This document shows, piece by piece, positions 1 to 64,000 of a stretch of 64,000 nucleotides of DNA. Under the pieces are notes generated by a model. The model did no database searches. It was given only the letters and a program-made list of their open reading frames with translations, and was not told the DNA's origin. The stretch spans positions 124,001 through 188,000 of the forward strand of contig JAFGUG010000023.1 of NCBI GenBank assembly GCA_016938655.1. Reading direction: 5' to 3'. The DNA comes from Thiotrichales bacterium (GTDB lineage Bacteria; Pseudomonadota; Gammaproteobacteria; Thiomicrospirales; Thiomicrospiraceae). The position numbers and the translations under genes are program-made. Position 1 is the first letter of the stretch. Each line of letters begins with the position of its first letter.

Positions 1-1
1 T

Positions 2-1030
2 CGCAGTCAACAAGGCAAAGCCAACTTACAACTCAACAAAACCGCGCTTTCTGGTAAGCAAGTTATCGACATTGAAGACCTGAGCTTCAGTTTTGACAAT
101 CGTATTATTGTCACCGATTTCTCAAGCACCATTATGCGTGGCGATAAGGTCGGAATTATTGGTGAAAACGGCTGCGGTAAATCGACGCTTATCGCCTTAA
201 TATTAGGCAAACTGCAACCGACGTCCGGAACCGTTAAACTCGGTACCAACTTAGACATCGCCTACTTTGACCAACATCGTTCACAGTTGGACGAGAACAA
301 AGCCGTAGCCGAAAACGTCATTGATGAGAGCGATTACGTTGAGATTGATGGCGTGCGTAAACACATCATTGGTTACTTGGGTGACTTCTTATTCTCGCCA
401 GACCGTGCACGTCAGCCAGTAAAAGCGTTATCAGGTGGCGAGCGTAACCGTTTGTTATTGGCGCGCGTATTCGCCAAGCCATCAAACTTACTCATTCTGG
501 ATGAGCCGACCAACGATTTAGACGTTGAAACCTTAGAGCTGTTAGAAGAGTTGTTAATGAGCTACAAAGGCACGGTGCTGATTGTCAGCCATGACCGTGC
601 TTTCTTAAATAATGTGGCCACCAGTTCCATTGTGTTCGATGCACCCGGCATTGTGAACGAGTACATTGGCGGTTATGACGACTGGTTACGTCAGCGTCCC
701 GATTACTCGCAGATTCTAAAAGAAGAGAAAAAACTTACGCCTCAACTGCCGGAAACCAAAGCACCAGAAAAAGCCCCGGCTCCGGTTGCTAAACCTAAAA
801 AACTCAGTTACAAAGACCAGCGTGAATACGATGGATTACCGGCGTTAATCGAAGAATTGGAGCAAGCATTAGAAGGCTTAAGTGAGCAGATGAATGACCC
901 AAGTTTCTATCAAAAACCCGAAGCTGAAACCCAAAAGGTTATCAAAGCCTTAGCGGATAAAGAGGCCGAGCTGGAAGCGGCCTTTGAACGTTGGGAGGTT
1001 TTAGAAGCGATGGTGATGGGCGACCTTTAA
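2..1030 (+). CDS. uup: ABC-F ATPase Uup, 5' end missing
   Basis: The reading frame is open from the left edge of the window, so the gene starts outside it and only the C-terminal half is present. Visible parts are the second ABC module with Walker A (GENGCGKST), signature LSGGERNRLLLAR and Walker B LLILDEPTNDLD, then a basic Pro/Ala linker and a C-terminal segment rich in Glu, Leu and Lys (about the last 90 residues) that looks like the Uup coiled coil. ABC-F proteins act at the ribosome; Uup is also linked to DNA recombination intermediates and transposon excision. The sequence around the second ABC module closely matches Uup rather than EttA or YheS. A palindrome-based terminator follows the stop codon. 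Confidence 0.93.
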   Translation, partial: RSQQGKANLQLNKTALSGKQVIDIEDLSFSFDNRIIVTDFSSTIMRGDKVGIIGENGCGKSTLIALILGKLQPTSGTVKLGTNLDIAYFDQHRSQLDENKAVAENVIDESDYVEIDGVRKHIIGYLGDFLFSPDRARQPVKALSGGERNRLLLARVFAKPSNLLILDEPTNDLDVETLELLEELLMSYKGTVLIVSHDRAFLNNVATSSIVFDAPGIVNEYIGGYDDWLRQRPDYSQILKEEKKLTPQLPETKAPEKAPAPVAKPKKLSYKDQREYDGLPALIEELEQALEGLSEQMNDPSFYQKPEAETQKVIKALADKEAELEAAFERWEVLEAMVMGDL

Positions 1031-1067
1031 ACACTCTTTTATTGCGCTTAAAACTGAGGTTTAAAAC

Positions 1068-1112
1068 TCAACAGGCCTGCTAACTTTAATGGTAGCAGGC
1101 CTGTTGCTTTTT
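1068..1112. terminator. Bidirectional terminator built from two copies of the palindrome family
   Basis: CAACAGGCCTGCT (1069-1081) pairs perfectly with AGCAGGCCTGTTG (1094-1106), followed by a run of five T on the plus strand. It lies just after uup and before the end of the convergent receiver gene. Each arm is itself one base away from the repeated 12-bp palindrome. Confidence 0.85.
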
Positions 1113-1131
1113 AAAACGCCTAAAACTTAAC

Positions 1132-1599
1132 TTACTTCGCTAAGATGGCATCAGGCGTTAAATCGCCTCTTAGGGCTTTCCAGCGATTTAAACGGTGTAG
1201 CACTCTTAACAATTGTGTCGCCTTCACCGGGCGGTCTATTTGAAATTTAAAGTAACCTTTGTCAATAAAATCCGACACCGGCAAGGTCTCTTCTGGCGAC
1301 GCCATTAAAATCAACGGCGTTTGTGCCACGCCCGGATTCACGCGCACCACATCCAACCAACAGGCCTCTAAATCAATCGCCAAATCAGGGGTCACAAACA
1401 CCGCCATATAAATACGATGCGTACTGTAACGGCGCGACTCTAAATCAGCCAACATCGACTCAATCGAGTTAAGACCAATCACCTCTAAACCGTAGTGGTT
1501 TAAAAAATCTTTGACCTTCTCAAACAGCACCAAGTCCGGCTCACAAAAAGCGACCTTTTTACCTTTTAACCAAATCAACTCGTCTTTATAGGACATCAT
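1132..1599 (-). CDS. Degenerate response-regulator receiver-like protein
   Basis: 155 residues with the alternating hydrophobic strand pattern of a CheY-like receiver (KVAFCEPD near the N-terminus, MAVFVTPD, PLILMAS, then IDRPVKATQLLRVL at the end). The usual acidic pair is replaced by E-P-D, and the conserved Lys-Pro of the last loop reads Arg-Pro. A phosphorylated Asp can only tentatively be placed in the VTPD segment. I read it as a stand-alone pseudo-receiver. There is no output domain and no kinase beside it. GAGGAAC precedes the ATG. Assignment to the receiver fold is by pattern, not by search. Confidence 0.55.
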   Translation of the reverse strand: MMSYKDELIWLKGKKVAFCEPDLVLFEKVKDFLNHYGLEVIGLNSIESMLADLESRRYSTHRIYMAVFVTPDLAIDLEACWLDVVRVNPGVAQTPLILMASPEETLPVSDFIDKGYFKFQIDRPVKATQLLRVLHRLNRWKALRGDLTPDAILAK

Positions 1600-1735
1600 G
1601 GTTCCTCAAACTATTCACGCTATTATCCTTAATGCGACCAGACTTTTGTACAAAATTGAAAAATATTCCCATTAATCGTCCATCATTGCCCTGGGTTATC
1701 ACCACAAACAAATCTGCGTGTTAAGCCGAATAAGG

Positions 1736-1741
1736 TATAAT
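1736..1741 (+). promoter_or_regulatory. Possible -10 element for nrdB
   Basis: A perfect TATAAT lies 45 bases before the nrdB start. The hexamer 17 bases upstream (TCTGCG) is a poor -35, so activation may be needed. I did not see a convincing NrdR box. Confidence 0.35.
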
Positions 1742-1786
1742 GTTTACCACTTTTTTTAAACACAAATAAACCTCAGGAAGTCGCCG

Positions 1787-2920
1787 ATGAGCTGTAAGGA
1801 TCAACACACATACTCTACATTTTGTCGTTCACAAAACAACGCGATGAAAGAGCCGATGTTTTTCGGTCAAAACGTCAACGTAGCGCGTTACGACCAGCAA
1901 AAATACCCTATTTTTGAAAAACTCATTGAGAAACAATTAAGCTTCTTCTGGCGTCCTGAAGAGGTTGATCTATCTTCTGATAGAACCGAGTATGCGGATC
2001 TTCCCGAAAATGAAAAACACATCTTTATCAGCAATCTAAAGTACCAAACGTTGCTTGATTCGGTACAAGGTCGTTCGCCTAACGTTGCGTTATTGCCGTT
2101 GGTGTCGATTCCAGAACTGGAAACGTGGATTGAAACCTGGTCGTTCTCGGAGACCATTCACAGTCGTTCTTACACCCACATTATTCGTAATATCGTTGCC
2201 GATCCATCCGTGGTGTTTGATGACATCGTCACCAATGAAGAGATTGTAAAACGCGCCATGAGTGTCACCGAATACTACGACGAGCTCATTGCCCTAACGA
2301 ACCATATGTACGCTAATAAGATTGATTTAGCGGCTGACCACGAATTCCGTAAAAAGATTAAAACCGCATTGTATTTAACGGTGGTGTCAGTGAATGTTTT
2401 GGAAGCCATTCGTTTTTATGTGTCGTTTGCTTGTAGCTTCTCGTTTGCAGAACGCTCGCTCATGGAAGGTAACGCCAAAGTCATCAAATTGATTGCCCGT
2501 GACGAAGCCTTGCACTTGTCAGGTACGCAGAACATGATTACCTTGATGCGTGATGGTCAAGACGACCCAGAGATGGCGGTGATTGCTCAAGAGCAATTGG
2601 AAGCGACTTACGAAATTTTCCGTCAAGCCGCCGAACAAGAGAAAGAGTGGGCAGAGTACCTATTTAAAAATGGCTCTATGATTGGTCTAAATGCCAACAT
2701 ATTAAAAGACTACGTCGAGTACATCACCAACGTTCGCTTAAAAGCACTTAAATTAGAGTCGATTTTTGAAAGTAAATCCAACCCACTGCCGTGGATGAAT
2801 AACTGGTTAGTCAGTGATAACGTGCAAGTGGCACCGCAAGAGTCCGAAATCAGTTCGTACCTCGTTGGCCAAGTCGATTCGAAAGTCGAGTCTGGCGACT
2901 TTAGTGATTTCTCTTTGTAA
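1787..2920 (+). CDS. nrdB: Ribonucleoside-diphosphate reductase class Ia, beta subunit
   Basis: 377 residues, very close to E. coli NrdB over its whole length ([44 protein letters not shown]). It carries the diiron-tyrosyl radical cofactor used by NrdA to reduce ribonucleotides. With a six-residue longer N-terminus, the E. coli iron ligands and radical Tyr map to about Asp90, Glu121, His124 and Tyr128 ([12 protein letters not shown]). The second ligand set lies in LEAIRFY and RDEALH. AGGAAG precedes the ATG. The alpha subunit gene nrdA is not next to it: both neighbours are other genes. A terminator follows immediately. Confidence 0.97.
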
Positions 2921-2947
2921 GTTTAAATCAGCAACGTTATCCAAATT

Positions 2948-2981
2948 AGCAGGCCTGCTCACTTTGAGCAGGCTTTTTTTG
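2948..2981 (+). terminator. Terminator of nrdB, palindrome-based
   Basis: GCCTGCTC (2953-2960) pairs with GAGCAGGC (2966-2973), followed by seven T. The left arm is the 3' half of a perfect AGCAGGCCTGCT copy at 2948-2959. Confidence 0.85.
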
Positions 2982-3009
2982 TTTTTACGGCACAGGTTTA
3001 ATGGTGCCA

Positions 3010-3936
3010 TTAAAAATCCAAGCCAAACAAAATTTTAATGTGTTCACGTGCCGACATACTTAGCGCCCCCAAATCGTAACCGCCTTCTAAGACCGAAACG
3101 ATTTTTCCTTCCGCAAAGGTATTCGCAATTTTAACCAACTCAGTTGTAATCCAAGCATAGTCGTTTTCATGCAATTTTAAATTGCCCATAGGGTCTAACA
3201 CATGACCATCGAAGCCGGCAGAGATAATAATTAATTGCGGTTTGTAGTCAATTAAGGCCGGTAAGCCTTTTTCTGACCAGGCCTGTCGAAATTCATCACT
3301 GCCGCTGTATTTATCTAATGGCATTTTCACCATATTAGGAATGTCCGATTCTGGCTCAGAATTTGGGTAAATTTTATCTTCAAAACTCGAGGCAAACCAA
3401 ACACGGGGTTCGCGACGCGCATAGGATTCTGTGCCATTGCCGTGATGGACGTCAAAATCGACAATTGCAACCCGTTCATAACCATATCGTTCAAACGCAT
3501 AGGCCGCACCCACTGCCACATTATTAAACAGGCAAAACCCTTGCGGCTCTGAGTACTCGGCGTGATGACCTGGTGGACGCACATTACAAAACACAGCCTT
3601 AGCCGAACCGTTGTGCACCGCATCAATTCCGTCCAACACCGCACCCACAGCATGACGTGCAGCAATCACCGAACCGGGACTAAGATGGGTGTCAATGTTA
3701 ATTTCAATGACTCCCTTTTCAGGCAGGCTTGCCTCTAAATGTTTGACTAAATTGGGGTCATGCGCTAAAGCGAGTTCGTCGTCCGTAGCGGCACGAGATT
3801 GGGCGTGTGCAAACCAATCAAACAGCAAACTGCCAATCAGTTGATCTTGAATTCGGTTGGTGCGTTCAGACAGTTCAGGATGGTCTTCACCATTATCATG
3901 CAAATTACATTGGGAATTGCTAATATATAAATTCAC
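3010..3936 (-). CDS. Histone-deacetylase-family (AcuC-like) hydrolase, cytoplasmic
   Basis: 308 residues of the class II histone deacetylase / acetylpolyamine amidohydrolase family. The catalytic pair RPPGHH lies at about 120-125, zinc ligands Asp162 and His164 in DFDVHHGNGT, the third Asp in SAGFDGH, and EGGYDL near the C-terminus. There is no signal peptide. Family members remove acetyl groups from protein lysines or small amines. It is divergent from a Pat-type lysine acetyltransferase whose start is 30 bases away, which suggests opposing roles. An acetylpolyamine or acetoin-related substrate cannot be excluded. Confidence 0.9.
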   Translation of the reverse strand: MNLYISNSQCNLHDNGEDHPELSERTNRIQDQLIGSLLFDWFAHAQSRAATDDELALAHDPNLVKHLEASLPEKGVIEINIDTHLSPGSVIAARHAVGAVLDGIDAVHNGSAKAVFCNVRPPGHHAEYSEPQGFCLFNNVAVGAAYAFERYGYERVAIVDFDVHHGNGTESYARREPRVWFASSFEDKIYPNSEPESDIPNMVKMPLDKYSGSDEFRQAWSEKGLPALIDYKPQLIIISAGFDGHVLDPMGNLKLHENDYAWITTELVKIANTFAEGKIVSVLEGGYDLGALSMSAREHIKILFGLDF

Positions 3937-3965
3937 TACGCTTTTCTCTGGAGAATTGATTATTT

Positions 3966-6659
3966 ATGGGCCCGCATTATCTTACAAAATTGTTTAAACC
4001 AAACAGTATCGCCGTTTTTGGTGCCAGCGAACGACCGGAATCGGTGGGTGGCAACGCCTTCGCTAATTTGCTTAAGGCGGGCTTTAAAGGGCCTATCTAT
4101 CCTATCAATCCTAAGCATGATACGGTGCAAAATCAAGCTTGTTATCCAAGTATTGACGCCGTACCCACCATCCCCGACTTAGTGGTTATTGCCACGCCAG
4201 CTAAAAGTATCCCTGCGATTATTCAAGCGTGTGGCGAGGCAGGCGTGGGCAATGCGGTTATTTTGTCCGCCGGTTTTGAAGACAAAGAGGGCAAAATTCT
4301 TCAACAAAAAATGACCGCGACTGCCAATACTTACGGTATGCGTTTGATTGGTCCAAACTGTTTGGGCATTATGCGCCCCGATATCGGCCTAAACGCGACT
4401 TTTAGTAAAAACCAAGCCGTACCGGGTAACTTAGCGTTAGTTTCACAGTCGGGTGCGATTTGTACCGCTGTTTTAGACTGGGCAGAAGCGAATGAGGTCG
4501 GTTTTTCACAAGTAGTTTCCACAGGGGATGCGGCCGATATCGACTTTGGTGAAATATTGGATTTCTTGGCACTCGACCATCAAACCAAAAGCATTCTGCT
4601 TTACATCGAAGGGATTGCCGATGCCCGCCAGTTTATGAGTGGCTTAAAAGCCGCGGCACGTATGAAGCCGGTTATTCTGCTTAAATCAGGGCGCATGCCG
4701 GAAGGCACTAAGGCCGCCGTATCGCATACCGGCGCCTTAATCGGTGGTGACGATGTCTTTACCGCTGCGGTTGAGCGTGCTGGGGCTGTACGTGCCCAGT
4801 CAATTGCACAGCTGTTTGCGGCGGCGAAATCACTGTCGCATAATATTCAGATTAAGAATAGTCGTTTAGCCATCTTAACCAATGGCGGTGGCCCGGGTGT
4901 CATGGCCATCGACCGTGCCGCGGAGCTGGGCATGAAAATGCCGGACATTTGCCCAGAGAGCATGGAACAACTTAACGCCTTTTTACCACCACACTGGTCA
5001 CACGGTAACCCCATTGATATTTTAGGGGACGCCGGTGGTGATCGTTACACCCAAGCCTTAGCGATTCTGCAAAACGATGATCACTACGACGGCACCTTGA
5101 TTCTGCTTACACCGCAAGCGATGAGCGACCCATCCGGGATTGCCAAATCGATTATTGAATTCACTAAAAACACAGACAACTGCAAACCCATCTTTACCGC
5201 TTGGCTCGGTGAATCCTTGGTAAAAGAGGCGCGCACCCTGTTCAGTGAAGCTAAAATCCCCACCTTCCGCACCCCCGAAGCGGCGGTAGAAGCCTTTAGT
5301 TTTATCTCAACTTACCACCAAAACCAAAAATTGTTAATGCAGTCACCCGCAACCGCGGCACAATGCTGTCAAGCCGCCGATGCCAGTGGTGCCCGTTTAA
5401 TCATTGATTCGGTGTTAGCCGAAGGCCGCACGATTTTAAGCAGTGCCGAAACCCGCGCCATTATGAATGCATTTGGGGTACCCATTACCCCCGCGATTGA
5501 GGTTAGCAACGCCAATCAAGCGATGGTTGCCGCTGAATCAATGGGCTTTCCGGTGAGCTTAAAAATCAACTCGCCGAACCTCACACATAAATCGGATGTG
5601 GGTGGCGTTAAACTCAATATTCACTCTGTGCAAGAGGTGCGTGCAGAGTTCACCAAAATGGTCGACCGTATTAAAGCGGCTGAACCTGAAGCCAATATTT
5701 TAGGCGTTACCGTTGAACCGATGTTTAAAGGCGGCCACGCCCGAGAACTGTTAGTCGGTGTCATGCGTGACCCGGTATTTGGCCCAGCGATTACCTTTGG
5801 TAGCGGGGGGACAGCGGTGGAAGTCATTAAAGATGCGGCGATTGCATTACCGCCACTCAATCACTACATTGCCAAAAAGATGATTGCGCAGACCAAGGTG
5901 TCTAAAATGCTCAAGGCGTTTAGAGGCATGCCCGAGGTGAATCACGATGCGATTGTCGATGTGCTGTTGCGTATCTCCGATATGGTGGCGCAACTACCCG
6001 AAATTATGGAACTCGACATCAACCCGTTGTTTGCCGACGAAAATGGCGTAATGGCGGTCGATGCGCGTATTAGCATCAATGCACTGCCGGCCAACCATAA
6101 GCCTTACCAGCACATGGCGATTCACCCTTACCCAAGTGAATTGGTGCAAACTCTTGAAACCCACGCAGGCCTGCCATTATTGATTCGTCCGATTCGTCCA
6201 GAAGATGCCGAGCTGGAACTCGACTTTGTGAAAAACTTATCGGAACGTAGTCGTTATTTGCGTTTTATGAACAGCGTGCAAACCTTAACACCGCAAATGT
6301 TATCGCGTTTTACCCAAATTGATTACGACCGTGAAATGGCGTTTGTGGCGACCACCACCAATAAACAAGGGGAAACCATCGAGATTGGCGTGACGCGTTA
6401 CACCACCAACCCAGATGGTAAATCGTGTGAAATGGCCATTGTGGTGCGTGATGATTATCAACACAAAGGCGTGGCCAGTGCCCTGCTTTCAAGTTTGATT
6501 CATCACGCTAAAGCCAAAGGCTTGCACGTTATGGAAGGCGAAGTATTGAGTGAAAACAACCCCATGCTAGCACTCATGAAACAGTTTAACTTTAAGTTAA
6601 AAACCGACCCAGAGGATAAAGGCGTGATTCAAATTGAGCTGAATTTAAACCAAGCTTAA
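3966..6659 (+). CDS. Pat/PatZ-type GNAT lysine acetyltransferase with acyl-CoA synthetase domain
   Basis: 897 residues, the length and order of PatZ (YfiQ): CoA-binding Rossmann domain (about 10-130), succinyl-CoA-ligase-like domain (150-300) containing AVSHTGAL, flavodoxin-like domain (300-460), ATP-grasp part (490-710) and a C-terminal GNAT domain (about 730-890) with acetyl-CoA loop RDDYQHKGVASALL. Pat enzymes acetylate lysines, classically of acetyl-CoA synthetase. The His in SHTGAL, which carries phosphate in ADP-forming acyl-CoA synthetases, is present, so a remaining synthetase activity is possible. GGAGAA precedes the ATG. It is divergent from a deacetylase-like gene and followed by a strong terminator. 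Confidence 0.92.
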   Translation: MGPHYLTKLFKPNSIAVFGASERPESVGGNAFANLLKAGFKGPIYPINPKHDTVQNQACYPSIDAVPTIPDLVVIATPAKSIPAIIQACGEAGVGNAVILSAGFEDKEGKILQQKMTATANTYGMRLIGPNCLGIMRPDIGLNATFSKNQAVPGNLALVSQSGAICTAVLDWAEANEVGFSQVVSTGDAADIDFGEILDFLALDHQTKSILLYIEGIADARQFMSGLKAAARMKPVILLKSGRMPEGTKAAVSHTGALIGGDDVFTAAVERAGAVRAQSIAQLFAAAKSLSHNIQIKNSRLAILTNGGGPGVMAIDRAAELGMKMPDICPESMEQLNAFLPPHWSHGNPIDILGDAGGDRYTQALAILQNDDHYDGTLILLTPQAMSDPSGIAKSIIEFTKNTDNCKPIFTAWLGESLVKEARTLFSEAKIPTFRTPEAAVEAFSFISTYHQNQKLLMQSPATAAQCCQAADASGARLIIDSVLAEGRTILSSAETRAIMNAFGVPITPAIEVSNANQAMVAAESMGFPVSLKINSPNLTHKSDVGGVKLNIHSVQEVRAEFTKMVDRIKAAEPEANILGVTVEPMFKGGHARELLVGVMRDPVFGPAITFGSGGTAVEVIKDAAIALPPLNHYIAKKMIAQTKVSKMLKAFRGMPEVNHDAIVDVLLRISDMVAQLPEIMELDINPLFADENGVMAVDARISINALPANHKPYQHMAIHPYPSELVQTLETHAGLPLLIRPIRPEDAELELDFVKNLSERSRYLRFMNSVQTLTPQMLSRFTQIDYDREMAFVATTTNKQGETIEIGVTRYTTNPDGKSCEMAIVVRDDYQHKGVASALLSSLIHHAKAKGLHVMEGEVLSENNPMLALMKQFNFKLKTDPEDKGVIQIELNLNQA

Positions 6660-6675
6660 TCGCGTCACAGTAAAC

Positions 6676-6717
6676 AAAAAAGGAGGCCTGCTGAATTTCA
6701 ACAGGCCTCCTTTTTTA
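6676..6717. terminator. Bidirectional terminator
   Basis: An A-rich run and AGGAGGCCTG pair with CAGGCCTCCT and a six-T run, separated by a short loop. It serves the acetyltransferase gene and probably also the converging anti-sigma gene. Confidence 0.88.
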
Positions 6718-6760
6718 TGTCTTTTTAAATGAATCAAGAACTAACTAACTAATTAACAAA

Positions 6761-7636
6761 CTAACCAAACTTCACCGCTTTAAAGAAACGCGACTGCGCT
6801 AAGGCTAATTGTTCACTGCTGTTTCCCACAATGGCAACTAACCCCCCTTTTACCGGAACCAACTCACCCGTATAGCCACTTTTATTGAACGCAACCATCG
6901 CTTCAATCTGATGCCCAGGCATAACAATAATGGTCACCGGCCCACTCTCACTTTGCATCACAATATGCAGGCCTCGCTGACCTTCCACGTCACACTCGCC
7001 GGCATAACTCATCGAATCAATCGGCTGCTGCATGGTTGCACCGACTTTGGCGAACAGCTTAGTTAACTCTTTATCAGAAAGCGCCAAGTCTTGGGGCTTC
7101 ATCAAATCAGGGTCATGCTCAACATGTTCTAAAATGTGCGCCACCATCGCCTCACCGCTTAAGGCTTTATGGCTGTGTCCAGGGTTTTGCCACAAACCAA
7201 AAAACATCACCGCCACCAAAAAACTGGCCGCCATGCCACCTAATGCATAGTGCCAAGAGTGCCAACCTTGATCGGTTTTTTCTGACAGGCCTTTATCCCC
7301 CCTTGCGGGCTGTGCTGATTTTTTCGATTTGGTTATTTGAGTCGTTGTATCAAAAGACGGTTCAACTTGTTCAACGTATTGTTCTTGTTGTTCGTGTTGT
7401 TCGTTCTGGACGTACGCTTCTTCAGACGACTCTTGATAACTCTGTTTCAGCAATATCCGTTCAATCAAGCCTTCTGGTGCTTCTACTTTTAGAGCGCCTG
7501 CAATTTTACTGTCCAAATCACGTGCTTTTTTTAGACTTTTTTGTTGCTCAGGGTTCGCTTTTAAATAGGCCAACATTGGCTCATCTAGCGTGTGCGGATC
7601 TTGCAACAGTCTGTTGTGAAATTCCAGTTCGTTCAT
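6761..7636 (-). CDS. Anti-sigma factor (DUF3379-like)
   Basis: 291 residues. The N-terminal cytoplasmic part (1-130) begins NELEFHNRLLQDPHTLDE and contains a Gln/Glu-rich stretch. One membrane span lies at about residues 128-150 (YALGGMAASFLVAVMFFGLW), followed by a periplasmic C-terminal domain. The start is one base after the stop codon of the ECF sigma gene, the usual arrangement for a sigma factor and its membrane-bound inhibitor. The DUF3379 assignment is from memory of the N-terminal pattern. Its inducing signal cannot be read from the sequence. Confidence 0.8.
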   Translation of the reverse strand: MNELEFHNRLLQDPHTLDEPMLAYLKANPEQQKSLKKARDLDSKIAGALKVEAPEGLIERILLKQSYQESSEEAYVQNEQHEQQEQYVEQVEPSFDTTTQITKSKKSAQPARGDKGLSEKTDQGWHSWHYALGGMAASFLVAVMFFGLWQNPGHSHKALSGEAMVAHILEHVEHDPDLMKPQDLALSDKELTKLFAKVGATMQQPIDSMSYAGECDVEGQRGLHIVMQSESGPVTIIVMPGHQIEAMVAFNKSGYTGELVPVKGGLVAIVGNSSEQLALAQSRFFKAVKFG

Positions 7637-7637
7637 C

Positions 7638-8201
7638 TTAAGGATTCCCCATCGCTTTTTTGCTGTCAGCGTTTGTGTCGCCGACGTAAATTTCTTTTAA
7701 CTGTTTGCGTGCCCGAAACAGGCGCGTATTGACCGTGGACAGTTTTAAATCAAGCTCTGCGGCAATTTCATCGCCAGTAAACCCCCACATAATTTGCAAT
7801 ACCAACGGTTCACGATACTCTTCGGGCAGACTTAAAATCGCGTTGTGCAGCTGTTGTTGCTCCAAATCCATGGAGGGCTCATGGCGCAATTCATCCGAGG
7901 CTAAATTGTCTTCTATCTCAATTAACAAAGGTTGATACTTCTCGTACATTCGGGCATTTTCACGACGTAAAATGGTAATTAACCACGACTTTGCGGCTTT
8001 TTCATCATTGAGTTTATCAATCGCTTTCCACGCTCGAGTAAAGGTTTCTTGAACCAAATCTTCAGCTACGGTCGGTTGTTTACACAGCCAATAGGCATAC
8101 CGATACAGATCCTTGGCGTAAGCCGAGACCAGCTGTTCAAAAAATCGGTGTCTGTTTTTCATGCCTATGGCCGACCCACTGTTTAAGTTACGTTCACTCA
8201 T
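7638..8201 (-). CDS. ECF-family RNA polymerase sigma factor
   Basis: 187 residues with sigma region 2 (RYAYWLCKQPTVAEDLVQETFTRAWKAIDKL) and region 4 (LPEEYREPLVLQIMWGFTGDEIAAELDLKLSTVNTRLFRARKQLKE), without regions 1 and 3, as in extracytoplasmic-function sigma factors. It lies directly upstream of its probable anti-sigma gene. Only 67 bases separate it from the heme-transport ATPase gene on the same strand, so it may be partly co-transcribed with that operon. No clear autoregulated promoter could be identified. Confidence 0.93.
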   Translation of the reverse strand: MSERNLNSGSAIGMKNRHRFFEQLVSAYAKDLYRYAYWLCKQPTVAEDLVQETFTRAWKAIDKLNDEKAAKSWLITILRRENARMYEKYQPLLIEIEDNLASDELRHEPSMDLEQQQLHNAILSLPEEYREPLVLQIMWGFTGDEIAAELDLKLSTVNTRLFRARKQLKEIYVGDTNADSKKAMGNP

Positions 8202-8268
8202 AAGACCGTGTTACCTACATTATCTTTCAATAATTTTTCAATTAAATTGTCAGCCAGTCTAACAACCA

Positions 8269-9099
8269 TTACTCAGACTTGATGGACGGCAGTGGCTTGA
8301 GTAGCACCACCGATTGATTCACTTCCGGTTGGAACACCACCTGCACCGCAATATCTAATACTTCGGTTAGGTTCTGTGCGGTCATAACGGTTTGAATTGC
8401 GCCTTGTTTAACCAACTTACCGGCTTTTAACAAGGTGCAAGTATCGGCTAATTGCATCACCTGATTTAAATCGTGCGAGACCATCACCACGCCCAAGCCT
8501 TTGTCGGCCAACTGCCGAAACAGACAACCAATGTGCACTTGGTGTTTTAGATCAAGCGCTTCAGACCACTCATCCAAAAACAGCCACTTACCCGCAAACG
8601 CATCCTCAGCCTCAAATTCCACTGGCCAAATTTGCGCCAACACCCGTGCTAATTGCGCCCGTTTTTGTTCACCACCCGACAGCGTCAAGACATCACGATG
8701 CCTTAAATGCGGTATGTCGGTTGCTTCCAATACGGCGTTTAATAATCTGTGTTTAATCTCTTTAGGCCAAGTGGTTTGTTGCGCTTCAAACCCCAAATTA
8801 ACAAGCTGTTCAACACTAAAGGCAAACGCAACTTCTTGCTGTTGAGAGAGCACAGCACGCTGTAACGCCAACTCGGCAAAACTGAGGGCGTTGAGTTTTT
8901 GTTGATTAAACAGAATTTCCCCCGCTGTGGCCTGCCACTCTTTGGTTAAGCAACGTAATAGCGTCGATTTACCGGCACCGTTTTGACCAATAATGGCGTG
9001 AATTTGCCCCGCGGCAAACTGACCTGTTAAATCGTCAAGTAAGCAGGCCTGCTCAATTTTAAAACCAAGGTTTTTAAAGGTAATCGACGAGTGACTCAT
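8269..9099 (-). CDS. hmuV: Heme-type ABC transporter ATP-binding protein (HmuV-like)
   Basis: 276 residues with Walker A GQNGAGKSTLL, signature LSGGEQKRAQLARVL and the insertion with IWP before Walker B that is typical of HmuV. The Walker B region reads WLFLDEWSEALDLKHQ: the family norm is DEPTSALD, so Pro-Thr are replaced by Trp-Ser. The Asp, Glu and D-loop Asp are kept. Its start overlaps the permease stop by four bases (ATGA), showing translational coupling. A BtuD- or FecE-like role remains possible. The gene contains one exact repeat palindrome at 9042-9053, which encodes Glu-Gln-Ala-Cys. Confidence 0.82.
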   Translation of the reverse strand: MSHSSITFKNLGFKIEQACLLDDLTGQFAAGQIHAIIGQNGAGKSTLLRCLTKEWQATAGEILFNQQKLNALSFAELALQRAVLSQQQEVAFAFSVEQLVNLGFEAQQTTWPKEIKHRLLNAVLEATDIPHLRHRDVLTLSGGEQKRAQLARVLAQIWPVEFEAEDAFAGKWLFLDEWSEALDLKHQVHIGCLFRQLADKGLGVVMVSHDLNQVMQLADTCTLLKAGKLVKQGAIQTVMTAQNLTEVLDIAVQVVFQPEVNQSVVLLKPLPSIKSE

Positions 9100-10079
9100 G
9101 CATTAAACCCGCGGCGTTTGAGTAACATCATCAAAAAGAACGGCCCGCCCAGCAGGGCCATTAACAAACCAATCGGCAGTTCCGCTGGGTGCAACAAGCT
9201 TCGAGCAAGCAAATCCGCCAACACCAATAAAGTCGCGCCACCCAACGCACTTAACGGAATAACCATTTTATGATCCGGGCCAACCCACAAACGCACCATG
9301 TGTGGCACCACCAAACCCACAAAACCAATTACGCCCACCAACGCTACCGCAACGGCCACCATCAGCGCACTTAAGCCCATAACCCACCACTTTAACGACT
9401 GCACCGCATAGCCCATGTGTAAGCAGGCCTGCTCACCCAACAAAAAAGCGTTCAATGGCTTAATCAAGCGCCACAAGCCAATTAAAGATATCAGCATTAC
9501 TGTTGCGACAAGCCCCACGGCTTGCCAGGTAATATTCGCAAACGAGCCCATCATCCAAAACACCACAGAACGCAGTTCGGTATCGCTGGAGATGGTAATC
9601 AATAACCCAGTCAGTGCGCCAGCAATCGCGTTAATCGCTACCCCCGCTAACAACATTAACGCCACATCAGTTTTGCCTCGGCGGGTGGCGATCAAGTACA
9701 GAAACACCGTCATGGGCATAGCGAACACAAAGGCGGCGGCGCTCATCTGCCAAGCGCTCACCTGCCCCCAAAGTGTGCCGCCCAACACAATCACCAGCAC
9801 CGCACCCAAGGCCGCACTGCTGGACACACCAATTAACCCGGGCTCGGCTAACGGATTACGAAACAATGCTTGCAGTGCCACGCCCGCCACCGCCAAACCA
9901 GCGCCGACCAGTGCGGTCATGAGCACTCGCGGCAAACGCAACTCCCATAACACCAAACTCTGCTGAGCGGTTAGGCCTGTCCAAAGCTGGCTGAGTTGAA
10001 TGTGCACACTGCCGGCTTGCAAACTGACGAACATCGCCATTAGCAACATAATCGTTAATAACAAAACACGACAGATCAA
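9096..10079 (-). CDS. hmuU: FecCD-family ABC transporter permease (HmuU-like)
   Basis: 327 residues, strongly hydrophobic, about nine to ten membrane spans, with the FecCD hallmarks LRLPRVLMTALVGAGLAVAGVALQALFRNPLAEPGLIGVSS (start of that stretch) and IGFVGLVVPHMVRLWVGPDHK. It forms the membrane channel for heme, cobalamin or ferric siderophore import with the ATPase encoded after it. It overlaps the flanking genes by four bases on both sides. No periplasmic binding protein or TonB-dependent receptor gene is present nearby. One exact palindrome copy lies at 9422-9433. Confidence 0.87.
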   Translation of the reverse strand: MICRVLLLTIMLLMAMFVSLQAGSVHIQLSQLWTGLTAQQSLVLWELRLPRVLMTALVGAGLAVAGVALQALFRNPLAEPGLIGVSSSAALGAVLVIVLGGTLWGQVSAWQMSAAAFVFAMPMTVFLYLIATRRGKTDVALMLLAGVAINAIAGALTGLLITISSDTELRSVVFWMMGSFANITWQAVGLVATVMLISLIGLWRLIKPLNAFLLGEQACLHMGYAVQSLKWWVMGLSALMVAVAVALVGVIGFVGLVVPHMVRLWVGPDHKMVIPLSALGGATLLVLADLLARSLLHPAELPIGLLMALLGGPFFLMMLLKRRGFNA

Positions 10080-11074
10080 AGCGCGTTCTCGGCTTTTAAG
10101 GCTTGATTCAAATTCGTTTGTGCGGTTGGTGTATTGGTTTTATCAGTGGTTGTATCAGCGTTGTTATCAGATTTATTCTCTGAGTTTTTAAAATCCGCAG
10201 GCCTGCTCGAATCTGGATAGTATTTTTGATTTAACACATACACCACCACCGCATTCCAAATGACTATAAACCACATCACATACAACCACAGCAGAAACAA
10301 CGGAATGGCGGCAAAGGCACCATAAATAACGTTATAGGTTGGAAACCACTCAACGTACAGCGCAAAACCGTCTTTTAATAATTCAATTTGAATGGTTGCC
10401 AACAAGCCACCAATTAAGGCCGCTTTAAACGCCACCTTTTGTGCCGGCACAAACTTATACAACAACGCAAAACCCATCAGCGCAAACACAAACGGTAACA
10501 AGCTAATGCCAAAGGTCAACTTCTCAAGAAACGGGTAGGCCTCGGATAACAACGGCACGGCAAGCAAGTACGAACTGGTTAATAAACTTAACCCCAGTAA
10601 CAATGGCCCGCCAATACTCACCCCCAAATAGTGCAACAAACTTACCCACCATTTACGTCTGCGTGCGTGCGGCCAAAGACCATTAATTTTGCTGTCGATT
10701 TTCCATAGCAACATAATCGTGGTAAACAACATCACCAACAGACCAGGCCCTTTTAAGGCGGCCGCTTGTTGCGAAAAACCCAATATATACGACTCGATTA
10801 CCGGCTGTGAAGACGGCATTAAGTTGTGCACCACTTGATCCATCACCAACAACTCAAAGTCATCAAAATACGGCGACACCGAGAACAAACTCAACATCAC
10901 CGCAATCATCGGTACAATCCCAAGAAGGGTGGTGTAGGCTAAAATCCCGACCGCATCGGTACCTTGGCGTTGCATAAAACGCACGGTCACACGCTTCCAA
11001 AACATCCAGTGCCAAATGGGGTGCTCTAAAAAGGTTGGGAAATCATTGGCTTCACTTGCGGTGGGTTTGCTCAT
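10076..11074 (-). CDS. YihY/virulence factor BrkB family inner-membrane protein
   Basis: 332 residues with about six membrane spans and the family features FMQRQGTDAVGILAYTTLLGIVPMIAV near the N-terminus and YNVIYGAFAAIPLFLLWLYVMWFIVIWNAVVVY near the C-terminus, followed by a hydrophilic Asn/Thr-rich tail. Older annotation as ribonuclease BN is wrong for this family. Its function is not known with certainty. It heads an operon with the heme-type permease and ATPase through four-base overlaps, an unusual partnership. Confidence 0.88.
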   Translation of the reverse strand: MSKPTASEANDFPTFLEHPIWHWMFWKRVTVRFMQRQGTDAVGILAYTTLLGIVPMIAVMLSLFSVSPYFDDFELLVMDQVVHNLMPSSQPVIESYILGFSQQAAALKGPGLLVMLFTTIMLLWKIDSKINGLWPHARRRKWWVSLLHYLGVSIGGPLLLGLSLLTSSYLLAVPLLSEAYPFLEKLTFGISLLPFVFALMGFALLYKFVPAQKVAFKAALIGGLLATIQIELLKDGFALYVEWFPTYNVIYGAFAAIPLFLLWLYVMWFIVIWNAVVVYVLNQKYYPDSSRPADFKNSENKSDNNADTTTDKTNTPTAQTNLNQALKAENAL

Positions 11075-11201
11075 AAAAACTCTTAAAAATAGTGTTAATA
11101 ATTAACGGCTGATTGTGCGTTATCATAACGCATTCAAGGCTTTACTTTCTAAATACAGCCACCATAATGAGCGTTTTTAAAGATAAAAAACTGAACCGAG
11201 C

Positions 11202-14200
11202 ATGACAATAAAACAATGGCAATTCTGGATTGATCGCGGCGGCACTTTTACCGATATTGTGGCACTGGATCCTCACGGCAAAGTGCACACCCACAAACTG
11301 CTCTCCGAGAACCCCGAACAGTATCCAGATGCGGCCATTTCGGGGATTCGTTATTTTTTAGAGTGTCCGGAACCGCAAGCCATTCCAGTCGAGCAAATCC
11401 ACTCGGTTAAAATGGGCACGACCGTTGCCACCAACGCCTTGTTAGAGCGCAAAGGGCAACCGGTCGCGCTCATCACCAACAACGGGTTTAAAGATGCCTT
11501 AGAGATTGGTTACCAAAACCGCCCTGATATTTTTGCCCTGCACGTCACCACACCAAAACCACTTTATAAAACCAGCCTAGAAATTAAAGGTCGTTTGGAT
11601 GCGCAAGGTAAAGAGATTGATGCCTTAGACCTCGATGAAATTAAACAAAAACTCTCAAACCTAAAGCAACAAGACTTTGAAGCAATTGCGGTTGTCTTAC
11701 TGCACGCTTATCTCAACCCCAAACACGAACAAACGGTTGCCGACTTAGCCAAACAGATGGGGTTCAAACAGGTTTCCACATCGTCCAATACCAGTGCGCT
11801 CATTAAATACATCTCTCGCGGTCGAACCACGGTGGTCGATGCTTATTTAAGCCCTATTTTGCGCGCTTATGTGGAACAGGTTGCCAATAAGTTACCGAAT
11901 GTCGATTTGCAATTTATGCAGTCGCACGGTGGTTTAACGGCTGCAGAGAACTTTCAAGGCAAAGACGCCATTCTCTCTGGCCCCGCTGGTGGCATTGTCG
12001 GTGCAGTTAAAACTGCAGAGCAAGCCGGTTTTAACAAGATTATCGGCTTTGATATGGGCGGCACCTCAACGGATGTATCGCACTACGCAGGGGAATATGA
12101 GCGCAGTTTTGAAACTGAAGTGGCGGGTGTGCAAATGCGTGTCCCCATGCTGGATATTCACACCGTTGCGGCGGGCGGCGGCTCGATGATTAAAACCTTG
12201 CACGGTGAACTGCAAGTGGGTCCCGAATCCGCCGGCGCCAACCCTGGTCCGGCGAGTTATCGACGTGGCGGGCCTTTAACCGTCACCGACTGCAATGTGT
12301 TATTGGGGCGTATACAACCGGAATTTTTCCCTAGCGTGTTTGGCGCACAGGCCAATCAACCACTGGATATTCAAGCGGTAAAAACGCAATTTAAAGCCCT
12401 AGCCAATGAACTCAATCTTCCCTCCGAACAAATCGCCGAAGGTGCCTTAAAAATTGCGGTTGAAAATATGGCGAATGCGGTGCAAAAAATCTCCACCCAA
12501 AAAGGCTATGACCTGCGTGATTACACCTTAGTGAGCTTTGGTGGCGCGGGCGGTCAACACGCCTGTGCGGTCGCCGAAAAACTGGGCATGCAAAAAGTAT
12601 TACTGCATCCTTATTCGGGCGTGTTATCCGCTTATGGCATGGGTTTAGCGCATAAAAGCCAGATTGAAACCCAATCGTATGGTGTGGAACTCAAACGGTT
12701 ATCCAGCCTTAAAACCCACATTCAGGCTCAAATTGAGCAGGCCTGCTTACTTTTAGAACAACAAAACGAAACGGTATTTGAAAGCAAAACCACCCTGCAT
12801 CTGCACTATCGCGGCAGTGATACATTATTAGATATTGTGCTACCAGACCTTACTAACGCGACGTTAGAAACCGTTGAAAAACTAGCGTTACAGTTCAATC
12901 AACTGCATCGCCAACAGTTTGGGTTTGTACAGCCGAATGTGCCGATTATGATTAACAGCATCAGTGTCGAGGCGGCCTCAAAAAGTCACGAGGTTCACCC
13001 CAGCCCGATTCAAACCCAAACCTTTGCCAACAGCCTAAAACACGTCCCGCTGTTTGCCAATGGCATTTGGCAAGACGCAGAAGTTTTTCAGCGTGACGAC
13101 TTACACCCCGAACAAACGATTACTGGCCCTGCCCTGATTTTAGAATCCACAGGTACCTTGGTAATTGAACCGAACTGGTCGGCGCAACTGCAAACCGATG
13201 GTCAACTGTTGCTCAAATACGTCGAGCAACCTACCATCGAAAAAACAACGCAAAATCAGCAGGCCTGTCTAGTTGCATCAAAGAGTGAACTCAACCATCC
13301 AGACCCGATTCAATTGGCGTTGTTTAATAATCGGTTTATGTCCATTGCTGAGCAAATGGGGGCAACCTTAGCCAAAACCTCACACTCGGTGAACATTAAA
13401 GAGCGTCTGGATTTCTCGTGCGCCCTATTTGATCAACACGGTCAATTGATTGCCAATGCGCCGCACGTGCCGGTGCATTTAGGCTCAATGGGCGAGTCGG
13501 TGAAAACCGTGATTGCCAAAGTTGGCTCGACTCTTCAAGACGGCGATGCCTATGTATTAAATAACCCTTTCGCGGGCGGCACACACCTGCCGGATATCAC
13601 GCTGATTTCGCCGGTGTTTGTTGATAAGCAGTTAGCCTTTTACGTTGCCTCGCGGGGTCATCATGCGGATGTGGGTGGTTTAACACCGGGTTCCATGCCA
13701 GCTAACAGTCAGCACATTGAGGAAGAGGGCGTGTTATTAGACTGCGTGCAACTGGTCAAACAAGGCGTGTTTCAAACACAAGCCATCTCCGAGCATTTTC
13801 AGCAGGCCTGCTATCCGGTACGAAATCTAAGCCAAAACCTCAACGACTTGCACGCGCAGGTCGCCGCCAACCAACAAGGGATTCAAGGCTTGCAACGGTT
13901 GTGTGCCCAATCGGGTGTGGACACCGTTAACGCCTATATGAACCATGCACTCAATCATGCCGAACAAGCCGTCATTGAGTTATTGCCGAATTTGAAACAG
14001 GGGCAGTTTTGCTACCCAACCGACCAAGGTAGTCAAGTCTGCGTGGCGATTTCGGTCGATGCCCAAAAACAACAAGCCACCATCGACTTTACCGGCACCT
14101 CAGCCCAACAGGCTAATAACTTTAATGCCCCGCACGCGATCACTCGCGCGGCCACGCTTTATGTATTGCGTACCTTAATCAATCAACCGATTCCGCTTAA

Positions 14201-14846
14201 CGATGGGTTTTTACGCCCCATTAAACTGATTGTACCCAAAGGCTGCATGCTCAACCCCGCTTACCCCGCAGCGGTAGTGGCCGGAAATGTCGAAACCTCA
14301 CAAGTGGTCACCGATGCGCTGTATGGCGCTTTGGAAATTCAAGCTGCTTCACAAGGCACGATGAACAATCTAACGTTTGGTGATGACACTTGGCAGTATT
14401 ATGAAACACTATGCGGTGGCACGGGCGCAGGTAACGGCTATGATGGCCACGATGCCGTGCACAGCCACATGACCAACTCACGCCTAACCGACCCCGAAAT
14501 TTTAGAGTTGCGTTACCCAGTGCGTTTAAGTCGATTTGCGATTCGTGAAGACAGTGGTGGCTCTGGAAAATTCCGCGGTGGTAATGGCTGTGAACGTCAC
14601 TTTACCTTTTTAAAACCGATGACCGTTTCAATATTAAGTAACCACCGAATCTTGCCGCCCTATGGAATGGCAGGCGGAGAAGCTGGCACGGTGGGCAAAC
14701 ACTTTGTGATGCGTGCCGAACAATCGACAACAGAGGGGTTTACAGACGCTACATCACTCAATAGCACCGTCACGCTTGAACTGAACGCGGGTGATACCTT
14801 TGCAATTCACACGCCCGGTGGTGGTGGATATGGCGCAATTGAATAA
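11202..14846 (+). CDS. 5-oxoprolinase / hydantoinase, fused HyuA-HyuB
   Basis: 1214 residues. The N-terminal half (about 1-680) is hydantoinase A/oxoprolinase: IDRGGTFTDIVA, GTTVATNALLERKG, IGFDMGGTSTDVS, FGGAGGQHA. The C-terminal half (about 700-1214) is hydantoinase B: CALFDQHGQLIANAPHVPVHLGSM, GGTHLPDITLISP, RGHHADVGG, CGGTGAGNGYDGHDAVHSHMTNSR and the Gly-rich end TPGGGGYG. The fused order and length match ATP-dependent 5-oxoprolinase, which opens 5-oxoproline to glutamate. A related hydantoin or acetone-type substrate is less likely. It is monocistronic. It carries exact palindromes at 12736 and 13801 and a near copy at 13258, in the QAC reading frame. Confidence 0.92.
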   Translation: MTIKQWQFWIDRGGTFTDIVALDPHGKVHTHKLLSENPEQYPDAAISGIRYFLECPEPQAIPVEQIHSVKMGTTVATNALLERKGQPVALITNNGFKDALEIGYQNRPDIFALHVTTPKPLYKTSLEIKGRLDAQGKEIDALDLDEIKQKLSNLKQQDFEAIAVVLLHAYLNPKHEQTVADLAKQMGFKQVSTSSNTSALIKYISRGRTTVVDAYLSPILRAYVEQVANKLPNVDLQFMQSHGGLTAAENFQGKDAILSGPAGGIVGAVKTAEQAGFNKIIGFDMGGTSTDVSHYAGEYERSFETEVAGVQMRVPMLDIHTVAAGGGSMIKTLHGELQVGPESAGANPGPASYRRGGPLTVTDCNVLLGRIQPEFFPSVFGAQANQPLDIQAVKTQFKALANELNLPSEQIAEGALKIAVENMANAVQKISTQKGYDLRDYTLVSFGGAGGQHACAVAEKLGMQKVLLHPYSGVLSAYGMGLAHKSQIETQSYGVELKRLSSLKTHIQAQIEQACLLLEQQNETVFESKTTLHLHYRGSDTLLDIVLPDLTNATLETVEKLALQFNQLHRQQFGFVQPNVPIMINSISVEAASKSHEVHPSPIQTQTFANSLKHVPLFANGIWQDAEVFQRDDLHPEQTITGPALILESTGTLVIEPNWSAQLQTDGQLLLKYVEQPTIEKTTQNQQACLVASKSELNHPDPIQLALFNNRFMSIAEQMGATLAKTSHSVNIKERLDFSCALFDQHGQLIANAPHVPVHLGSMGESVKTVIAKVGSTLQDGDAYVLNNPFAGGTHLPDITLISPVFVDKQLAFYVASRGHHADVGGLTPGSMPANSQHIEEEGVLLDCVQLVKQGVFQTQAISEHFQQACYPVRNLSQNLNDLHAQVAANQQGIQGLQRLCAQSGVDTVNAYMNHALNHAEQAVIELLPNLKQGQFCYPTDQGSQVCVAISVDAQKQQATIDFTGTSAQQANNFNAPHAITRAATLYVLRTLINQPIPLNDGFLRPIKLIVPKGCMLNPAYPAAVVAGNVETSQVVTDALYGALEIQAASQGTMNNLTFGDDTWQYYETLCGGTGAGNGYDGHDAVHSHMTNSRLTDPEILELRYPVRLSRFAIREDSGGSGKFRGGNGCERHFTFLKPMTVSILSNHRILPPYGMAGGEAGTVGKHFVMRAEQSTTEGFTDATSLNSTVTLELNAGDTFAIHTPGGGGYGAIE

Positions 14847-14898
14847 CGGAATTGCACGAATAACGCATGCGAGTTTGTTTGAATATGGTTATTTCAAA

Positions 14899-14927
14899 GT
14901 GAGCAGGCCTGCTTAAACCTGCTTAGA
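14899..14927. repeat. Palindrome copy after the oxoprolinase gene
   Basis: An exact AGCAGGCCTGCT (14902-14913) followed by TAAACCTGCTTA could form a weak stem. It may serve as the end of the oxoprolinase transcript, but there is no T run, so termination is uncertain. Confidence 0.45.
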
Positions 14928-15009
14928 CATTTTGCCGGCGACCATTTAAAACTCATTAAATTAAGGTCTGTCAATTAAAGCTTAACCTTCCTAAAAGAGA
15001 AAAGCCCTT

Positions 15010-15858
15010 TTAAGCCGCTTTAAGCGGTCGAATCAAATACAGGTCAAGTAACTGCTGCAAACTCTGCAAGGCAAACGCTTCCAGTTCTTGAGCGTCATAA
15101 CCTAAGTCAGCGGTCAACTCGTGCAATGCCTCAGCTGCGGTTTGTTGGGTTTCTGCGCCCTCTTCAATCGCCAATAGCCACTGAAACAATAGCGGTGTAA
15201 GCTCCATAAAGCCAACCGAATCATCGGGGTTTCGGTAAACCATCAATGTGGTAATTGCGCCGTTTTCATTCCCAGGTTCGGTGGGTTGATTGTCCACCGA
15301 CAACAGATGCACCGGCCACTGGTAGGCCAATGGCCAAGCCACCGGAGAGAGTTCGTAAATGGCATCTAACGCATCGGCAGTGATGGGTTGAGTAGCGGCG
15401 ACCGGTTCGCCGGTTTCAGAAAAGGCAAAGCCCTCTTCTGGGCTGACCGCCACGGCCAACTCCATCCATTCGTAGTGTGCCAGTTCCAATAAAAATTCGG
15501 GGTCGGTTTCCAGCGGTTCATACTCTTCATTGAGAAAAATAATAAACTCTTCCCCCATCTCATGAAACAACGGCGTGCGTGCGTGATGCTTGATTAGGTA
15601 TTCACGAATCAAATCTGTCCAGCGTGCTTCGCCTAAAATCTGTTTGCAAACGGGAAACAAATTGCTAAAAAAACCGTTAACATTATTAAAAAATAACTCT
15701 TTATAAGCGTTCAATCGGCGAGGCTCAATGCTCGCTTCTTGTTCAGGTGCATACGGGATTTGCGGGTTACGAATGTGTTGTGCAAACTGCATTTGCAGTT
15801 GCTGGAAATAGGGTAAATCGCCTTGCTCTGAAACCGAGCTTTTTTCATTAGAGGACAT
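15010..15858 (-). CDS. bufC: DUF2063 protein, bufferin synthesis partner (BufC-like)
   Basis: 282 residues. The N-terminal ~100 residues (YFQQLQMQFAQHIRNP, RLNAYKELFFNNVNGFFSNLFPVCKQILGEARW, REYLIKHHARTPLFHEMGEEFIIFL) are the DUF2063 putative DNA-binding-type domain. The rest is an acidic alpha-helical region. In bufferin and related systems this protein delivers the precursor peptide to the DUF692 enzyme. I chose the ATG at 15858 because GGAGG lies seven bases before it. A longer frame from 15888 has no better ribosome site and would overlap bufB by 41 bases. With this start the overlap is 11 bases, so the two genes are translationally coupled. Confidence 0.88.
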   Translation of the reverse strand: MSSNEKSSVSEQGDLPYFQQLQMQFAQHIRNPQIPYAPEQEASIEPRRLNAYKELFFNNVNGFFSNLFPVCKQILGEARWTDLIREYLIKHHARTPLFHEMGEEFIIFLNEEYEPLETDPEFLLELAHYEWMELAVAVSPEEGFAFSETGEPVAATQPITADALDAIYELSPVAWPLAYQWPVHLLSVDNQPTEPGNENGAITTLMVYRNPDDSVGFMELTPLLFQWLLAIEEGAETQQTAAEALHELTADLGYDAQELEAFALQSLQQLLDLYLIRPLKAA

Positions 15859-16690
15859 GATTGTGCCTCCACTGATTTTGGTAGTCACGAATCTTTTGCA
15901 CTTCTTGCATCATTTCGTCCATCGGCGGAATATTAAAATCGCGCTCTAACAGGGTGGGAATCAAACCGTGTTGTTGATAGGTTTTTTCCAATAACTGCCA
16001 GACTTCTTGTTTCACATCTTGACCGTGGGTATCAATTTTTAGATCGTCGGCTTCGTCAAAATGCCCGGCCATGTGCAAATAGACAATCCGTTCAGTGGGC
16101 ATCGACTGTAAATAGTCTTCCGCAGAGTATTGATGATTCACCGAATTGACATAGGTGTTATTGACATCAAACAACAGGTCGCAATCGGCCTCTTCAAGCA
16201 CCGCATTAATAAAGTCCGCTTCGCTCATCTCTGTACTCGGCATCGCGTAAAACGAGACGTTCTCAATGCCAATTTTACGCTCTAAAATATCCTGTACTCG
16301 GCGAATCCGCCCAGCCACATAATGCACCGCCTCTTCGGTAAACGGAATCGGCATTAGGTCATACAAATGGCCACTGTCACCACAATAACTAAGGTGTTCG
16401 GTGTAGGCACGAATATCATGAAAATCAAAAAAAGTTTTGAGTTGGCGAATGTAGGCTTCATCCAGCGGATGCGGGCCACCTAAATCCAGTGACAAACCGT
16501 GACACAAAAACGGCAGGCGTTCGGTTAAGGTGCGCAGCTGTCGCCCCTGACGACCACCAAAGTTAAGCCAGTTCTCGGGCGCGATTTCCATAAAGTCGAT
16601 GGGCAAATCGGGACGGGCCAAGACTTCATCAAAAAAGTCCCGTCTTAACCCTAAGCCTACCCCTTCAACGGGAAACTGTCGTGTTGTCAT
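15848..16690 (-). CDS. bufB: DUF692 multinuclear iron oxidase (BufB-like, MNIO family)
   Basis: 280 residues of the DUF692/MbnB TIM-barrel family: VGLGLRRDFFDEVL, DFMEIAPENW, CHGLSLDLGG, YTEHLSYCGD, IENVSFYA, CDLLFDVNNTYVN, YLHMAGH, DTHGQDV and LERDFN. The His, Glu, Asp and Asn in these motifs are the expected iron ligands. The family converts Cys of a precursor peptide to copper-binding heterocycles (oxazolone-thioamide in methanobactin, thiooxazole in bufferins). It sits between a Cys-repeat precursor gene and a DUF2063 gene, the canonical bufferin order. The product chemistry is inferred from the family. Confidence 0.93.
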   Translation of the reverse strand: MTTRQFPVEGVGLGLRRDFFDEVLARPDLPIDFMEIAPENWLNFGGRQGRQLRTLTERLPFLCHGLSLDLGGPHPLDEAYIRQLKTFFDFHDIRAYTEHLSYCGDSGHLYDLMPIPFTEEAVHYVAGRIRRVQDILERKIGIENVSFYAMPSTEMSEADFINAVLEEADCDLLFDVNNTYVNSVNHQYSAEDYLQSMPTERIVYLHMAGHFDEADDLKIDTHGQDVKQEVWQLLEKTYQQHGLIPTLLERDFNIPPMDEMMQEVQKIRDYQNQWRHNHVL

Positions 16691-16705
16691 ATTGCCTCCA
16701 AATTA

Positions 16706-16717
16706 AGCAGGCCTGCT
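16706..16717. repeat. Exact palindrome copy just upstream of bufB
   Basis: AGCAGGCCTGCT lies 16 bases upstream of the bufB start, inside the bufA-bufB spacer. It could fold over the bufB leader, but it belongs to the window-wide repeat family. Confidence 0.7.
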
Positions 16718-16763
16718 AAAATTGCTTAAGCGTCAATTACCTTTACATAACTGACGGCGATAA

Positions 16764-16801
16764 AAACAAAAAACCACTGATGAAAGGCAGTGGTTTTTTT
16801 G
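16764..16801 (-). terminator. Attenuator-type terminator between bufA and bufB
   Basis: AAACCACTG (16771-16779) pairs with CAGTGGTTT (16788-16796), with A/T runs on both sides, so it can terminate on either strand. On the minus strand it lies directly after bufA and before bufB with no other visible promoter. It therefore probably makes bufA mRNA far more abundant than bufBC. Confidence 0.75.
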
Positions 16802-16827
16802 TATGTGACTCAAAGTGGGCTTAGTAA

Positions 16828-17190
16828 TTAACTATTCGCACCGCATTTGCCTTCACCACACTTACCTTCCATTTTTTTGTCGCCGCCACATTTGCCTTCG
16901 TGCATTTTATTGCCGCCGCATTTCCCCTCACCACACTTACCTTCCCCGCACTTGCCTTCCATTTTTTTATCGCCGCCGCATTTGCCTTCGCCGCACTTAC
17001 CTTCCATTTTTTTGTCACCACCGCACTTACCTTCACCACATTTACCTTCCATGTGATTGGATGCCACTTGGCTATAACCGCCCTGCATCTCTTTAATGGC
17101 AAAAGGATTTTGTGAAGCGGATGCTACGCCGGTAACGGAAACCATTGCTGCGCCAGCTAGCTTTAAAAAATCGCGTCTTGATTGTTTCAT
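16828..17190 (-). CDS. bufA: Bufferin-type Cys-repeat precursor peptide with Tat-like leader (BufA-like)
   Basis: 120 residues. It begins MKQSRRDFLK, an exact twin-arginine (Tat) box, then a hydrophobic stretch and a likely signal peptidase site after VASA (about residue 25). Residues 48-118 consist of ten EGKCG units. The ten Cys (51, 56, 66, 71, 81, 86, 91, 101, 111, 116) are the only Cys in the protein and all lie on one five-residue register. GGAGAG precedes the ATG. It is followed by a DUF692 enzyme and a DUF2063 protein, so it is read as a ribosomally made, post-translationally modified copper-binding peptide. Most described precursors of this type carry a Sec-type leader. The Tat motif is the odd point. 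Confidence 0.88.
   Translation of the reverse strand: MKQSRRDFLKLAGAAMVSVTGVASASQNPFAIKEMQGGYSQVASNHMEGKCGEGKCGGDKKMEGKCGEGKCGGDKKMEGKCGEGKCGEGKCGGNKMHEGKCGGDKKMEGKCGEGKCGANS
16837..17049 (-). repeat. Tandem repeats encoding EGKCG units
   Basis: A basic 15-residue unit (EGKCGEGKCGGDKKM, 45 bases) is repeated with expansions and deletions of one EGKCG block, giving ten Cys codons. This is coding repeat DNA prone to slippage, and block number probably varies between strains. Confidence 0.85.
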
Positions 17191-17315
17191 GATATCTCTC
17201 CAGTGTTTTTATATGAGGTTTAAGTAACCTTGCAAACTATAAGACCAACAACTCGTGATTTTATTTCAAATAAAGCATAAAAGATTAAAATTTGATCAAA
17301 CAACAAATGATTTCG

Positions 17316-20141
17316 CTAACCGTCATCCAACAGTTCAGAGATGGGTTTCCCAATATGATAACCCTGTGCATAAGAGACACCGAGTTCTTCTAAACGGTCA
17401 AGCGTGGCTTGATCCTCAACAAACTCGGCAATGGTGCGCATACCAAAGGCCTGCACCATCTTCGATAAACTCTCCACAAAGACCTGATTATCTTCATTGA
17501 GGGTTAATTCACGTATGTAAGAGCCATCTAATTTAACGTAACTCAATGGCATTTTCTTTAAGTAACTAAAAGATGAGAAGCCCACCCCAAAATCGTCAAG
17601 CGCCACCATAAAGCCACCATGATTTAAGGTTTCTAAATTAGCGAGTACTTGGTTAAAGTTTTCAATATAGGCAGTTTCGGTTAACTCAACCACGACCCGA
17701 GAGGAGTCAATATCGTATTTTTCAAAGAATTTACTAAACATCTTAGGTAAGTCTTGAGATTGTAACGTTGGCGCAGAGATGTTAATTGCAAAGGTTAGAT
17801 TCTCACGTACTTTGGATTCAATCTCTAAACGACTAAAGGCATGGTCAAGCACCCACTCATCAATACTCCGGATTAACCCCATGCGCTCAGCCGCTGGAAT
17901 AAATTCATCCGGATAAACGGCATTGCCCTCCTCATCAGCCAAGCGTAGTAAGACTTCATAGTGACTGACCCGCTTCTCTTTAATCGCTAAAATGGGCTGA
18001 AACACCAAATGGAACAGGCCTGAACCAGGCTTTAAGGCACGGCGAATCAATGACGCTAACGCATGTTCTTTTTCCATCGCCTCGATATTATTATCTTCAG
18101 GATTAAAGAGGTGCCACTGGTTAGCCCCTTTCTTTTTAGCTTGATACATGGCCATATCCGCATGCACTGTTAACGATTGCATATCGTTGCCGTGTTCTGG
18201 ATAAAGCGATGCGCCGATACTGGCGCTGTATTCGACCACTTGGCCATTTTCTAGCGTTGTGCTGGTATTAAGGGCTTCCGAGAGCTTAGCAAGCATCTGA
18301 AGCAGGTCTTCTTTAGAGATGTTTTGAAAAACAATGGTAAATTCATCGCCCGCTAAACGACTGACAAAATCACTATTACGCACGTTTTCTTGCAAAATGA
18401 CCGACATTTCTATTAACACCGTATCGCCCACGGCGTGCCCGTAGAGGTCGTTAATCTGTTTGAAACGGTTAATATCAATAAATACCACTGCACCGCGTTT
18501 GGAGGTTTGCAGCATATAATCTAAATTATTCTTAAAGGCACGACGGTTCCCAATTTTGGTTAAAGGATCGTTATTGGCTAACCATTTAAGAGCGAGTTCA
18601 TCTTTCCTTCTTTGCGTTAAATCCAAACCAATAGAAAGAATAATCGTTTGCCCCTCTTCATCCTCAACCAAAGTGTGTGTCCAGGCCACAAAAAGAGCGT
18701 CTCCACTCCCAGAAATGAGTTCCACCTCTTGATGAAAGGACTCTTGAATGGGCGTAGAAAACAGAAACTCAATTTCAGAAATAAACTCTTGTTTGGTCAA
18801 GGTATCTGAAAAGATCGGTAAGAAACTTTCGGTTGCACTCAGCACCTCTTGACGATATTTCAAATTCATCGACAAAATATCGAATGTACTCGATTGAGTC
18901 ACAATGTATAAACTGGAGTTGTCTAATAATCGCGTTAAAAAGGCACGGGAACGCGACAACACACTCAATTGCTTATTTAAGTCATCGTTACTTTTTTGCA
19001 CCTCATTATGCAGTGTTTCAAGCTCGCCCGAAACTTGACGCGTACTTTGTTCAAGTAAACTTAATTCATCTCGAACATACGACTTTTTTTCTTTAACTAA
19101 GGTGGTCACTTCTTGATAGCGGTGCTCGGGCAGTAAATTCAACGCTTTGGCTATGTACCCTAATCGTTTAAGCGGACCTAACATTAAAAAGATTAATACA
19201 ATCTCAGAGACAATTAACACCAGAATACCGGTTGCAATACCATTCCAAATAGAGCGCCATAACTGCTGCTGCTGCGTACTTTCATCGCGTATATCCAAAA
19301 AATGCACTTGCAGGCCTGCCTCGCTGTAAACCGAAAGCTTTAATGGCTTTATTAAATACTCTTTATCGGCATAAGAAAACAGCGCGTCTTCAATTGAATC
19401 AATCGGGTGTTTTTGAGAAAACGCCAACAACAAAGGTAACATTGAGTCATAGCGACTAACCGCCCAAACCATGGCATTCCAATTACTTAAGCTTCGCTCT
19501 GGAAACAAGCTGACTAAATCGGTTGTTTGATTATCACTGCTGATAACGACCCCTAAATCGGCACTTGAAATACTGTAATAACGCTGAATTAAATCCGCAA
19601 TATTTTGACCTAAAACAATATACAACTCAGCGCCACTGTCTTGAACAATGGGTTCAACCGTTAATTGCATGCAACTTAATTCGCAATAGATAAACGAATG
19701 CGGTTTGATCGTATCTGGAGAGGCCTGCAACTTTTGTTTAAAAATTGCTTCAAGTTTTTCAGGGTATTTAACGAGGGAGGGGGTATGGCTTTTGGCAATC
19801 ACACTGCCATTCGGTTGCAGTAAAGCAAGGTAGTCGAGACCAATATTTATATTAAGAGAGAACCACTGACCTTCTAAGAAAGATTGTAAGTGCGTGTCTG
19901 CGTGCTGATTAGCCTTAATTTCATTTTTATCGCCCAGAATTTGCGAAAACTGAGAGAGCTTTAAAAAATTAGCGTTAACAATTTCTTCAAGTATTTGTTC
20001 ATGTTTAGCATGGGTGATGTCACTCTGAAGATCATATTGTTTAACAATGTGATACACATTTTGCCCAACCCAGACGATACTGAGCAACACTAAGACGAAG
20101 CTTAAAAATGCAACCGCCTTCCACTTTAAACTTATAAACAT
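17316..20141 (-). CDS. Membrane GGDEF/EAL c-di-GMP enzyme with periplasmic sensor
   Basis: 941 residues: membrane span 8-28, periplasmic sensor domain about 30-295 (contains the pair YCELSC at 152-156), second span 300-325, coiled linker to 400, PAS-like domain 405-515, GGDEF domain about 520-690 with RLAGDEF (596-601; first Gly changed to Ala, usually tolerated) and EAL domain 700-941 starting YEVLLR (729-733). Later EAL residues such as VVELTETA and ALDDFGVGFSS are intact, so both synthesis and breakdown of c-di-GMP look possible. It follows the porin gene by 11 bases and is the last gene of the operon with the PstS-like protein. Confidence 0.93.
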   Translation of the reverse strand: MFISLKWKAVAFLSFVLVLLSIVWVGQNVYHIVKQYDLQSDITHAKHEQILEEIVNANFLKLSQFSQILGDKNEIKANQHADTHLQSFLEGQWFSLNINIGLDYLALLQPNGSVIAKSHTPSLVKYPEKLEAIFKQKLQASPDTIKPHSFIYCELSCMQLTVEPIVQDSGAELYIVLGQNIADLIQRYYSISSADLGVVISSDNQTTDLVSLFPERSLSNWNAMVWAVSRYDSMLPLLLAFSQKHPIDSIEDALFSYADKEYLIKPLKLSVYSEAGLQVHFLDIRDESTQQQQLWRSIWNGIATGILVLIVSEIVLIFLMLGPLKRLGYIAKALNLLPEHRYQEVTTLVKEKKSYVRDELSLLEQSTRQVSGELETLHNEVQKSNDDLNKQLSVLSRSRAFLTRLLDNSSLYIVTQSSTFDILSMNLKYRQEVLSATESFLPIFSDTLTKQEFISEIEFLFSTPIQESFHQEVELISGSGDALFVAWTHTLVEDEEGQTIILSIGLDLTQRRKDELALKWLANNDPLTKIGNRRAFKNNLDYMLQTSKRGAVVFIDINRFKQINDLYGHAVGDTVLIEMSVILQENVRNSDFVSRLAGDEFTIVFQNISKEDLLQMLAKLSEALNTSTTLENGQVVEYSASIGASLYPEHGNDMQSLTVHADMAMYQAKKKGANQWHLFNPEDNNIEAMEKEHALASLIRRALKPGSGLFHLVFQPILAIKEKRVSHYEVLLRLADEEGNAVYPDEFIPAAERMGLIRSIDEWVLDHAFSRLEIESKVRENLTFAINISAPTLQSQDLPKMFSKFFEKYDIDSSRVVVELTETAYIENFNQVLANLETLNHGGFMVALDDFGVGFSSFSYLKKMPLSYVKLDGSYIRELTLNEDNQVFVESLSKMVQAFGMRTIAEFVEDQATLDRLEELGVSYAQGYHIGKPISELLDDG

Positions 20142-20152
20142 TTAAGACATCA

Positions 20153-21505
20153 CTAAAACTGGTAAGAAGCTTGGAGGATATAGGTTACCCAATCTTTTTC
20201 GAGGGGCATTTGATCTATACCATCATACACAGGTAACCAAACCGTCCCTCTATTGAAGGAGGCTTGCGCATTCAAATGCCAGTTTGGTGTCACTGCCCAG
20301 CCTAATCCAACGGTTAACCCTTTACCGTAACCTCGGTACGCATTATTTACCGTTGCAGAACTTGCACCGTCTCGTGAGTTTTTGTTTAAATACAGCTCTT
20401 CATAACGAATCAGCGCACTCATATTCTGCTTAAAGAACCATTCCCCTTGCAGATAATAGCCCTCTGTCGTGGTATCCACTGCTCGAGATTGGCCAGCAAT
20501 AGATAAATTTAAATCAGAATAGATGTTTAAGTACTCAGCACTGATCAACCAATCTTGGTATGCATACTGCATCGATAAGACCACAAATAGCGCCTCTAAA
20601 TCGGTACCGGTTATATAACTTGGATAGTTGGCCTGAGCCTCTTGTTGAGCGGCTAAGCCAACATACTGCATAAATTCAGCGCTATTAGGATCAAGCCCTA
20701 ACCCACCATTCTCGACGGGTGTCGCCGCAAGGGTCGCAGCGGCTGTTACACTGTCTGAAGAGTTAATCGCTTGTTGTGCTTGGAGCGCACTTTGCGGATC
20801 CTGAAGACTGAATTTGGCCTTTAAAAAACTAATTCCTGTATTAAAGTTTGGCATATTAGCTGGAGAAAAATCTAATTTTAAGCCACTTAAATCAATGTCT
20901 TCAAACTTTCCTTGAACGGTTGTGCCATAAATATAATGCTCCATTACGTTTGATTCCAACTGACTGTTACCGGTGTAAGCCTCCCAGTTTAAAACCCCAG
21001 CCTTACTAAACAGACTGCCATACAAGTTTAGACCATCAACCGAAATAATAGAGTCTCTAAACGATTCAAAGTAGATCGCATTCGGTACACTCACTCCAGG
21101 TCTTGCTGAGGGAATATCACGTGTTGCATTGTATAAACCTAAAGGACTTTTAACACGACCCAAACGCACCCCAAACGTTGCATCTGCATCCGAATGCGCT
21201 AGGTAATCAAGCAGTAGAAAGTCGACCCTAAGATTTCCATCGTCGGTTTTATCAAGCTTTCGACTTAAAACTTGACCTGTCGCTCGTAGTTGATCATTTA
21301 TTTCCCAAGAACCATTAAGGCCAAACTCTCTAAAGTTAAAGCTACCTTTGTTACTTTGTTCGCCAGCGTAGGGGTTATCAGGACTGAGCACATAGCTTTG
21401 ACTTGCAAAACCATGTACTTCTGTTGTATCGGTTAATTGCAGTGCCTGCACCGAAGCACTAGCAAACAGTAATACCGTAAAGATGCTTGCTTGAAATTTA
21501 GTCAT
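20153..21505 (-). CDS. Outer-membrane porin-like beta-barrel protein
   Basis: About 450 residues from ATG 21505 (GAGGG ten bases upstream; a GTG at 21520 is also open but lies within the preceding gene and has no ribosome site). A Sec signal peptide (FTVLLFASASVQA) is followed by alternating beta-strand pattern throughout and a C-terminal aromatic residue (ILQASYQF), typical of outer-membrane barrels. It lies between a PstS-like gene and a GGDEF/EAL gene in one operon. Phosphate or another anion is a plausible substrate by context only. Confidence 0.8.
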   Translation of the reverse strand: MTKFQASIFTVLLFASASVQALQLTDTTEVHGFASQSYVLSPDNPYAGEQSNKGSFNFREFGLNGSWEINDQLRATGQVLSRKLDKTDDGNLRVDFLLLDYLAHSDADATFGVRLGRVKSPLGLYNATRDIPSARPGVSVPNAIYFESFRDSIISVDGLNLYGSLFSKAGVLNWEAYTGNSQLESNVMEHYIYGTTVQGKFEDIDLSGLKLDFSPANMPNFNTGISFLKAKFSLQDPQSALQAQQAINSSDSVTAAATLAATPVENGGLGLDPNSAEFMQYVGLAAQQEAQANYPSYITGTDLEALFVVLSMQYAYQDWLISAEYLNIYSDLNLSIAGQSRAVDTTTEGYYLQGEWFFKQNMSALIRYEELYLNKNSRDGASSATVNNAYRGYGKGLTVGLGWAVTPNWHLNAQASFNRGTVWLPVYDGIDQMPLEKDWVTYILQASYQF

Positions 21506-21929
21506 TATTGACGCCCTCACTTAACACCTTCACACCATCAATGGCAAAGTGCTCTCCGACATAACCAATCGCTCCAGGGGTTGTTTTCACTTTTTGCAAC
21601 ATTTCAGCCTCAGAATTAACGACGGTGGGTGTTCGTCCGGTACCTGTAAAAATTAGACGGTTCCAGAGTCTATCCAGCTGATGGGTTTGCAATTTGAGTT
21701 TTTTAAGCGTGAATTGACGATGAAGAGGGTGATTACTGGGAAGAACAAAGACCTTAATGTTTTCACCATCTTGCCAGTTTTTTAACTGCATGGCGTAGAT
21801 TCTGTCTAAGCTATAGGTGCTGATGGCATTGTTGGAAACCGACGGATGAGCAATAATTTTAGTCTCGGCAAGTGCAGAAAAACTTACCAATAAGATCAAA
21901 CTAAAAATGAAATAAAAACGTTTTTTCAA
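21498..21929 (-). CDS. Small PstS-like periplasmic substrate-binding protein
   Basis: 143 residues with a signal peptide (FIFSLILLVSFSALA) and the core of phosphate-binding-protein-like domains: LDRIYAMQLKNWQDGENIKVFVLPSNHPLHRQF and TTPGAIGYVGE. It is about half the length of PstS, as in short PstS-like proteins used for sensing instead of ABC uptake. Translation appears to start at TTG 21929 with AAGGG six bases upstream. The stop lies eight bases inside the porin gene, so the two are coupled. No ABC permease or ATPase is nearby. Confidence 0.8.
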   Translation of the reverse strand: MKKRFYFIFSLILLVSFSALAETKIIAHPSVSNNAISTYSLDRIYAMQLKNWQDGENIKVFVLPSNHPLHRQFTLKKLKLQTHQLDRLWNRLIFTGTGRTPTVVNSEAEMLQKVKTTPGAIGYVGEHFAIDGVKVLSEGVNND

Positions 21930-22069
21930 ATCGAACCCTTATTAAGTTCGCCAACTTGCACATCATTGAGACAAGCTGAACCTGACCGTTTTGGTGAATA
22001 TCGATCAATAATAGCAATAACGATTGTAATTGCAAACCTATTAATAAAATCTTATTAAAACTAGGGTTT

Positions 22070-22624
22070 CTAAAGGCGCTGCAGTGCGGATTCCACTTCC
22101 AACCGCTTCTCTTTACCGACTAAACGCTCAATTAGCGTTAACGTAAAATCCATCGCCGTGCCTGGCCCTCGAGAAGTAATGATTTTGTCATCTTCTACCA
22201 CCGCCTGATTGAGATATTGCATATTTAAGGCTGGGGTTTTATCAATCACCCCCGGAAAACTGGTGGCACGCTTGCCATTTAGCAGGCCTGCTTGAACCAA
22301 CACTTTTGGGGCGGCACAAATAGCGGCCACATATCGACCTTGTTCTGCGGTTGTTTGCAGTAATTGAATGACTCTGGAATCTTGCTGAAGATAATCTGCA
22401 CCCGGCAAGCCACCTGGTAACACCACTAAATCAAACGGCTCTTGATAAACGACCTCTAAGGTGGTTTGTGCAATTAACTGCACACCCCGACTTGCGGTTA
22501 TGACTCGTTCATCACTTAAACTTGCGGTAACGACCTCACAACCTGCTCGAACTAACAGGTCAATAATCGTCACCGCTTCTAGCTCTTCACACCCTTGAGC
22601 GAGTGGTACCAATACCTTAGGCAT
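22070..22624 (-). CDS. DJ-1/PfpI family protein, YajL-like
   Basis: 184 residues from the ATG at 22624 (GGAG six bases upstream). Close to YajL/ThiJ: PLAQGCEELEAVTIIDLLVRAGCEV, GVQLIAQTTLEV, VLPGGLPGAD, nucleophile elbow AAICAAPKVL with the reactive Cys, and SRGPGTAMDFTLTLIE. Members act in thiol stress, as chaperones or in handling of glyoxal-type damage. A terminator lies directly in front of its start, so expression probably depends on readthrough from ctpA. One exact palindrome copy lies at 22281-22292, read as Gln-Ala-Gly-Leu-Leu. Confidence 0.9.
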   Translation of the reverse strand: MPKVLVPLAQGCEELEAVTIIDLLVRAGCEVVTASLSDERVITASRGVQLIAQTTLEVVYQEPFDLVVLPGGLPGADYLQQDSRVIQLLQTTAEQGRYVAAICAAPKVLVQAGLLNGKRATSFPGVIDKTPALNMQYLNQAVVEDDKIITSRGPGTAMDFTLTLIERLVGKEKRLEVESALQRL

Positions 22625-22634
22625 AGTCAGCTCC

Positions 22635-22663
22635 ATAAAAAAGCCACTTTAAAAGTGGCTTAG
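22635..22663 (-). terminator. Terminator of ctpA
   Basis: AAGCCACTTT pairs with AAAGTGGCTT, followed on the minus strand by a run of six T. It fills the space between the ctpA stop and the yajL-like start. Confidence 0.82.
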
Positions 22664-22673
22664 TTGGTTAAAT

Positions 22674-24035
22674 TCATTTCTGCATTTTTTGCGTCAAGGC
22701 CATGGTCTGTAAAACTCTAACGGCCTCATTAAGCTCATAGTCTTTCTCAAGAAGTTTCTTGACCTCATCGTCTTTGCTGTCTGCTTCGGATAATGCCTCT
22801 GAGGCTTCTTCGGCACCATTACCATTTTCAAGATGACCCGTTAAGTCTTTCTCTTTGATATTACCAATGGCAGACTCTTCTACTTTTTCAAGTTTGACTT
22901 TTTCAACTGTAATGTCCGGTTTAATGCCTTCAGCTTGAATCGAACGTCCATTTGGTGTGTAGTAACGTGCAGTTGTTACTTTAATTGCCGCACCATTGTT
23001 TAAAGGCAATAAGGTTTGCACCGAACCTTTACCAAAGCTGGTGCGCCCAACAATAATGGCTCGTGCTTGGTCTTGCAACGCCCCCGCCACAATTTCAGAT
23101 GCCGAAGCCGATCCTTCGTTAATTAATACCACAACCGGCTTGCCATCCATGACATCACCTTCTTCAGCTTCAAAGCGCATTTGTGAATTTTTAATACGCC
23201 CCTCGGTATACACAATTAAACCTTCATCTAAAAACGCATCAGAAATTTGCACGGCTGCCGTTAGAACCCCACCCGGATTGTTGCGTAAATCTAAAACCAG
23301 CCCTTCAAGCGGTGCATCGTTCTCTTTTTCAAGTTTTTCAACAGCAGCAACTAAGTCCTTACCAGAACGAACTTGGAACTGGCTCACACGCACATAGCCA
23401 ATATTGTTTTTTAACATGCGCTGTTTAACGCTTTTAACTTTGATTACGGCACGTGTAATGTCGATATTAATCGGGGCATTTTCACCTTTGCGGACAATCG
23501 TCAGCTTCAGCACGGTACCGGGTTTGCCACGCATAATGTCTACCGCTTGTCCAAGTGTTTTGCCTTTAACAGGCTCATCACCCAGCTTAATAATCAAGTC
23601 ACCGGCTTGAATGCCCGCCTCTTGTGCTGGCGTATCATCGATTGGCGAGATGACCTTCACAAACCCGTCTTCCATGCCGACTTCCATACCCAAGCCACCA
23701 AACTCACCTTTGGTGTGTTCTTGCATCTCTTTAAACCCTTCGGCAGGCAAATAAGCAGAATGCGGATCAAGGCTAGAAAGCATTCCACTAATGGCGCCCT
23801 CTAGCAGGACTTTGTCATCCACGGCATCCACATAATCGTTTGAAACACGTTCAAACACTTCAGCAAACGCTCGAAGCTCTTGTAAGGGAATGCCAATTTT
23901 TTGGGTTTGGGCTTCTGGTAGCGAGACCATCTCTTCAGATTTGTCCGCCATAACACTCGAGGCAACCACAATAAACGCCCCTAAAACTGCACCAACACCA
24001 ATCCATGTTGCCTTTTTATAAAAAGATATACTCAC
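22674..24035 (-). CDS. ctpA: Carboxy-terminal processing protease (S41 family)
   Basis: 453 residues: N-terminal signal/anchor (WIGVGAVLGAFIVVASSVMA), S41 N-terminal domain, PDZ domain about 95-180 (GGLGMEVGMEDGFVKVISPIDDTPA), and the Ser-Lys catalytic core with NEGSASASEIVAGALQD and GRTSFGKGSVQT. A charged C-terminal tail follows. It is a periplasmic endoprotease that trims C-termini. The start is GTG with GGAG eight bases upstream. It is divergent from an ArsR-family regulator. Confidence 0.94.
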   Translation of the reverse strand: MSISFYKKATWIGVGAVLGAFIVVASSVMADKSEEMVSLPEAQTQKIGIPLQELRAFAEVFERVSNDYVDAVDDKVLLEGAISGMLSSLDPHSAYLPAEGFKEMQEHTKGEFGGLGMEVGMEDGFVKVISPIDDTPAQEAGIQAGDLIIKLGDEPVKGKTLGQAVDIMRGKPGTVLKLTIVRKGENAPINIDITRAVIKVKSVKQRMLKNNIGYVRVSQFQVRSGKDLVAAVEKLEKENDAPLEGLVLDLRNNPGGVLTAAVQISDAFLDEGLIVYTEGRIKNSQMRFEAEEGDVMDGKPVVVLINEGSASASEIVAGALQDQARAIIVGRTSFGKGSVQTLLPLNNGAAIKVTTARYYTPNGRSIQAEGIKPDITVEKVKLEKVEESAIGNIKEKDLTGHLENGNGAEEASEALSEADSKDDEVKKLLEKDYELNEAVRVLQTMALTQKMQK

Positions 24036-24168
24036 TTGACACTCCAGAAGAATTTTAAAATTTAGGTTTTACTATTGTGCGCTAAAAAAAAAACAATCAT
24101 AACCCAAAAAATTTTAGTCCATTATAAATGAACTTTTAGTGACATAGGTGTCCGTTTTCATTAGAATC

Positions 24169-24198
24169 ATTGACGAAATCAATACTTAATAATATCGT
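24169..24198 (+). promoter_or_regulatory. Promoter of the ArsR-family gene with a short inverted repeat
   Basis: TTGACG (24170-24175), a 17-base spacer and TATCGT (24193-24198). The -35 lies inside ATTGA-N5-TCAAT (24169-24183), which could be an operator for the regulator itself. The promoter spacing is seen; the operator role is a guess. Confidence 0.45.
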
Positions 24199-24223
24199 TA
24201 TACAATGAAATGGTGAAATCATT

Positions 24224-24535
24224 ATGCAGGAAGCTCAACCATTTGAGATGAAAGAAGAGAATATCAACAAAGCGTCGAAAGCATTGAAAGCGATGGGACA
24301 TCCTCTTAGATTGAAAATCTTATGTGTGATTGGTGAGCGAGAGCTGCCAGTTATGGACATCGTAAAACATGTTGGTACAACACAAAGCAATATTTCTCAG
24401 CACATCGATATTTTACGTGAAAAAGAGATTATTACTTCTAGACGAGAAGGCAGTAAGATTTTATGTAAAGTCAGAGACAGAAACATTCTGAAACTGATGG
24501 ATGCCATGCAACAAACATTTTGTGCAATTGATTAA
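24224..24535 (+). CDS. ArsR-family regulator, HlyU/BigR/SqrR-like thiol sensor
   Basis: 103 residues, winged helix: ALKAMGHPLRLKILCVIGERELPVMDIVKHV, recognition helix TTQSNISQHIDILREK, wing TSRREGSKI. Cys34 and Cys100 are 66 residues apart. That is the same spacing as the two reactive Cys in HlyU (38/104), SqrR (41/107) and BigR (42/108), which form a disulfide or tetrasulfide with reactive sulfur or oxidants. A third Cys is at 81. No metal-binding ELCVC motif is present. Targets are unknown: the divergent neighbour is ctpA and the next gene is convergent. Confidence 0.87.
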   Translation: MQEAQPFEMKEENINKASKALKAMGHPLRLKILCVIGERELPVMDIVKHVGTTQSNISQHIDILREKEIITSRREGSKILCKVRDRNILKLMDAMQQTFCAID

Positions 24536-24564
24536 TCACGCCACGCATTAATGGCCTGAGAGGC

Positions 24565-25332
24565 CTAAGCCATTGGTTGCAGTTGCATCCTTAAATCAAA
24601 GCCGTTTCTATCAAACAGGAACGGAGAATCTTGCGAAGCAGTATTTGCTTGAATCGTTTCAGGTTGTTCACCCGCTTGATCACCATTAAGCATCTCATCA
24701 CCACCACTATTAGACTCACTTGAACGTTCAGAATCCTCTGGAACTTGGCTGGCAATTTCCATTCTGGCTTGATTTGCCATCTGCATGGCCGCACTGGCTA
24801 CGCGCATATCTTGTGTTGACGGCTCTGCAGGGGCTAATGCCGCTCGCTGAACAACACTGGCTTTTAAAAGTGTGGCTTCCGGGTCACCAGCAACGGGTGA
24901 GACATCAATCCCCACCTCTCCACCAATCGCATAGCGCCGACCATCGGGGCCAACTTGATAAGCGTAACTTGCGCCGCCAGTGGCATACCCACCCGCAGCG
25001 GATAAATGGGCTTGCTCATGTGCCCGAACCTCAGCATCTCTTGCTTTGAGTTGATCAATCACCTGTTTGGCCTCAACACTTAACTCGGTTGACGATTGAG
25101 CTGTCGACTCAGACGGTTGAGTCTGTTGATTTTGCGCAACATCGTTTGAGGATTTAGAGGAACTGGTCGAAGAGTTTGACTGCGATTTCGTGTCAGGTTG
25201 AAACTTAGAGGTGTCTACAACAGGAACAGAGGCTTGATATTTAAGCGCACTTTCGCCACTCATACTGCGTTCTGTCGGCATCGATACCGAAGAAGCAGAC
25301 AGGAATGTAGTTGGCGAAACGGCAGAGATCAT
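24565..25332 (-). CDS. SprA-family putative metalloprotease-like protein
   Basis: 255 residues. The N-terminal half (to about 90) is Ser/Gln/Thr-rich and looks disordered. The core reads RDAEVRAHEQAHLSAAGGYATGG, then YQVGPDGRRYAIGGEVGIDVSPVAGDPEAT and MRVASAAMQMANQARME, the hallmark of the SprA-related (CJM1_0395-like) family. HEQAH fits the HExxH zinc-protease signature. No signal peptide is seen. Family function is not established. Confidence 0.8.
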   Translation of the reverse strand: MISAVSPTTFLSASSVSMPTERSMSGESALKYQASVPVVDTSKFQPDTKSQSNSSTSSSKSSNDVAQNQQTQPSESTAQSSTELSVEAKQVIDQLKARDAEVRAHEQAHLSAAGGYATGGASYAYQVGPDGRRYAIGGEVGIDVSPVAGDPEATLLKASVVQRAALAPAEPSTQDMRVASAAMQMANQARMEIASQVPEDSERSSESNSGGDEMLNGDQAGEQPETIQANTASQDSPFLFDRNGFDLRMQLQPMA

Positions 25333-25543
25333 TAAAACTTCTCTTTAAATGAACTTTATACATAAGTTTACCAAAAGTTTAAACAAACATCCAAAAGCAA
25401 ATAATATCAATTGCATAGCGTATTTCTGGCAAGTCTTAGTTGTTTAAGAGCACTTCTTATATGGATTTAAAGCTATAAGCTGATAAAATCAAAAACAATA
25501 AAAAAACTTAATACACTAAATCACCACCTGCATAAGGAATTTC

Positions 25544-26404
25544 ATGCAAGCCAAGCTTCAAAAAGCCGCTCAAATCATATCGGTAACGAATGTACCCAGA
25601 ATCCCTGATGAAATTATTCGTTTAAAAGAAGAGCTTAACAAAACCTACCCCAATACCGTTACTGTTGCCAATTTAATTTCTCACAACCCTGAATTACTTG
25701 GTAACTTTTTATCGCTGGTAAACACCAATGTAACCAACGAAAAAACCGAGATTAAAGATGCGAAAGCGGCGGTCAATGTTCTAGGGTTGGATGAAATTTA
25801 CAATATCTTTCTAGCCAGTAGCTTAACCAACCTAATTGCCCAAAGCACTCTAGAGAAACAAATTTTGATGCATGGCGCACAAGCTGGCTTAGCCGCCGCT
25901 GAACTCTCTTATTGGGTACCCAACGTCACGCGAGCAGAAGCCTACATATCTGGTCTCATGCAAAACGTGGGAGCGGTCTATCTATCAAGACAGTCGCCTG
26001 AAGCGTACGAAAAACTATTCCAAACTCACCTTTCCAAACCGATTACCGCCATTGATGAAGAACAGGCATTTTTTGACACCACCCATTTGCACTTAGGTAT
26101 TTTTATCGCCAAAAAGTGGAACATTGACCATAATGTCTATAAATCTATCCTCATGCACCACGACCCTGAGTTTATTCAAAAAACCGGTAATGACGATAAG
26201 GTTCGTAATTTAATTGCCATTATTATGGTGGCGAACTTTGCCGTTGCCAGTGCAAACCATGAACAATACATGACACAAGAATTAAAAAATTATCGCGACT
26301 TAGGATTAAGTACACTCAACCTGCCAGATAACGCCATGAAAGCCGCTATTTCGGCCGTGCAAAAATGGGGTAAATCCCCAACTAAAACGCCTGGAGGGCA
26401 CTAA
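25544..26404 (+). CDS. HDOD-domain protein
   Basis: 286 residues. The HDOD core covers about 10-210 (VPRIPDEIIRLKEELNKTYPN, VANLISHNPELLGNFLSLVNT, AVNVLGLDEIYNIFLASSLTNL, AYISGLMQNVGAVYLS, HLHLGIFIAKKWN). HDOD proteins are non-catalytic relatives of HD hydrolases used in signalling, often with c-di-GMP or cell-cycle control. The next gene, a small membrane protein, begins one base after its stop, so the pair is coupled. Confidence 0.88.
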   Translation: MQAKLQKAAQIISVTNVPRIPDEIIRLKEELNKTYPNTVTVANLISHNPELLGNFLSLVNTNVTNEKTEIKDAKAAVNVLGLDEIYNIFLASSLTNLIAQSTLEKQILMHGAQAGLAAAELSYWVPNVTRAEAYISGLMQNVGAVYLSRQSPEAYEKLFQTHLSKPITAIDEEQAFFDTTHLHLGIFIAKKWNIDHNVYKSILMHHDPEFIQKTGNDDKVRNLIAIIMVANFAVASANHEQYMTQELKNYRDLGLSTLNLPDNAMKAAISAVQKWGKSPTKTPGGH

Positions 26405-26405
26405 T

Positions 26406-27107
26406 ATGGCCAAGTTTAATCATCTCTCGGCTTTAGAGCACTTACTTAAAATGGATACCAATATTTTTAAAGAAGAGCTCTATTATCCTTGGTATGCACA
26501 ACACAAAAACATACAAATTGTGATTGCAGGCTGGATAGCAGGCCTGCTGATTTTTATTGGACTCCTTTTAGGTTTTACGTCTGTGAACTGGGTTGTCCCG
26601 ATTGTAATTGGGTTTGTATTAAGTGTTATCTTTGCAGGCGGGTATTTTGTCATGATTTCACACAGCAAAAAATCTGCGCAAAACGAATGCTTGAAGCAGA
26701 TGATGGCGCTTGAGAAAAACCAGTTTATGAAAAACATAGAGCCTTTTGTTGGTGGCGATCAAAAAACCATTGTTAAACGCATCGCCACCCACGTTGATTT
26801 TTCACCCAATGAATACATCTCATTAGCCGTGGCAACTAAAAGCCGTGCCATTTTTGACACCGATGGTTTTATAAAAGATATAGAGCGTATGTTTGCCGAC
26901 GAAAGCATTACCCCTGCTAATTTTGACGATGAAGGCTATAGTGATACGGTGTTTAAAGTGCCCGCAAAAGCCAAAAAGAACTATGAAAAAATGAAAAACA
27001 AATCAACTTTCAGCGATGAACTGCACATTACCCCTCAAGCGCAAGCCGCGATTTTAGCCAAGGTAAGAGACGCGGCGAATCGAAAAGCGTTGGGGAGAGA
27101 GGCTTAA
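26406..27107 (+). CDS. Uncharacterised two-span membrane protein coupled to HDOD gene
   Basis: 233 residues not recognised as a named family. Two adjacent membrane spans lie at about 36-57 (IVIAGWIAGLLIFIGLLLGF) and 62-83, flanked by a short N-terminal and a longer soluble C-terminal region (about 90-233) that is Lys-rich and likely cytoplasmic. Translational coupling to the HDOD gene suggests a joint role. An exact palindrome (26537-26548) falls in the first membrane span and is read as Ala-Gly-Leu-Leu. Confidence 0.72.
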   Translation: MAKFNHLSALEHLLKMDTNIFKEELYYPWYAQHKNIQIVIAGWIAGLLIFIGLLLGFTSVNWVVPIVIGFVLSVIFAGGYFVMISHSKKSAQNECLKQMMALEKNQFMKNIEPFVGGDQKTIVKRIATHVDFSPNEYISLAVATKSRAIFDTDGFIKDIERMFADESITPANFDDEGYSDTVFKVPAKAKKNYEKMKNKSTFSDELHITPQAQAAILAKVRDAANRKALGREA

Positions 27108-27650
27108 CAAGTTAAGCACAGTTAAACACTCAAGCTTGTTAAGAAAGAAACCAAACCGAAACCAAGCAACCGTTATCTTGGCAACATTTTTAGTCCAAAG
27201 TTAGCAGGCCTGCTGACTTTTACTCGTCACTTCCAAACCTAACCATTAAGCCTTAAACTCAATAACGGACTGTTATTTTAGTAAAAGCCTTTTATTGAAC
27301 ACTCTAAAAATTAAGCTCATAGTCTTTATACATCTCACAAATCAAAAGTTAACAGGCCTGCTCCATTCGCTAAGTCCCACTAAGCTATATCCTCTGACGA
27401 TTTTGAAACTCGCAAGCTCATCTCGCTCAAACGAAGAACTCTGTGAAGAGCCAAAAAACAATATCATTACTTTAAGTGTCCATTACGCAGAGGGGCTAAA
27501 ACTCATGTCAAAAAAGGGGTGAATAATCGGTAAAGATTTTGTTAAACCGTAAAAGAGTTGAAGTAATCATATAATTTGCATAGCGGACTTTAATCGCTAG
27601 CAAAATACATCAAATCTTCTCAAGAAATTTAAAAAGCATAAAATTTAGGC
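27108..27650. other. Gene-free stretch with two palindrome copies
   Basis: No convincing gene. It holds an exact AGCAGGCCTGCT at 27203-27214 and a one-mismatch copy at 27351-27362. A 75-codon frame (27295-27522) lacks a ribosome site and any recognisable protein character. The remainder is AT-rich. Confidence 0.6.
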
Positions 27651-27683
27651 AAAAAAAACCCGCTATAAAAGCGGGCTCTTTTA
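27651..27683 (-). terminator. Terminator of the pilin gene
   Basis: AACCCGCT and AGCGGGCT pair around a five-base loop. On the minus strand the stem is followed by a long T run. Confidence 0.85.
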
Positions 27684-27710
27684 GAAAAATGTAATATTTC
27701 TAAGTTGATA

Positions 27711-28217
27711 CTACAACTCTTTACACAATGTTGCTTTAGTATCAACAACATAAGCGGCCGCTGCGCGGAATACACCAGAACTAAACACACCATCATCAAG
27801 TTTAGTATCAATATTCTGAGCATCTGCACCATCGATAAGTGTTGCACAAATATGTTTGGTGTTTACAGGGAACCCACCATCAGCTGCAGCACTATAAGTA
27901 AAGACACCATCTAAGGCATGAGTTGGACCTGCTGAACCAGCAGTTAAATCACCTGTAATGAAACCTTCTGCACGCAAATCAGAAAAGAAGTTAGCCGCCG
28001 TTGCACCTGGGAAAGAACCCGTTCTGTCTCTATAAGCATAATAAGCAGCAGTAATGTTATCAAATTCTTTTGTAACACTCTTAACTTTTGAGTTTTGAAT
28101 CAACTCCTGACCTTTCAACACACCACCTAGTAATAAACCGATGATAACCAATACGATGGCGATTTCAACTAGTGTGAAACCTTTTTGGTTTTGAATCTTA
28201 GTTTTTACATTTTGCAT
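27711..28217 (-). CDS. Type IV pilin-like protein (single gene)
   Basis: 168 residues. Short leader ending in Gly, then the prepilin motif KG|FTLVEIAIVLVIIGLLLGGVLKGQELI with Glu at +5. The C-terminal globular part has two Cys (ICATL and TLCKEL), probably forming the closing disulfide. It has its own promoter, AGGAGAT ribosome site and terminator, so it is expressed independently of the adjacent pilin operon. It resembles small pseudopilins or major pilins. The secretion or pilus system it serves is not in the window. Confidence 0.88.
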   Translation of the reverse strand: MQNVKTKIQNQKGFTLVEIAIVLVIIGLLLGGVLKGQELIQNSKVKSVTKEFDNITAAYYAYRDRTGSFPGATAANFFSDLRAEGFITGDLTAGSAGPTHALDGVFTYSAAADGGFPVNTKHICATLIDGADAQNIDTKLDDGVFSSGVFRAAAAYVVDTKATLCKEL

Positions 28218-28261
28218 TTTCTATCTCCTGAGAAAAATCTTGTATTTCTTTATCCATAGTC

Positions 28262-28289
28262 ATAATACTGAATATTGACCAAAGTGCAA
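28262..28289 (-). promoter_or_regulatory. Sigma-70-type promoter of the pilin gene
   Basis: On the minus strand TTGCAC (28289-28284), a 16-base spacer and TATTAT (28267-28262), about 45 bases before the pilin start. Confidence 0.55.
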
Positions 28290-28338
28290 AGAGTAAAAAT
28301 TGTTTACTCGTAAATCCTCCCCTCTAGCCTAGTTAACT

Positions 28339-29424
28339 TTATAGGCTAGGTAAGTTTCTGAGCTCTATTTGAAACTGCATCATATCGTCTAATTTTGAAA
28401 ATGATATTTCGCCATTAACCTGATTCAATAACTCACGCGTTAAAAACAACCCTAATCCTAAGCCGCTTTCACTGGTGGTCCAAAAGGGTTCAAACATCCG
28501 CTCTGCTTTTATGTCTAAATGTCTTTCTTCAAATCGACTTTGAATCGTCACTAATGCACCTTGGTCTGCTTCTAAGGGGGTTATGTCAATCAATAAATTG
28601 GGATTATCATTTTTGTGATCACGGTAGTTACCAAAAATATTTTTAAACACCTCAATTAACACAGGGCGTGCTACAAAAACAGATTGTTCACCTTTCAATT
28701 GCGCCTTAAGCTCAAACATGGCCAATACTTCTGAAATAATGGCATTTAAGCTCACTGCATCCGTCACAAAAAACTCATGCAACGGTTGCTGCATTTTATG
28801 CAAAGTGTTTTTTGCTCGCTCCGACATGATGGGTAAGGTGTTTTGTAGCCTATTCACTAAGTTCAATTTATCAGCATCGGCCTGCAAACTTACCACTTGT
28901 TCACTGAGCAGCTGAATAAATTGCGCGATGTTCTTAATTTCATGCTGAACAAACAGCTGATAACGTTCAAGGCGTTTTTGAGAGGTTAAGATTTCGGCAT
29001 GCTTGTGCTCTAAATCTTGCTCTAAAATTTGTACAAAAGTGGTCATTATCAATGTTAACCAACTGCTATCGGCGGCATAAAACTTTGGATAAATGAAAAC
29101 TAAGTTAAACGACATGTCATCTACTTCAAGCTGGATTTGTTGCTTATTGCCGGGTCTTTTATAGGTTGTAAAAACTTTATGCTGGTGTTCACCAAACCAA
29201 AAAATGTCTGCTTGAATTTCCGCTAGGCCCGCGCGTTTTAAAATCGGCCAGGCCTGCTCAAAAAAGTCGAGCGCATCTTGATTGACCTTTTGGTTTAACT
29301 GATACAACAGCGTAAGAGTATCACGAAGATTCTCGGCTTTTTGGCGCAAAAAATAGGCTACCGCCAACAGAGCCAAGCCAAAAACAACCAAACCCAGCGG
29401 CAACCAGTCTTGTAAATAGACCAT
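28339..29424 (-). CDS. Sensor histidine kinase of the pilin-like operon
   Basis: 361 residues from ATG 29424 (AAGG five bases upstream; a GTG two codons earlier is possible). One N-terminal membrane span (WLPLGLVVFGLALLAVAYFL), a cytoplasmic sensing region to about 140, then H-box FVQHEIKNIAQFI with His161 and a HATPase domain with N-box-like VFKNIFGNYRDH and G-box SGLGLGLFL. It resembles PrsK-type kinases. It follows the response regulator gene by 27 bases in the same operon and probably phosphorylates that protein. A short inverted repeat (CTAGCCT/AGGCTAG, 28324-28349) overlaps its stop. Confidence 0.88.
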   Translation of the reverse strand: MVYLQDWLPLGLVVFGLALLAVAYFLRQKAENLRDTLTLLYQLNQKVNQDALDFFEQAWPILKRAGLAEIQADIFWFGEHQHKVFTTYKRPGNKQQIQLEVDDMSFNLVFIYPKFYAADSSWLTLIMTTFVQILEQDLEHKHAEILTSQKRLERYQLFVQHEIKNIAQFIQLLSEQVVSLQADADKLNLVNRLQNTLPIMSERAKNTLHKMQQPLHEFFVTDAVSLNAIISEVLAMFELKAQLKGEQSVFVARPVLIEVFKNIFGNYRDHKNDNPNLLIDITPLEADQGALVTIQSRFEERHLDIKAERMFEPFWTTSESGLGLGLFLTRELLNQVNGEISFSKLDDMMQFQIELRNLPSL

Positions 29425-29451
29425 ACTCACCTTTTATAAAACCGAATAAGT

Positions 29452-30060
29452 TTATTCATTGCGTACGATGTGATATTTCTTAATCAGATAATATACGTTT
29501 TCACGCTTTAAACCTAAGCGACGCCCGGTTTCATGCACGTTAAAATCAGTATCAATCAACACCTGTTTAAGCATTTTCTCCTCAGCCTGATTACGAATGG
29601 TCTTAACGCCCTCGCCTAAGATTGCATCAATTTCAACGCGCTGTATGCCCTCTTGATGCTTAAGTTTTTCTGCTTGTTCAAAAAATAAAAAGGCTCGACT
29701 AACCGATTGCAACAAGGCTTGTTGCGAGATGGGTTTTTCTAAAAAATCGAACGCGCCAAGCTTAAGCGATTGGTAGGACGAGAGCGAAGCGTCTTGCCCG
29801 GTTAACACCAGCGTTTTAACTTGTGGCTGATTCGCATCTAGCCACTCTAAAACCGCTAAGCCCTCTTCGAGCGAATGTTCATGAGGTGGCATCCCCATAT
29901 CCAAAATCACAACCGAGATGCTCTTTTTAGCAAGTTGGTCAATTGCACTCTGCCGAGAATCGGCCTCTACAACTTGATAACCGGCCAACTCTAACGAAAA
30001 GCTCACTACCGCTCTTAAGGCGGGGTCGTCGTCGACCAATAAAATCATTTTATTATTCAA
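29452..30060 (-). CDS. Response regulator with receiver and Fis-type HTH, no AAA+ domain
   Basis: 202 residues. Receiver 1-125 with DDD (10-12), phospho-acceptor Asp54 in VILDMGMPP, Thr in LVLTGQD and Lys-Pro in FLEKPIS. The C-terminal Fis-like helix-turn-helix reads ETGRRLGLKRENVYYLIKKY. The ATPase domain of NtrC-type regulators is missing, so it resembles RegA/PrrA/ActR-type regulators in layout. The likely start is TTG 30060 with AGGGA five bases upstream, eight bases after the last pilin-like gene. It probably controls this operon or its partners. Confidence 0.9.
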   Translation of the reverse strand: MNNKMILLVDDDPALRAVVSFSLELAGYQVVEADSRQSAIDQLAKKSISVVILDMGMPPHEHSLEEGLAVLEWLDANQPQVKTLVLTGQDASLSSYQSLKLGAFDFLEKPISQQALLQSVSRAFLFFEQAEKLKHQEGIQRVEIDAILGEGVKTIRNQAEEKMLKQVLIDTDFNVHETGRRLGLKRENVYYLIKKYHIVRNE

Positions 30061-30068
30061 AGCATTCC

Positions 30069-31559
30069 CTAGTTATTGGTCCCGTCACAATCGGTTGACC
30101 AAGTACAGTAAGGGCGATTGCCACTGCCATCATCGGCAAAAAGGATATATTCAATGCCAGTTATATTTAAATATTGGGATGACGGAGCCGCCCAAAACGC
30201 CTCTTCATTTTCGTAATTTTCTAAAACAAGTATATCCACGCCGGTTCCACCATCAATAACCTGGTTTATATTTCCCGTTTCAGGTTTATCAGCGGTTCCT
30301 ATCCATAGAACATCGTCATCCGCGCCCAATTGAAGCGTTGAACCAGATTCTACATTGCCTTTAATCCAGACTTGGTCTTGACCTGCGTCGGCATAGAGCG
30401 CTCGAGTTAAGTCACCGCCTAACACAAACATATCATCACCCACACCCAAATTAACGTTGGAATTGGCTGAGTTTGCAATATAAACCGAATCGTTACCAGA
30501 ACCAGTATCTAAGTCGGCTTTATCACCGTCACTGGTAATTTCGCCTGTTTCATTGATGTATTCGAGCTTTGAAGAGAGGTCGCCACCGACAAGAACGACA
30601 TCATCCCCTGCCCCTAAATTAAGCGCAGCGGCGATATTTTGGTCTACTTGAATCACATCAGGGTTATTAGCGTCATCTAAAGGGGTATAGTCCCCCGGTG
30701 TTAGAGCATAAGCTCTATAAGTGGGCACTAAAGGCACATTTGCAGGCGGTGTTCTGTTCCAAACGGTAATGGGAGATAAAATCTTTGACTTAATTTCGTA
30801 GCCCGTAATGACCTCAATGACATCATCAAATTCCTCACCTTCAACGCTGGTAATACCTGAACGGTGGTAAAACGCATCGCTGTCGCAGTTTTCGACATTT
30901 TGTGAGGGGATGCCAGAACAACCAGGCATTGAATTAATCGTTTGAGCACCATCTTCATTAAACGCCACGAGAACGACAGAGGCAACATTGGTGTCTATGT
31001 TTGCATCGGAAGGTGTTCCGCTGCAACTGGAGGTGTTTTCATTACAAACAGTGTAGTTTCCAGTGCCATTATTTCCATTAGTGGGAGGCGTGTTCACTAA
31101 GTCAAAGACTGCGGTACCCGGCGTTGCATTACAAAAATAACTGGCTGAATTTGCTCTATTGCAAATAGATGCAGCGATGTCCGCCTCTTGGTTAATGGCG
31201 TAACGAACTAAATTACCATACGCATCCACCACCTCATCCCTTTTAAGACCAATATCCAAATAAGGCACTGCACCCAAATCATTAGTACATCGATTAATGG
31301 TATCTGTACCCACTAACTCAGCGGTCCTAGCTTCTCTACCATTTACACCTGGACAAGGCAGGTATTTGTTAATCATGGCAAATTTTAGTAACTGTTGCTT
31401 GATGTTTTGCAGGGTTTTCTCGGTTTCTAGCTGCTTGGTGACGGCTCTTTTTTCACCGAGTGTACTTAACGCGCCCACCAATAGGATACCAACAATGACC
31501 AACACCACTGAGATTTCGACTAGCGTAAAGCCAGAACTGTGTTTTCTATTTAAAGTCAT
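30069..31559 (-). CDS. Large pilin-like protein with RTX-like repeats
   Basis: 496 residues. The class III-type prepilin start SSG|FTLVEISVVLVIVGILLVGA carries Glu at +5. The middle shares LPCPxxxG, GAVPYLDIGL and YGNLVRYAINQ with its two neighbours. Residues about 313-445 contain six copies of an (L)xLGxGDDxVxV pattern (GAGDD 316, GSGND 353, GVGDD 372, AGQDQ 392, GADDD 412, GTGVD 438), like calcium-binding RTX/hemolysin beta-roll repeats but with the first Gly of GGxG replaced. The C-terminus has two Cys. It overlaps the preceding gene by four bases. A pilin N-terminus fused to RTX-like repeats is unusual and suggests a surface or adhesive tip subunit. Confidence 0.85.
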   Translation of the reverse strand: MTLNRKHSSGFTLVEISVVLVIVGILLVGALSTLGEKRAVTKQLETEKTLQNIKQQLLKFAMINKYLPCPGVNGREARTAELVGTDTINRCTNDLGAVPYLDIGLKRDEVVDAYGNLVRYAINQEADIAASICNRANSASYFCNATPGTAVFDLVNTPPTNGNNGTGNYTVCNENTSSCSGTPSDANIDTNVASVVLVAFNEDGAQTINSMPGCSGIPSQNVENCDSDAFYHRSGITSVEGEEFDDVIEVITGYEIKSKILSPITVWNRTPPANVPLVPTYRAYALTPGDYTPLDDANNPDVIQVDQNIAAALNLGAGDDVVLVGGDLSSKLEYINETGEITSDGDKADLDTGSGNDSVYIANSANSNVNLGVGDDMFVLGGDLTRALYADAGQDQVWIKGNVESGSTLQLGADDDVLWIGTADKPETGNINQVIDGGTGVDILVLENYENEEAFWAAPSSQYLNITGIEYILFADDGSGNRPYCTWSTDCDGTNN

Positions 31560-32974
31560 TTAAATATGTCCGTTTGGGGAATACCAGGTATGGCCGTCAT
31601 TTCAGGCATAGTAGGCATGGCTGTGGGTGCGGTGTATAAAACGGCTTCAACATCACTTACCTGAACCTTCTCGGAAACAGCGGTTGAAAACACCGCAAAA
31701 TCGACTTTTAGTTCACCATTTTCATCTAACTCAACATTATAAGAGGCGTATTCATACCAAGTATTATCTCGGTCATCATTTTCATCATAATAAAAAATCT
31801 GATCTTCTCCAGGGTTCCCCATATACTCTTGAATTAGATCAACATCAACACGACCATCTTCTGGGTCTGCAGCCTCAGCAATGGTATAAAGTTCTTCTGC
31901 GACATTGGAGTTTAAACCAACAATAAATTTATCCTGCGTCTCCAACTTTCCTCGGCTGGTTTCAGCAGCAACCCCTTCATTTAATGCATCCGCATCCTCC
32001 CAGCCACCGGTGACCTTGGCTTTAAACGTTAAGGTCACCGTTTTACCTGCATTTTCAGAACCAAACCCTAATGTACCCGATTCAATATTAACCCCTATTT
32101 CGTCGGCAAAACGGTCGTCATCTCCATTTCCGCCAGCAATATCAACGGTTAAATTATCAAATGGATTTTCGTCTGCACCTTGCGGTCCACCACTGTCGTC
32201 CTCTTCTAGGGCAATGATTTCAGTTTCATAGCGGTCTTTGATCTCATTGGCTGAAATCGTTATCAGTAAATCATCATAATAAGGCGTTTCTGAGTAATTT
32301 GCTTGCACAAAGAAAGCATCGCCGTCACGATTCTCTTTTTCTGCTGTATCCAAAGAGTTGATCGCTTTATCTCCATTTTCGTTGGTTGCCACTAACACCG
32401 CAATAAGCGCGTCACCATTTATACTTGCCCCCGCTGTGGCCGCACTACAATTTGCAACATTGCAGACCCGTAAATTATCAACACCAAGATTGCCCACAAT
32501 TGGCAGCGTGGTCAAATTGAACATGGGAGGCGCTGTGTTATTAAAAAAACAAGCTGAATTGGCTGGACAATCAGCCATACTCACAGCATCGGTTGTACTT
32601 TGGTTCACAGCGTAAATTAAAGCGTTACCCCAACTGTCTTGAACATCCGCCGCAGTTAAGCCAAGCTCATTAAAGGGAACCGTTCCGCTATGGTCTGAAC
32701 AGGCTAAACCACCGGTTCTATTCTCGAATCCATTACCATTTGTATCTGGACAAGGCATAAACTTATTCACCCTGACATACTTTAATAAACTCGATTTAAC
32801 AAAGCTTAACTTGGTATCGCCCTCTTGCCATAAAACATGGGTTCTTTGCTCGGAATATATGCCTACAGAGCCAGCCGCAACAACGCCAATAATCGCCAAC
32901 ACCACCGCTAATTCTATCAACGAAAAACCGGTTTGCTTTTTGAATACTTTAATTTGTTTACACATCTCTTTCAT
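31556..32974 (-). CDS. Large pilin-like protein with acidic C-terminal beta domain
   Basis: 472 residues. Prepilin start QTG|FSLIELAVVLAIIGVVAAGSVG with Glu at +5, then the operon-typical segment FMPCPDTNGNG, GTVPFNELGL and WGNALIYAVNQ. Residues about 255-450 are strongly acidic and beta-rich (VTLTFKAKVTGGWEDAD, WYEYASYNVELDENGELKVDFAVFS), which looks like a jelly-roll/carbohydrate-binding or calcium-dependent adhesin module, ending in a Pro/Thr/Met-rich tail. GGAGG lies seven bases before the ATG. Domain identity is inferred from composition and strand pattern only. Confidence 0.8.
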   Translation of the reverse strand: MKEMCKQIKVFKKQTGFSLIELAVVLAIIGVVAAGSVGIYSEQRTHVLWQEGDTKLSFVKSSLLKYVRVNKFMPCPDTNGNGFENRTGGLACSDHSGTVPFNELGLTAADVQDSWGNALIYAVNQSTTDAVSMADCPANSACFFNNTAPPMFNLTTLPIVGNLGVDNLRVCNVANCSAATAGASINGDALIAVLVATNENGDKAINSLDTAEKENRDGDAFFVQANYSETPYYDDLLITISANEIKDRYETEIIALEEDDSGGPQGADENPFDNLTVDIAGGNGDDDRFADEIGVNIESGTLGFGSENAGKTVTLTFKAKVTGGWEDADALNEGVAAETSRGKLETQDKFIVGLNSNVAEELYTIAEAADPEDGRVDVDLIQEYMGNPGEDQIFYYDENDDRDNTWYEYASYNVELDENGELKVDFAVFSTAVSEKVQVSDVEAVLYTAPTAMPTMPEMTAIPGIPQTDIFK

Positions 32975-33063
32975 GCTTTAGCCTCCAATATTTGGCTAGC
33001 AACTTTGTCTTTCTTACAACTATATTATTCACACTTACACAACCTTCAGGGGCGTCTCTAATG

Positions 33064-33849
33064 CTATGGGATTTCAGGTAAGTCTGCACCTGATCGAATA
33101 ACGGCGTATTTTATGTCGTATCCGGTTAACCAAAACAGTTGATCATCAAACTTTTGACCCTCAACATTGCTACCTTGACCTTGCCAGAAGTAATTATCGT
33201 CATCGGCATTTTCAACTTCGGCATCCCCGTCTGGGTTTCCTGCCCATGTTTGGGCACCATTTTGACCAAAACTTATAACCACTGCGACAGCCGAAAACTC
33301 TATAACATTGGCTGATGAAGTCGACCCACTGCAAGCCGAAGCGGTCTCATTGCAAACCGTGTAATTTCCTGCGCCATCATTCGAACCAAATGGCGGAGTT
33401 TCATAATCAAAAGCGGCTAATGGCGCGGTTAAAGCATTAAAGTAACTCGCTGAACTATTTGCATCTAGTACCGCGGCACTGTCAGCGGTATTGTTTACCG
33501 CATAATACAAAGGGTTATCCCACACATCGGTGCTCTTTACTCCCAAATCCAAAAAAGGAACTCTCCCCTCTTCTCCAGAACACTCACCAGCTAATTCTCT
33601 ATTTTCACGACCATCAGGCGGGTTATCTGTATCAGGGCAAGGTAAAAAACGATTAACCTGCACAAAAGTCAAAAACCCATCGTGCACCTCTTCCATAAAC
33701 ACTCTATTTTCGGCGTATTCATCAAACTCTTCAATGCTATTTAAAGCACCCGACACCCCGTATATCAAAAAACCGATAATGGTCAAGGCAATGGAGAGTT
33801 CTAACAGTGAAAAACCCGCTTGTGTTGAATGTGTTTTATAGATTTTCAT
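33064..33849 (-). CDS. Pilin-like protein of the large-pilin operon
   Basis: 261 residues from ATG 33849, one base after the upstream stop. A frame from 33888 exists but would place 13 odd residues before a normal leader. Prepilin motif QAG|FSLLELSIALTIIGFLIYGVSG with Glu at +5, then FLPCPDTDN, GRVPFLDLGV and WDNPLYYAVNN, shared with its neighbours. Several Cys pairs (VCNETASACSG) suggest disulfides. It ends with a conserved YDIKYAVI segment matching YEIKSKIL in the RTX-like member, so these proteins arose by duplication. Confidence 0.85.
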   Translation of the reverse strand: MKIYKTHSTQAGFSLLELSIALTIIGFLIYGVSGALNSIEEFDEYAENRVFMEEVHDGFLTFVQVNRFLPCPDTDNPPDGRENRELAGECSGEEGRVPFLDLGVKSTDVWDNPLYYAVNNTADSAAVLDANSSASYFNALTAPLAAFDYETPPFGSNDGAGNYTVCNETASACSGSTSSANVIEFSAVAVVISFGQNGAQTWAGNPDGDAEVENADDDNYFWQGQGSNVEGQKFDDQLFWLTGYDIKYAVIRSGADLPEIP

Positions 33850-33850
33850 G

Positions 33851-34900
33851 TTACGGACATCCCAAATCAGTTCGCCAACCTTGACCATATAGGTTTTGGT
33901 CTGCTGTCACCCCTTCTTGATAACACGTTCTATTTAGAACAGTACTTGTGTTGACAGATGGCACCGCACCGGAATCTAAAATAGTTGTATCAACATAAGC
34001 AGGCGCTGCGCCAATGTAACTGCAACCATTAAACCAATGCAAATCGGTAATGGCGATGGCATCACAAAGATCAGGGACATTATCAGGCGCTGTGCCAGCA
34101 GCCGTACCGGTAAGCAAATCTTTACTTACCCGACTCAATACGGCCGCATTCCATTCGTTACGCGTAATGGGTATAACAAAGTCATTAAACTTAGGTGCAT
34201 TTGCAACCGGACTAGGGTCTGCGTACTTAGAAATAAAGTCGGCATCCCCGTCAGCATTCTCTAACTCTAAAAACTTGCCGATATTCGCTAGACTTGGCGA
34301 CCCCTGAGATTGCCCGCCAATAGGATCACCTGAATAGATAAGTACCATAACAATATCTGTACGGCCGTCTAACGTTAAACTAGCTGTGGCTGGACTCGTT
34401 CTATTTAAAGGTACAAAACGTCTATTTTTTGAGTCATAAAAGTAATCCGGGTTTTGGGTTAAAAACCTGGCATCCACCGCAAACCAATACTGTCCCAATT
34501 TTTGATGTCGGTCAATAAAGGTAAAACTTCTAGAGCTCACACTTTCCGGTACAAGCCCAATCACAAACGTTGCTCCACTGCCGCCACAAGGCGCATTAGA
34601 ATCCCCATCCCCATCCGTATCGGGACAAGGAAAATAACCTGGCCCCGGAATGTCTTCCTGTGCCCGCTTAACCGTAGAGCCAGAATCCGTTCCAAATATC
34701 TCGGGCTGCAGGACTGCGTAAGTCAACATTTTCTCTTTAATACGTTGTAACTCACGAGTATTCTCATTTTGTTGAGTTATCTCAATGGATTCAGAACGCA
34801 TATTACCGACACTACCAAACCAAACAGCGGCACCTAAGACAAGCGCAAGCATTCCCATAAGGACGATAAAACCGGATTGTTTGTGATTTTGCTTTTTCAT
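33851..34900 (-). CDS. Pilin-like first gene of the operon, lacking Glu5
   Basis: 349 residues from ATG 34900 (TTG two codons upstream is less likely). Leader QSG|FIVLMGMLALVLGAAVWFG has the hydrophobic helix but Met at +5 instead of Glu. Loss of Glu5 is characteristic of GspK-like tip subunits. It shares PGYFPCPDTDGDGD and the FNDFVIPITRNEW segment with the operon theme and ends in LGCP. It is the promoter-proximal gene of a run of four pilin-like genes and a two-component pair. Family assignment (PilX/GspK-like) is by pattern. Confidence 0.75.
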   Translation of the reverse strand: MKKQNHKQSGFIVLMGMLALVLGAAVWFGSVGNMRSESIEITQQNENTRELQRIKEKMLTYAVLQPEIFGTDSGSTVKRAQEDIPGPGYFPCPDTDGDGDSNAPCGGSGATFVIGLVPESVSSRSFTFIDRHQKLGQYWFAVDARFLTQNPDYFYDSKNRRFVPLNRTSPATASLTLDGRTDIVMVLIYSGDPIGGQSQGSPSLANIGKFLELENADGDADFISKYADPSPVANAPKFNDFVIPITRNEWNAAVLSRVSKDLLTGTAAGTAPDNVPDLCDAIAITDLHWFNGCSYIGAAPAYVDTTILDSGAVPSVNTSTVLNRTCYQEGVTADQNLYGQGWRTDLGCP

Positions 34901-35009
34901 TAACAAATCTTACATCCCAAAATAATGACTTAAACGAGTTTAAGACAAGCTTATATTTAGTAATCCCAAACTTTATTTTACTCCGTTAAAGTTAGCAGGC
35001 CTGTTAATT

Positions 35010-35489
35010 TCACCAAAGCGCAATGCCCTTAGATTGTTGATCAAGTACCCATTCCTGAAATGCAGGCGGCCCATAGGCTAGGGTTAGGGGATTTTTTTCT
35101 AAGGTTTTACTGTTGGGGTCTTGTTGTTGATAGATAAGCGGACGCATGTTTTGTTCGGCGTTTTGCATAAACCATTGCAAGGTTTCAGGTGGGATTTCCC
35201 GACCAACCGGGACGGCTAGATCGACGGGAATACCTTGCCAATGTAACACCGTATCAATCATTAAAGCCCCACACTCATTGGGTCTAAAGTCATCCGGTAG
35301 AAACGAGTTGGGCTTTACCCAACTGCACTCAAATTTTCGGCATGGGTAAACTGGACGATTGTCATAATCATCACAACCACTGCCGGTACTGTGTGGATAG
35401 GGTTTACCCGGATAGGCTTCACAGCCCTTTACTTTTATTTGCACCCAACCATCACAACAAGCAGTACAGGGTTGACACTCTCTAGACAT
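35010..35489 (-). CDS. YkgJ-like Cys-cluster protein
   Basis: 159 residues from ATG 35489 (GAGGAG five bases upstream). The N-terminus carries a Cys cluster, SRECQPCTACCDGW, followed by further Cys at CEAYPG, GCDDYDNRPVYPCRKFECSW and NECGAL. This arrangement matches the YkgJ/UPF0153 zinc- or iron-chelating family, whose function is not settled. No signal peptide, so it is cytoplasmic. It precedes the pilin-like operon's start region on the same side but has no clear link to it. Confidence 0.8.
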   Translation of the reverse strand: MSRECQPCTACCDGWVQIKVKGCEAYPGKPYPHSTGSGCDDYDNRPVYPCRKFECSWVKPNSFLPDDFRPNECGALMIDTVLHWQGIPVDLAVPVGREIPPETLQWFMQNAEQNMRPLIYQQQDPNSKTLEKNPLTLAYGPPAFQEWVLDQQSKGIALW

Positions 35490-35522
35490 GAACACTCCTC
35501 TTTTTTTACAGCAGTATAAACG

Positions 35523-35559
35523 AAAAAAGCCCCGTCTATAAATAGACGAGGCTTTTGAT
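35523..35559 (-). terminator. Terminator of the major porin gene
   Basis: GCCCCGTCTAT and ATAGACGAGGC form a near-perfect stem with A and T runs on both sides, directly after the porin stop codon. Confidence 0.87.
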
Positions 35560-35596
35560 ACAAAGTTTAATCAAGCTACCTTACGATAGCGATTGA

Positions 35597-36547
35597 TTAG
35601 AACTTGTGTAGTAGACCAACGTAAGCACCGTTGATTCCACCGATATCTTCTTTCTCAGTAGCGTAAACATAACCAGTTGTTTTCTTACCTAGTGAGTAGT
35701 TAAGGCCTACAGCGTATGCTGTTTCAGTATCAGTTGCATCATTGTCAGTCAAAGCAATTTTGATTTTAGGCATAAATTTGCCCATTTTGTAACCAGCTTG
35801 TAGGTGTGTGAATGAACCTGTAGCAACATCACCACTTACATCTTGGTGCATAACGCTTGCTACTAAAGCACCTGTTTTGTACTGAGCAGAAACACGAACG
35901 ATTGTTGCATCTAAATCAGCAGCGTTATCACCTAGATCTTGCCATGCAGCAGCAGCGTATAAACCTTTCTTAGTAGAACCGTAAGTTAACGCAACGTTAA
36001 CCCAGTCACCAACTTGCTCACCAGACATAGTGCTAGCTGTACCTTCGTCCATAACTGCAGCAGCAATTACTTTGAAACCAGAAAATTCTGGAGAAACGTA
36101 AGCAGCAACGTCAGAAGCACGAACTTCACCGTTTAATACACCACCAGTCATTTGGTTAACGTCAGCAGCACCGTCGTTAAATAAATCATCAGGCTGAATC
36201 ATTTTAGTTGGTGTGTCATGACGACCTAAAAGAACCGTACCAAAACTACCTGCTAAACCAAGGTATTGGTTACGGTTTGAAAGTGCTTGACTTGAGTTTG
36301 CACCATCAGCAACACCGTCTAGACCAAATTCGATCATATAGATAGCTTTAAGCCCGTCACCTAGGTCTTCAGAACCTTTGATACCTAGACGTGAAGCAAC
36401 TGAATCTACAGTTAGCCCTTTATCACCAGTACGGTCTTCAGCGTTGATGTTTAGGTTTAACTGACCGTATACAGTTGGAGCGTCAGCGAATGCAGCAGGT
36501 GCAGCAACAGCAGTAGCGATAGCTAGAGCGATAATATTCTTTTTCAT
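35597..36547 (-). CDS. Gram-negative general porin
   Basis: 316 residues. Signal peptide MKKNIIALAIATAVAAPAAFA is followed by the typical porin start DAPTVYGQLNLNINAEDR and RLGIKGSEDLGDGLKAIYMIEFG, the loop RNQYLGLAGSFGTVLLGRHDTPTK, and a C-terminal Phe (GLLHKF). It is a trimeric outer-membrane beta-barrel for small solutes. Codon use, a strong promoter, a good ribosome site and a strong terminator point to high expression. It lacks palindrome copies, like the ribosomal protein genes. Confidence 0.94.
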   Translation of the reverse strand: MKKNIIALAIATAVAAPAAFADAPTVYGQLNLNINAEDRTGDKGLTVDSVASRLGIKGSEDLGDGLKAIYMIEFGLDGVADGANSSQALSNRNQYLGLAGSFGTVLLGRHDTPTKMIQPDDLFNDGAADVNQMTGGVLNGEVRASDVAAYVSPEFSGFKVIAAAVMDEGTASTMSGEQVGDWVNVALTYGSTKKGLYAAAAWQDLGDNAADLDATIVRVSAQYKTGALVASVMHQDVSGDVATGSFTHLQAGYKMGKFMPKIKIALTDNDATDTETAYAVGLNYSLGKKTTGYVYATEKEDIGGINGAYVGLLHKF

Positions 36548-36603
36548 GTTTTAAATCCTTAAAAAGTTAGTTAGATCTGCCCACCTGTGCGGGCTTGCTG
36601 ATG

Positions 36604-36632
36604 ACTATATTGGAATGACTTATGACCTGCAA
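36604..36632 (-). promoter_or_regulatory. Strong sigma-70 promoter of the porin gene
   Basis: On the minus strand TTGCAG (36632-36627), a 17-base spacer and TATAGT (36609-36604), leaving a leader of about 50 bases. Confidence 0.7.
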
Positions 36633-36784
36633 CTTTTTTTTGCAAAAAAACGACAATATTTCATTGTGTTGTTTTTTTACAACACTCACTATTAACGCTT
36701 ACCGCATCAATTATTGACTTAAATCAAGTTATCAATAAGTTAGCTTTAAAAGCTTGAACCTTGCTTAAACTGCAAACCCTAAAA

Positions 36785-36812
36785 CAACAAAACCCGCACA
36801 AGGCGGGTTTTG
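36785..36812 (-). terminator. Terminator of rplM-rpsI
   Basis: AAAACCCGC and GCGGGTTTT pair around ACAAG, with an interrupted T run on the minus strand, just after rpsI. Confidence 0.78.
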
Positions 36813-36837
36813 AATAAAGCGTAATATAGCGAGTATA

Positions 36838-37230
36838 TTAACGTTTTGAGAACTGCGGACGACGACGTGCTTTACGTAAACCAACTTTCTTACGTTCAAC
36901 TTGACGCGCGTCACGAGTCAATAAACCACGTGCACGCAGTGCAGGACGGTTTACTTCATCGTATTCAACTAATGCACGAGCGATACCGTGACGAACAGCA
37001 CCGGCTTGACCGGTTGTTCCGCCACCTGTACACGTAATCAGTGCATCAAATTTTTGTGCGTTATCCGTTGCTTCTAAAGGCTGGTTAATCACCATTAAGT
37101 CTGTTTCACGAGCAAAATACTCAGTGATATCGCGACCGTTAACCGTCATTTTTCCAGAACCTGCACGTAAGAATACGCGAGCTACTGAGCTTTTACGACG
37201 ACCTGTACCGTAGTATTGTTCTGTTGCCAT
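36838..37230 (-). CDS. rpsI: 30S ribosomal protein S9
   Basis: 130 residues, the normal S9 length, with [28 protein letters not shown] at the start and the basic C-terminal tail [11 protein letters not shown] that reaches the P-site tRNA. It follows rplM by 14 bases in the universal rplM-rpsI operon. Confidence 0.98.
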
Positions 37231-37244
37231 TTTTATATTCCTTC

Positions 37245-37673
37245 TTACAAGTCTAGAGTTTTAGGCTGCTGAGCAGTATGCGGATGATCAGTACCTGCAT
37301 ACACTTTTAGCTTTTTAAACATTGCACGACCTAGTGGTCCTTTTGGCAACATCCCCTTAACCGCGAACTCAATAGGACGCTCTGGTGCTTTAGCCATCAA
37401 CGTTTCAAAGTTCGTTGATTTTAAGCTACCAATGTATCCCGTTACGTGGTGGTACATTTTATCTTTACGCTTGTTACCAGTAACAGCGACTTTGTCTGCA
37501 TTGATAACAACAATGTAATCACCACAATCTGTGTGCGGAGTATACTCTGGCTTGTGCTTACCACGTAAACGTGATGCGATTTCAGCCGACATACGACCTA
37601 AAGTTTTACCTTCAGCGTCTACAACATACCAGTCGCGTTTCACTTCAGCTGGTTTTGCAACAAATGTTTTCAT
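37245..37673 (-). CDS. rplM: 50S ribosomal protein L13
   Basis: 142 residues, matching E. coli L13 in length and sequence ([62 protein letters not shown]). First gene of the rplM-rpsI operon with a long leader that holds a hairpin, which may be an autoregulatory site. Confidence 0.98.
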
Positions 37674-37730
37674 AATTTGTTCCTAATATAATAAATAATC
37701 CAAATCCAAAAGACCTATAAATTCAAAGAC

Positions 37731-37756
37731 TTAATACGCTCTAAAGCGTGCATTAA
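37731..37756 (-). promoter_or_regulatory. Leader hairpin upstream of rplM
   Basis: TTAAT and ATTAA with inner ACGCT/AGCGT form a stem in the ~137-base leader between the promoter and rplM. L13 leaders regulating the operon are known in E. coli and Bacillus. This hairpin is a candidate of the same kind, by position only. Confidence 0.4.
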
Positions 37757-37816
37757 ATCTATAAATCCACTTACTGTTTTAACGGGCAATAAGGGGGAAG
37801 GACTAAAGAGGGGCGT

Positions 37817-37845
37817 ATTATACTGGCTTAGGTGCGAGTTATCAA
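37817..37845 (-). promoter_or_regulatory. Near-consensus sigma-70 promoter of rplM-rpsI
   Basis: On the minus strand TTGATA (37845-37840), exactly 17 bases, then TATAAT (37822-37817). Confidence 0.8.
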
Positions 37846-37896
37846 TCACTTAAAGCAATTATCTTAAAGGATTTTTTACATGTGCAAGGATATTGA

Positions 37897-38133
37897 CCAC
37901 CAATACACGAAGACACGAAGATTTTTCTGAAATAAAAGCGTCTGCATTAAAACAAAACTAAAGGCTTTGATAATAGCGTCCAGCTAACACTTGAACCAAA
38001 CGCTCTTCTTCGTGACTTCGTGGTTAAAAAATAAACAGGCCTGGTTAAATCACTCTAACCAGGCCTGTTCTCATTTAAACCTTAAATAAAAAACACTTTT
38101 TTTCTTCGTGCCTTCGTGTCTTTGTGGTTAATC
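37897..38133. repeat. Three degenerate CACGAAGACACGAAG-type repeats, two inverted to the first
   Basis: Copy 1 (about 37897-37921) reads ACCACCAATACACGAAG then ACACGAAG. Copies 2 (38005-38026) and 3 (38103-38131) are on the other strand (for copy 3, TTAACCACAAAGACACGAAG then GCACGAAG). This type of A/G-rich element appears between genes in many bacteria. Between copies 2 and 3 lies the inverted repeat AACAGGCCTGGTTA/TAACCAGGCCTGTT (38034-38069). No gene is present in the 466-base spacer between ychF and rplM. Confidence 0.7.
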
Positions 38134-38139
38134 CTATGA

Positions 38140-39231
38140 CTAAACATTAAATCTAAAGTGCATCACATCGCCGTCTTTAACAATGTACTCTTTCCCTTCT
38201 AAACGTTGCTTACCGGCAGTCTTAGCGCCAGCGTCACCTTTATATTGAATAAAGTCCTCGTAGGCGGTGACTTCGGCTCGGATAAAGCCTTTTTCAAAGT
38301 CGGTATGAATGACACCCGCAGCTTGAGGTGCGGTTGCCCCTTTTTTAACCGTCCAAGCACGCACTTCTTTTACGCCTGCAGTAAAGTAAGTTTGCAAACC
38401 AAGCAGTTCGTAACCAGCACGAATGACTCGGTTCAAGCCCGGCTCATCTTGCCCCATCTCTTCTAAGAAGTCGGCTTTGTCTTCATCGTCTAGCTGGGCA
38501 ATTTCTTCTTCAAGAGCAGCACAAATGGCCACCACCATCGCACCTTGCTTCTCTGCCAGTTCACGAACCGAATCTAACAATGGGTTATTTTCAAAGCCAT
38601 CTTCATTCACATTGGCAATGTACATCATTGGCTTAACGGTTAATAAATGTAAATCACTTAACTCTTTTAGCTCGTCGTCGCTTAAACCAATTAGGCGAAC
38701 CAACGTCCCCTTTTCAATTTCAGCCAAGACTTTGGTTAATAAATCCATGCGTGCAGTGGCTGCTTTATCACCACTTTTAGCAATACGCTGAACTTTTTGA
38801 ATCGCCTTTTCAACCGACTCCATATCCGCGAGTGATAGTTCCATATTAATAATTTCAATATCAGACAGTGGATCAACTTTTCCAGCCACGTGAACAATAT
38901 CGTCATTCTCAAAACAACGCACCACTTGCACAATCGCATCGGTTTCACGAATGTTGGCTAGAAACTTATTACCTAGACCTTCGCCTTTTGAAGCACCCTC
39001 TACCAAACCGGCGATATCCATAAAATCAACGGTTGCCGAAAGAATACGCTCTGGATTGACAATTTCGGCCAAGGCTTGTTCACGAGCATCAGGTACCGCA
39101 ACCACACCCACGTTTGGTTCAATGGTACAGAATGGGTAGTTGGCAGATTCAATCCCTGCGTTGGTTAAAGCGTTAAATAAAGTTGATTTGCCAACGTTTG
39201 GTAATCCAACAATTCCGCATTTAATGGCCAT
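38140..39231 (-). CDS. ychF: Redox-regulated ATPase/GTPase YchF
   Basis: 363 residues, the E. coli length: P-loop [18 protein letters not shown], switch region [25 protein letters not shown], specificity motif NVNEDG in place of NKxD (explaining preference for ATP), and the C-terminal TGS domain ending [11 protein letters not shown]. It binds the ribosome and influences translation under oxidative stress. It follows pth, as in most gammaproteobacteria. Confidence 0.97.
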
Positions 39232-39310
39232 TCTGTCTCTCCTGGATGAACTGGGTAGTTAAGGTTTGCTTCGTAACGAAAACATCGCCACTGAAGTAGA
39301 TTGATTGAGT

Positions 39311-39883
39311 TTATTTTGTATGCAGTTGATGCATGGCTTTTTGCAAATCGCCAGATATCAGTTCTGGTAATACCTTACTGGCATCGTAGATTGCATCATC
39401 GATGGCTTGGCGTTCGGGTTTAGAGGCGGCTTTTAAAACGTAATCCACCACCATGTCTCTGTGACCTGGGTGACCAATCCCTAAACGCAAACGTATAAAG
39501 GTTTTGCCCATCGCGGCCATCATGTCTCTTAAGCCGTTATGGCCACCATGACCGCCACCAACTTTTAATTTTGCCACACCTGGCTCTAAATCCAATTCGT
39601 CGTGTACGACTAAAATGGACTCGACTGGTATTTTATAAAAGTTGGCTAAGGCCTGAATGGACTGCCCACTTCGATTCATAAAGGTGGCTGGCTTTAATAG
39701 CCAAAAGTCCATGCCATTTGATTGCACGCGAGCGGCGTGCCCTAAAAATTTGGTTTCTGGACGAAATACTACACCATACTGTCTAGCTACTTCGTCCACA
39801 AACCAAAAACCGGCGTTATGTCGGGTCTGCTCGTATTTATCGCCTGGATTTCCCAGACCAACAATTAGCTGAACAGATGACAT
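39311..39883 (-). CDS. pth: Peptidyl-tRNA hydrolase
   Basis: 190 residues: VGLGNPGDKYEQTRHNAGFWFVD with catalytic His22, MNRSGQSIQALANFYKI, LVVHDELDLEPGVAKLKVGGGHGGHNGLRDM and RLRLGIGHPGH. It frees tRNA from stalled peptidyl-tRNA. Neighbours rplY and ychF are the standard ones. Confidence 0.97.
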   Translation of the reverse strand: MSSVQLIVGLGNPGDKYEQTRHNAGFWFVDEVARQYGVVFRPETKFLGHAARVQSNGMDFWLLKPATFMNRSGQSIQALANFYKIPVESILVVHDELDLEPGVAKLKVGGGHGGHNGLRDMMAAMGKTFIRLRLGIGHPGHRDMVVDYVLKAASKPERQAIDDAIYDASKVLPELISGDLQKAMHQLHTK

Positions 39884-39933
39884 AAACGCCGGCTCTTAGT
39901 GAATTAACTGATTATTGAAAAAACAATAATCAA

Positions 39934-40518
39934 TTACTTACGCTTTGGTTTACCGATTGTAACAACCGCTTGGTCGTAATCAGAGTTACCGTGAGTCAAT
40001 GCTGTAATCACAACACCTTCTGGTAGATTAAGTTCTGATAGACGTAGGCTTGTTCCTGCTTCCATTCCAGATACATCTACATTCAACGTAGTTGGAAGGT
40101 TTTTAGCAGCACAACGTACTTCAACAGTTGACTGTAAGAATGTCATCATACCACCGGCTTTAACACCTGCTGATTTGTTCTTACCTTCAAAGTTAAATGG
40201 TACTTTTTTAGTTACTATGCTGTCATCTGTTACACGTTGTAAGTCGATGTGAGAAACGGCACCGGTTGCTGGGTGACGCTGCATATCTTTAACGATACAC
40301 TTCTCAGTTTCTCCACCTTCAACATCAATCGTTAAGACTGAGTTAAACATGTTAATATCTTCAAATCCGTGACGAACTAGTTTTGCTGCGAATGCGATTG
40401 AAACCGCATCTTTGCCTGCACCGTAAATAATTGCCGGTACTTTTTCCGCATGACGAAGGCGGCGGCTCGCACCTTTCCCTTCTTCAGTACGGATTTCTGC
40501 AGTCCATGTATGGCTCAT
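39934..40518 (-). CDS. rplY: 50S ribosomal protein L25, long (CTC-type) form
   Basis: 194 residues from ATG 40518, with GGAG eight bases upstream. A frame from 40542 is less likely. The 5S-rRNA-binding L25 domain (about 1-92) with GKGASRRLRHAEKVPAIIYGAGKD is followed by the beta-rich CTC/TL5 domain (KVPFNFEGKNKSAGVKAGGMMTFLQSTVEVRC). E. coli L25 lacks the second domain. Confidence 0.95.
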   Translation of the reverse strand: MSHTWTAEIRTEEGKGASRRLRHAEKVPAIIYGAGKDAVSIAFAAKLVRHGFEDINMFNSVLTIDVEGGETEKCIVKDMQRHPATGAVSHIDLQRVTDDSIVTKKVPFNFEGKNKSAGVKAGGMMTFLQSTVEVRCAAKNLPTTLNVDVSGMEAGTSLRLSELNLPEGVVITALTHGNSDYDQAVVTIGKPKRK

Positions 40519-40629
40519 TGTTTTTCTCCAAATAGCGACCAATTTCTACTCCAGAATTTTAGGGAGCTTTTATAAGAAATGATCTAATTAAACGGCTTAC
40601 GTTCGCGACCAAACGCAAGTGAAGCGCGC

Positions 40630-40653
40630 ATTATACTCAAAAGCGCCCGATTT
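40630..40653 (-). promoter_or_regulatory. Possible promoter of rplY
   Basis: TATAAT (minus strand, 40635-40630) about 110 bases before rplY. The hexamer 17 bases upstream (CTGGTA) is weak. Confidence 0.4.
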
Positions 40654-40723
40654 ACCAGATTTTTTTATTGCGTTTTTTCCTAACAATCAACAACTTCACT
40701 GATTTACAGGCCTTACTTAAGCT

Positions 40724-40752
40724 ATAAAAAAAGCGCCGTTAGGCGCTTTCAT
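40724..40752 (-). terminator. Terminator of prs
   Basis: AAAGCGCC and GGCGCTTT pair around a short loop and are followed on the minus strand by seven T. Confidence 0.87.
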
Positions 40753-40780
40753 AAAATTTTATTAAACAATACCAATGACC

Positions 40781-41737
40781 TTAGTGCTTCATCAAGGCGG
40801 TAACCGACTCTTCTTCGTGAACTCGGCGAATCGTTTCACCCAACATCTCTGCGATAGAAACACGGCGAATTTTTTTAGACGCTCTGGCCTCTGGGCTCTC
40901 TGGAATCGAATCGGTCACAACCAACTCTTTAAGTGCGGAGTTTTCAATATTTTCAACCGCAGGACCGGAAAGTACTGCATGCACAACATAAGCAGACACA
41001 CTTTTTGCACCACGCTCAATCAAGGCTGCCGCTGCTTTACACAAGGTCCCTGCTGTATCGACCATGTCATCCACGATGATGCAATCTTTACCATCAATGT
41101 CACCAATGATGTTCATAACTTGTGCCACGTTTGCTTTAGGACGACGCTTATCAATAATGGCCATTTCTGCATTAATTGACTTGGCCACTGCTCGCGCACG
41201 CACAACACCACCCATATCAGGTGAAACTATCGTTAAGTTGTCTAGGTTGTAGTGCTTATGCATATCTTCAACAAGCAGTGGCGAACCATAGATGTTATCT
41301 ACTGGGATATCAAAGAAACCTTGAATCTGGTCTGAGTGAAGATCAACCGTAACCACACGGTTAGCGCCGGCAGCGGTAATCATGTCTGCCGCTAAACGCG
41401 CAGTAATTGGCACACGAGCCGAATAGGGACGACGATCTTGTCGTGCAAATCCATAGTATGGAATAACGGCGGTAATACGAGCGGCTGAAGCACGTTTAAG
41501 TGCATCAATCATCACCAGCATTTCCATTAGATTAACAGCCGGTTCTGGTGTACAGGTTGGTTGCAGTACATAGACATCTTGACCACGAACAGATTCTTTA
41601 ATCTCAACCATAATTTCACCATCACTAAAGCGACCAACATCGGCTTTACCAAGGGGGATATCTAAATAGTTTGAGATGTTTTCTGCGAGACTGACATTTG
41701 CGTTTCCCGCAAAAATCATGACATTTCTTTTAGCCAT
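40781..41737 (-). CDS. prs: Ribose-phosphate pyrophosphokinase
   Basis: 318 residues: [36 protein letters not shown], flexible-loop region KRRPKANVA and the PRPP-binding motif [14 protein letters not shown]. It makes PRPP from ribose 5-phosphate and ATP for nucleotide, His and Trp synthesis. It lies 53 bases downstream of tRNA-Gln and is probably co-transcribed with it. Confidence 0.97.
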
Positions 41738-41790
41738 TTAAGGCGCTCCTGTCGAAGGACAAAATGATTTGGAGAATTTGGATAGGATAT

Positions 41791-41865
41791 TGGCAGGGCT
41801 GGCAGGATTCGAACCTGCGGTACACTGGATCAAAACCAGATGCCTTACCGCTTGGCTACAGCCCT
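41791..41865 (-). tRNA. tRNA-Gln (TTG anticodon)
   Basis: On the minus strand the acceptor arms AGGGCTG and CAGCCCT pair, followed by discriminator G and an encoded CCA. D-arm region AGCGGTAAGGC, anticodon loop TTTTGAT with TTG, and T-arm GCAGGTTCGAATCCTGC are all recognisable. One mismatch is seen at the outer pair of the anticodon stem. Confidence 0.95.
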
Positions 41866-41896
41866 TTAATATCGTTGTCTGTAAAGACAGGTGCGT

Positions 41897-41924
41897 ATTA
41901 TCCATTTATTTCCCTGAACTTCAA
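41897..41924 (-). promoter_or_regulatory. Promoter of tRNA-Gln/prs
   Basis: On the minus strand TTGAAG (41924-41919), a 16-base spacer and GATAAT (41902-41897), about 31 bases before the tRNA 5' end. Confidence 0.6.
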
Positions 41925-41987
41925 GCAAAATAACAAAAAAAAATGATGTTTATTCTGCTCACTGGGTATTTGATTTGCACAACCATC

Positions 41988-43778
41988 TTATTTGATTGCG
42001 ACCCCGGATTGCAAATTTTCAATAAGCTTTTGATAACGCTTATTTTTTGAAAACTCCGGCAAATGCTTTTGCCACAATTGCTTGGCTTTTTCTTTTTGGC
42101 CTAATTGCCAATGCGTGGCCACTAAATGAATCACGACCTCTTCATCATGTTCAAGTGCTAAAGCTTTAGTTAAATACTTCTTAGCGGATACAAAGTCATT
42201 TTGCTGGTAAGCCAACCAACCTACACTGTCGAGCACGTAATAACTCTCTGGCGCCAACGCCAAGGCACGTTCAAGAAGCAGGCTTGCCTTATCAAACGAG
42301 TGGCCTTGCTCCACATAGTAGTAACCCAATGCATTCAAGGCTTTTACCGAGTCGGGATTAATCGATAGCAGTTTTTCTAAACTTTCGACATAGTCCTCAT
42401 ACGCTTGCAACTCATAAAACAAGGCGGCCTGTGATAAAAGCATCTCTTCACTTTTTGGTGCCAGCTTTAATGCATCTTCATACCTTTTGGCCGCTTGCTC
42501 ATTTTGCCCACTCACCCGATAAAAGATGGCTTTAGCACGTAAAATTTTAACTTCTGCTTCTACATCACTGGTTTTAATCGAATCTAACACACCCAGTGCC
42601 GCTTCCAAACCTTGATCTGGATACAACATCTCAGCAATATGCAGTTTGGCATCAACGGCATACGGCATGGCTTCAACACGGTTAAAGAACCCAATTGCCT
42701 CTTCAACCTGATTCTGCTCTTGACCCAACACACCTAAATAGTAAAAACCGACCGATTCATAGGCCTGAGTTTCCGTTACCTGCAACAAATTGGTTTTAGC
42801 ATCGACAAACTTTTCACGCTCAATTTGCAACAGAGCCAACGAGAGCCGAGAGGTGGCCGCACCAGGATTGGCTTTTAAGATGGTTTCATAACGTTTTTCT
42901 GCTGAAGACAGTTCATTCGCTTTAACCTCTAGACGCGCCAAACGCTCTTGCACGAGCCAATCATCGGGTTTTTCAACCAAATAAGCTGACAGAACACTCA
43001 ACCCTTCATTTGGATTATCCATTTGCAAGTACGACTGTGACAATAACTGATAAATCTGTTTTTCAGCATTCCGCTTCATATCAAGGGTGGCTTCTGACGT
43101 TTTGAGCAAACTCAGCGCTTTCTGTAAGCTTTCAACCGACTCTTCTGCTAATCCATAATGGGTTGCCAGAACACCCAGTCCATAATAAGACTGCCATAGC
43201 GTCGGGTTTTGAGAAACCACAACCTCATAAAACGGCATGGCAACCTCTGCTTTTGCAGAACGCACCACACGTTGCGCCGTAGACAAAACATCTTCTGTTC
43301 GCTCTAAATCAGAAATTTTTTGGTATTGGTTCCACTGTTCAATGGCTAGATTTAAATCGCCTTGTCGTAACGACATTAAATACGCGGCACGCCATGGAAC
43401 CGGGTTAGCAGGATCGACCTCCAACCAAAGTTGTGTAGTTTTAAATATTTCAGGCTCTTGATAAGTCGCCATAGACAGCTGGAAGGTTCGCTCAACCAAC
43501 CCCACATCGCGTGTTTGTTCCGCTAACGGAAACAACAGTTCGTAAGCTTTAGCGGGCTGACCCTTTTCGACCAAGAGCTCCGCAGCCAGAATTTGCGTCA
43601 TCATGCCGGCGGTTAAACCCGATGAGGTATATAACTGCTCTCTAGGTTCAGCGGTGGCTTCTTCTGGTTGAATAGCCTTTAGGAAATCGACTGACGAACG
43701 CTCGCTCATTGACGAACAACCAGACGCAAACAGAACGTTGACCAAAACCAATCCACTTAGCAGGGCATTTCGCTTCAT
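41988..43778 (-). CDS. TPR-repeat outer-membrane-type lipoprotein
   Basis: 596 residues from ATG 43778. The longer frame from 43832 would put 18 charged residues before a normal lipoprotein signal. Signal KRNALLSGLVLVNVLFASGC ends with a lipobox-type Cys. The remainder is a series of tetratricopeptide repeats (for example ALNALGYYYVEQGHSFDKASLLLERALALAPES, VLDSVGWLAYQQNDFVSAKKYLTKALAL). In Pseudomonas the equivalent gene stands beside lolB, divergent from hemA. Here it is beside tRNA-Gln. Molecular role unknown. Confidence 0.88.
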   Translation of the reverse strand: MKRNALLSGLVLVNVLFASGCSSMSERSSVDFLKAIQPEEATAEPREQLYTSSGLTAGMMTQILAAELLVEKGQPAKAYELLFPLAEQTRDVGLVERTFQLSMATYQEPEIFKTTQLWLEVDPANPVPWRAAYLMSLRQGDLNLAIEQWNQYQKISDLERTEDVLSTAQRVVRSAKAEVAMPFYEVVVSQNPTLWQSYYGLGVLATHYGLAEESVESLQKALSLLKTSEATLDMKRNAEKQIYQLLSQSYLQMDNPNEGLSVLSAYLVEKPDDWLVQERLARLEVKANELSSAEKRYETILKANPGAATSRLSLALLQIEREKFVDAKTNLLQVTETQAYESVGFYYLGVLGQEQNQVEEAIGFFNRVEAMPYAVDAKLHIAEMLYPDQGLEAALGVLDSIKTSDVEAEVKILRAKAIFYRVSGQNEQAAKRYEDALKLAPKSEEMLLSQAALFYELQAYEDYVESLEKLLSINPDSVKALNALGYYYVEQGHSFDKASLLLERALALAPESYYVLDSVGWLAYQQNDFVSAKKYLTKALALEHDEEVVIHLVATHWQLGQKEKAKQLWQKHLPEFSKNKRYQKLIENLQSGVAIK

Positions 43779-44035
43779 TTTTAATCCATCTTTCGGCTTT
43801 GTATTTTTTTCAATCTTCATTTCTTTAACCATATCCGATTTTATTTAGGCAGCACCGATTGCTTATAATAGTGATTGAGGTTGCAAAATGCTTAAACATC
43901 CCCCCAATCGCAAGATGAATTTAAATAGGCGAAAACCTTATTAAAACTTGCAATCAACACCATAATTTAGCAGAATTACGCCTCTTTATCTGCAATCCTG
44001 TTAACTATTTTTTTGGTACGGTATATCACTCGTTT

Positions 44036-45307
44036 ATGAAGTTACTTACACTCGGCGTTAATCACGAGACCGCACCGGTCAATATTCGTGAAACCGTCTC
44101 ATTTTCATCAGAGCAAGCAATGAATGCCATCTCTGATTTGAAGCAACAACAGCTTGTTTCTGAGTGTATCATTTTATCAACTTGTAACCGCACCGAAATT
44201 TATTGCGTCCTCAAAGAGCATTCGCAGCAAGAGCAGGTCTTGAAATGGTTGCACAATTTTTTTGCGCAACCCGAGAACTCTTTACTCCCCTATCTGTACC
44301 AACACCAATCGATTGATTCGGTTAAACACATCATGCGTGTGGCCAGTGGTCTAAACTCACTGGTATTAGGCGAACCGCAAATTTTTGGTCAAATTAAAGA
44401 CGCCTACAATCAAGCCCACAAAGCGGAAAGCGTTCACCACACCCTAGAGAATCTATTTCAGCATATCTTTAGAACCGTTAAGCGTGTGCGCACCGATACC
44501 GCAATTGGTTCAAGCCCGGTCTCGGTCGCCTTCTCAGCGGTCACCTTATCCAAACAGTTTTTTGGCGATTTATCTGAACAAACCGCCATGCTATTAGGCG
44601 CCGGTGAAACCATCGAACTGGTGGCTCGACACTTAAAAGAGAGCGGCATTGGTAAGCTGATTATTGCTAACCGAACCTTAGAGAAAGCCCATAACTTAGC
44701 GGAATCGGTAGGCGGCTATGCGATTAGCTTGGAGGAAATTTCAGAGCACTTACATGAAGCCGATATGGTGATTGGCTCAACCGGCGCACCACACATCATC
44801 TTGCATAAAGATCAGGTTCAGCCCGCACTAAAACGTCGCAAAAACCGCCCCATTTTCATGGTCGATATTGCGGTACCAAGAGACATTGACCCGACCATTG
44901 ACCAACTTGAAAACGTCTACCTATACACCGTGGACGATTTGCATGAAATTATTGAAGACAATAAACAATCCCGTCAAACGGCGGCTTTAGAGGCTGAAGA
45001 GATCATTGACGTTCAAGCCGACAACTTTATGGCGCAATTTAACGCGATCCAACAGGTCAATCCACTGATTCAGCAGTTTCGTCAACAGAGCATTGAAACC
45101 AAAGAGCAAGCCCTTAATACCGCTCTTCACCAATTAGAAATTGGTTGCCCACCTGAAGAGGTGGTTAAAAAACTCGCAAACCAACTCACAAACAAATTAC
45201 TGCACACCCCCACTAAACAGCTACACCAAGCGGGTTTAGATGGACAAAATCATTTAATCGAGTCAGCCAAAATACTCTTAATGGCCGACCGCGATGCTGA
45301 AAAGTAG
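44036..45307 (+). CDS. hemA: Glutamyl-tRNA reductase
   Basis: 423 residues: LTLGVNHETAPVNIRETVSF, catalytic Cys50 in LSTCNRTEIY, LVLGEPQIFGQIKDAY, the NADPH-binding LLGAGETIELVARHL and IFMVDIAVPRDIDP. It reduces Glu-tRNA to glutamate-1-semialdehyde, the first step of heme synthesis. First gene of a hemA-prfA-prmC-moeB run. Confidence 0.97.
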   Translation: MKLLTLGVNHETAPVNIRETVSFSSEQAMNAISDLKQQQLVSECIILSTCNRTEIYCVLKEHSQQEQVLKWLHNFFAQPENSLLPYLYQHQSIDSVKHIMRVASGLNSLVLGEPQIFGQIKDAYNQAHKAESVHHTLENLFQHIFRTVKRVRTDTAIGSSPVSVAFSAVTLSKQFFGDLSEQTAMLLGAGETIELVARHLKESGIGKLIIANRTLEKAHNLAESVGGYAISLEEISEHLHEADMVIGSTGAPHIILHKDQVQPALKRRKNRPIFMVDIAVPRDIDPTIDQLENVYLYTVDDLHEIIEDNKQSRQTAALEAEEIIDVQADNFMAQFNAIQQVNPLIQQFRQQSIETKEQALNTALHQLEIGCPPEEVVKKLANQLTNKLLHTPTKQLHQAGLDGQNHLIESAKILLMADRDAEK

Positions 45308-45321
45308 CGTCCCTTAAACGC

Positions 45322-45343
45322 GTCACCCCCCCTTCTGGGTGAC
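45322..45343 (+). other. Hairpin between hemA and prfA
   Basis: GTCACCC (45322-45328) pairs with GGGTGAC (45337-45343). There is no T run, so it is more likely an mRNA processing or stability element than a terminator. Confidence 0.5.
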
Positions 45344-45376
45344 TGTCACCCCTGAACATTGAAATTGAGAATAACC

Positions 45377-46462
45377 GTGAAAGATTCGATTCGTACAAAA
45401 CTTGAAACCCTGGTAGAACGTCTTGAAGAGATTAATCATTTAATCTCCGACCCTGATGTCATTAACGACCAAAAGAAGTTTATGGGGCTCACTAAAGAGC
45501 ACGCCCAACTCACGCCAGTGGTCGAGAACTTTAAGGGTTATTGCACCACCGAAGGCGACATTGAAGAAGCCCGTGAGATGATGGCTTCCGGAGATGCTGA
45601 ATTAAAAGAGATGGCGCAAGAAGAGCTACCAGAACTGGAAAAAAAGATTGCCGAATACGAACTCGATCTGCAAAAGATGTTACTACCAAAAGATCCAAAC
45701 GATGAAGCGAACATCTTTTTAGAGATTCGTGCTGGAACGGGCGGTGACGAAGCGGCTATTTTTGCGGGTGACCTATTCAAAATGTACAGCCGCTACGCTG
45801 AAAAAATGCGCTGGCAAGTTGAGGTCATTAACACCAGTGAAGGCGACCACGGCGGTTTCAAAGAGATTATTGTGCGCATCATTGGTAATGGCGCTTACTC
45901 TCGCTTAAAGTTTGAATCGGGTGCGCACCGTGTTCAACGTGTGCCTGCTACCGAAACCCAAGGACGCGTGCATACCTCGGCTGCCACCGTAGTGATTATG
46001 GCGGAAGCGCCTGACGTTGAACAGATTGAACTGAACCCTGCCGATCTTAAAGTGGATACCTTCCGTGCTTCCGGTGCCGGTGGTCAGCACGTTAACAAAA
46101 CCGATTCGGCCATTCGTATTACCCACATTCCAACCGGCACCGTGGTAGAGTGTCAGGACGAGCGTTCACAGCACAAAAATCGTGCTCGCGCCATGTCTCT
46201 GTTAGCCGCTAGAATCATGGATGCACGTCAGCAAGTGCACGATGCGGAGATCGCCCAAGAGCGTAAAAGCTTGGTTGGCACGGGCGACCGTTCCGACCGT
46301 ATCCGCACCTATAACTACCCACAAGGCCGTGTGACCGATCACCGTATCAACCTCACGCTTTATAAATTAGATGAAGTGATGAATGGCAGTATGGAATCGA
46401 TTATTGAACCGCTTATCAATGAGCACCAAGCGGAAATGCTTGCCGCATTGAGCTCTGAATAA
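45377..46462 (+). CDS. prfA: Peptide chain release factor 1
   Basis: 361 residues from GTG 45377, giving the usual RF1 N-terminus (V/M)[17 protein letters not shown]; upstream TTG codons are open but not needed. RF1 features: stop-codon reading motif PAT in [15 protein letters not shown] and the GGQ catalytic loop in [15 protein letters not shown]. The Gln of GGQ is the substrate of the product of the next gene, prmC. Confidence 0.97.
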
Positions 46463-46479
46463 TCAACAGGCCTGCCAAC

Positions 46480-47358
46480 TTGAAGCGTATTGACGACCTT
46501 TTAAACGCCGCTAGTAAGGCAATTGAAGCACACAAGATCAGCGATTCAGCCCAATTAGACGCTGAATTGCTAATGTCATACTCTCTCAATAAAAATCGCA
46601 CCTATCTTTATACTTGGCCGGAAAAAACCCTCTCTAAAAGCCAGCAGGCCTGCTTTGAAAACCTACTTGAGCAACGTTTACAAGGCAAACCCATTGCGCA
46701 CCTAACTCAAGAACGTGAGTTTTGGGGGCTGAATCTGAAGGTCACCGCCGATACCTTAATCCCGCGCCCCGACACCGAAATCTTGATTGAAACCGCTTTA
46801 AACAAGCTCAATCCACTATCCAACCAGCAGCAATGTTCTTCTGAAAGTCAGCAGGCCTGCTCAATTCTGGATTTAGGCACCGGAACCGGTGCGATTGCGC
46901 TTGCATTAAAATCCGAACTGCCCACTTGCCAAGTCACCGCTATTGACTTCAGTCAGGCCGCACTTGAAGTGGCAAAACAGAACGCACAAACCCATCAACT
47001 TACGGTGGCGTTTTTGCACAGCAGTTGGTTTGATGCCCTCCCCCCTCAGACAGAATTTGATTTAATTGTCTCCAACCCACCTTACATTGAAGCGCAAGAC
47101 CCGCATTTGCTTGAAGGCGACGTACGCTTCGAACCTTTAAGTGCGCTTACCGCAGGCGAGGACGGCTTAGATGATTTAAAAATCATTATTGGGCAGGCCT
47201 GCTTATTCTTAAAAAACCACGGTTGGTTAATGGTCGAACATGGCTATAATCAAGCAACAGAAGTATGTAAATTGTTCGAATCGCATCATTTTGCAAACGT
47301 AGAAACCATTCACGATTATGGGCAAAACCCACGCATTACGATTGGCCAAAAAACTTAA
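46480..47358 (+). CDS. prmC: Release-factor glutamine methyltransferase
   Basis: 292 residues starting at TTG. SAM-binding ILDLGTGTGAIALAL, catalytic NPPY in LIVSNPPYIEAQD, and RFEPLSALTAGEDGLDDL. It methylates the GGQ glutamine of RF1 and RF2 and directly follows prfA. Three palindrome copies (46643, 46850, and a one-mismatch copy at 47192) lie inside, each encoding Gln-Ala-Cys, plus a variant (46465) just before the start codon: the densest cluster of the repeat in the window. Confidence 0.95.
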   Translation: MKRIDDLLNAASKAIEAHKISDSAQLDAELLMSYSLNKNRTYLYTWPEKTLSKSQQACFENLLEQRLQGKPIAHLTQEREFWGLNLKVTADTLIPRPDTEILIETALNKLNPLSNQQQCSSESQQACSILDLGTGTGAIALALKSELPTCQVTAIDFSQAALEVAKQNAQTHQLTVAFLHSSWFDALPPQTEFDLIVSNPPYIEAQDPHLLEGDVRFEPLSALTAGEDGLDDLKIIIGQACLFLKNHGWLMVEHGYNQATEVCKLFESHHFANVETIHDYGQNPRITIGQKT

Positions 47359-47369
47359 AGGATTTCGAC

Positions 47370-48158
47370 ATGTCAAACACCTCAAAAATAGAAATGAGCC
47401 CTGAAGAAGCCTCACGCTACAGTCGCCAGATTAAACTGGGGGACATTGGTTATGCCGGTCAACTTAAGCTGACCCAATCGCATGCGATCATTTTTGGATT
47501 AGGCGGGTTAGGGTCGCCGGCATCGTTGTATTTGGCTTCAGCTGGCGTTGGTAAACTAACACTGGTGGATTTTGATGAAGTGGACGACTCTAACCTACAG
47601 CGTCAAATCGTGCATCGAGAAGCGAACATTGGCCAGTTAAAAGTCGAATCCGCTAAACAAAACTTAACGGCCTTAAACCAACACATCACCCTTGAAACCA
47701 TCGCCCAACGGTTAGACGAAGCTCAACTCAAAACGTTAATTGAACAGGCAGATGTGGTGCTCGACTGCACCGATAACTTTGCAACCCGCTTTGCGCTGAA
47801 TCGCACCTGTCATGCCGCTAAAAAACCGCTCATATCTGGGGCAGCCATTCGAATGGAAGGCCAGTTAGCAACCTACGATTTTCGTAAGGAAGACAGTCCG
47901 TGCTACCAGTGTTTATATAAAGAAGAGAGTGGTCAAGAGTTGAACTGCGGCATGAACGGCGTGCTTTCGCCAGTGGTCGGAATGGTTGGCAGTATGCAAG
48001 CGATTGAGGCCATTAAGGCGCTATTGAACTTGCCAACCCTCACCGGTAAATTGATGATTATTGACGCCTACACCATGCACATACGTACTTTAAATCTTAA
48101 AAAAGATGCGGACTGCGCTCACTGTGGCAACCACTTATCATCTGCTAAAATACTGTAA
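47370..48158 (+). CDS. moeB: Molybdopterin-synthase adenylyltransferase (MoeB/ThiF family)
   Basis: 262 residues: RYSRQIKLGDIGYAGQLKLTQSHAIIFGLGGLGSPASLYLASAGVGKLTLVDFDEVDDSNLQRQ with ATP-binding Gly loop, DCTDNFATRFALN, and two zinc-binding CxxC pairs (CYQC, CAHC). It adenylates the C-terminus of a ubiquitin-like sulfur carrier. MoeB is favoured over ThiF by its place after prmC. No thi or moa genes are present to confirm. Confidence 0.88.
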   Translation: MSNTSKIEMSPEEASRYSRQIKLGDIGYAGQLKLTQSHAIIFGLGGLGSPASLYLASAGVGKLTLVDFDEVDDSNLQRQIVHREANIGQLKVESAKQNLTALNQHITLETIAQRLDEAQLKTLIEQADVVLDCTDNFATRFALNRTCHAAKKPLISGAAIRMEGQLATYDFRKEDSPCYQCLYKEESGQELNCGMNGVLSPVVGMVGSMQAIEAIKALLNLPTLTGKLMIIDAYTMHIRTLNLKKDADCAHCGNHLSSAKIL

Positions 48159-48177
48159 AGCTCAAACTGAAAAGAGA

Positions 48178-48909
48178 TTATGGAAGCTGAACGGTTTGGT
48201 TTTTATCAATGGTAATAATCACTCGACGATTTAGAGCACGGCTATAAGCTGAATCGTTTGGTACCACCGCTTGATTATCCGCATTACCCTCAATTTTCAC
48301 CAGTGATTGATCAACCCCCATATAGATAAAGGTTCTGGCAACGGTTGCCGCACGAGCGGCCGACAACTCCCAGTTTGATGGAAACTGAAAGTTACTAATA
48401 GGCACATTATCTGTAAACCCGGCAATCACCATCTTTTGGCCACGACCCGCTAAACTCTCACCCAAGTTTTCTAACTCTTCACGCGTTGCTTCACTGATAT
48501 TCGCTCGGCCACTCTCAAAGAAACTATCCGATTTAAGCGTAATTTTAATTTCAGTTGCGGTCTCTTGAATATCAATATCTTTAGGGTTCACGTTTTTTAA
48601 GGCTTCACTAATCTCTTTGGTACTGGCGGGAGGCTTAAGATCGAGTGGATTCATCTCGGTACCTGGCTGTTTGGCCTGCATCTCAATCACCGTCGACTCT
48701 TCCGCCTTACCTTTGCCTTGCCCGGTAACACTGTCAACAAACTCTTGACGCTTTTCAGGCTCGACCACGGCCATTAACCACATCACCAAAAAGAAGACCA
48801 TTAACACGGTCATCAAATCGGCTAAGGCAATCTTCCACGAACCACCGTGTGCCCCGCCTTCATCGTGACCGCGTGCCATTAGCTTCTGTTCCCGTGATTC
48901 GATAACCAT
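48178..48909 (-). CDS. motB: Flagellar motor protein MotB
   Basis: 243 residues (or 233 from an ATG ten codons further in, which begins MARGHDEGG). One membrane span, ALADLMTVLMVFFLVMWLMAV, holds the ion-binding Asp near its start. The C-terminal OmpA-like peptidoglycan-binding domain reads GFTDNVPISNFQFPSNWELSAARAATVARTFI. It anchors the stator. It follows motA by 43 bases. Confidence 0.92.
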   Translation of the reverse strand: MVIESREQKLMARGHDEGGAHGGSWKIALADLMTVLMVFFLVMWLMAVVEPEKRQEFVDSVTGQGKGKAEESTVIEMQAKQPGTEMNPLDLKPPASTKEISEALKNVNPKDIDIQETATEIKITLKSDSFFESGRANISEATREELENLGESLAGRGQKMVIAGFTDNVPISNFQFPSNWELSAARAATVARTFIYMGVDQSLVKIEGNADNQAVVPNDSAYSRALNRRVIITIDKNQTVQLP

Positions 48910-48952
48910 TCACTCTTCATGCAATATTCAACCTATTTGAGCCTGTTTAATC

Positions 48953-49795
48953 CTATTCAACCGCTTCTCGTGGTACTTCAAATTCTGGTGGCACACGTTG
49001 ACGCCCGACTTCTACGGCTAAGTTTGGCGAAACCCCATTGTGATAAGCCTCTAAAAAAGACGCGGTCATTTCAAACAAGGAACGGTCTTGGCGAATCATC
49101 ACTTCAACCGCATGTACAAACGGAGCAATCACCGCAAAAGCAAAAAACACACCGGTGAGCGTGCCCACCAAAGCCGCACCAATTGCGGTACCGATTGCAC
49201 CCACATCCATATCACCACCGAGCATTTCCATGGTAATAATGACGCCCAAAACGGCGGCCACAATACCAAAACCAGGTAGCCAATCCGCTACTTTACCCGC
49301 CGCTTTTGGCACCTCCATCATCGCCGAATACACATCGTCAATCTGTGCCTCTAAATGACTTTTAAAATTGAGTGTTGCGGGTGGGTTTAGCAAGAGGTAA
49401 TTAAAGTTATCAACAATAAACTTACGTAAATCTTGATGCTTTAATACTTTGGAATAGTGCATAAAGATTGGACTATTTTCAGGACTCGCAACGTGCTTTT
49501 CTAAGGCTAACATTCCTGATGAACGCGATAAACGTGCTAACTCTTCAAGCAAATCCAACGTTTCGGCATACAACTCTTTGCTGACGCGCTCGCCGGCAAA
49601 AAATCGCCCCAAATACTTCATGGTTCGCACCCAAATATAAGCGGGCGTAGACGCCAAAAACGCCCCCAAAGAGATACCCAAAATTACGACAAGCTCAGAC
49701 GGATGCCATAACGAGGCCAAGCTTCCGCCCATCAGGACAAAGCCGCCAAGGAAACTAAGTAGAACTATGATAATGCCGACTGGTTTTGCAAACAT
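48953..49795 (-). CDS. motA: Flagellar motor protein MotA
   Basis: 280 residues, four membrane spans (GIIIVLLSFLGGFVLMGG, LVVILGISLGAFLA, and a C-terminal pair within GFGIVAAVLGVIITMEML and TAIGAALVGTLTGVFFAFAVIAPF), with the Pro residues and the charged cytoplasmic loop that contacts FliG. It forms the stator with MotB. A leader hairpin (GAACCTTGC/GCAAGGGTTC, about 49824-49848) precedes it. No sigma-28 promoter was convincing. Confidence 0.94.
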   Translation of the reverse strand: MFAKPVGIIIVLLSFLGGFVLMGGSLASLWHPSELVVILGISLGAFLASTPAYIWVRTMKYLGRFFAGERVSKELYAETLDLLEELARLSRSSGMLALEKHVASPENSPIFMHYSKVLKHQDLRKFIVDNFNYLLLNPPATLNFKSHLEAQIDDVYSAMMEVPKAAGKVADWLPGFGIVAAVLGVIITMEMLGGDMDVGAIGTAIGAALVGTLTGVFFAFAVIAPFVHAVEVMIRQDRSLFEMTASFLEAYHNGVSPNLAVEVGRQRVPPEFEVPREAVE

Positions 49796-49996
49796 AATTA
49801 ATCACTTTTCTGAAAAACTCACTGAACCTTGCCTCATGCAAGGGTTCAAAAGAGGATTTTCTTTAAATAAGATGGCTTGCGAATAGCGATAGTTGATTCC
49901 GGCGTTTTTCAAACCGTTTTATTGAATCAAACCCATAATACTTCGCGCCCTTGCCTAGTTAGCAAAAACAATACCAACTAAAAAAGAACGCGGCAA

Positions 49997-52225
49997 TTAA
50001 GGAGTGAGTTTAATCTCAGTGACCTGCTTTAGGGTGCGTGGTAAGCCAATACCGCGTTTTGCACGCGACGAAAGCGCCTCTTCAATGGCGGTAGGCCCAA
50101 AGATTTTTTCGTATTTTCCGGCAACCAATGTCAACTTACTGCCGGGTTCAAAGGCAAATACCGCCGTTACCTGTTGGCCTTTCGGCATATTGGCTAACTT
50201 AGTGCCCTTCCCTTTGCCTAAGGTCGGTAATTCTTCGGCTTTAAAAACCAGCATTTGCGGCTCATCAGTCACCACCATCACCCAGTCATCCGGTTTGATT
50301 CTGGCAGGTGTAACAACGGATGAGTCATTAGGTAAGGTTAAGATGGCTTTACCTGCTTTACCTTTAGAGTGCAGGTTTTCAAGTTTGGTTATAAAACCAT
50401 ATCCGGCGGATGAGGCTAAGAAGATCGTCTCTTCTGGCTGACCGAGTAACACATGTTTAAAGTTCGCCCCTTTTGGTGGACTTAAGCGGCCAGTAAGTGG
50501 CTCGCCATGGCTTCTTGCGGACGGAAGGCTGTGTGCCGGCAAAGCGTATGCACGACCGGTATCGTCTAAGAAAAAGGCCGTCTGCCGACTCTGACCGACT
50601 GCTTGACTGAGAAACGCATCGCCTGATTTATAGCCTAACGCCAAGCCATCAATATCATGCCCTTTGGCGGCACGTACCCAACCATTTTCAGACAGCACCA
50701 CAGTCACCGCTTCCGATGGCAACAGATCTTGTTCATTCATGGCCTGCGCCGCACGGGTTTCAATCAGCGGCGATTTACGGTCATCGCCATACTCTTCAGC
50801 ATCCGCCAACAACTCTTTTTTAACCAAGGTTTTTAAGCGAGCCGTGCTGCCCAAAATCTTCTCCAGTTTATTTCGTTCCGCTTCTAACTCGGCCTGTTCG
50901 GTGCGAATGCGCATCTCTTCAAGGCGGGCTAAATGGCGTAATTTCAAATCCAGAACCGATTCAGCTTGAATATCACTCAAGCCAAACCGTTCCATTAATA
51001 CGGGCTTGGGTTTTTCCTCTTCACGGATAATGGCAATCACTTCATCAATATTCAGAAAGGCAATCATCATCCCTTCTAAAATATGTAAACGCGCAATCAC
51101 TTTATCCAAACGGAACTGCAAGCGACGACGCACCGTTTCGGTTCGATAAGCCAACCATTCGGTGAGCATGGCACGCAAGTTTTTCACTTGCGGACGGCCA
51201 TTCAGACCAATCACATTAAAGTTAGCGCGGTAACTCTTTTCTAAATCGGTGGTGGCGCACAAATGCAACATGGCCGCCTCAACATCCACGCGCTTAGAGC
51301 GTAACTCTATGACAAAACGCACTGGATTTTCGTGGTCGGATTCATCGCGTAATTCAACCACCATCGGCAGTTTTTTAGCGCGCATTAAGGTAGCAATTTG
51401 TTCCAGTAATTTAGAGCCTGACACTTGATACGGCAACGCATCGACCACCACATTCACCCCGTCTTCCACAAAGTAACGGGCACGCTGACGAATGCCGCCA
51501 TGACCGGTTTCGTAGAGTTTCACCAACTCCGATTTTGGCGTAATAATGTGCGCTTCATTTGGATAGTCTGGGGCGGGAATAAAGTCAACCAACTCGTCAG
51601 TGGTTAAATTTGGATTGTCTAGCAAGGCAATGCAACCACTAATCACTTCACGTAAATTGTGCGGTGGAATATCCGTGGCCATCCCCACGGCAATCCCTGA
51701 CGTGCCGTTTAGCAAAACGTGCGGCACACGAGCCGGTAACACGGTCGGCTCATCTAGCGAGCCATCAAAGTTTGGGGTCCAATCAACGGTGCCTTGCGCC
51801 ACCTCTTCTAATAACAACTGGCTAAAGCGTGAAAGTTTGGATTCGGTATAACGCATCGCGGCAAACGATTTTGGGTCGTCCATCGATCCCCAGTTACCTT
51901 GCCCATCAATGAGCGGGTAACGAAATGAGAAGTTTTGTGCCATCAGCACCATCGCTTCATAACACGCACTGTCGCCGTGTGGATGGAATTTACCGAGCAC
52001 ATCCCCCACAGTTCGCGCCGACTTTTTGTGTTTGGCGGTCGACTTTAAGCCCAGTTCAGACATCGCAAAAATAATGCGGCGTTGTACCGGTTTTAAACCG
52101 TCACCAATGTGCGGCAACGCACGATCTAAAATAACGTACATGGCGTAATCTAAGTAAGCCTTCTCAGCAAAGTTAGAGACTGAAAGTTGTTCAATGCCGT
52201 CGTAATTGATCATTTGTTGTGTCAC
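49997..52225 (-). CDS. parC: DNA topoisomerase IV subunit A
   Basis: 742 residues, close to E. coli Par[32 protein letters not shown], quinolone region [12 protein letters not shown] with wild-type Ser86 and Glu90, catalytic Tyr126 in AAMRYTES, and a C-terminal beta-pinwheel. It decatenates daughter chromosomes with ParE, which is not in the window. Confidence 0.96.
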
Positions 52226-52314
52226 ACCGGATTCCTTTTCTCAAATCGTTATTTTAGAGTTTGTTGTGATACGTGTTTATTGGGCTATCTTTCTTTTGTT
52301 CAAGGGAGGGTGAA

Positions 52315-52611
52315 TCAGCGGTCATCCGTCATTCGCCCAACCGCACACGACACAAAAGACTTGGCTTTCGCTCCCGCGGCCTTTAAGCCTTCAACGGAAC
52401 CGGTTTCGGGATACCCCATCTTTAATAACTGTGCCCTCACTTCGCTGCAAAAACCTTCTGCATCGACCGACTCTGCAAGCTCAATGGTTACCTGACCCTG
52501 CTCAACGTCTACATCAACGGATTCTACGCCCTCAAGGGTTTGTAATTGCTTTCGAATACTGTTTGCACAGCCACCACATTTGATGTTTTCTACGGATACT
52601 TGGATGCTCAT
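52315..52611 (-). CDS. Heavy-metal-associated (CopZ-like) protein with C-terminal extension
   Basis: 98 residues: ferredoxin-like HMA domain (about 1-65) with metal site KCGGCANS (Cys12 and Cys15), then a 30-residue extension containing another Cys (SFVSCAVG). Likely a copper or other soft-metal chaperone. It lies between parC and selO with no exporter nearby. It might relate to the bufferin-type operon 36 kb away, but that is speculation. Confidence 0.85.
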   Translation of the reverse strand: MSIQVSVENIKCGGCANSIRKQLQTLEGVESVDVDVEQGQVTIELAESVDAEGFCSEVRAQLLKMGYPETGSVEGLKAAGAKAKSFVSCAVGRMTDDR

Positions 52612-52732
52612 AGTTGCCCCACATTATAGAATGCATTTCAATTTGTTAATCTATCACACTTCAAGCTGTCTTTGTCCTGCGATTCACCGCCAATAAAGAG
52701 AAAAACAACCCCAAAATACCCAATTAAAAACT

Positions 52733-52744
52733 AGCAGGCCTGCT
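52733..52744. repeat. Exact palindrome copy upstream of selO
   Basis: AGCAGGCCTGCT stands alone in the 254-base spacer between the HMA gene and selO. Confidence 0.75.
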
Positions 52745-52865
52745 TAGTTTGATTAGCCTAACACTGACGCAAAGCTGTCATTAGAAATTAACCTACCAAT
52801 TAACTAGGTTATTTAAGCGTTAGCCGCTAAAATGGGACTAATTTAATTAATAAAAAATCAGACTT

Positions 52866-54329
52866 ATGCCTCAGTTCTTCAATCGTTACACCCAGTTTCC
52901 CGGTCAATTCTTTACCCGCATGACACCCACCGCGCTGCATCAACCCGAGTTAATTCACGCCAATACCGATTTATTGGCTCAACTCAACGTATCGCTCAGC
53001 GAAGCGGAATTTCTGAATACCGTTTCAGGAAATCAACTGCCTGAAGGGTGCGACCCGGTAGCGCAAAAATACACCGGCCACCAATTTGGCTACTACAACC
53101 CAGATTTGGGTGATGGTCGCGGCTTGCTGATTGGGCAAACATTGGATGCTCATCAACAACAATGGGATCTCCATTTAAAAGGAGCAGGACAAACGCCTTA
53201 CTCTCGCCGTGGCGATGGTCGTGCGGTTTTGCGTTCGACGATTCGTGAATACTTAGGCAGTGAAGCCTTGCACGCTCTGGGGATTGCCACCACCCGCAGT
53301 TTGGCGATTTGCCGAAACCATGAACAAGTTCAACGAGAAACCCTTGAACCGCGGGCGGGCTATATTCGTGTGGCCAAAACCCATGTACGTTTTGGGCATT
53401 TTGAGTGGTTAGCGCAACAGCAAGATACGGTTTCACTGACCTTACTCGCCGACTATGTGATTGACACCGTTTACCCAGAGTTAACGCCTCTTGACTCAGC
53501 AGACAAATACGGTGAGTTGTTAATCACCATTTGCCGCAAAACCGCGGAGATGATTGCCGACTGGCAAGCGATTGGGTTTTGTCACGGTGTCATGAACAGC
53601 GACAATATGTCGGTAGCGGGCGAAACCTTTGATTTTGGCCCCTACGCCTTTTTAGACGACTTTAAAATTCACTACGTCTGTAACCACTCGGATACCGAAG
53701 GCCGTTACGCTTACAGCCAACAACCCAATATTGGTTTATGGAACTGCCAACTGTTAGCCGCCGCCTTCTCTAATATCATTACCGAACAACAACTGGATGA
53801 CGCCATTAATGGCTACGTTGAAAGCTACAATCAAAGCTACTTACAGAACATGCGCAAAAAGATTGGCTTGCTTGAAACCTTGGATGACGATCGTGACTTA
53901 GTCGCCGACATGCTCATATTAATGGATCAATCGGATTTAGACTTCCAACACTTCTTTTTAAATTTAGCTAAGGTTGAAAACGCCGATAATGCACAACAAG
54001 CCTTAAGAGAGTGCTTAGCATCTGAAATGGTGCCCGACTCTAAAGCGTGGCGAATGTGGCTCGAGCGTTATTTCATTCGACGCCAACTTGAGCTCAAGCC
54101 AGAGCAGTGTGCCGCCATCATGAAACAAAATACACCGAAGTTCATTCTACGAAACTACATCAACCAACAGGTTATTGAAGCTGCGCACCGAGGCGATTAC
54201 ACGCTATTTGCTAAGGTATTTGAAGCCTTGCAAACGCCATATGAGGTTCACCCGGGCCTGCCAAAATCGTTTTATGAAGCCCCACAACACCCAGCGCAAA
54301 AGAGCATAGCCCTAAGTTGCTCGTCTTAA
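52866..54329 (+). CDS. selO: Protein adenylyltransferase SelO
   Basis: 487 residues of the SelO/YdiU pseudokinase family: AQKYTGHQFGYYNPDLGDGRG, GAGQTPYSRRGDGRAVLRSTIREYLGSEALHALGI, RVAKTHVRFGHFEWLA and GFCHGVMNSDNMSVAGETFDFGPYAF. SelO transfers AMP to Ser/Thr/Tyr of target proteins in redox homeostasis. The last residues are Cys-Ser-Ser: the Cys is at the place where animal SelO carries selenocysteine. Confidence 0.95.
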   Translation: MPQFFNRYTQFPGQFFTRMTPTALHQPELIHANTDLLAQLNVSLSEAEFLNTVSGNQLPEGCDPVAQKYTGHQFGYYNPDLGDGRGLLIGQTLDAHQQQWDLHLKGAGQTPYSRRGDGRAVLRSTIREYLGSEALHALGIATTRSLAICRNHEQVQRETLEPRAGYIRVAKTHVRFGHFEWLAQQQDTVSLTLLADYVIDTVYPELTPLDSADKYGELLITICRKTAEMIADWQAIGFCHGVMNSDNMSVAGETFDFGPYAFLDDFKIHYVCNHSDTEGRYAYSQQPNIGLWNCQLLAAAFSNIITEQQLDDAINGYVESYNQSYLQNMRKKIGLLETLDDDRDLVADMLILMDQSDLDFQHFFLNLAKVENADNAQQALRECLASEMVPDSKAWRMWLERYFIRRQLELKPEQCAAIMKQNTPKFILRNYINQQVIEAAHRGDYTLFAKVFEALQTPYEVHPGLPKSFYEAPQHPAQKSIALSCSS

Positions 54330-54448
54330 TGTGCAGTCTTCACAAACGCGGGTTTATCAGTATTTAAGTTGGCACCTTACCAAATAAATTCTGTGAACCG
54401 AGTATTTAAACCCTGATTTTTTTTATCGTATAAAATACAATTTAAATC

Positions 54449-54475
54449 AGCAGGCCTGCTCACTTTGCAGGCAGG
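54449..54475. repeat. Palindrome copy before the PilZ pair
   Basis: Exact AGCAGGCCTGCT (54449-54460) followed by CACTTTGCAGGCAGGC, able to form an alternative weak stem, between selO and the first PilZ-like gene. Confidence 0.6.
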
Positions 54476-54546
54476 CAAAATCAGCAACACCTAATACCGT
54501 GCGCGATTTGTGAAACCATACAACAAACCATAGAATTGAAACGGCT

Positions 54547-54900
54547 ATGACAGACTTAACCGAACAACTAGATGAGCACAGAAACAGAGAGCGTGTGAGT
54601 ACGCGACGACCCGCACAAATCTTTATTAATGATGATGTTTTTGACGCTTTGATCATTAACCTCTCATTGGAAGGCCTGGGTATTTTAATTGACCGTGAAT
54701 TATCAGAAAACACGCCAATCAAAATTCTCTTTAGCTTGCCCGGATATGAACAGAGTTCAACCCTTACCCTGAACGGAAATATTGTTCACCGCACCGAGGT
54801 TAATCAAAAATGTCTGTTTGGGGTACGCTTTGCTCTGTTAAGCTTGCACGAAAAACTCGTGATTACCGGCTATATTAATTACCACCACCGATTAGATTAA
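54547..54900 (+). CDS. PilZ-like protein 1
   Basis: 117 residues, PilZ-domain pattern: N-terminal Arg-rich segment NRERVSTRRPA, then INLSLEGLGI (the D/NxSxxG motif with Asn in the first place) and a beta-barrel ending VHRTEVNQKCLFGVRF. If the first-place Asn is tolerated it may bind c-di-GMP. It is followed ten bases later by a second protein of the same length. Confidence 0.7.
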   Translation: MTDLTEQLDEHRNRERVSTRRPAQIFINDDVFDALIINLSLEGLGILIDRELSENTPIKILFSLPGYEQSSTLTLNGNIVHRTEVNQKCLFGVRFALLSLHEKLVITGYINYHHRLD

Positions 54901-54910
54901 AGACAGGTCA

Positions 54911-55264
54911 ATGGAAAACGAACCACGCAAACAGGTCAAGACTGACCGTAAAGTCACCTTACATGGTAAAAGTGCCAGTGCCGATGGGCATTTAGTGGAT
55001 GTATCGGTTCGTGGAATTGGTGTGATCTCTCAGCGTGGCGCTAAAGTGGGCACCGAATTAGACTGCACCTTTGAGCTGCCGGCCTTTAGCGTATTTAGGA
55101 TGTTTAATTTGCACGGCGTGGTCAGAACTCGCCATAATGTGGGTGATGAAATTTATCTGCACATTGAGTTTGAGCACTTAATCGAAGACGATAAATTGGC
55201 GTTACAAGACTTCATTGATTACAAAAACCGCCTTAGCCAAGCGTCTAAACGCACTTACGATTAA
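54911..55264 (+). CDS. PilZ-like protein 2
   Basis: 117 residues. VDVSVRGIGVIS provides a canonical DxSxxG motif. The N-terminal segment PRKQVKTDRKV has Arg and Lys but not a strict RxxxR. The same length and adjacency to PilZ-like protein 1 suggest duplication and divergence, perhaps giving two c-di-GMP affinities. Possible target: the motor genes 5 kb upstream. Confidence 0.7.
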   Translation: MENEPRKQVKTDRKVTLHGKSASADGHLVDVSVRGIGVISQRGAKVGTELDCTFELPAFSVFRMFNLHGVVRTRHNVGDEIYLHIEFEHLIEDDKLALQDFIDYKNRLSQASKRTYD

Positions 55265-55265
55265 A

Positions 55266-55303
55266 CAAAAAGCGGCTAAGTCACACTGACCAAGCCGCTT
55301 TAA
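55266..55303. terminator. Terminator between the PilZ pair and the exported deacetylase-like gene
   Basis: AAAAGCGGCT pairs with AGCCGCTTT around a long loop, with A and T runs that allow use on both strands. Confidence 0.7.
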
Positions 55304-55329
55304 TAAGCACGTTACTCGTTCAAGTTACA

Positions 55330-56481
55330 TTAACTTCGATGCACTCTCAAATGCTGCTTTTTCAACTCCGCAATCTCTTTGCTGTAATCAACCTCAATTT
55401 CCGGTGATTTACCAATCACATCTGGCATGGTTGGCTCGCCTAACAACACCTCAAAATTCCCCGCTACCGAATGCGCAAGCGGTTCCAACTGATATCCGCC
55501 GCCAAGCGACAAACACAATCGCCCATCACACAATAGCTGAGCGGCACCTTTAATTTTCAATAACAGGTCGTTAAAGCCTTGAACCGTCATTAAATGTTGC
55601 GCCAAATGATCCTTCCAGTGCGCATCGTATCCGGCAAACACAATAATCTGTTGCGGTTTAAACACCGCCAATTTTGGCGCAATCACCTCATCAAACACTT
55701 GCAAATAAGTCAAATCACCGGCGTCTTTTTGAAACGGACAATTGACGTTCGTGCCTTTCGCCTTGCCCTCACCAATCCATTCTGCGCCACCCGTCATTGG
55801 CCAAAATGGGTGTTGATGAATTGAAATCGCCATAATACTCGGATCATCAATCGTTAAATCTTGTGTTCCATTTCCGTGATGCACGTCAAAATCAATAATG
55901 GCAACCCGCTCAACGCCGCGGTATTTTTGTAACGCTTTGGCGGCAATCACATCCGAATTAAACAGACAAAATCCCATTGCCTTATTTTCTAAAGCATGAT
56001 GTCCAGGCGGTCGTAACAGCCCAAAGCCGTTATCGATTTGTCGATCATACACCGCTAAATTAAGCTCAATCGCACTGCCTACCGCCATTTTTGCGGCTTC
56101 AAAAGAGGCACTCGTAAGATAAGTGTCGCCTAAATAAGGGTTATACAATCCACCGCCGTGATCACTCAACGCCGCAATTTCATCAATATAGCCTTTGCTG
56201 TGTGCCCAAAGGAGCTCCTCTTCGGTGGCTTTGCGAGATTGCACAGGGACAAGCTTTTGCCACAATCCACGTTTTTCAAGCTCTTTATCTATGGCAGTCA
56301 AACGTTTGGCGTTTTCTGGGTGGCCTTCCATATCATGTTCATAAAACAAAGGGTCTAAAACCACCCCCGTTTTAAACGGCGTTTGTCGATTACTTAAGGT
56401 ACTGCACCCTGCTAATCCAACGGTACTTGCCCCCGCACTCAAAGCCAACATCGCTCGAATAAAGTCGCGTCTTCCTGACAT
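55330..56481 (-). CDS. Exported histone-deacetylase-family protein with Tat motif and lipobox
   Basis: 383 residues. The N-terminus MSGRRDFIRAML carries a twin-arginine motif, and LAGC at 23-26 is a lipobox, so the protein is probably a Tat-exported lipoprotein. The catalytic domain is a full deacetylase fold: RPPGHHALENKAMGFCLFN, IIDFDVHHGNGTQD with zinc ligands, VFAGYDAH and LGGGYQLEP. Substrate outside the cytoplasm is unknown: acetylated sugars, polyamines or proteins are possible. It is a second, distinct copy besides the cytoplasmic one at 3 kb. Confidence 0.88.
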   Translation of the reverse strand: MSGRRDFIRAMLALSAGASTVGLAGCSTLSNRQTPFKTGVVLDPLFYEHDMEGHPENAKRLTAIDKELEKRGLWQKLVPVQSRKATEEELLWAHSKGYIDEIAALSDHGGGLYNPYLGDTYLTSASFEAAKMAVGSAIELNLAVYDRQIDNGFGLLRPPGHHALENKAMGFCLFNSDVIAAKALQKYRGVERVAIIDFDVHHGNGTQDLTIDDPSIMAISIHQHPFWPMTGGAEWIGEGKAKGTNVNCPFQKDAGDLTYLQVFDEVIAPKLAVFKPQQIIVFAGYDAHWKDHLAQHLMTVQGFNDLLLKIKGAAQLLCDGRLCLSLGGGYQLEPLAHSVAGNFEVLLGEPTMPDVIGKSPEIEVDYSKEIAELKKQHLRVHRS

Positions 56482-56544
56482 ATCTCTACCCCTTTAATCT
56501 ATTTGAATAAACGTGATTACCGTGAAAATAACCTTATCAAAATT

Positions 56545-57117
56545 TCATCGACAAACCGATTCATAGGGTTCTATTAAACCTTTAAAACCATTTAATGAAA
56601 ATTCGTAATTCTGACTACCAAAGGCGCGACTATTCAACGTAAACGCCACTTTTTGGCCCAGCATTAAATCACGTAAAAGCGTTTGATAGCCGCTGTTCAT
56701 CACATTCATAGAGCGAATTTTGCCCGACTCCAATTCAAGGCGTACTTTATTTGAAAACTCATCTGCAGAATCCACCACCTGCAAAATCCCTTGCAGAACC
56801 GGTTGATGCTCAATGCTTTCTCCATTAATACGGTAACTGACACTTAAAAACTTTGGTGCTTCAGACAACACTTCATCGTTAAACAATAAAATTTGTAACA
56901 TCGGAAAAGGCGACATAGATGAACAAGTCACCCCAAAGAACACCTCTTTATCAGCTTGTTTGGTAAACAACTCAATATCCGAAACCACCCCTTGCTGACC
57001 TATGTAAATCGTGCGGTGAAAATCGCCCATCACAGACTGTTGACGATCTGCCATTGCCGCCCCCCAAAAAAAAGTGGTAACAAGCCACATTAACAGCACA
57101 GGCAACTTAAATTTCAC
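56545..57117 (-). CDS. Periplasmic protein of unknown function
   Basis: 190 residues, not recognised. Signal peptide MKFKLPVLLMWLVTTFFWGAAMA, then a mostly beta-pattern domain with two Cys (VTCSSM and the C-terminal ESVCR), which could form a disulfide. It lies between the exported deacetylase-like gene and a divergent chemoreceptor gene, 63 bases from the former on the same strand, so they may share a transcript. Confidence 0.7.
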   Translation of the reverse strand: MKFKLPVLLMWLVTTFFWGAAMADRQQSVMGDFHRTIYIGQQGVVSDIELFTKQADKEVFFGVTCSSMSPFPMLQILLFNDEVLSEAPKFLSVSYRINGESIEHQPVLQGILQVVDSADEFSNKVRLELESGKIRSMNVMNSGYQTLLRDLMLGQKVAFTLNSRAFGSQNYEFSLNGFKGLIEPYESVCR

Positions 57118-57450
57118 GTATATACTCCTTATTCACAAGCCTTTAAATGTGTTGATATTCTACCTAAAAAGGCCTGAACCAAGATAAGATTAGTGGCGCA
57201 TATAACGGTGGACTTCTAATAAAGCCCCCGATTTAACCACTCACGATAAAAAAGAGCTTTTGGCCTTGTTTATGCTTAGCAGAAATCACTCTGAAATTAA
57301 GCGAAACCTTTGCCACAGACACTATACGTTTCGCTCCAACCCATGAACGCTGAGGTTGAATCAGACTTTTTCAATGTTCAAGCTAACACCAACGTGCCCC
57401 ATAGAGCATGTGCGGCTTCACTTTTGGCCGAACAATTTAAGGATCTTACT

Positions 57451-60228
57451 ATGCGCGACAATGGACCTATTACCAATAATGAATACGTGCTTGCCAAAGG
57501 CACCAGCATTGTTTCTAGAACCGATTTACACGGCAATATTATTGCCGCCAACGAAGCCTTTGTTGAAGCCAGCGGTTTTGACTGGCAAGAACTCGTCGGA
57601 CAACCGCATAACATGCTACGTCACCCAGATGTGCCGCCCGCGGTGTTTAAAGATTTTTGGGCAACCATTCAAGCGGGTAAGCCGTGGTCGCAGATTGTTA
57701 AGAACCGTCGTAAAAATGGCGATCACTATTGGGTCGTTGCCAACGCCACCCCCATTTTTGAAAACGGTGAAATTGTCGGTTTTATGTCGGTCAGAACGCC
57801 GGCCACAACCGAACAAAAAACCGCTGCCGCTGAAGCCTACAAAGCGATTGAAGCCGGCTCAATCACTCTAAAAAATGGTGAAATAGAAACGTTCGCTAGC
57901 CGTTTTAACGTTCTTAATAACCTCAATCCAAGTTTAATCATATCCTTCCTCAGCGGGCTTTTATTAGCGTCTATTTTTCTGTCTAATTTATTCGATACGG
58001 GTATCTCGGATATCGCCTTTGAAGTTTTTGACGTCGCTATTGTTCTCTTAATTTTCCTGACCACCTATTTGGGCAGTAAACGCATGGCAAAAATAGCCGG
58101 CCTGATCACCTCCATATCGGAAGGAAAATTTGATAATGAGATACAAACTTCAGGTAAAAACCTAATCGGCCAAATCATGAGCCGTTTAAAGTCGATGCAA
58201 ATTAAACTGGGCGCCGATTTCGATGACGTTAATGCCGCCCTAAACAATGCCAAACGCATTGAAAGCGCGTTAAACGCGGCATCATCCAACATCATGGTGG
58301 CCGACCGCTTCCGCAGCATTATCTTTATGAATAATGCGGTTAAAAACATGTTAAAAGAGATTGAATCGGAAGTGCAAACGGTATTGCCGGAATTTAAAGC
58401 CGACAACCTGGTTCGTCAAAGTATTGATATTTTCCACAAGGATTCGCACCACCAAGAAAACATACTGGATAAACTGACCACCACCTTTAATACACGAATC
58501 GTAATGGGATCCGAAACCGTCGATTTGATTGTTGACCCCATCTTTGATGACCAAGGGCGTCGCATTGGAACGGTTGCCGAGTGGAAACGCATAACCGAAC
58601 AACTTGCCGTTGAAAACATGATTGCCGACATTGTTGCCAATGCGGCCAAAGGCGAACTCAGTGTTCGTATCGATACCGCACACTTAAGTGGCTTTGAACA
58701 ACGTCTATCTGTTTCTATTAATACCTTATTAGAGAGCTTTACTGACATCACGAGTAACCTAAATGTGGTGTTAGCCAAAACGAGCGAGGGCGACTTAAGC
58801 CATCAACTGAGTGGCAATTATGAAGGCCAAATGCGCACCATCCAAGTGGCCGTGAATAATGCCTTAGCGAACATTGCGATGACCTTCTCTAAAGTCAAAA
58901 ATGGCTCCAGTGAAATTGGTAATATGGCCACCGAAGTGGCCGTAGCGAGTGAAGATTTATCGCAGCGTACGCAACATCAAGCCGCGTCTTTAGAAGAGAC
59001 GGCGGCCAGCATGGAGCAAATTACTTCAACCATTCAAATGTCCTCAGACAACACTTTGAAAGCCAATGAACTATCGCATCAATCAGCCCAAGAGGCCAGA
59101 GAGGCGATGAACATTATGCACAAAACCATTCAAGCGATGAATGGTATTGAAGCGCTCAGCAAGCAGATTGGTGAGATTACTCACGTGATCGACAGCATCG
59201 CTTTCCAAACCAACCTGTTAGCCCTTAACGCTGCGGTTGAAGCGGCCAGAGCCGGTGAGCACGGTCGCGGTTTTGCAGTGGTGGCCGGAGAGGTACGAAA
59301 CTTAGCCCAAAAATCGGCGGAATCTTCTAAAGAGATCTCCAACCTAATCTCCTCTGCGACCTCACAAATTCAGTCGGGAACCAAATTGGTTGAACAGACC
59401 AATGGCGTGTTCGAGACAATGGTCATTAAAATTAATGAAGTGGAAACCTTAGTGTCTGAAATTGCCACGTCCAGCCAAGAACAGGCTAAAGGTTTAAGTC
59501 AAATTAACATTGCGGTCACCAACTTAGATGAAGTGACTCAACAAAATGCCGCACTGGTCGAAGAGCTGTCTGCCACCGCCGGCAATATGAGTGATGAAGC
59601 CAAGAGCCAAGCTGAATTTGTCGGTCGATTTGAGCTTGGAAAATACAATAAAAAACAACAAAAATCGATGCACAACATTGATTTTACCGATGCCAAAATG
59701 CAGCACAACGCATGGAACATTAAGCTGGAACAACTGTTAAACAACCAAGCAACCGATATTAATAAAGAGACGGCGCGATTAGACAACCAATGTTCTTTAG
59801 GAAAGTGGTTGTATTCGGAAGGCAAGCAGTTCGCTTCGCTGCCCGCCATGCAAACTCTGTTAACCCAACACCAAGAGTTTCATGCCACGATTGGCCGTGT
59901 CATAGATGCCAAAGCACTGGGCGATGATGAACTGGCCAAGGTTGAAAAAGTCAAAGCCTATCAACTCTCCCAAGAGCTTATGGTGGACATTGATGAACTG
60001 GAAGAGGCACTCAACAACACGAGTCCGTCTAGCCACGCTCAATTCACATCAAAACAGAGTGTTACACAACCTAGAACAGAACCCAGAGCCGTGCCGAGTT
60101 CAGTGCCAAAATCAACGCCAGCGAAATCGGCACCGATTAAGCCCGCACAAACACATTCTACTCCCATTAAAACGGCACCAAGCAGAGCGGTTGCCGCACC
60201 TGCGGCAGATGAGTGGAGTGAGTTTTAA
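57451..60228 (+). CDS. Aer-like methyl-accepting chemoreceptor with CZB domain and C-terminal pentapeptide
   Basis: 925 residues from ATG 57451 (AAGGA seven bases upstream). The 47 residues from an upstream ATG at 57310 have no family similarity. Aer-type PAS domain (10-115, starting NEYVLAKGTSIVSRTDLHG), membrane hairpin 160-205, HAMP-like region, second PAS-like domain about 265-380, MCP signalling hairpin with SIAFQTNLLALNAAVEAARAG, a CZB (zinc-binding) domain near 765-870 (HNAWNIKLEQLL, CSLGKWLY, HQEFHATIG), a Pro/Ala/Lys linker and a final EWSEF, which fits the xWxxF tether for CheR/CheB. It probably senses redox state and zinc or hypochlorite. Confidence 0.92.
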   Translation: MRDNGPITNNEYVLAKGTSIVSRTDLHGNIIAANEAFVEASGFDWQELVGQPHNMLRHPDVPPAVFKDFWATIQAGKPWSQIVKNRRKNGDHYWVVANATPIFENGEIVGFMSVRTPATTEQKTAAAEAYKAIEAGSITLKNGEIETFASRFNVLNNLNPSLIISFLSGLLLASIFLSNLFDTGISDIAFEVFDVAIVLLIFLTTYLGSKRMAKIAGLITSISEGKFDNEIQTSGKNLIGQIMSRLKSMQIKLGADFDDVNAALNNAKRIESALNAASSNIMVADRFRSIIFMNNAVKNMLKEIESEVQTVLPEFKADNLVRQSIDIFHKDSHHQENILDKLTTTFNTRIVMGSETVDLIVDPIFDDQGRRIGTVAEWKRITEQLAVENMIADIVANAAKGELSVRIDTAHLSGFEQRLSVSINTLLESFTDITSNLNVVLAKTSEGDLSHQLSGNYEGQMRTIQVAVNNALANIAMTFSKVKNGSSEIGNMATEVAVASEDLSQRTQHQAASLEETAASMEQITSTIQMSSDNTLKANELSHQSAQEAREAMNIMHKTIQAMNGIEALSKQIGEITHVIDSIAFQTNLLALNAAVEAARAGEHGRGFAVVAGEVRNLAQKSAESSKEISNLISSATSQIQSGTKLVEQTNGVFETMVIKINEVETLVSEIATSSQEQAKGLSQINIAVTNLDEVTQQNAALVEELSATAGNMSDEAKSQAEFVGRFELGKYNKKQQKSMHNIDFTDAKMQHNAWNIKLEQLLNNQATDINKETARLDNQCSLGKWLYSEGKQFASLPAMQTLLTQHQEFHATIGRVIDAKALGDDELAKVEKVKAYQLSQELMVDIDELEEALNNTSPSSHAQFTSKQSVTQPRTEPRAVPSSVPKSTPAKSAPIKPAQTHSTPIKTAPSRAVAAPAADEWSEF

Positions 60229-60556
60229 AGACGACTCACCAAACAAACATAAACGCTTTTAAAACGTTCAATTAAAAACGTTCAATTAAAAACTAAGCAG
60301 GCCTGTTAAATTCAATTTAACAGGCCTGCTTAGTTTTATAATCCCATAAATCACAATGTCACTCACAACGTCACTAATCCCATCAATAACCACAACTTAG
60401 ACCGCAACTTAGACTAACAAAAATTAATGCATTTAGGGTTCGCCAAAGTTCGCAACCGGCTTAAGCATTGGCCTTTGCAAGGCTGGATACAACGAGCGGA
60501 GTTGAACGCCAACCTTAAATGCACGAACATTGAGTAAACTTAATTAATTGGATGAC
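60229..60556. other. Gene-free spacer after the chemoreceptor
   Basis: Contains a 15-base tandem duplication (AAAACGTTCAATTAA twice, about 60260-60290) and the palindrome-based terminator. Nothing else is recognised to the end of the convergent GGDEF/EAL gene. Confidence 0.6.
60286..60337. terminator. Large palindrome-based terminator
   Basis: AACTAAGCAGGCCTG (and further) pairs perfectly for about 24 bases with its inverted copy ending CAGGCCTGCTTAGTT, with A and T runs on the outside. It ends the chemoreceptor transcript and may act in both directions. Confidence 0.85.
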
Positions 60557-63500
60557 TCAATCGAGTTTTTGTAAGGTTTTTGTATAGCGTTGAGTCCAGT
60601 TTATGACTTTTTCGGCATGCATCGGCTTCGCAATCGCATACCCTTGTGCCATATCACAGCCCATCTCTTTTAAGGTCTGTAAATGCTGTTTTGAACTTAC
60701 CCCCTCAGCAATCACCGTTTTATTCATTGCATGGCCCAAATCAATAATACTGTTGACCATATTTGCATCGCACGCATTTGCAAACATCCCCTCTACAAAC
60801 GATTGATCGATCTTTAGATAGTCAATTGGCAACTGGCGCAGATGGGTTAACGAGGAGTAACCGGTTCCAAAATCATCCAGAGCGGTTTTAATGCCCACCG
60901 CTCTTAAAGCCTCTAAAACCGTCGCGATATTCTCAAAGCTCTCAATACTACTGGATTCCAGCACCTCTATTTCAAGTCGACTCTTTAACGATTTTGGATA
61001 CAGAGCTAATATCTGGGTCACAACGTCAGTAAAGTTTTCTGCTTTTAAATGGTTCGGGCTAATGTTAATGCTGACCGGCAAATCAAACCCCTGCACCGAC
61101 CAATCTTGAAGTTGCAGTAACGCCCGATTCATCACCCACTCACCCAATGCGATCTCTTGCTCGGTGCCATCTAACAACTGCAGCATTTGCCCTAAAGACT
61201 CAACCACCCAACCGGGTTTAGCCCAACGAATAAGGGCTTCAAACCCAACCACCTGCAAGGTGTTTAAATCAATTTTGGGCTGATAAAACAACTCAAATTC
61301 GTTCTCTATGAGGGCATCGTTAATATCTTTTAAACGCTTTCTTCTGAGCTCTAAATCCAACTCTTGTTGCGCATTAAAGAAGTGATAACGATTTTTACCG
61401 TCATTTTTAGCCAAATACATCGACTGATCCGCATGCCTTAGCAAGGTATCGGCATCGCAATTGTCATCTGGATACAAGGTAATGCCAGCACTTACCGTCA
61501 CTTGGGCTTTAATCCCGTCAAGTTGTACAAATTGACTGGTATCCACCAAGACTCGTTGAACAATTGCCTCGCAATGCGTAAATGATTCGATCTGATTGAG
61601 CACCAACACAAATTCGTCACCACCCACTCGACTGACCGTATCCCCCTCACGCACCACGTGCTCCAATCGTCGAGCAATTTCAATTAACAACCGATCGCCT
61701 ATTTCATGCCCATAGTTATCGTTCACCGGCTTAAAGCCATCCAAATCTAGAAAAACAATTGCAACATGGGTTTTCAACCGACTCGCCTGATGCAACGCTA
61801 ACTTAATTCGATCATCCAACAATCGACGATTAGGTAACTGCGTGAGCGGATCTAAATAAGCCGCTTTGTGAAGCTGTTGCTCATGCTTTTTAAGGGTCGT
61901 GATGTCGGATAACACCGCAATGTAATTGATCAATGTTTGATTTTCATCACGTACAGCAACCACAGAAATGTGCAGAGCAATCTCTTTACCGTCTGCGGTC
62001 TGCGCCCAAATCTCATCGCTAAAATAGTCTGAGTGCTGCAAATGGCGCAATACCGATACAAAATAGGCACGACATTTTGAAATAAAAGAGAGGTTAAACA
62101 CTTGCTGACCAAGAATCATGTCATCGGTGAGTGCAAGCGCATTTTTTAAGGCGAGATTCGCGTTTAACACGGTGCCTTTTGCATCGGCGACAATCACCCC
62201 TTCTCGAATGTTCTCTAAGACACTGGCCGCAAGCTTTAAGGAATGTTCGTGATTTCGTTGCAGGGTGATATCGTGCCCCACACCTAGTATGCCAATAAAA
62301 TCACCCCACTGATTTTTTACAGGCGATTTATACATTTGATAGAGAGAACTCTCGCCGTTTGGAAAGGTCAGCCACTCTTCGTTCATGCGCGTCGAATTGT
62401 CTTTTTCAGCTAATAAATCATTTTCCCTAAAAAAATCTGCTTGCGACTTATCCATAAAATCATAGTCGGTTTTGCCTTTAATAGCGTTAAGTGGTACGCC
62501 AAAAAAACGTTCAAAAATCGGGTTTGCAAATTGATAAACGCCCATGCGATCTTTAAAAAAAACCATACCGGGTAGGTGGCGCAGCAAAGCGTATTGAAAA
62601 CTGTTTTGCTGATCAAGCTGGACTTGTTTCTCTAAAATCTGACGATTACGTTTGTCCAATAGAACAGAGAAAAGCACGACCAACAACATAATGGTCATAA
62701 ACAAAATAATTGGCAACTTATACTGATTCCAAACATCTTCAAACGCCACCACCGGCACTTTATCAAATGGCTCTAGCCGCAAGTCTTTCATCTGTTCAAG
62801 TAAGCTTAGATAACTCGATGGAATATCAAAACCATAAATCCCCGCCCGCTGAGCCACTTCGTCTTCTGGGTTTAAACTTAATAGCGCGGAGGCTATTTTT
62901 CGGGTCAAATCCCTAGGTAGGTGCGGCAAAGCAATCATCGGCCATTCGGGGTAAAGATGGGTGGAGACCGCAAACGGATAACCGGGTAAATTTTGACGAT
63001 TCATCACTTCAATTTGAGTCAGGTCTAATTTGCCTTCGGCAGCCATCTGCTCAAGCACACCAGAACGAACAAACCCAACATCCGCCGAGCCATTCAACAC
63101 ATGTTCAACCACCTTATCGTGGGGTGAACCCGTGTAATGAATGTTTAAATCTTGAACGTCAATATTATTTAAATTGAGCTCAATCGCTTGAGCAATAAAC
63201 CCACCTAAATAGATTGGGCCTAATGAAGCGATGGTTTGATGCTTTAGATTTTTAAGTGTTTGAATATCGGTACGAGATTTAAGGCGAAATATTACCCCAC
63301 CAAGTGTATTAACCGGCACCCCATTTTCTGAACGAATCAAGGTGGCCAATAACCCTGTTAAAGGCTTATCTTCACGTAACTTTAAAAAGTGTGGAGGGGT
63401 GGTAAAGAGTAAATCAATTCGATTCTGATTAAGTGCTTGTGAAATTTCATCTTGATTAAGCACCAAAACCTTAACTTGATAGCCGGGCAATTTTTGTGAT

Positions 63501-63679
63501 AAAAACACCTCAAACGGCTGCCAGCGTTGTTGCATAATTTCAGAGGGTCGGTACGAAAAAACGCCAATATTCAGGGGTTCATCCGCCCAACTTACCCAAG
63601 GCAACAAACTTAGAATAAGCGTCAATAACACAGTACGTGTTCTGGTGGATTGAGTTATTTTAGAAGTGGTTAAATGCAT
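60557..63679 (-). CDS. PhnD-type binding domain fused to PAS-PAS-GGDEF-EAL
   Basis: 1040 residues: signal peptide to about 32, periplasmic PhnD-like phosphate/phosphonate-type binding domain 35-305 (IGVFSYRPSEIMQQRWQPFEVFL, PPHFLKLRE, IASLGPIYLGGF, VGFVRSGVLE), membrane span 322-341, two PAS domains (about 360-475 and 485-600), GGDEF domain with RVGGDEF (686-690) and EAL domain with GFEALIRW (814-816). Both catalytic motifs are canonical. It converts an external ligand signal into a change of c-di-GMP. The start is three bases after the stop of the upstream partial gene. Confidence 0.93.
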   Translation of the reverse strand: MHLTTSKITQSTRTRTVLLTLILSLLPWVSWADEPLNIGVFSYRPSEIMQQRWQPFEVFLSQKLPGYQVKVLVLNQDEISQALNQNRIDLLFTTPPHFLKLREDKPLTGLLATLIRSENGVPVNTLGGVIFRLKSRTDIQTLKNLKHQTIASLGPIYLGGFIAQAIELNLNNIDVQDLNIHYTGSPHDKVVEHVLNGSADVGFVRSGVLEQMAAEGKLDLTQIEVMNRQNLPGYPFAVSTHLYPEWPMIALPHLPRDLTRKIASALLSLNPEDEVAQRAGIYGFDIPSSYLSLLEQMKDLRLEPFDKVPVVAFEDVWNQYKLPIILFMTIMLLVVLFSVLLDKRNRQILEKQVQLDQQNSFQYALLRHLPGMVFFKDRMGVYQFANPIFERFFGVPLNAIKGKTDYDFMDKSQADFFRENDLLAEKDNSTRMNEEWLTFPNGESSLYQMYKSPVKNQWGDFIGILGVGHDITLQRNHEHSLKLAASVLENIREGVIVADAKGTVLNANLALKNALALTDDMILGQQVFNLSFISKCRAYFVSVLRHLQHSDYFSDEIWAQTADGKEIALHISVVAVRDENQTLINYIAVLSDITTLKKHEQQLHKAAYLDPLTQLPNRRLLDDRIKLALHQASRLKTHVAIVFLDLDGFKPVNDNYGHEIGDRLLIEIARRLEHVVREGDTVSRVGGDEFVLVLNQIESFTHCEAIVQRVLVDTSQFVQLDGIKAQVTVSAGITLYPDDNCDADTLLRHADQSMYLAKNDGKNRYHFFNAQQELDLELRRKRLKDINDALIENEFELFYQPKIDLNTLQVVGFEALIRWAKPGWVVESLGQMLQLLDGTEQEIALGEWVMNRALLQLQDWSVQGFDLPVSINISPNHLKAENFTDVVTQILALYPKSLKSRLEIEVLESSSIESFENIATVLEALRAVGIKTALDDFGTGYSSLTHLRQLPIDYLKIDQSFVEGMFANACDANMVNSIIDLGHAMNKTVIAEGVSSKQHLQTLKEMGCDMAQGYAIAKPMHAEKVINWTQRYTKTLQKLD

Positions 63680-63682
63680 AAC

Positions 63683-64000
63683 TTAAGTGTGCCTGAGATA
63701 ATGATTGCTCACTAAGCCCTGTAAATCATCTGGCTGACTGACACTACCTTGCTGTTGCATTAACTGACTTAACTCAGCCGCAACCTGAACCAATCGGCCA
63801 CCCTCGGCTAGAAAATCAACGTTCAAGGAACGCGAAGGCAACTGCAAACCGCTGTACGCCTTTAGCACTTCGTCCCCCGTTAAGCTCAAGGAGACCGCCA
63901 AACGATAAGCGGTGTCGGCTGGATTTTTAATAAACCGATCAAGCGCTTTAAAATGGCCATCTATTAACTCCATGACGTGCGATTCTTGTAAGGGTAACCG
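63683..64000 (-). CDS. Partial gene of unknown function, start outside the window
   Basis: The frame is open from the right edge (codons before the internal ATG at 63973 are also coding-like), so this is probably the C-terminal 105 residues of a longer protein. It is rich in Leu, Ala and Gln and has no recognised domain. Its stop is three bases before the PhnD-GGDEF-EAL start, so it belongs to the same operon. Confidence 0.5.
   Translation of the reverse strand, partial: RLPLQESHVMELIDGHFKALDRFIKNPADTAYRLAVSLSLTGDEVLKAYSGLQLPSRSLNVDFLAEGGRLVQVAAELSQLMQQQGSVSQPDDLQGLVSNHYLRHT

Follow-up and report, generated by a model that had tools for sequence, protein, structure and literature searches.

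How does a cell retain a RiPP that bears a signal peptide until the peptide has been modified? Put as an open question in PMC12452194, it arises at an operon in a 64,000-nucleotide stretch of contig JAFGUG010000023.1 (hereafter, the window), where the precursor of a putative copper-binding peptide begins with a twin-arginine leader. We propose, with a probability of about 0.8, that this is an oxazolin-type (Hvf) copper-peptide system in which the Sec signal has been exchanged for a Tat signal, and whose peptide would be modified in the cytoplasm, exported by Tat and switched on by an ECF sigma factor.

Results and Discussion

An oxazolin-type precursor and its maturase genes

The hvfA gene (16828..17190, minus strand) encodes a 120-aa EGKCG/oxazolin-type RiPP precursor that begins with MKQSRRDFLKLAGAAMVSVTGVASASQNPF. 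Its product scores above the cut-off of the HvfA family model NF050137 (73.2 bits, cut-off 19.5) and below that of the strict HvfA equivalog NF050188 (61.1 bits, cut-off 95). Among the relatives surveyed below, NF050137 matches 27 of 31 Tat-type precursors at E 0.05, while NF050188, with its cut-off ignored, matches 23/31 Tat-type and 71/72 Sec-type precursors at the same E. The length, the SRRDFLK box and the ten EGKCG cysteines given in a preliminary description of this DNA were all confirmed in the ORF translation, where the core (16840..17049, minus strand) has cysteines at positions 51, 56, 66, 71, 81, 86, 91, 101, 111 and 116, every one within EGKCG. A segment following the signal peptide, NPF..KxM..GYxQVA (17062..17109, minus strand), is common in outline to Tat-type and Sec-type precursors, as seen in two alignments (A1 and A2) and a profile comparison. 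The unmodified chain is predicted by AlphaFold2 to be disordered (pLDDT 49, pTM 0.15). Such predicted disorder, together with the poor transport of long unfolded chains by Tat described in PMC13186574, counts against the proposed Tat export.

The preliminary description also emphasized a five-residue cysteine register, which is true of the window allele and is not conserved. Among precursors that have four or more CG, every gap is a multiple of 5 in 1/30 of the Tat type and 20/129 of the Sec type, and the register was dropped as a structural signal. Gaps other than 5 are multiples of 5 in 28/125 cases in the Tat set and 109/465 in the Sec set, near the ~20% expected by chance; thus, the register is not a family trait. 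The earlier assignment to the bufferin type had to be revised, as the precursor belongs with HvfA/oxazolin (EGKCG) and not with the bufferins proper. A Buf1 (DUF2282) or Buf2 identity was rejected, with no such match at E 1, and the MNIO scores 433 bits as HvfB versus 267 as BufB (BufB cut-off 310).

The HvfB and HvfC genes adjoin hvfA, and the MNIO (DUF692) and DUF2063 RiPP operon recognized earlier stands, both products being above the cut-offs of their models. The 280-aa MNIO maturase encoded by hvfB (15848..16690, minus strand; NF003818, 433.5 bits, cut-off 360) matches PDB 3bww with an E of 5e-72. Residues H64, E98, H99, E143, D175, N177, H206, H210, D220, H222 and E249 are conserved in at least 98% of 167 HvfB rows. 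Its partner hvfC (15010..15858, minus strand) encodes a 282-aa DUF2063 and RRE-type protein (NF050145, 235.4 bits, cut-off 142; PF09836, NGO1945_C), with the start taken at an inner ATG; the ORF as listed is 292 aa long and opens with a GTG (15888). In the HvfB tree, a quick LG+G4 tree with SH-aLRT supports only and midpoint-rooted, a single 31-row clade (SH-aLRT 99) contains every one of the 28 Tat rows. A 12-pair hairpin with a T-run between hvfA and hvfB (16768..16799, minus strand) is a possible attenuator, for which the evidence is weak since the region has 4 terminator-like sites versus 3.0 (sd 1.8) expected. Judging from family membership, the peptide cysteines would be converted to 5-thiooxazoles and bind Cu(I).

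A Tat-type leader conserved in one family

The Tat box SRRDFLK occupies residues 4–10 (17161..17181, minus strand). With an S/TRRxFLK motif, a weak h-region and a Tat-signal model above its cut-off (TIGR01409, 20.7 bits, cut-off 16.7), the hvfA product has the features of a Tat substrate, though Pfam TAT_signal is sub-threshold (18.6 bits, cut-off 22.7). Oxazolin is described with a Sec signal peptide, a stated trait that is no part of the NF050137 model; here the leader is of the Tat type instead. Chance alone does not account for the operon or the Tat box.

The survey of precursors that had been suggested found an RRxFL leader in 31 of 163 distinct HvfA-type precursors; the remaining 132 are Sec-like, which speaks against the concern that most homologues were already described with Tat leaders. 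All 31 belong to one family and four genera, including Thiomicrorhabdus, Hydrogenovibrio and Thiomicrospira. As sorting into Tat and Sec types was by motif, the twin arginine in 31/31 holds by construction, whereas the codons, h-region and TIGR01409 scan are free of this constraint. TIGR01409 matches 31/31 Tat-type precursors versus 0/72 Sec-type precursors tested (72 of the 132). The h-region is less hydrophobic in the Tat type (1.57 versus 2.00, p 2e-12), both Arg sites use several Arg codons across the 31 precursors, and RRxFL is preceded by S, T or N and followed by K in 29/31. TatC is encoded in 60 of 62 genomes of the order, including that of the window. On these sequence comparisons, the Tat-type leader is a clade trait of Thiomicrorhabdus and kin. 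One Hvf-containing genome, G044, has a Sec-type leader. In the open-access library searched, no paper joins twin-arginine and MNIO, save one on an unrelated moss genome.

In the class, 103 genomes gave a match, and precursors were read from 66 of them; 36 loci yielded no precursor by script. L037, L057, L058, L100, L201, L205 and L218 lie at contig ends; L034, L161, L240 and L241 are Sec-type by eye and served as tree labels only; L073 was counted as neither type. No precursor adjoins hvfB at L133 and L137, whose genomes have a Tat-type precursor elsewhere. At other no-precursor loci, hvfB is preceded by a gene for a ~250-aa exported protein (14) or a rhodanese-like gene (3), and no usable precursor was seen at the remainder.

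A promoter motif common to hvfA and an ECF sigma factor gene

An ECF-type promoter-like site, TGAAA-N17-GGTCT, is located ahead of hvfABC (17242..17268, minus strand), and a second match lies upstream of an ECF sigma gene (8203..8229, minus strand), so that the sigma gene and its candidate target have a motif in common. These are the two matches in the window, where a mean of 0.8 is expected and 19 of 100 shuffles reach two. The sigma factor (7638..8162, minus strand; NF009170, 243 bits, cut-off 197; Sigma70_r2 and r4) is encoded by an ORF that extends to 8201, the ATG at 8162 being judged the likelier start. The gene behind it encodes a DUF3379 protein (6761..7636, minus strand; PF11859, 132.6 bits), by its position a probable anti-sigma factor. 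The pair is ~8 kb from hvfA, with ABC ATPase, FecCD permease and BrkB/YihY genes in between (8269..11074, minus strand; family matches and synteny). We found no paper on this ECF/DUF3379 pair. A sigma-70 scan of the region gave one site, on the strand other than that of hvf. A dyad close to the start of hvfA (AGGTTACTTAAACCT) was dropped, being present at the window locus alone among 31 loci.

The motif recurs at 22/31 Tat-type loci (shuffled fraction 0.0026), its strict form being absent at 9/31. Of the 28 sigma orthologs, 23 have it upstream, with a spacer of 17 in 21 cases and of 18 in the other two (shuffled fraction 0.0007). It is also found at 15/132 Sec-type loci, 12 of them with a spacer of 18. 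The window's own genome has five matches, versus none in a reversed control, and three of these stand ahead of hvfA, of the sigma gene, and of a CuHis-rich gene that has CusB-like and CusA/CzcA genes behind it; two of the five are there by construction, since the pattern was drawn from the hvfA and sigma loci themselves. A tighter pattern matched hvfA only. To judge from sequence, the motif common to hvfA, the ECF sigma/DUF3379 pair and a CusB-CusA-type efflux operon of the same genome is new here.

A genus-wide search gave 130 matches in 32 genomes. Twenty further sites, picked by eye for resemblance, lie before MsrP (7), HvfX (2), a DUF4395 protein (2, one at 235 nt) or nothing telling (9); the downstream families were confirmed for four MsrP, two HvfX and one DUF4395. 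Matches number 101 versus 39 in the reversed control for the 21 genomes with a sigma ortholog, and 29 versus 23 for the 11 without one (Fisher p 0.04).

Heavy-metal efflux neighbourhood

Eight genomes have hvfB but no sigma ortholog, and in four of them a CusA/CzcA-type efflux operon immediately precedes the hvf genes. The metal specificity of these CusB/CusA-type genes may be that of copper efflux systems, and the CusB models score below their own cut-off. The 20 neighbourhoods were hand-chosen, 16 of them for a known linkage of hvfB and the sigma gene on a single contig. Among 27 family genomes with an HvfA-type match, hvfB is present in 21/21 with a Tat-type and 1/6 with a Sec-type leader (Fisher 7e-5, ignoring kinship; the contig-cut, sub-cut-off MNIO match of G002 was scored as absent). 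Three loci of the same synteny that lack hvfBC have Sec-type leaders.

Comparison with known systems

The closest known system is oxazolin/HvfABC of Haemophilus influenzae, with EGKCG repeats, an HvfB-type MNIO and an HvfC-type partner; HvfA-type relatives also have the NPF..GY segment and the gene order A-B-C. Unlike that system, the window operon has no HvfX gene inside. Csp1-type copper storage proteins are folded four-helix bundles, unlike the window peptide, and to our knowledge no homology to the window peptide or modification enzyme is known. They resemble the proposed peptide in being Tat-targeted, Cys-rich and Cu(I)-binding (PMC12510493, in part). The EGKCG family comprises oxazolin, fontiphorin (PMC12668002) and bulbicupramide (PMC12538549). 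The Sec contrast drawn in the preliminary description holds for bufferins (PMC12452194) and H. influenzae oxazolin (PMC12452194, PMC13419390), within the EGKCG family resting on oxazolin, whereas the window clade is Tat-type throughout.

The bufferin-type operons of Caulobacter sigmaF share MNIO, DUF2063 and an ECF sigma factor that recognizes a promoter motif of its own, and differ in a DUF2282 precursor, a GTAACC-N16-CGAA promoter and a DUF1109 negative regulator instead of DUF3379. Genes for YedY (MsrP) and DoxX are described as part of the sigmaF regulon (PMC3511200), which the candidate ECF regulon of the window resembles. DAG-RiPPs, which are MNIO-modified lipoproteins, likewise have an MNIO-modified substrate whose export signal is not the standard one (PMC12636315), but use signal peptidase II and the lipoprotein route with ChrH-like modification.

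Why a Tat leader

Among the rival readings, the one we find easiest to defend, while stopping short of an even bet, is that Tat serves timing and not folding: as Tat is post-translational, the precursor would be kept from exit until HvfBC has modified it, and a small hydrophilic chain would then pass unfolded. Premature Sec export is stated as a problem in PMC12452194, and the unmodified chain is predicted to be disordered; however, Sec-type relatives evidently handle timing some other way, and the efficiency of Tat translocation is said to fall with the length of the unfolded part of a substrate (PMC13186574).

It is doubtful that Tat is used because the peptide leaves already copper-loaded and compacted, in a form that the Sec channel could not pass. 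Csp1-type proteins, for which pre-loading is discussed (PMC12510493), and CopA, said to exit via Tat partly folded and probably copper-loaded (PMC10304878), offer parallels, and within the family the Tat leader accompanies hvfBC, the syntenic loci without these genes bearing Sec-type leaders. Yet the Sec-like leaders of 132/163 Hvf-type precursors and the predicted disorder of the unmodified chain argue against it. A fuller version seems unlikely, in which the RiPP would be fully modified, would fold around Cu(I) while still cytoplasmic and would leave by Tat as a complete metallo-peptide, after a single joint change of leader and maturase in the clade ancestor, the system being part of a sigma-controlled copper regulon; if it is true, the syntenic loci without hvfBC would be a natural control.

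That the leader is kept mainly as an HvfBC recognition sequence, its Tat form being a by-product of interface drift, is improbable. The H. influenzae HvfA leader is reported to aid recognition by HvfBC, which prefers full-length HvfA (PMC13419390, in part), and the leader is not Tat-type at the three syntenic loci missing hvfBC, but Sec-type relatives need no RRxFLK for recognition and the invariant R, R, F and L match the Tat consensus. Harder still to credit is a Sec signal with an accidental twin arginine, or a promiscuous leader, leading to Sec export: Sec/Tat promiscuity is known and TAT_signal falls below its cut-off, but RRxFL is kept in 31 distinct precursors of four genera with its flanking residues, a weaker h-region and TIGR01409 matches throughout.

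Proposed mechanism and significance

In the Tat-exported oxazolin-type system that we favour, cytoplasmic HvfB and HvfC would modify the cysteines of the EGKCG units to thiooxazoles that bind Cu(I). The leader would then direct the modified peptide to the Tat translocase, and signal peptidase would free it into the periplasm, where it may act as a Cu(I) buffer alongside efflux of the Cus type and repair by MsrP. The nearby ECF sigma/DUF3379 pair would turn on the hvf operon via the common promoter, in response to a presumed inducing signal.

The promoter ties this pair to heavy-metal efflux, MsrP and Hvf peptides, in parallel with Caulobacter sigmaF. The Tat-type leader would represent a second natural leader for the maturase, and a Tat-leader clade with the same kind of enzymes a natural swap for testing export route, timing and copper loading. 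A sulfur-oxidising family thus appears to send a modified, Cys-rich and probably copper-binding peptide through the twin-arginine route, while its best-studied relatives are assigned to Sec.

The Hvf operon

Three genes, all on the minus strand, lie where the preliminary description placed them: hvfA (16828..17190), hvfB (15848..16690) and hvfC (15010..15858). Family-model searches identify the 120-residue precursor as an HvfA-type EGKCG peptide, the enzyme as an HvfB-type MNIO and the partner as HvfC. The earlier label of a bufferin-type operon is thus right about the MNIO and DUF2063-type genes but not about the bufferin family, as the curated models rule out a Buf1/Buf2 identity and assign the system to the oxazolin/EGKCG (Hvf) kind. 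The precursor scores 61.1 bits with a stricter HvfA model, below its cut-off of 95. HvfB has kept the H/D/E/N residues that are conserved in its family and closely resembles PDB 3bww; it is the sole MNIO copy in its own genome (Pfam MNIO search; genome 95.7% complete). The modulo-5 cysteine spacing, also described earlier, is present in this precursor but not across the family; because it is the only one of 30 Tat-type precursors to show it, we treat the spacing as a probable by-product of 5- and 10-residue units.

The Tat leader among relatives

A model built on the core alone, so that the leader had no influence, matched HvfA-type repeats in 35/95 relatives, 27/62 order genomes, 103/370 class genomes and 49/397 phylum genomes. 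Enlarging the set by HvfB loci gave 163 distinct precursors, which take in those of 66 of the 103 matching class genomes. Sorted by motif, 31 carry RRxFL (Tat-type) and 132 do not (Sec-type); an in-frame RR further upstream of the latter was found in two doubtful cases, both upstream of a likelier start. All Tat-type precursors belong to a single family (genera g1, g3, g4 and g6, those with names being Thiomicrorhabdus, Hydrogenovibrio and Thiomicrospira), while the Sec-type precursors are spread over 53 families, this one among them, and named loci. TIGR01409 matches 31/31 Tat-type precursors versus 0/72 Sec-type precursors (of the 132). Tat-type leaders use mixed codons at both arginines, have invariant F and L, and show a weaker hydrophobic stretch (h-region) than Sec-type relatives; an NPF..GY segment after the signal is common in outline to both types. 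In the HvfB tree, all 28 Tat rows fall in a single 31-row clade (SH-aLRT 99), together with two rows without an adjacent precursor and one weakly placed Sec-type row (L032, genome G044), and the Tat/Sec labels require two changes.

In the passages seen of PMC12452194 and PMC13419390, Sec signals are reported for bufferins and oxazolin. PMC12452194, a landscape paper, describes there the gathering of candidates that had either a predicted Sec signal or no signal, and the words "twin-arginine" and "Tat" are absent from its main text. Tat is not mentioned in the passages seen of PMC12668002 and PMC12538549. In the open-access library searched, "twin-arginine" and "MNIO" co-occur only in a moss mitochondrial genome paper, and broader searches yielded no report of a Tat-led MNIO precursor among the papers listed, judged by their entries.

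Leader form and maturase

Among 27 family genomes with an HvfA-type hit (kinship not corrected), hvfB is present in all 21 of Tat-type and, of the six of Sec-type, in G044; G002, with only a contig-cut MNIO match under the cut-off, was scored as lacking it. The neighbourhood recurs in G002, G013 and G031, where it encodes a Cys-rich peptide of Sec type, and the interval from this peptide to the next conserved gene contains no hvfBC. This pattern fits a Tat-form leader that would be retained along with the maturase, and is compatible with a need for either export or recognition.

Four loci (L298, L299, L300 and L301, in G013, G031, G012 and G024) encode Sec-type AAKCG-like peptides within ~1.2 kb or less of a different ECF sigma gene, at L300 also near a DoxX-like gene (by eye). 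Their genomes have no HvfB-model match, and the peptides are apparent orphan precursors. Fourteen HvfB loci (L150, L152, L163, L164, L165, L167, L175, L177, L180, L181, L184, L185, L187 and L190; mostly Methylophaga or Piscirickettsiaceae by title) yielded no EGKCG precursor. Directly upstream of their hvfB is a ~250-residue exported protein (TQIMVRAKAVDAK..., with CGCP seen in one), a possible different HvfB substrate.

Promoter motif and sigma factor

The sequence TGAAA-N17-GGTCT lies upstream of hvfA, and its one other match in the window is upstream of an ECF sigma gene (7638..8162(-)), behind which is a DUF3379 gene (6761..7636(-)); two matches in the window are alone unremarkable, being reached in 19/100 shuffles. 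The motif (last base T or A) occurs in 22/31 Tat-type loci, always with a 17-nt spacer, upstream of 23/28 sigma orthologs, and in 15/132 Sec-type loci. Twelve of these 132 carry it with an 18-nt spacer (L221, L224, L226, L228, L229, L233, L234, L244 and others), so the connection with sigma may predate the Tat leader. Co-occurrence of hvfB and the sigma ortholog is seen in 23/31 hvfB genomes (Fisher 8e-6), in 21 genomes on the same contig, 4.1-8.2 kb apart. In all 16 of the inspected neighbourhoods that were already known to hold both, the gene order is hvfABC, BrkB/YihY, sigma, DUF3379; ABC and FecCD genes are present in 12/16. The DUF3379 protein is a putative anti-sigma factor; no paper in the open-access library searched joins DUF3379 and "sigma factor". 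A 1214-residue 5-oxoprolinase-like protein (named by eye; 11202-14846(+)) is encoded between hvfC and the YihY gene, and likewise at L285, L286, L294, L295 and L296, the last neighbourhood ending before hvf.

A pattern derived from the hvfA and sigma promoter sites themselves gave five matches in the genome of the window versus none for the reversed control. Three precede hvfA, sigma and a CuHis-rich gene without a family match, and two lie within or against other ORFs; a tighter pattern matched hvfA only. The CuHis-rich gene is followed by CusB-like (over the cut-off of an RND adaptor model, under that of CusB), CusA/CzcA (over its cut-off) and TolC-type (by eye) genes. At 20 hand-picked motif places in relatives, MsrP is downstream in seven and HvfX in two. 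In G033, G034, G040 and G047, which lack a sigma ortholog, the hvf genes lie directly behind CusA/CzcA-type efflux genes. A CusB-like adaptor adjoining a Tat-type hvfABC (L314:8243-9547(-)) has SRRQFLR near its N-terminus and itself looks Tat-led.

According to the part of PMC3511200 seen, DUF2282-DUF692-DUF2063 operons of Caulobacter, one of which includes a DoxX gene, are under sigmaF, which also has partial control of a YedY (MsrP) gene; the gene set is similar, but the promoter differs from the hvf motif.

Proposed function

Modification of precursor cysteines by HvfBC in the cytoplasm is established for relatives, and HvfBC most likely acts likewise here. The Tat leader would then carry the peptide into the periplasm, where it would buffer Cu(I) together with Cus-type efflux. 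Why Tat is used is subsidiary to the main claim of Tat export. The precursor is predicted to be disordered, which favors, tentatively and at a little under even odds, a role of Tat in timing, or in suiting a route that operates after translation. The same prediction speaks against export of a copper-loaded folded peptide, which we rank lower and consider unlikely, despite a precedent in Tat-targeted copper storage proteins (PMC12510493, as seen in part).

The genes sharing the promoter motif suggest a metal-stress regulon, newly outlined here. By sequence comparison, the Tat leader is a trait of the clade, and the system is a genuine variant, of Tat type throughout that clade, within a known RiPP family.
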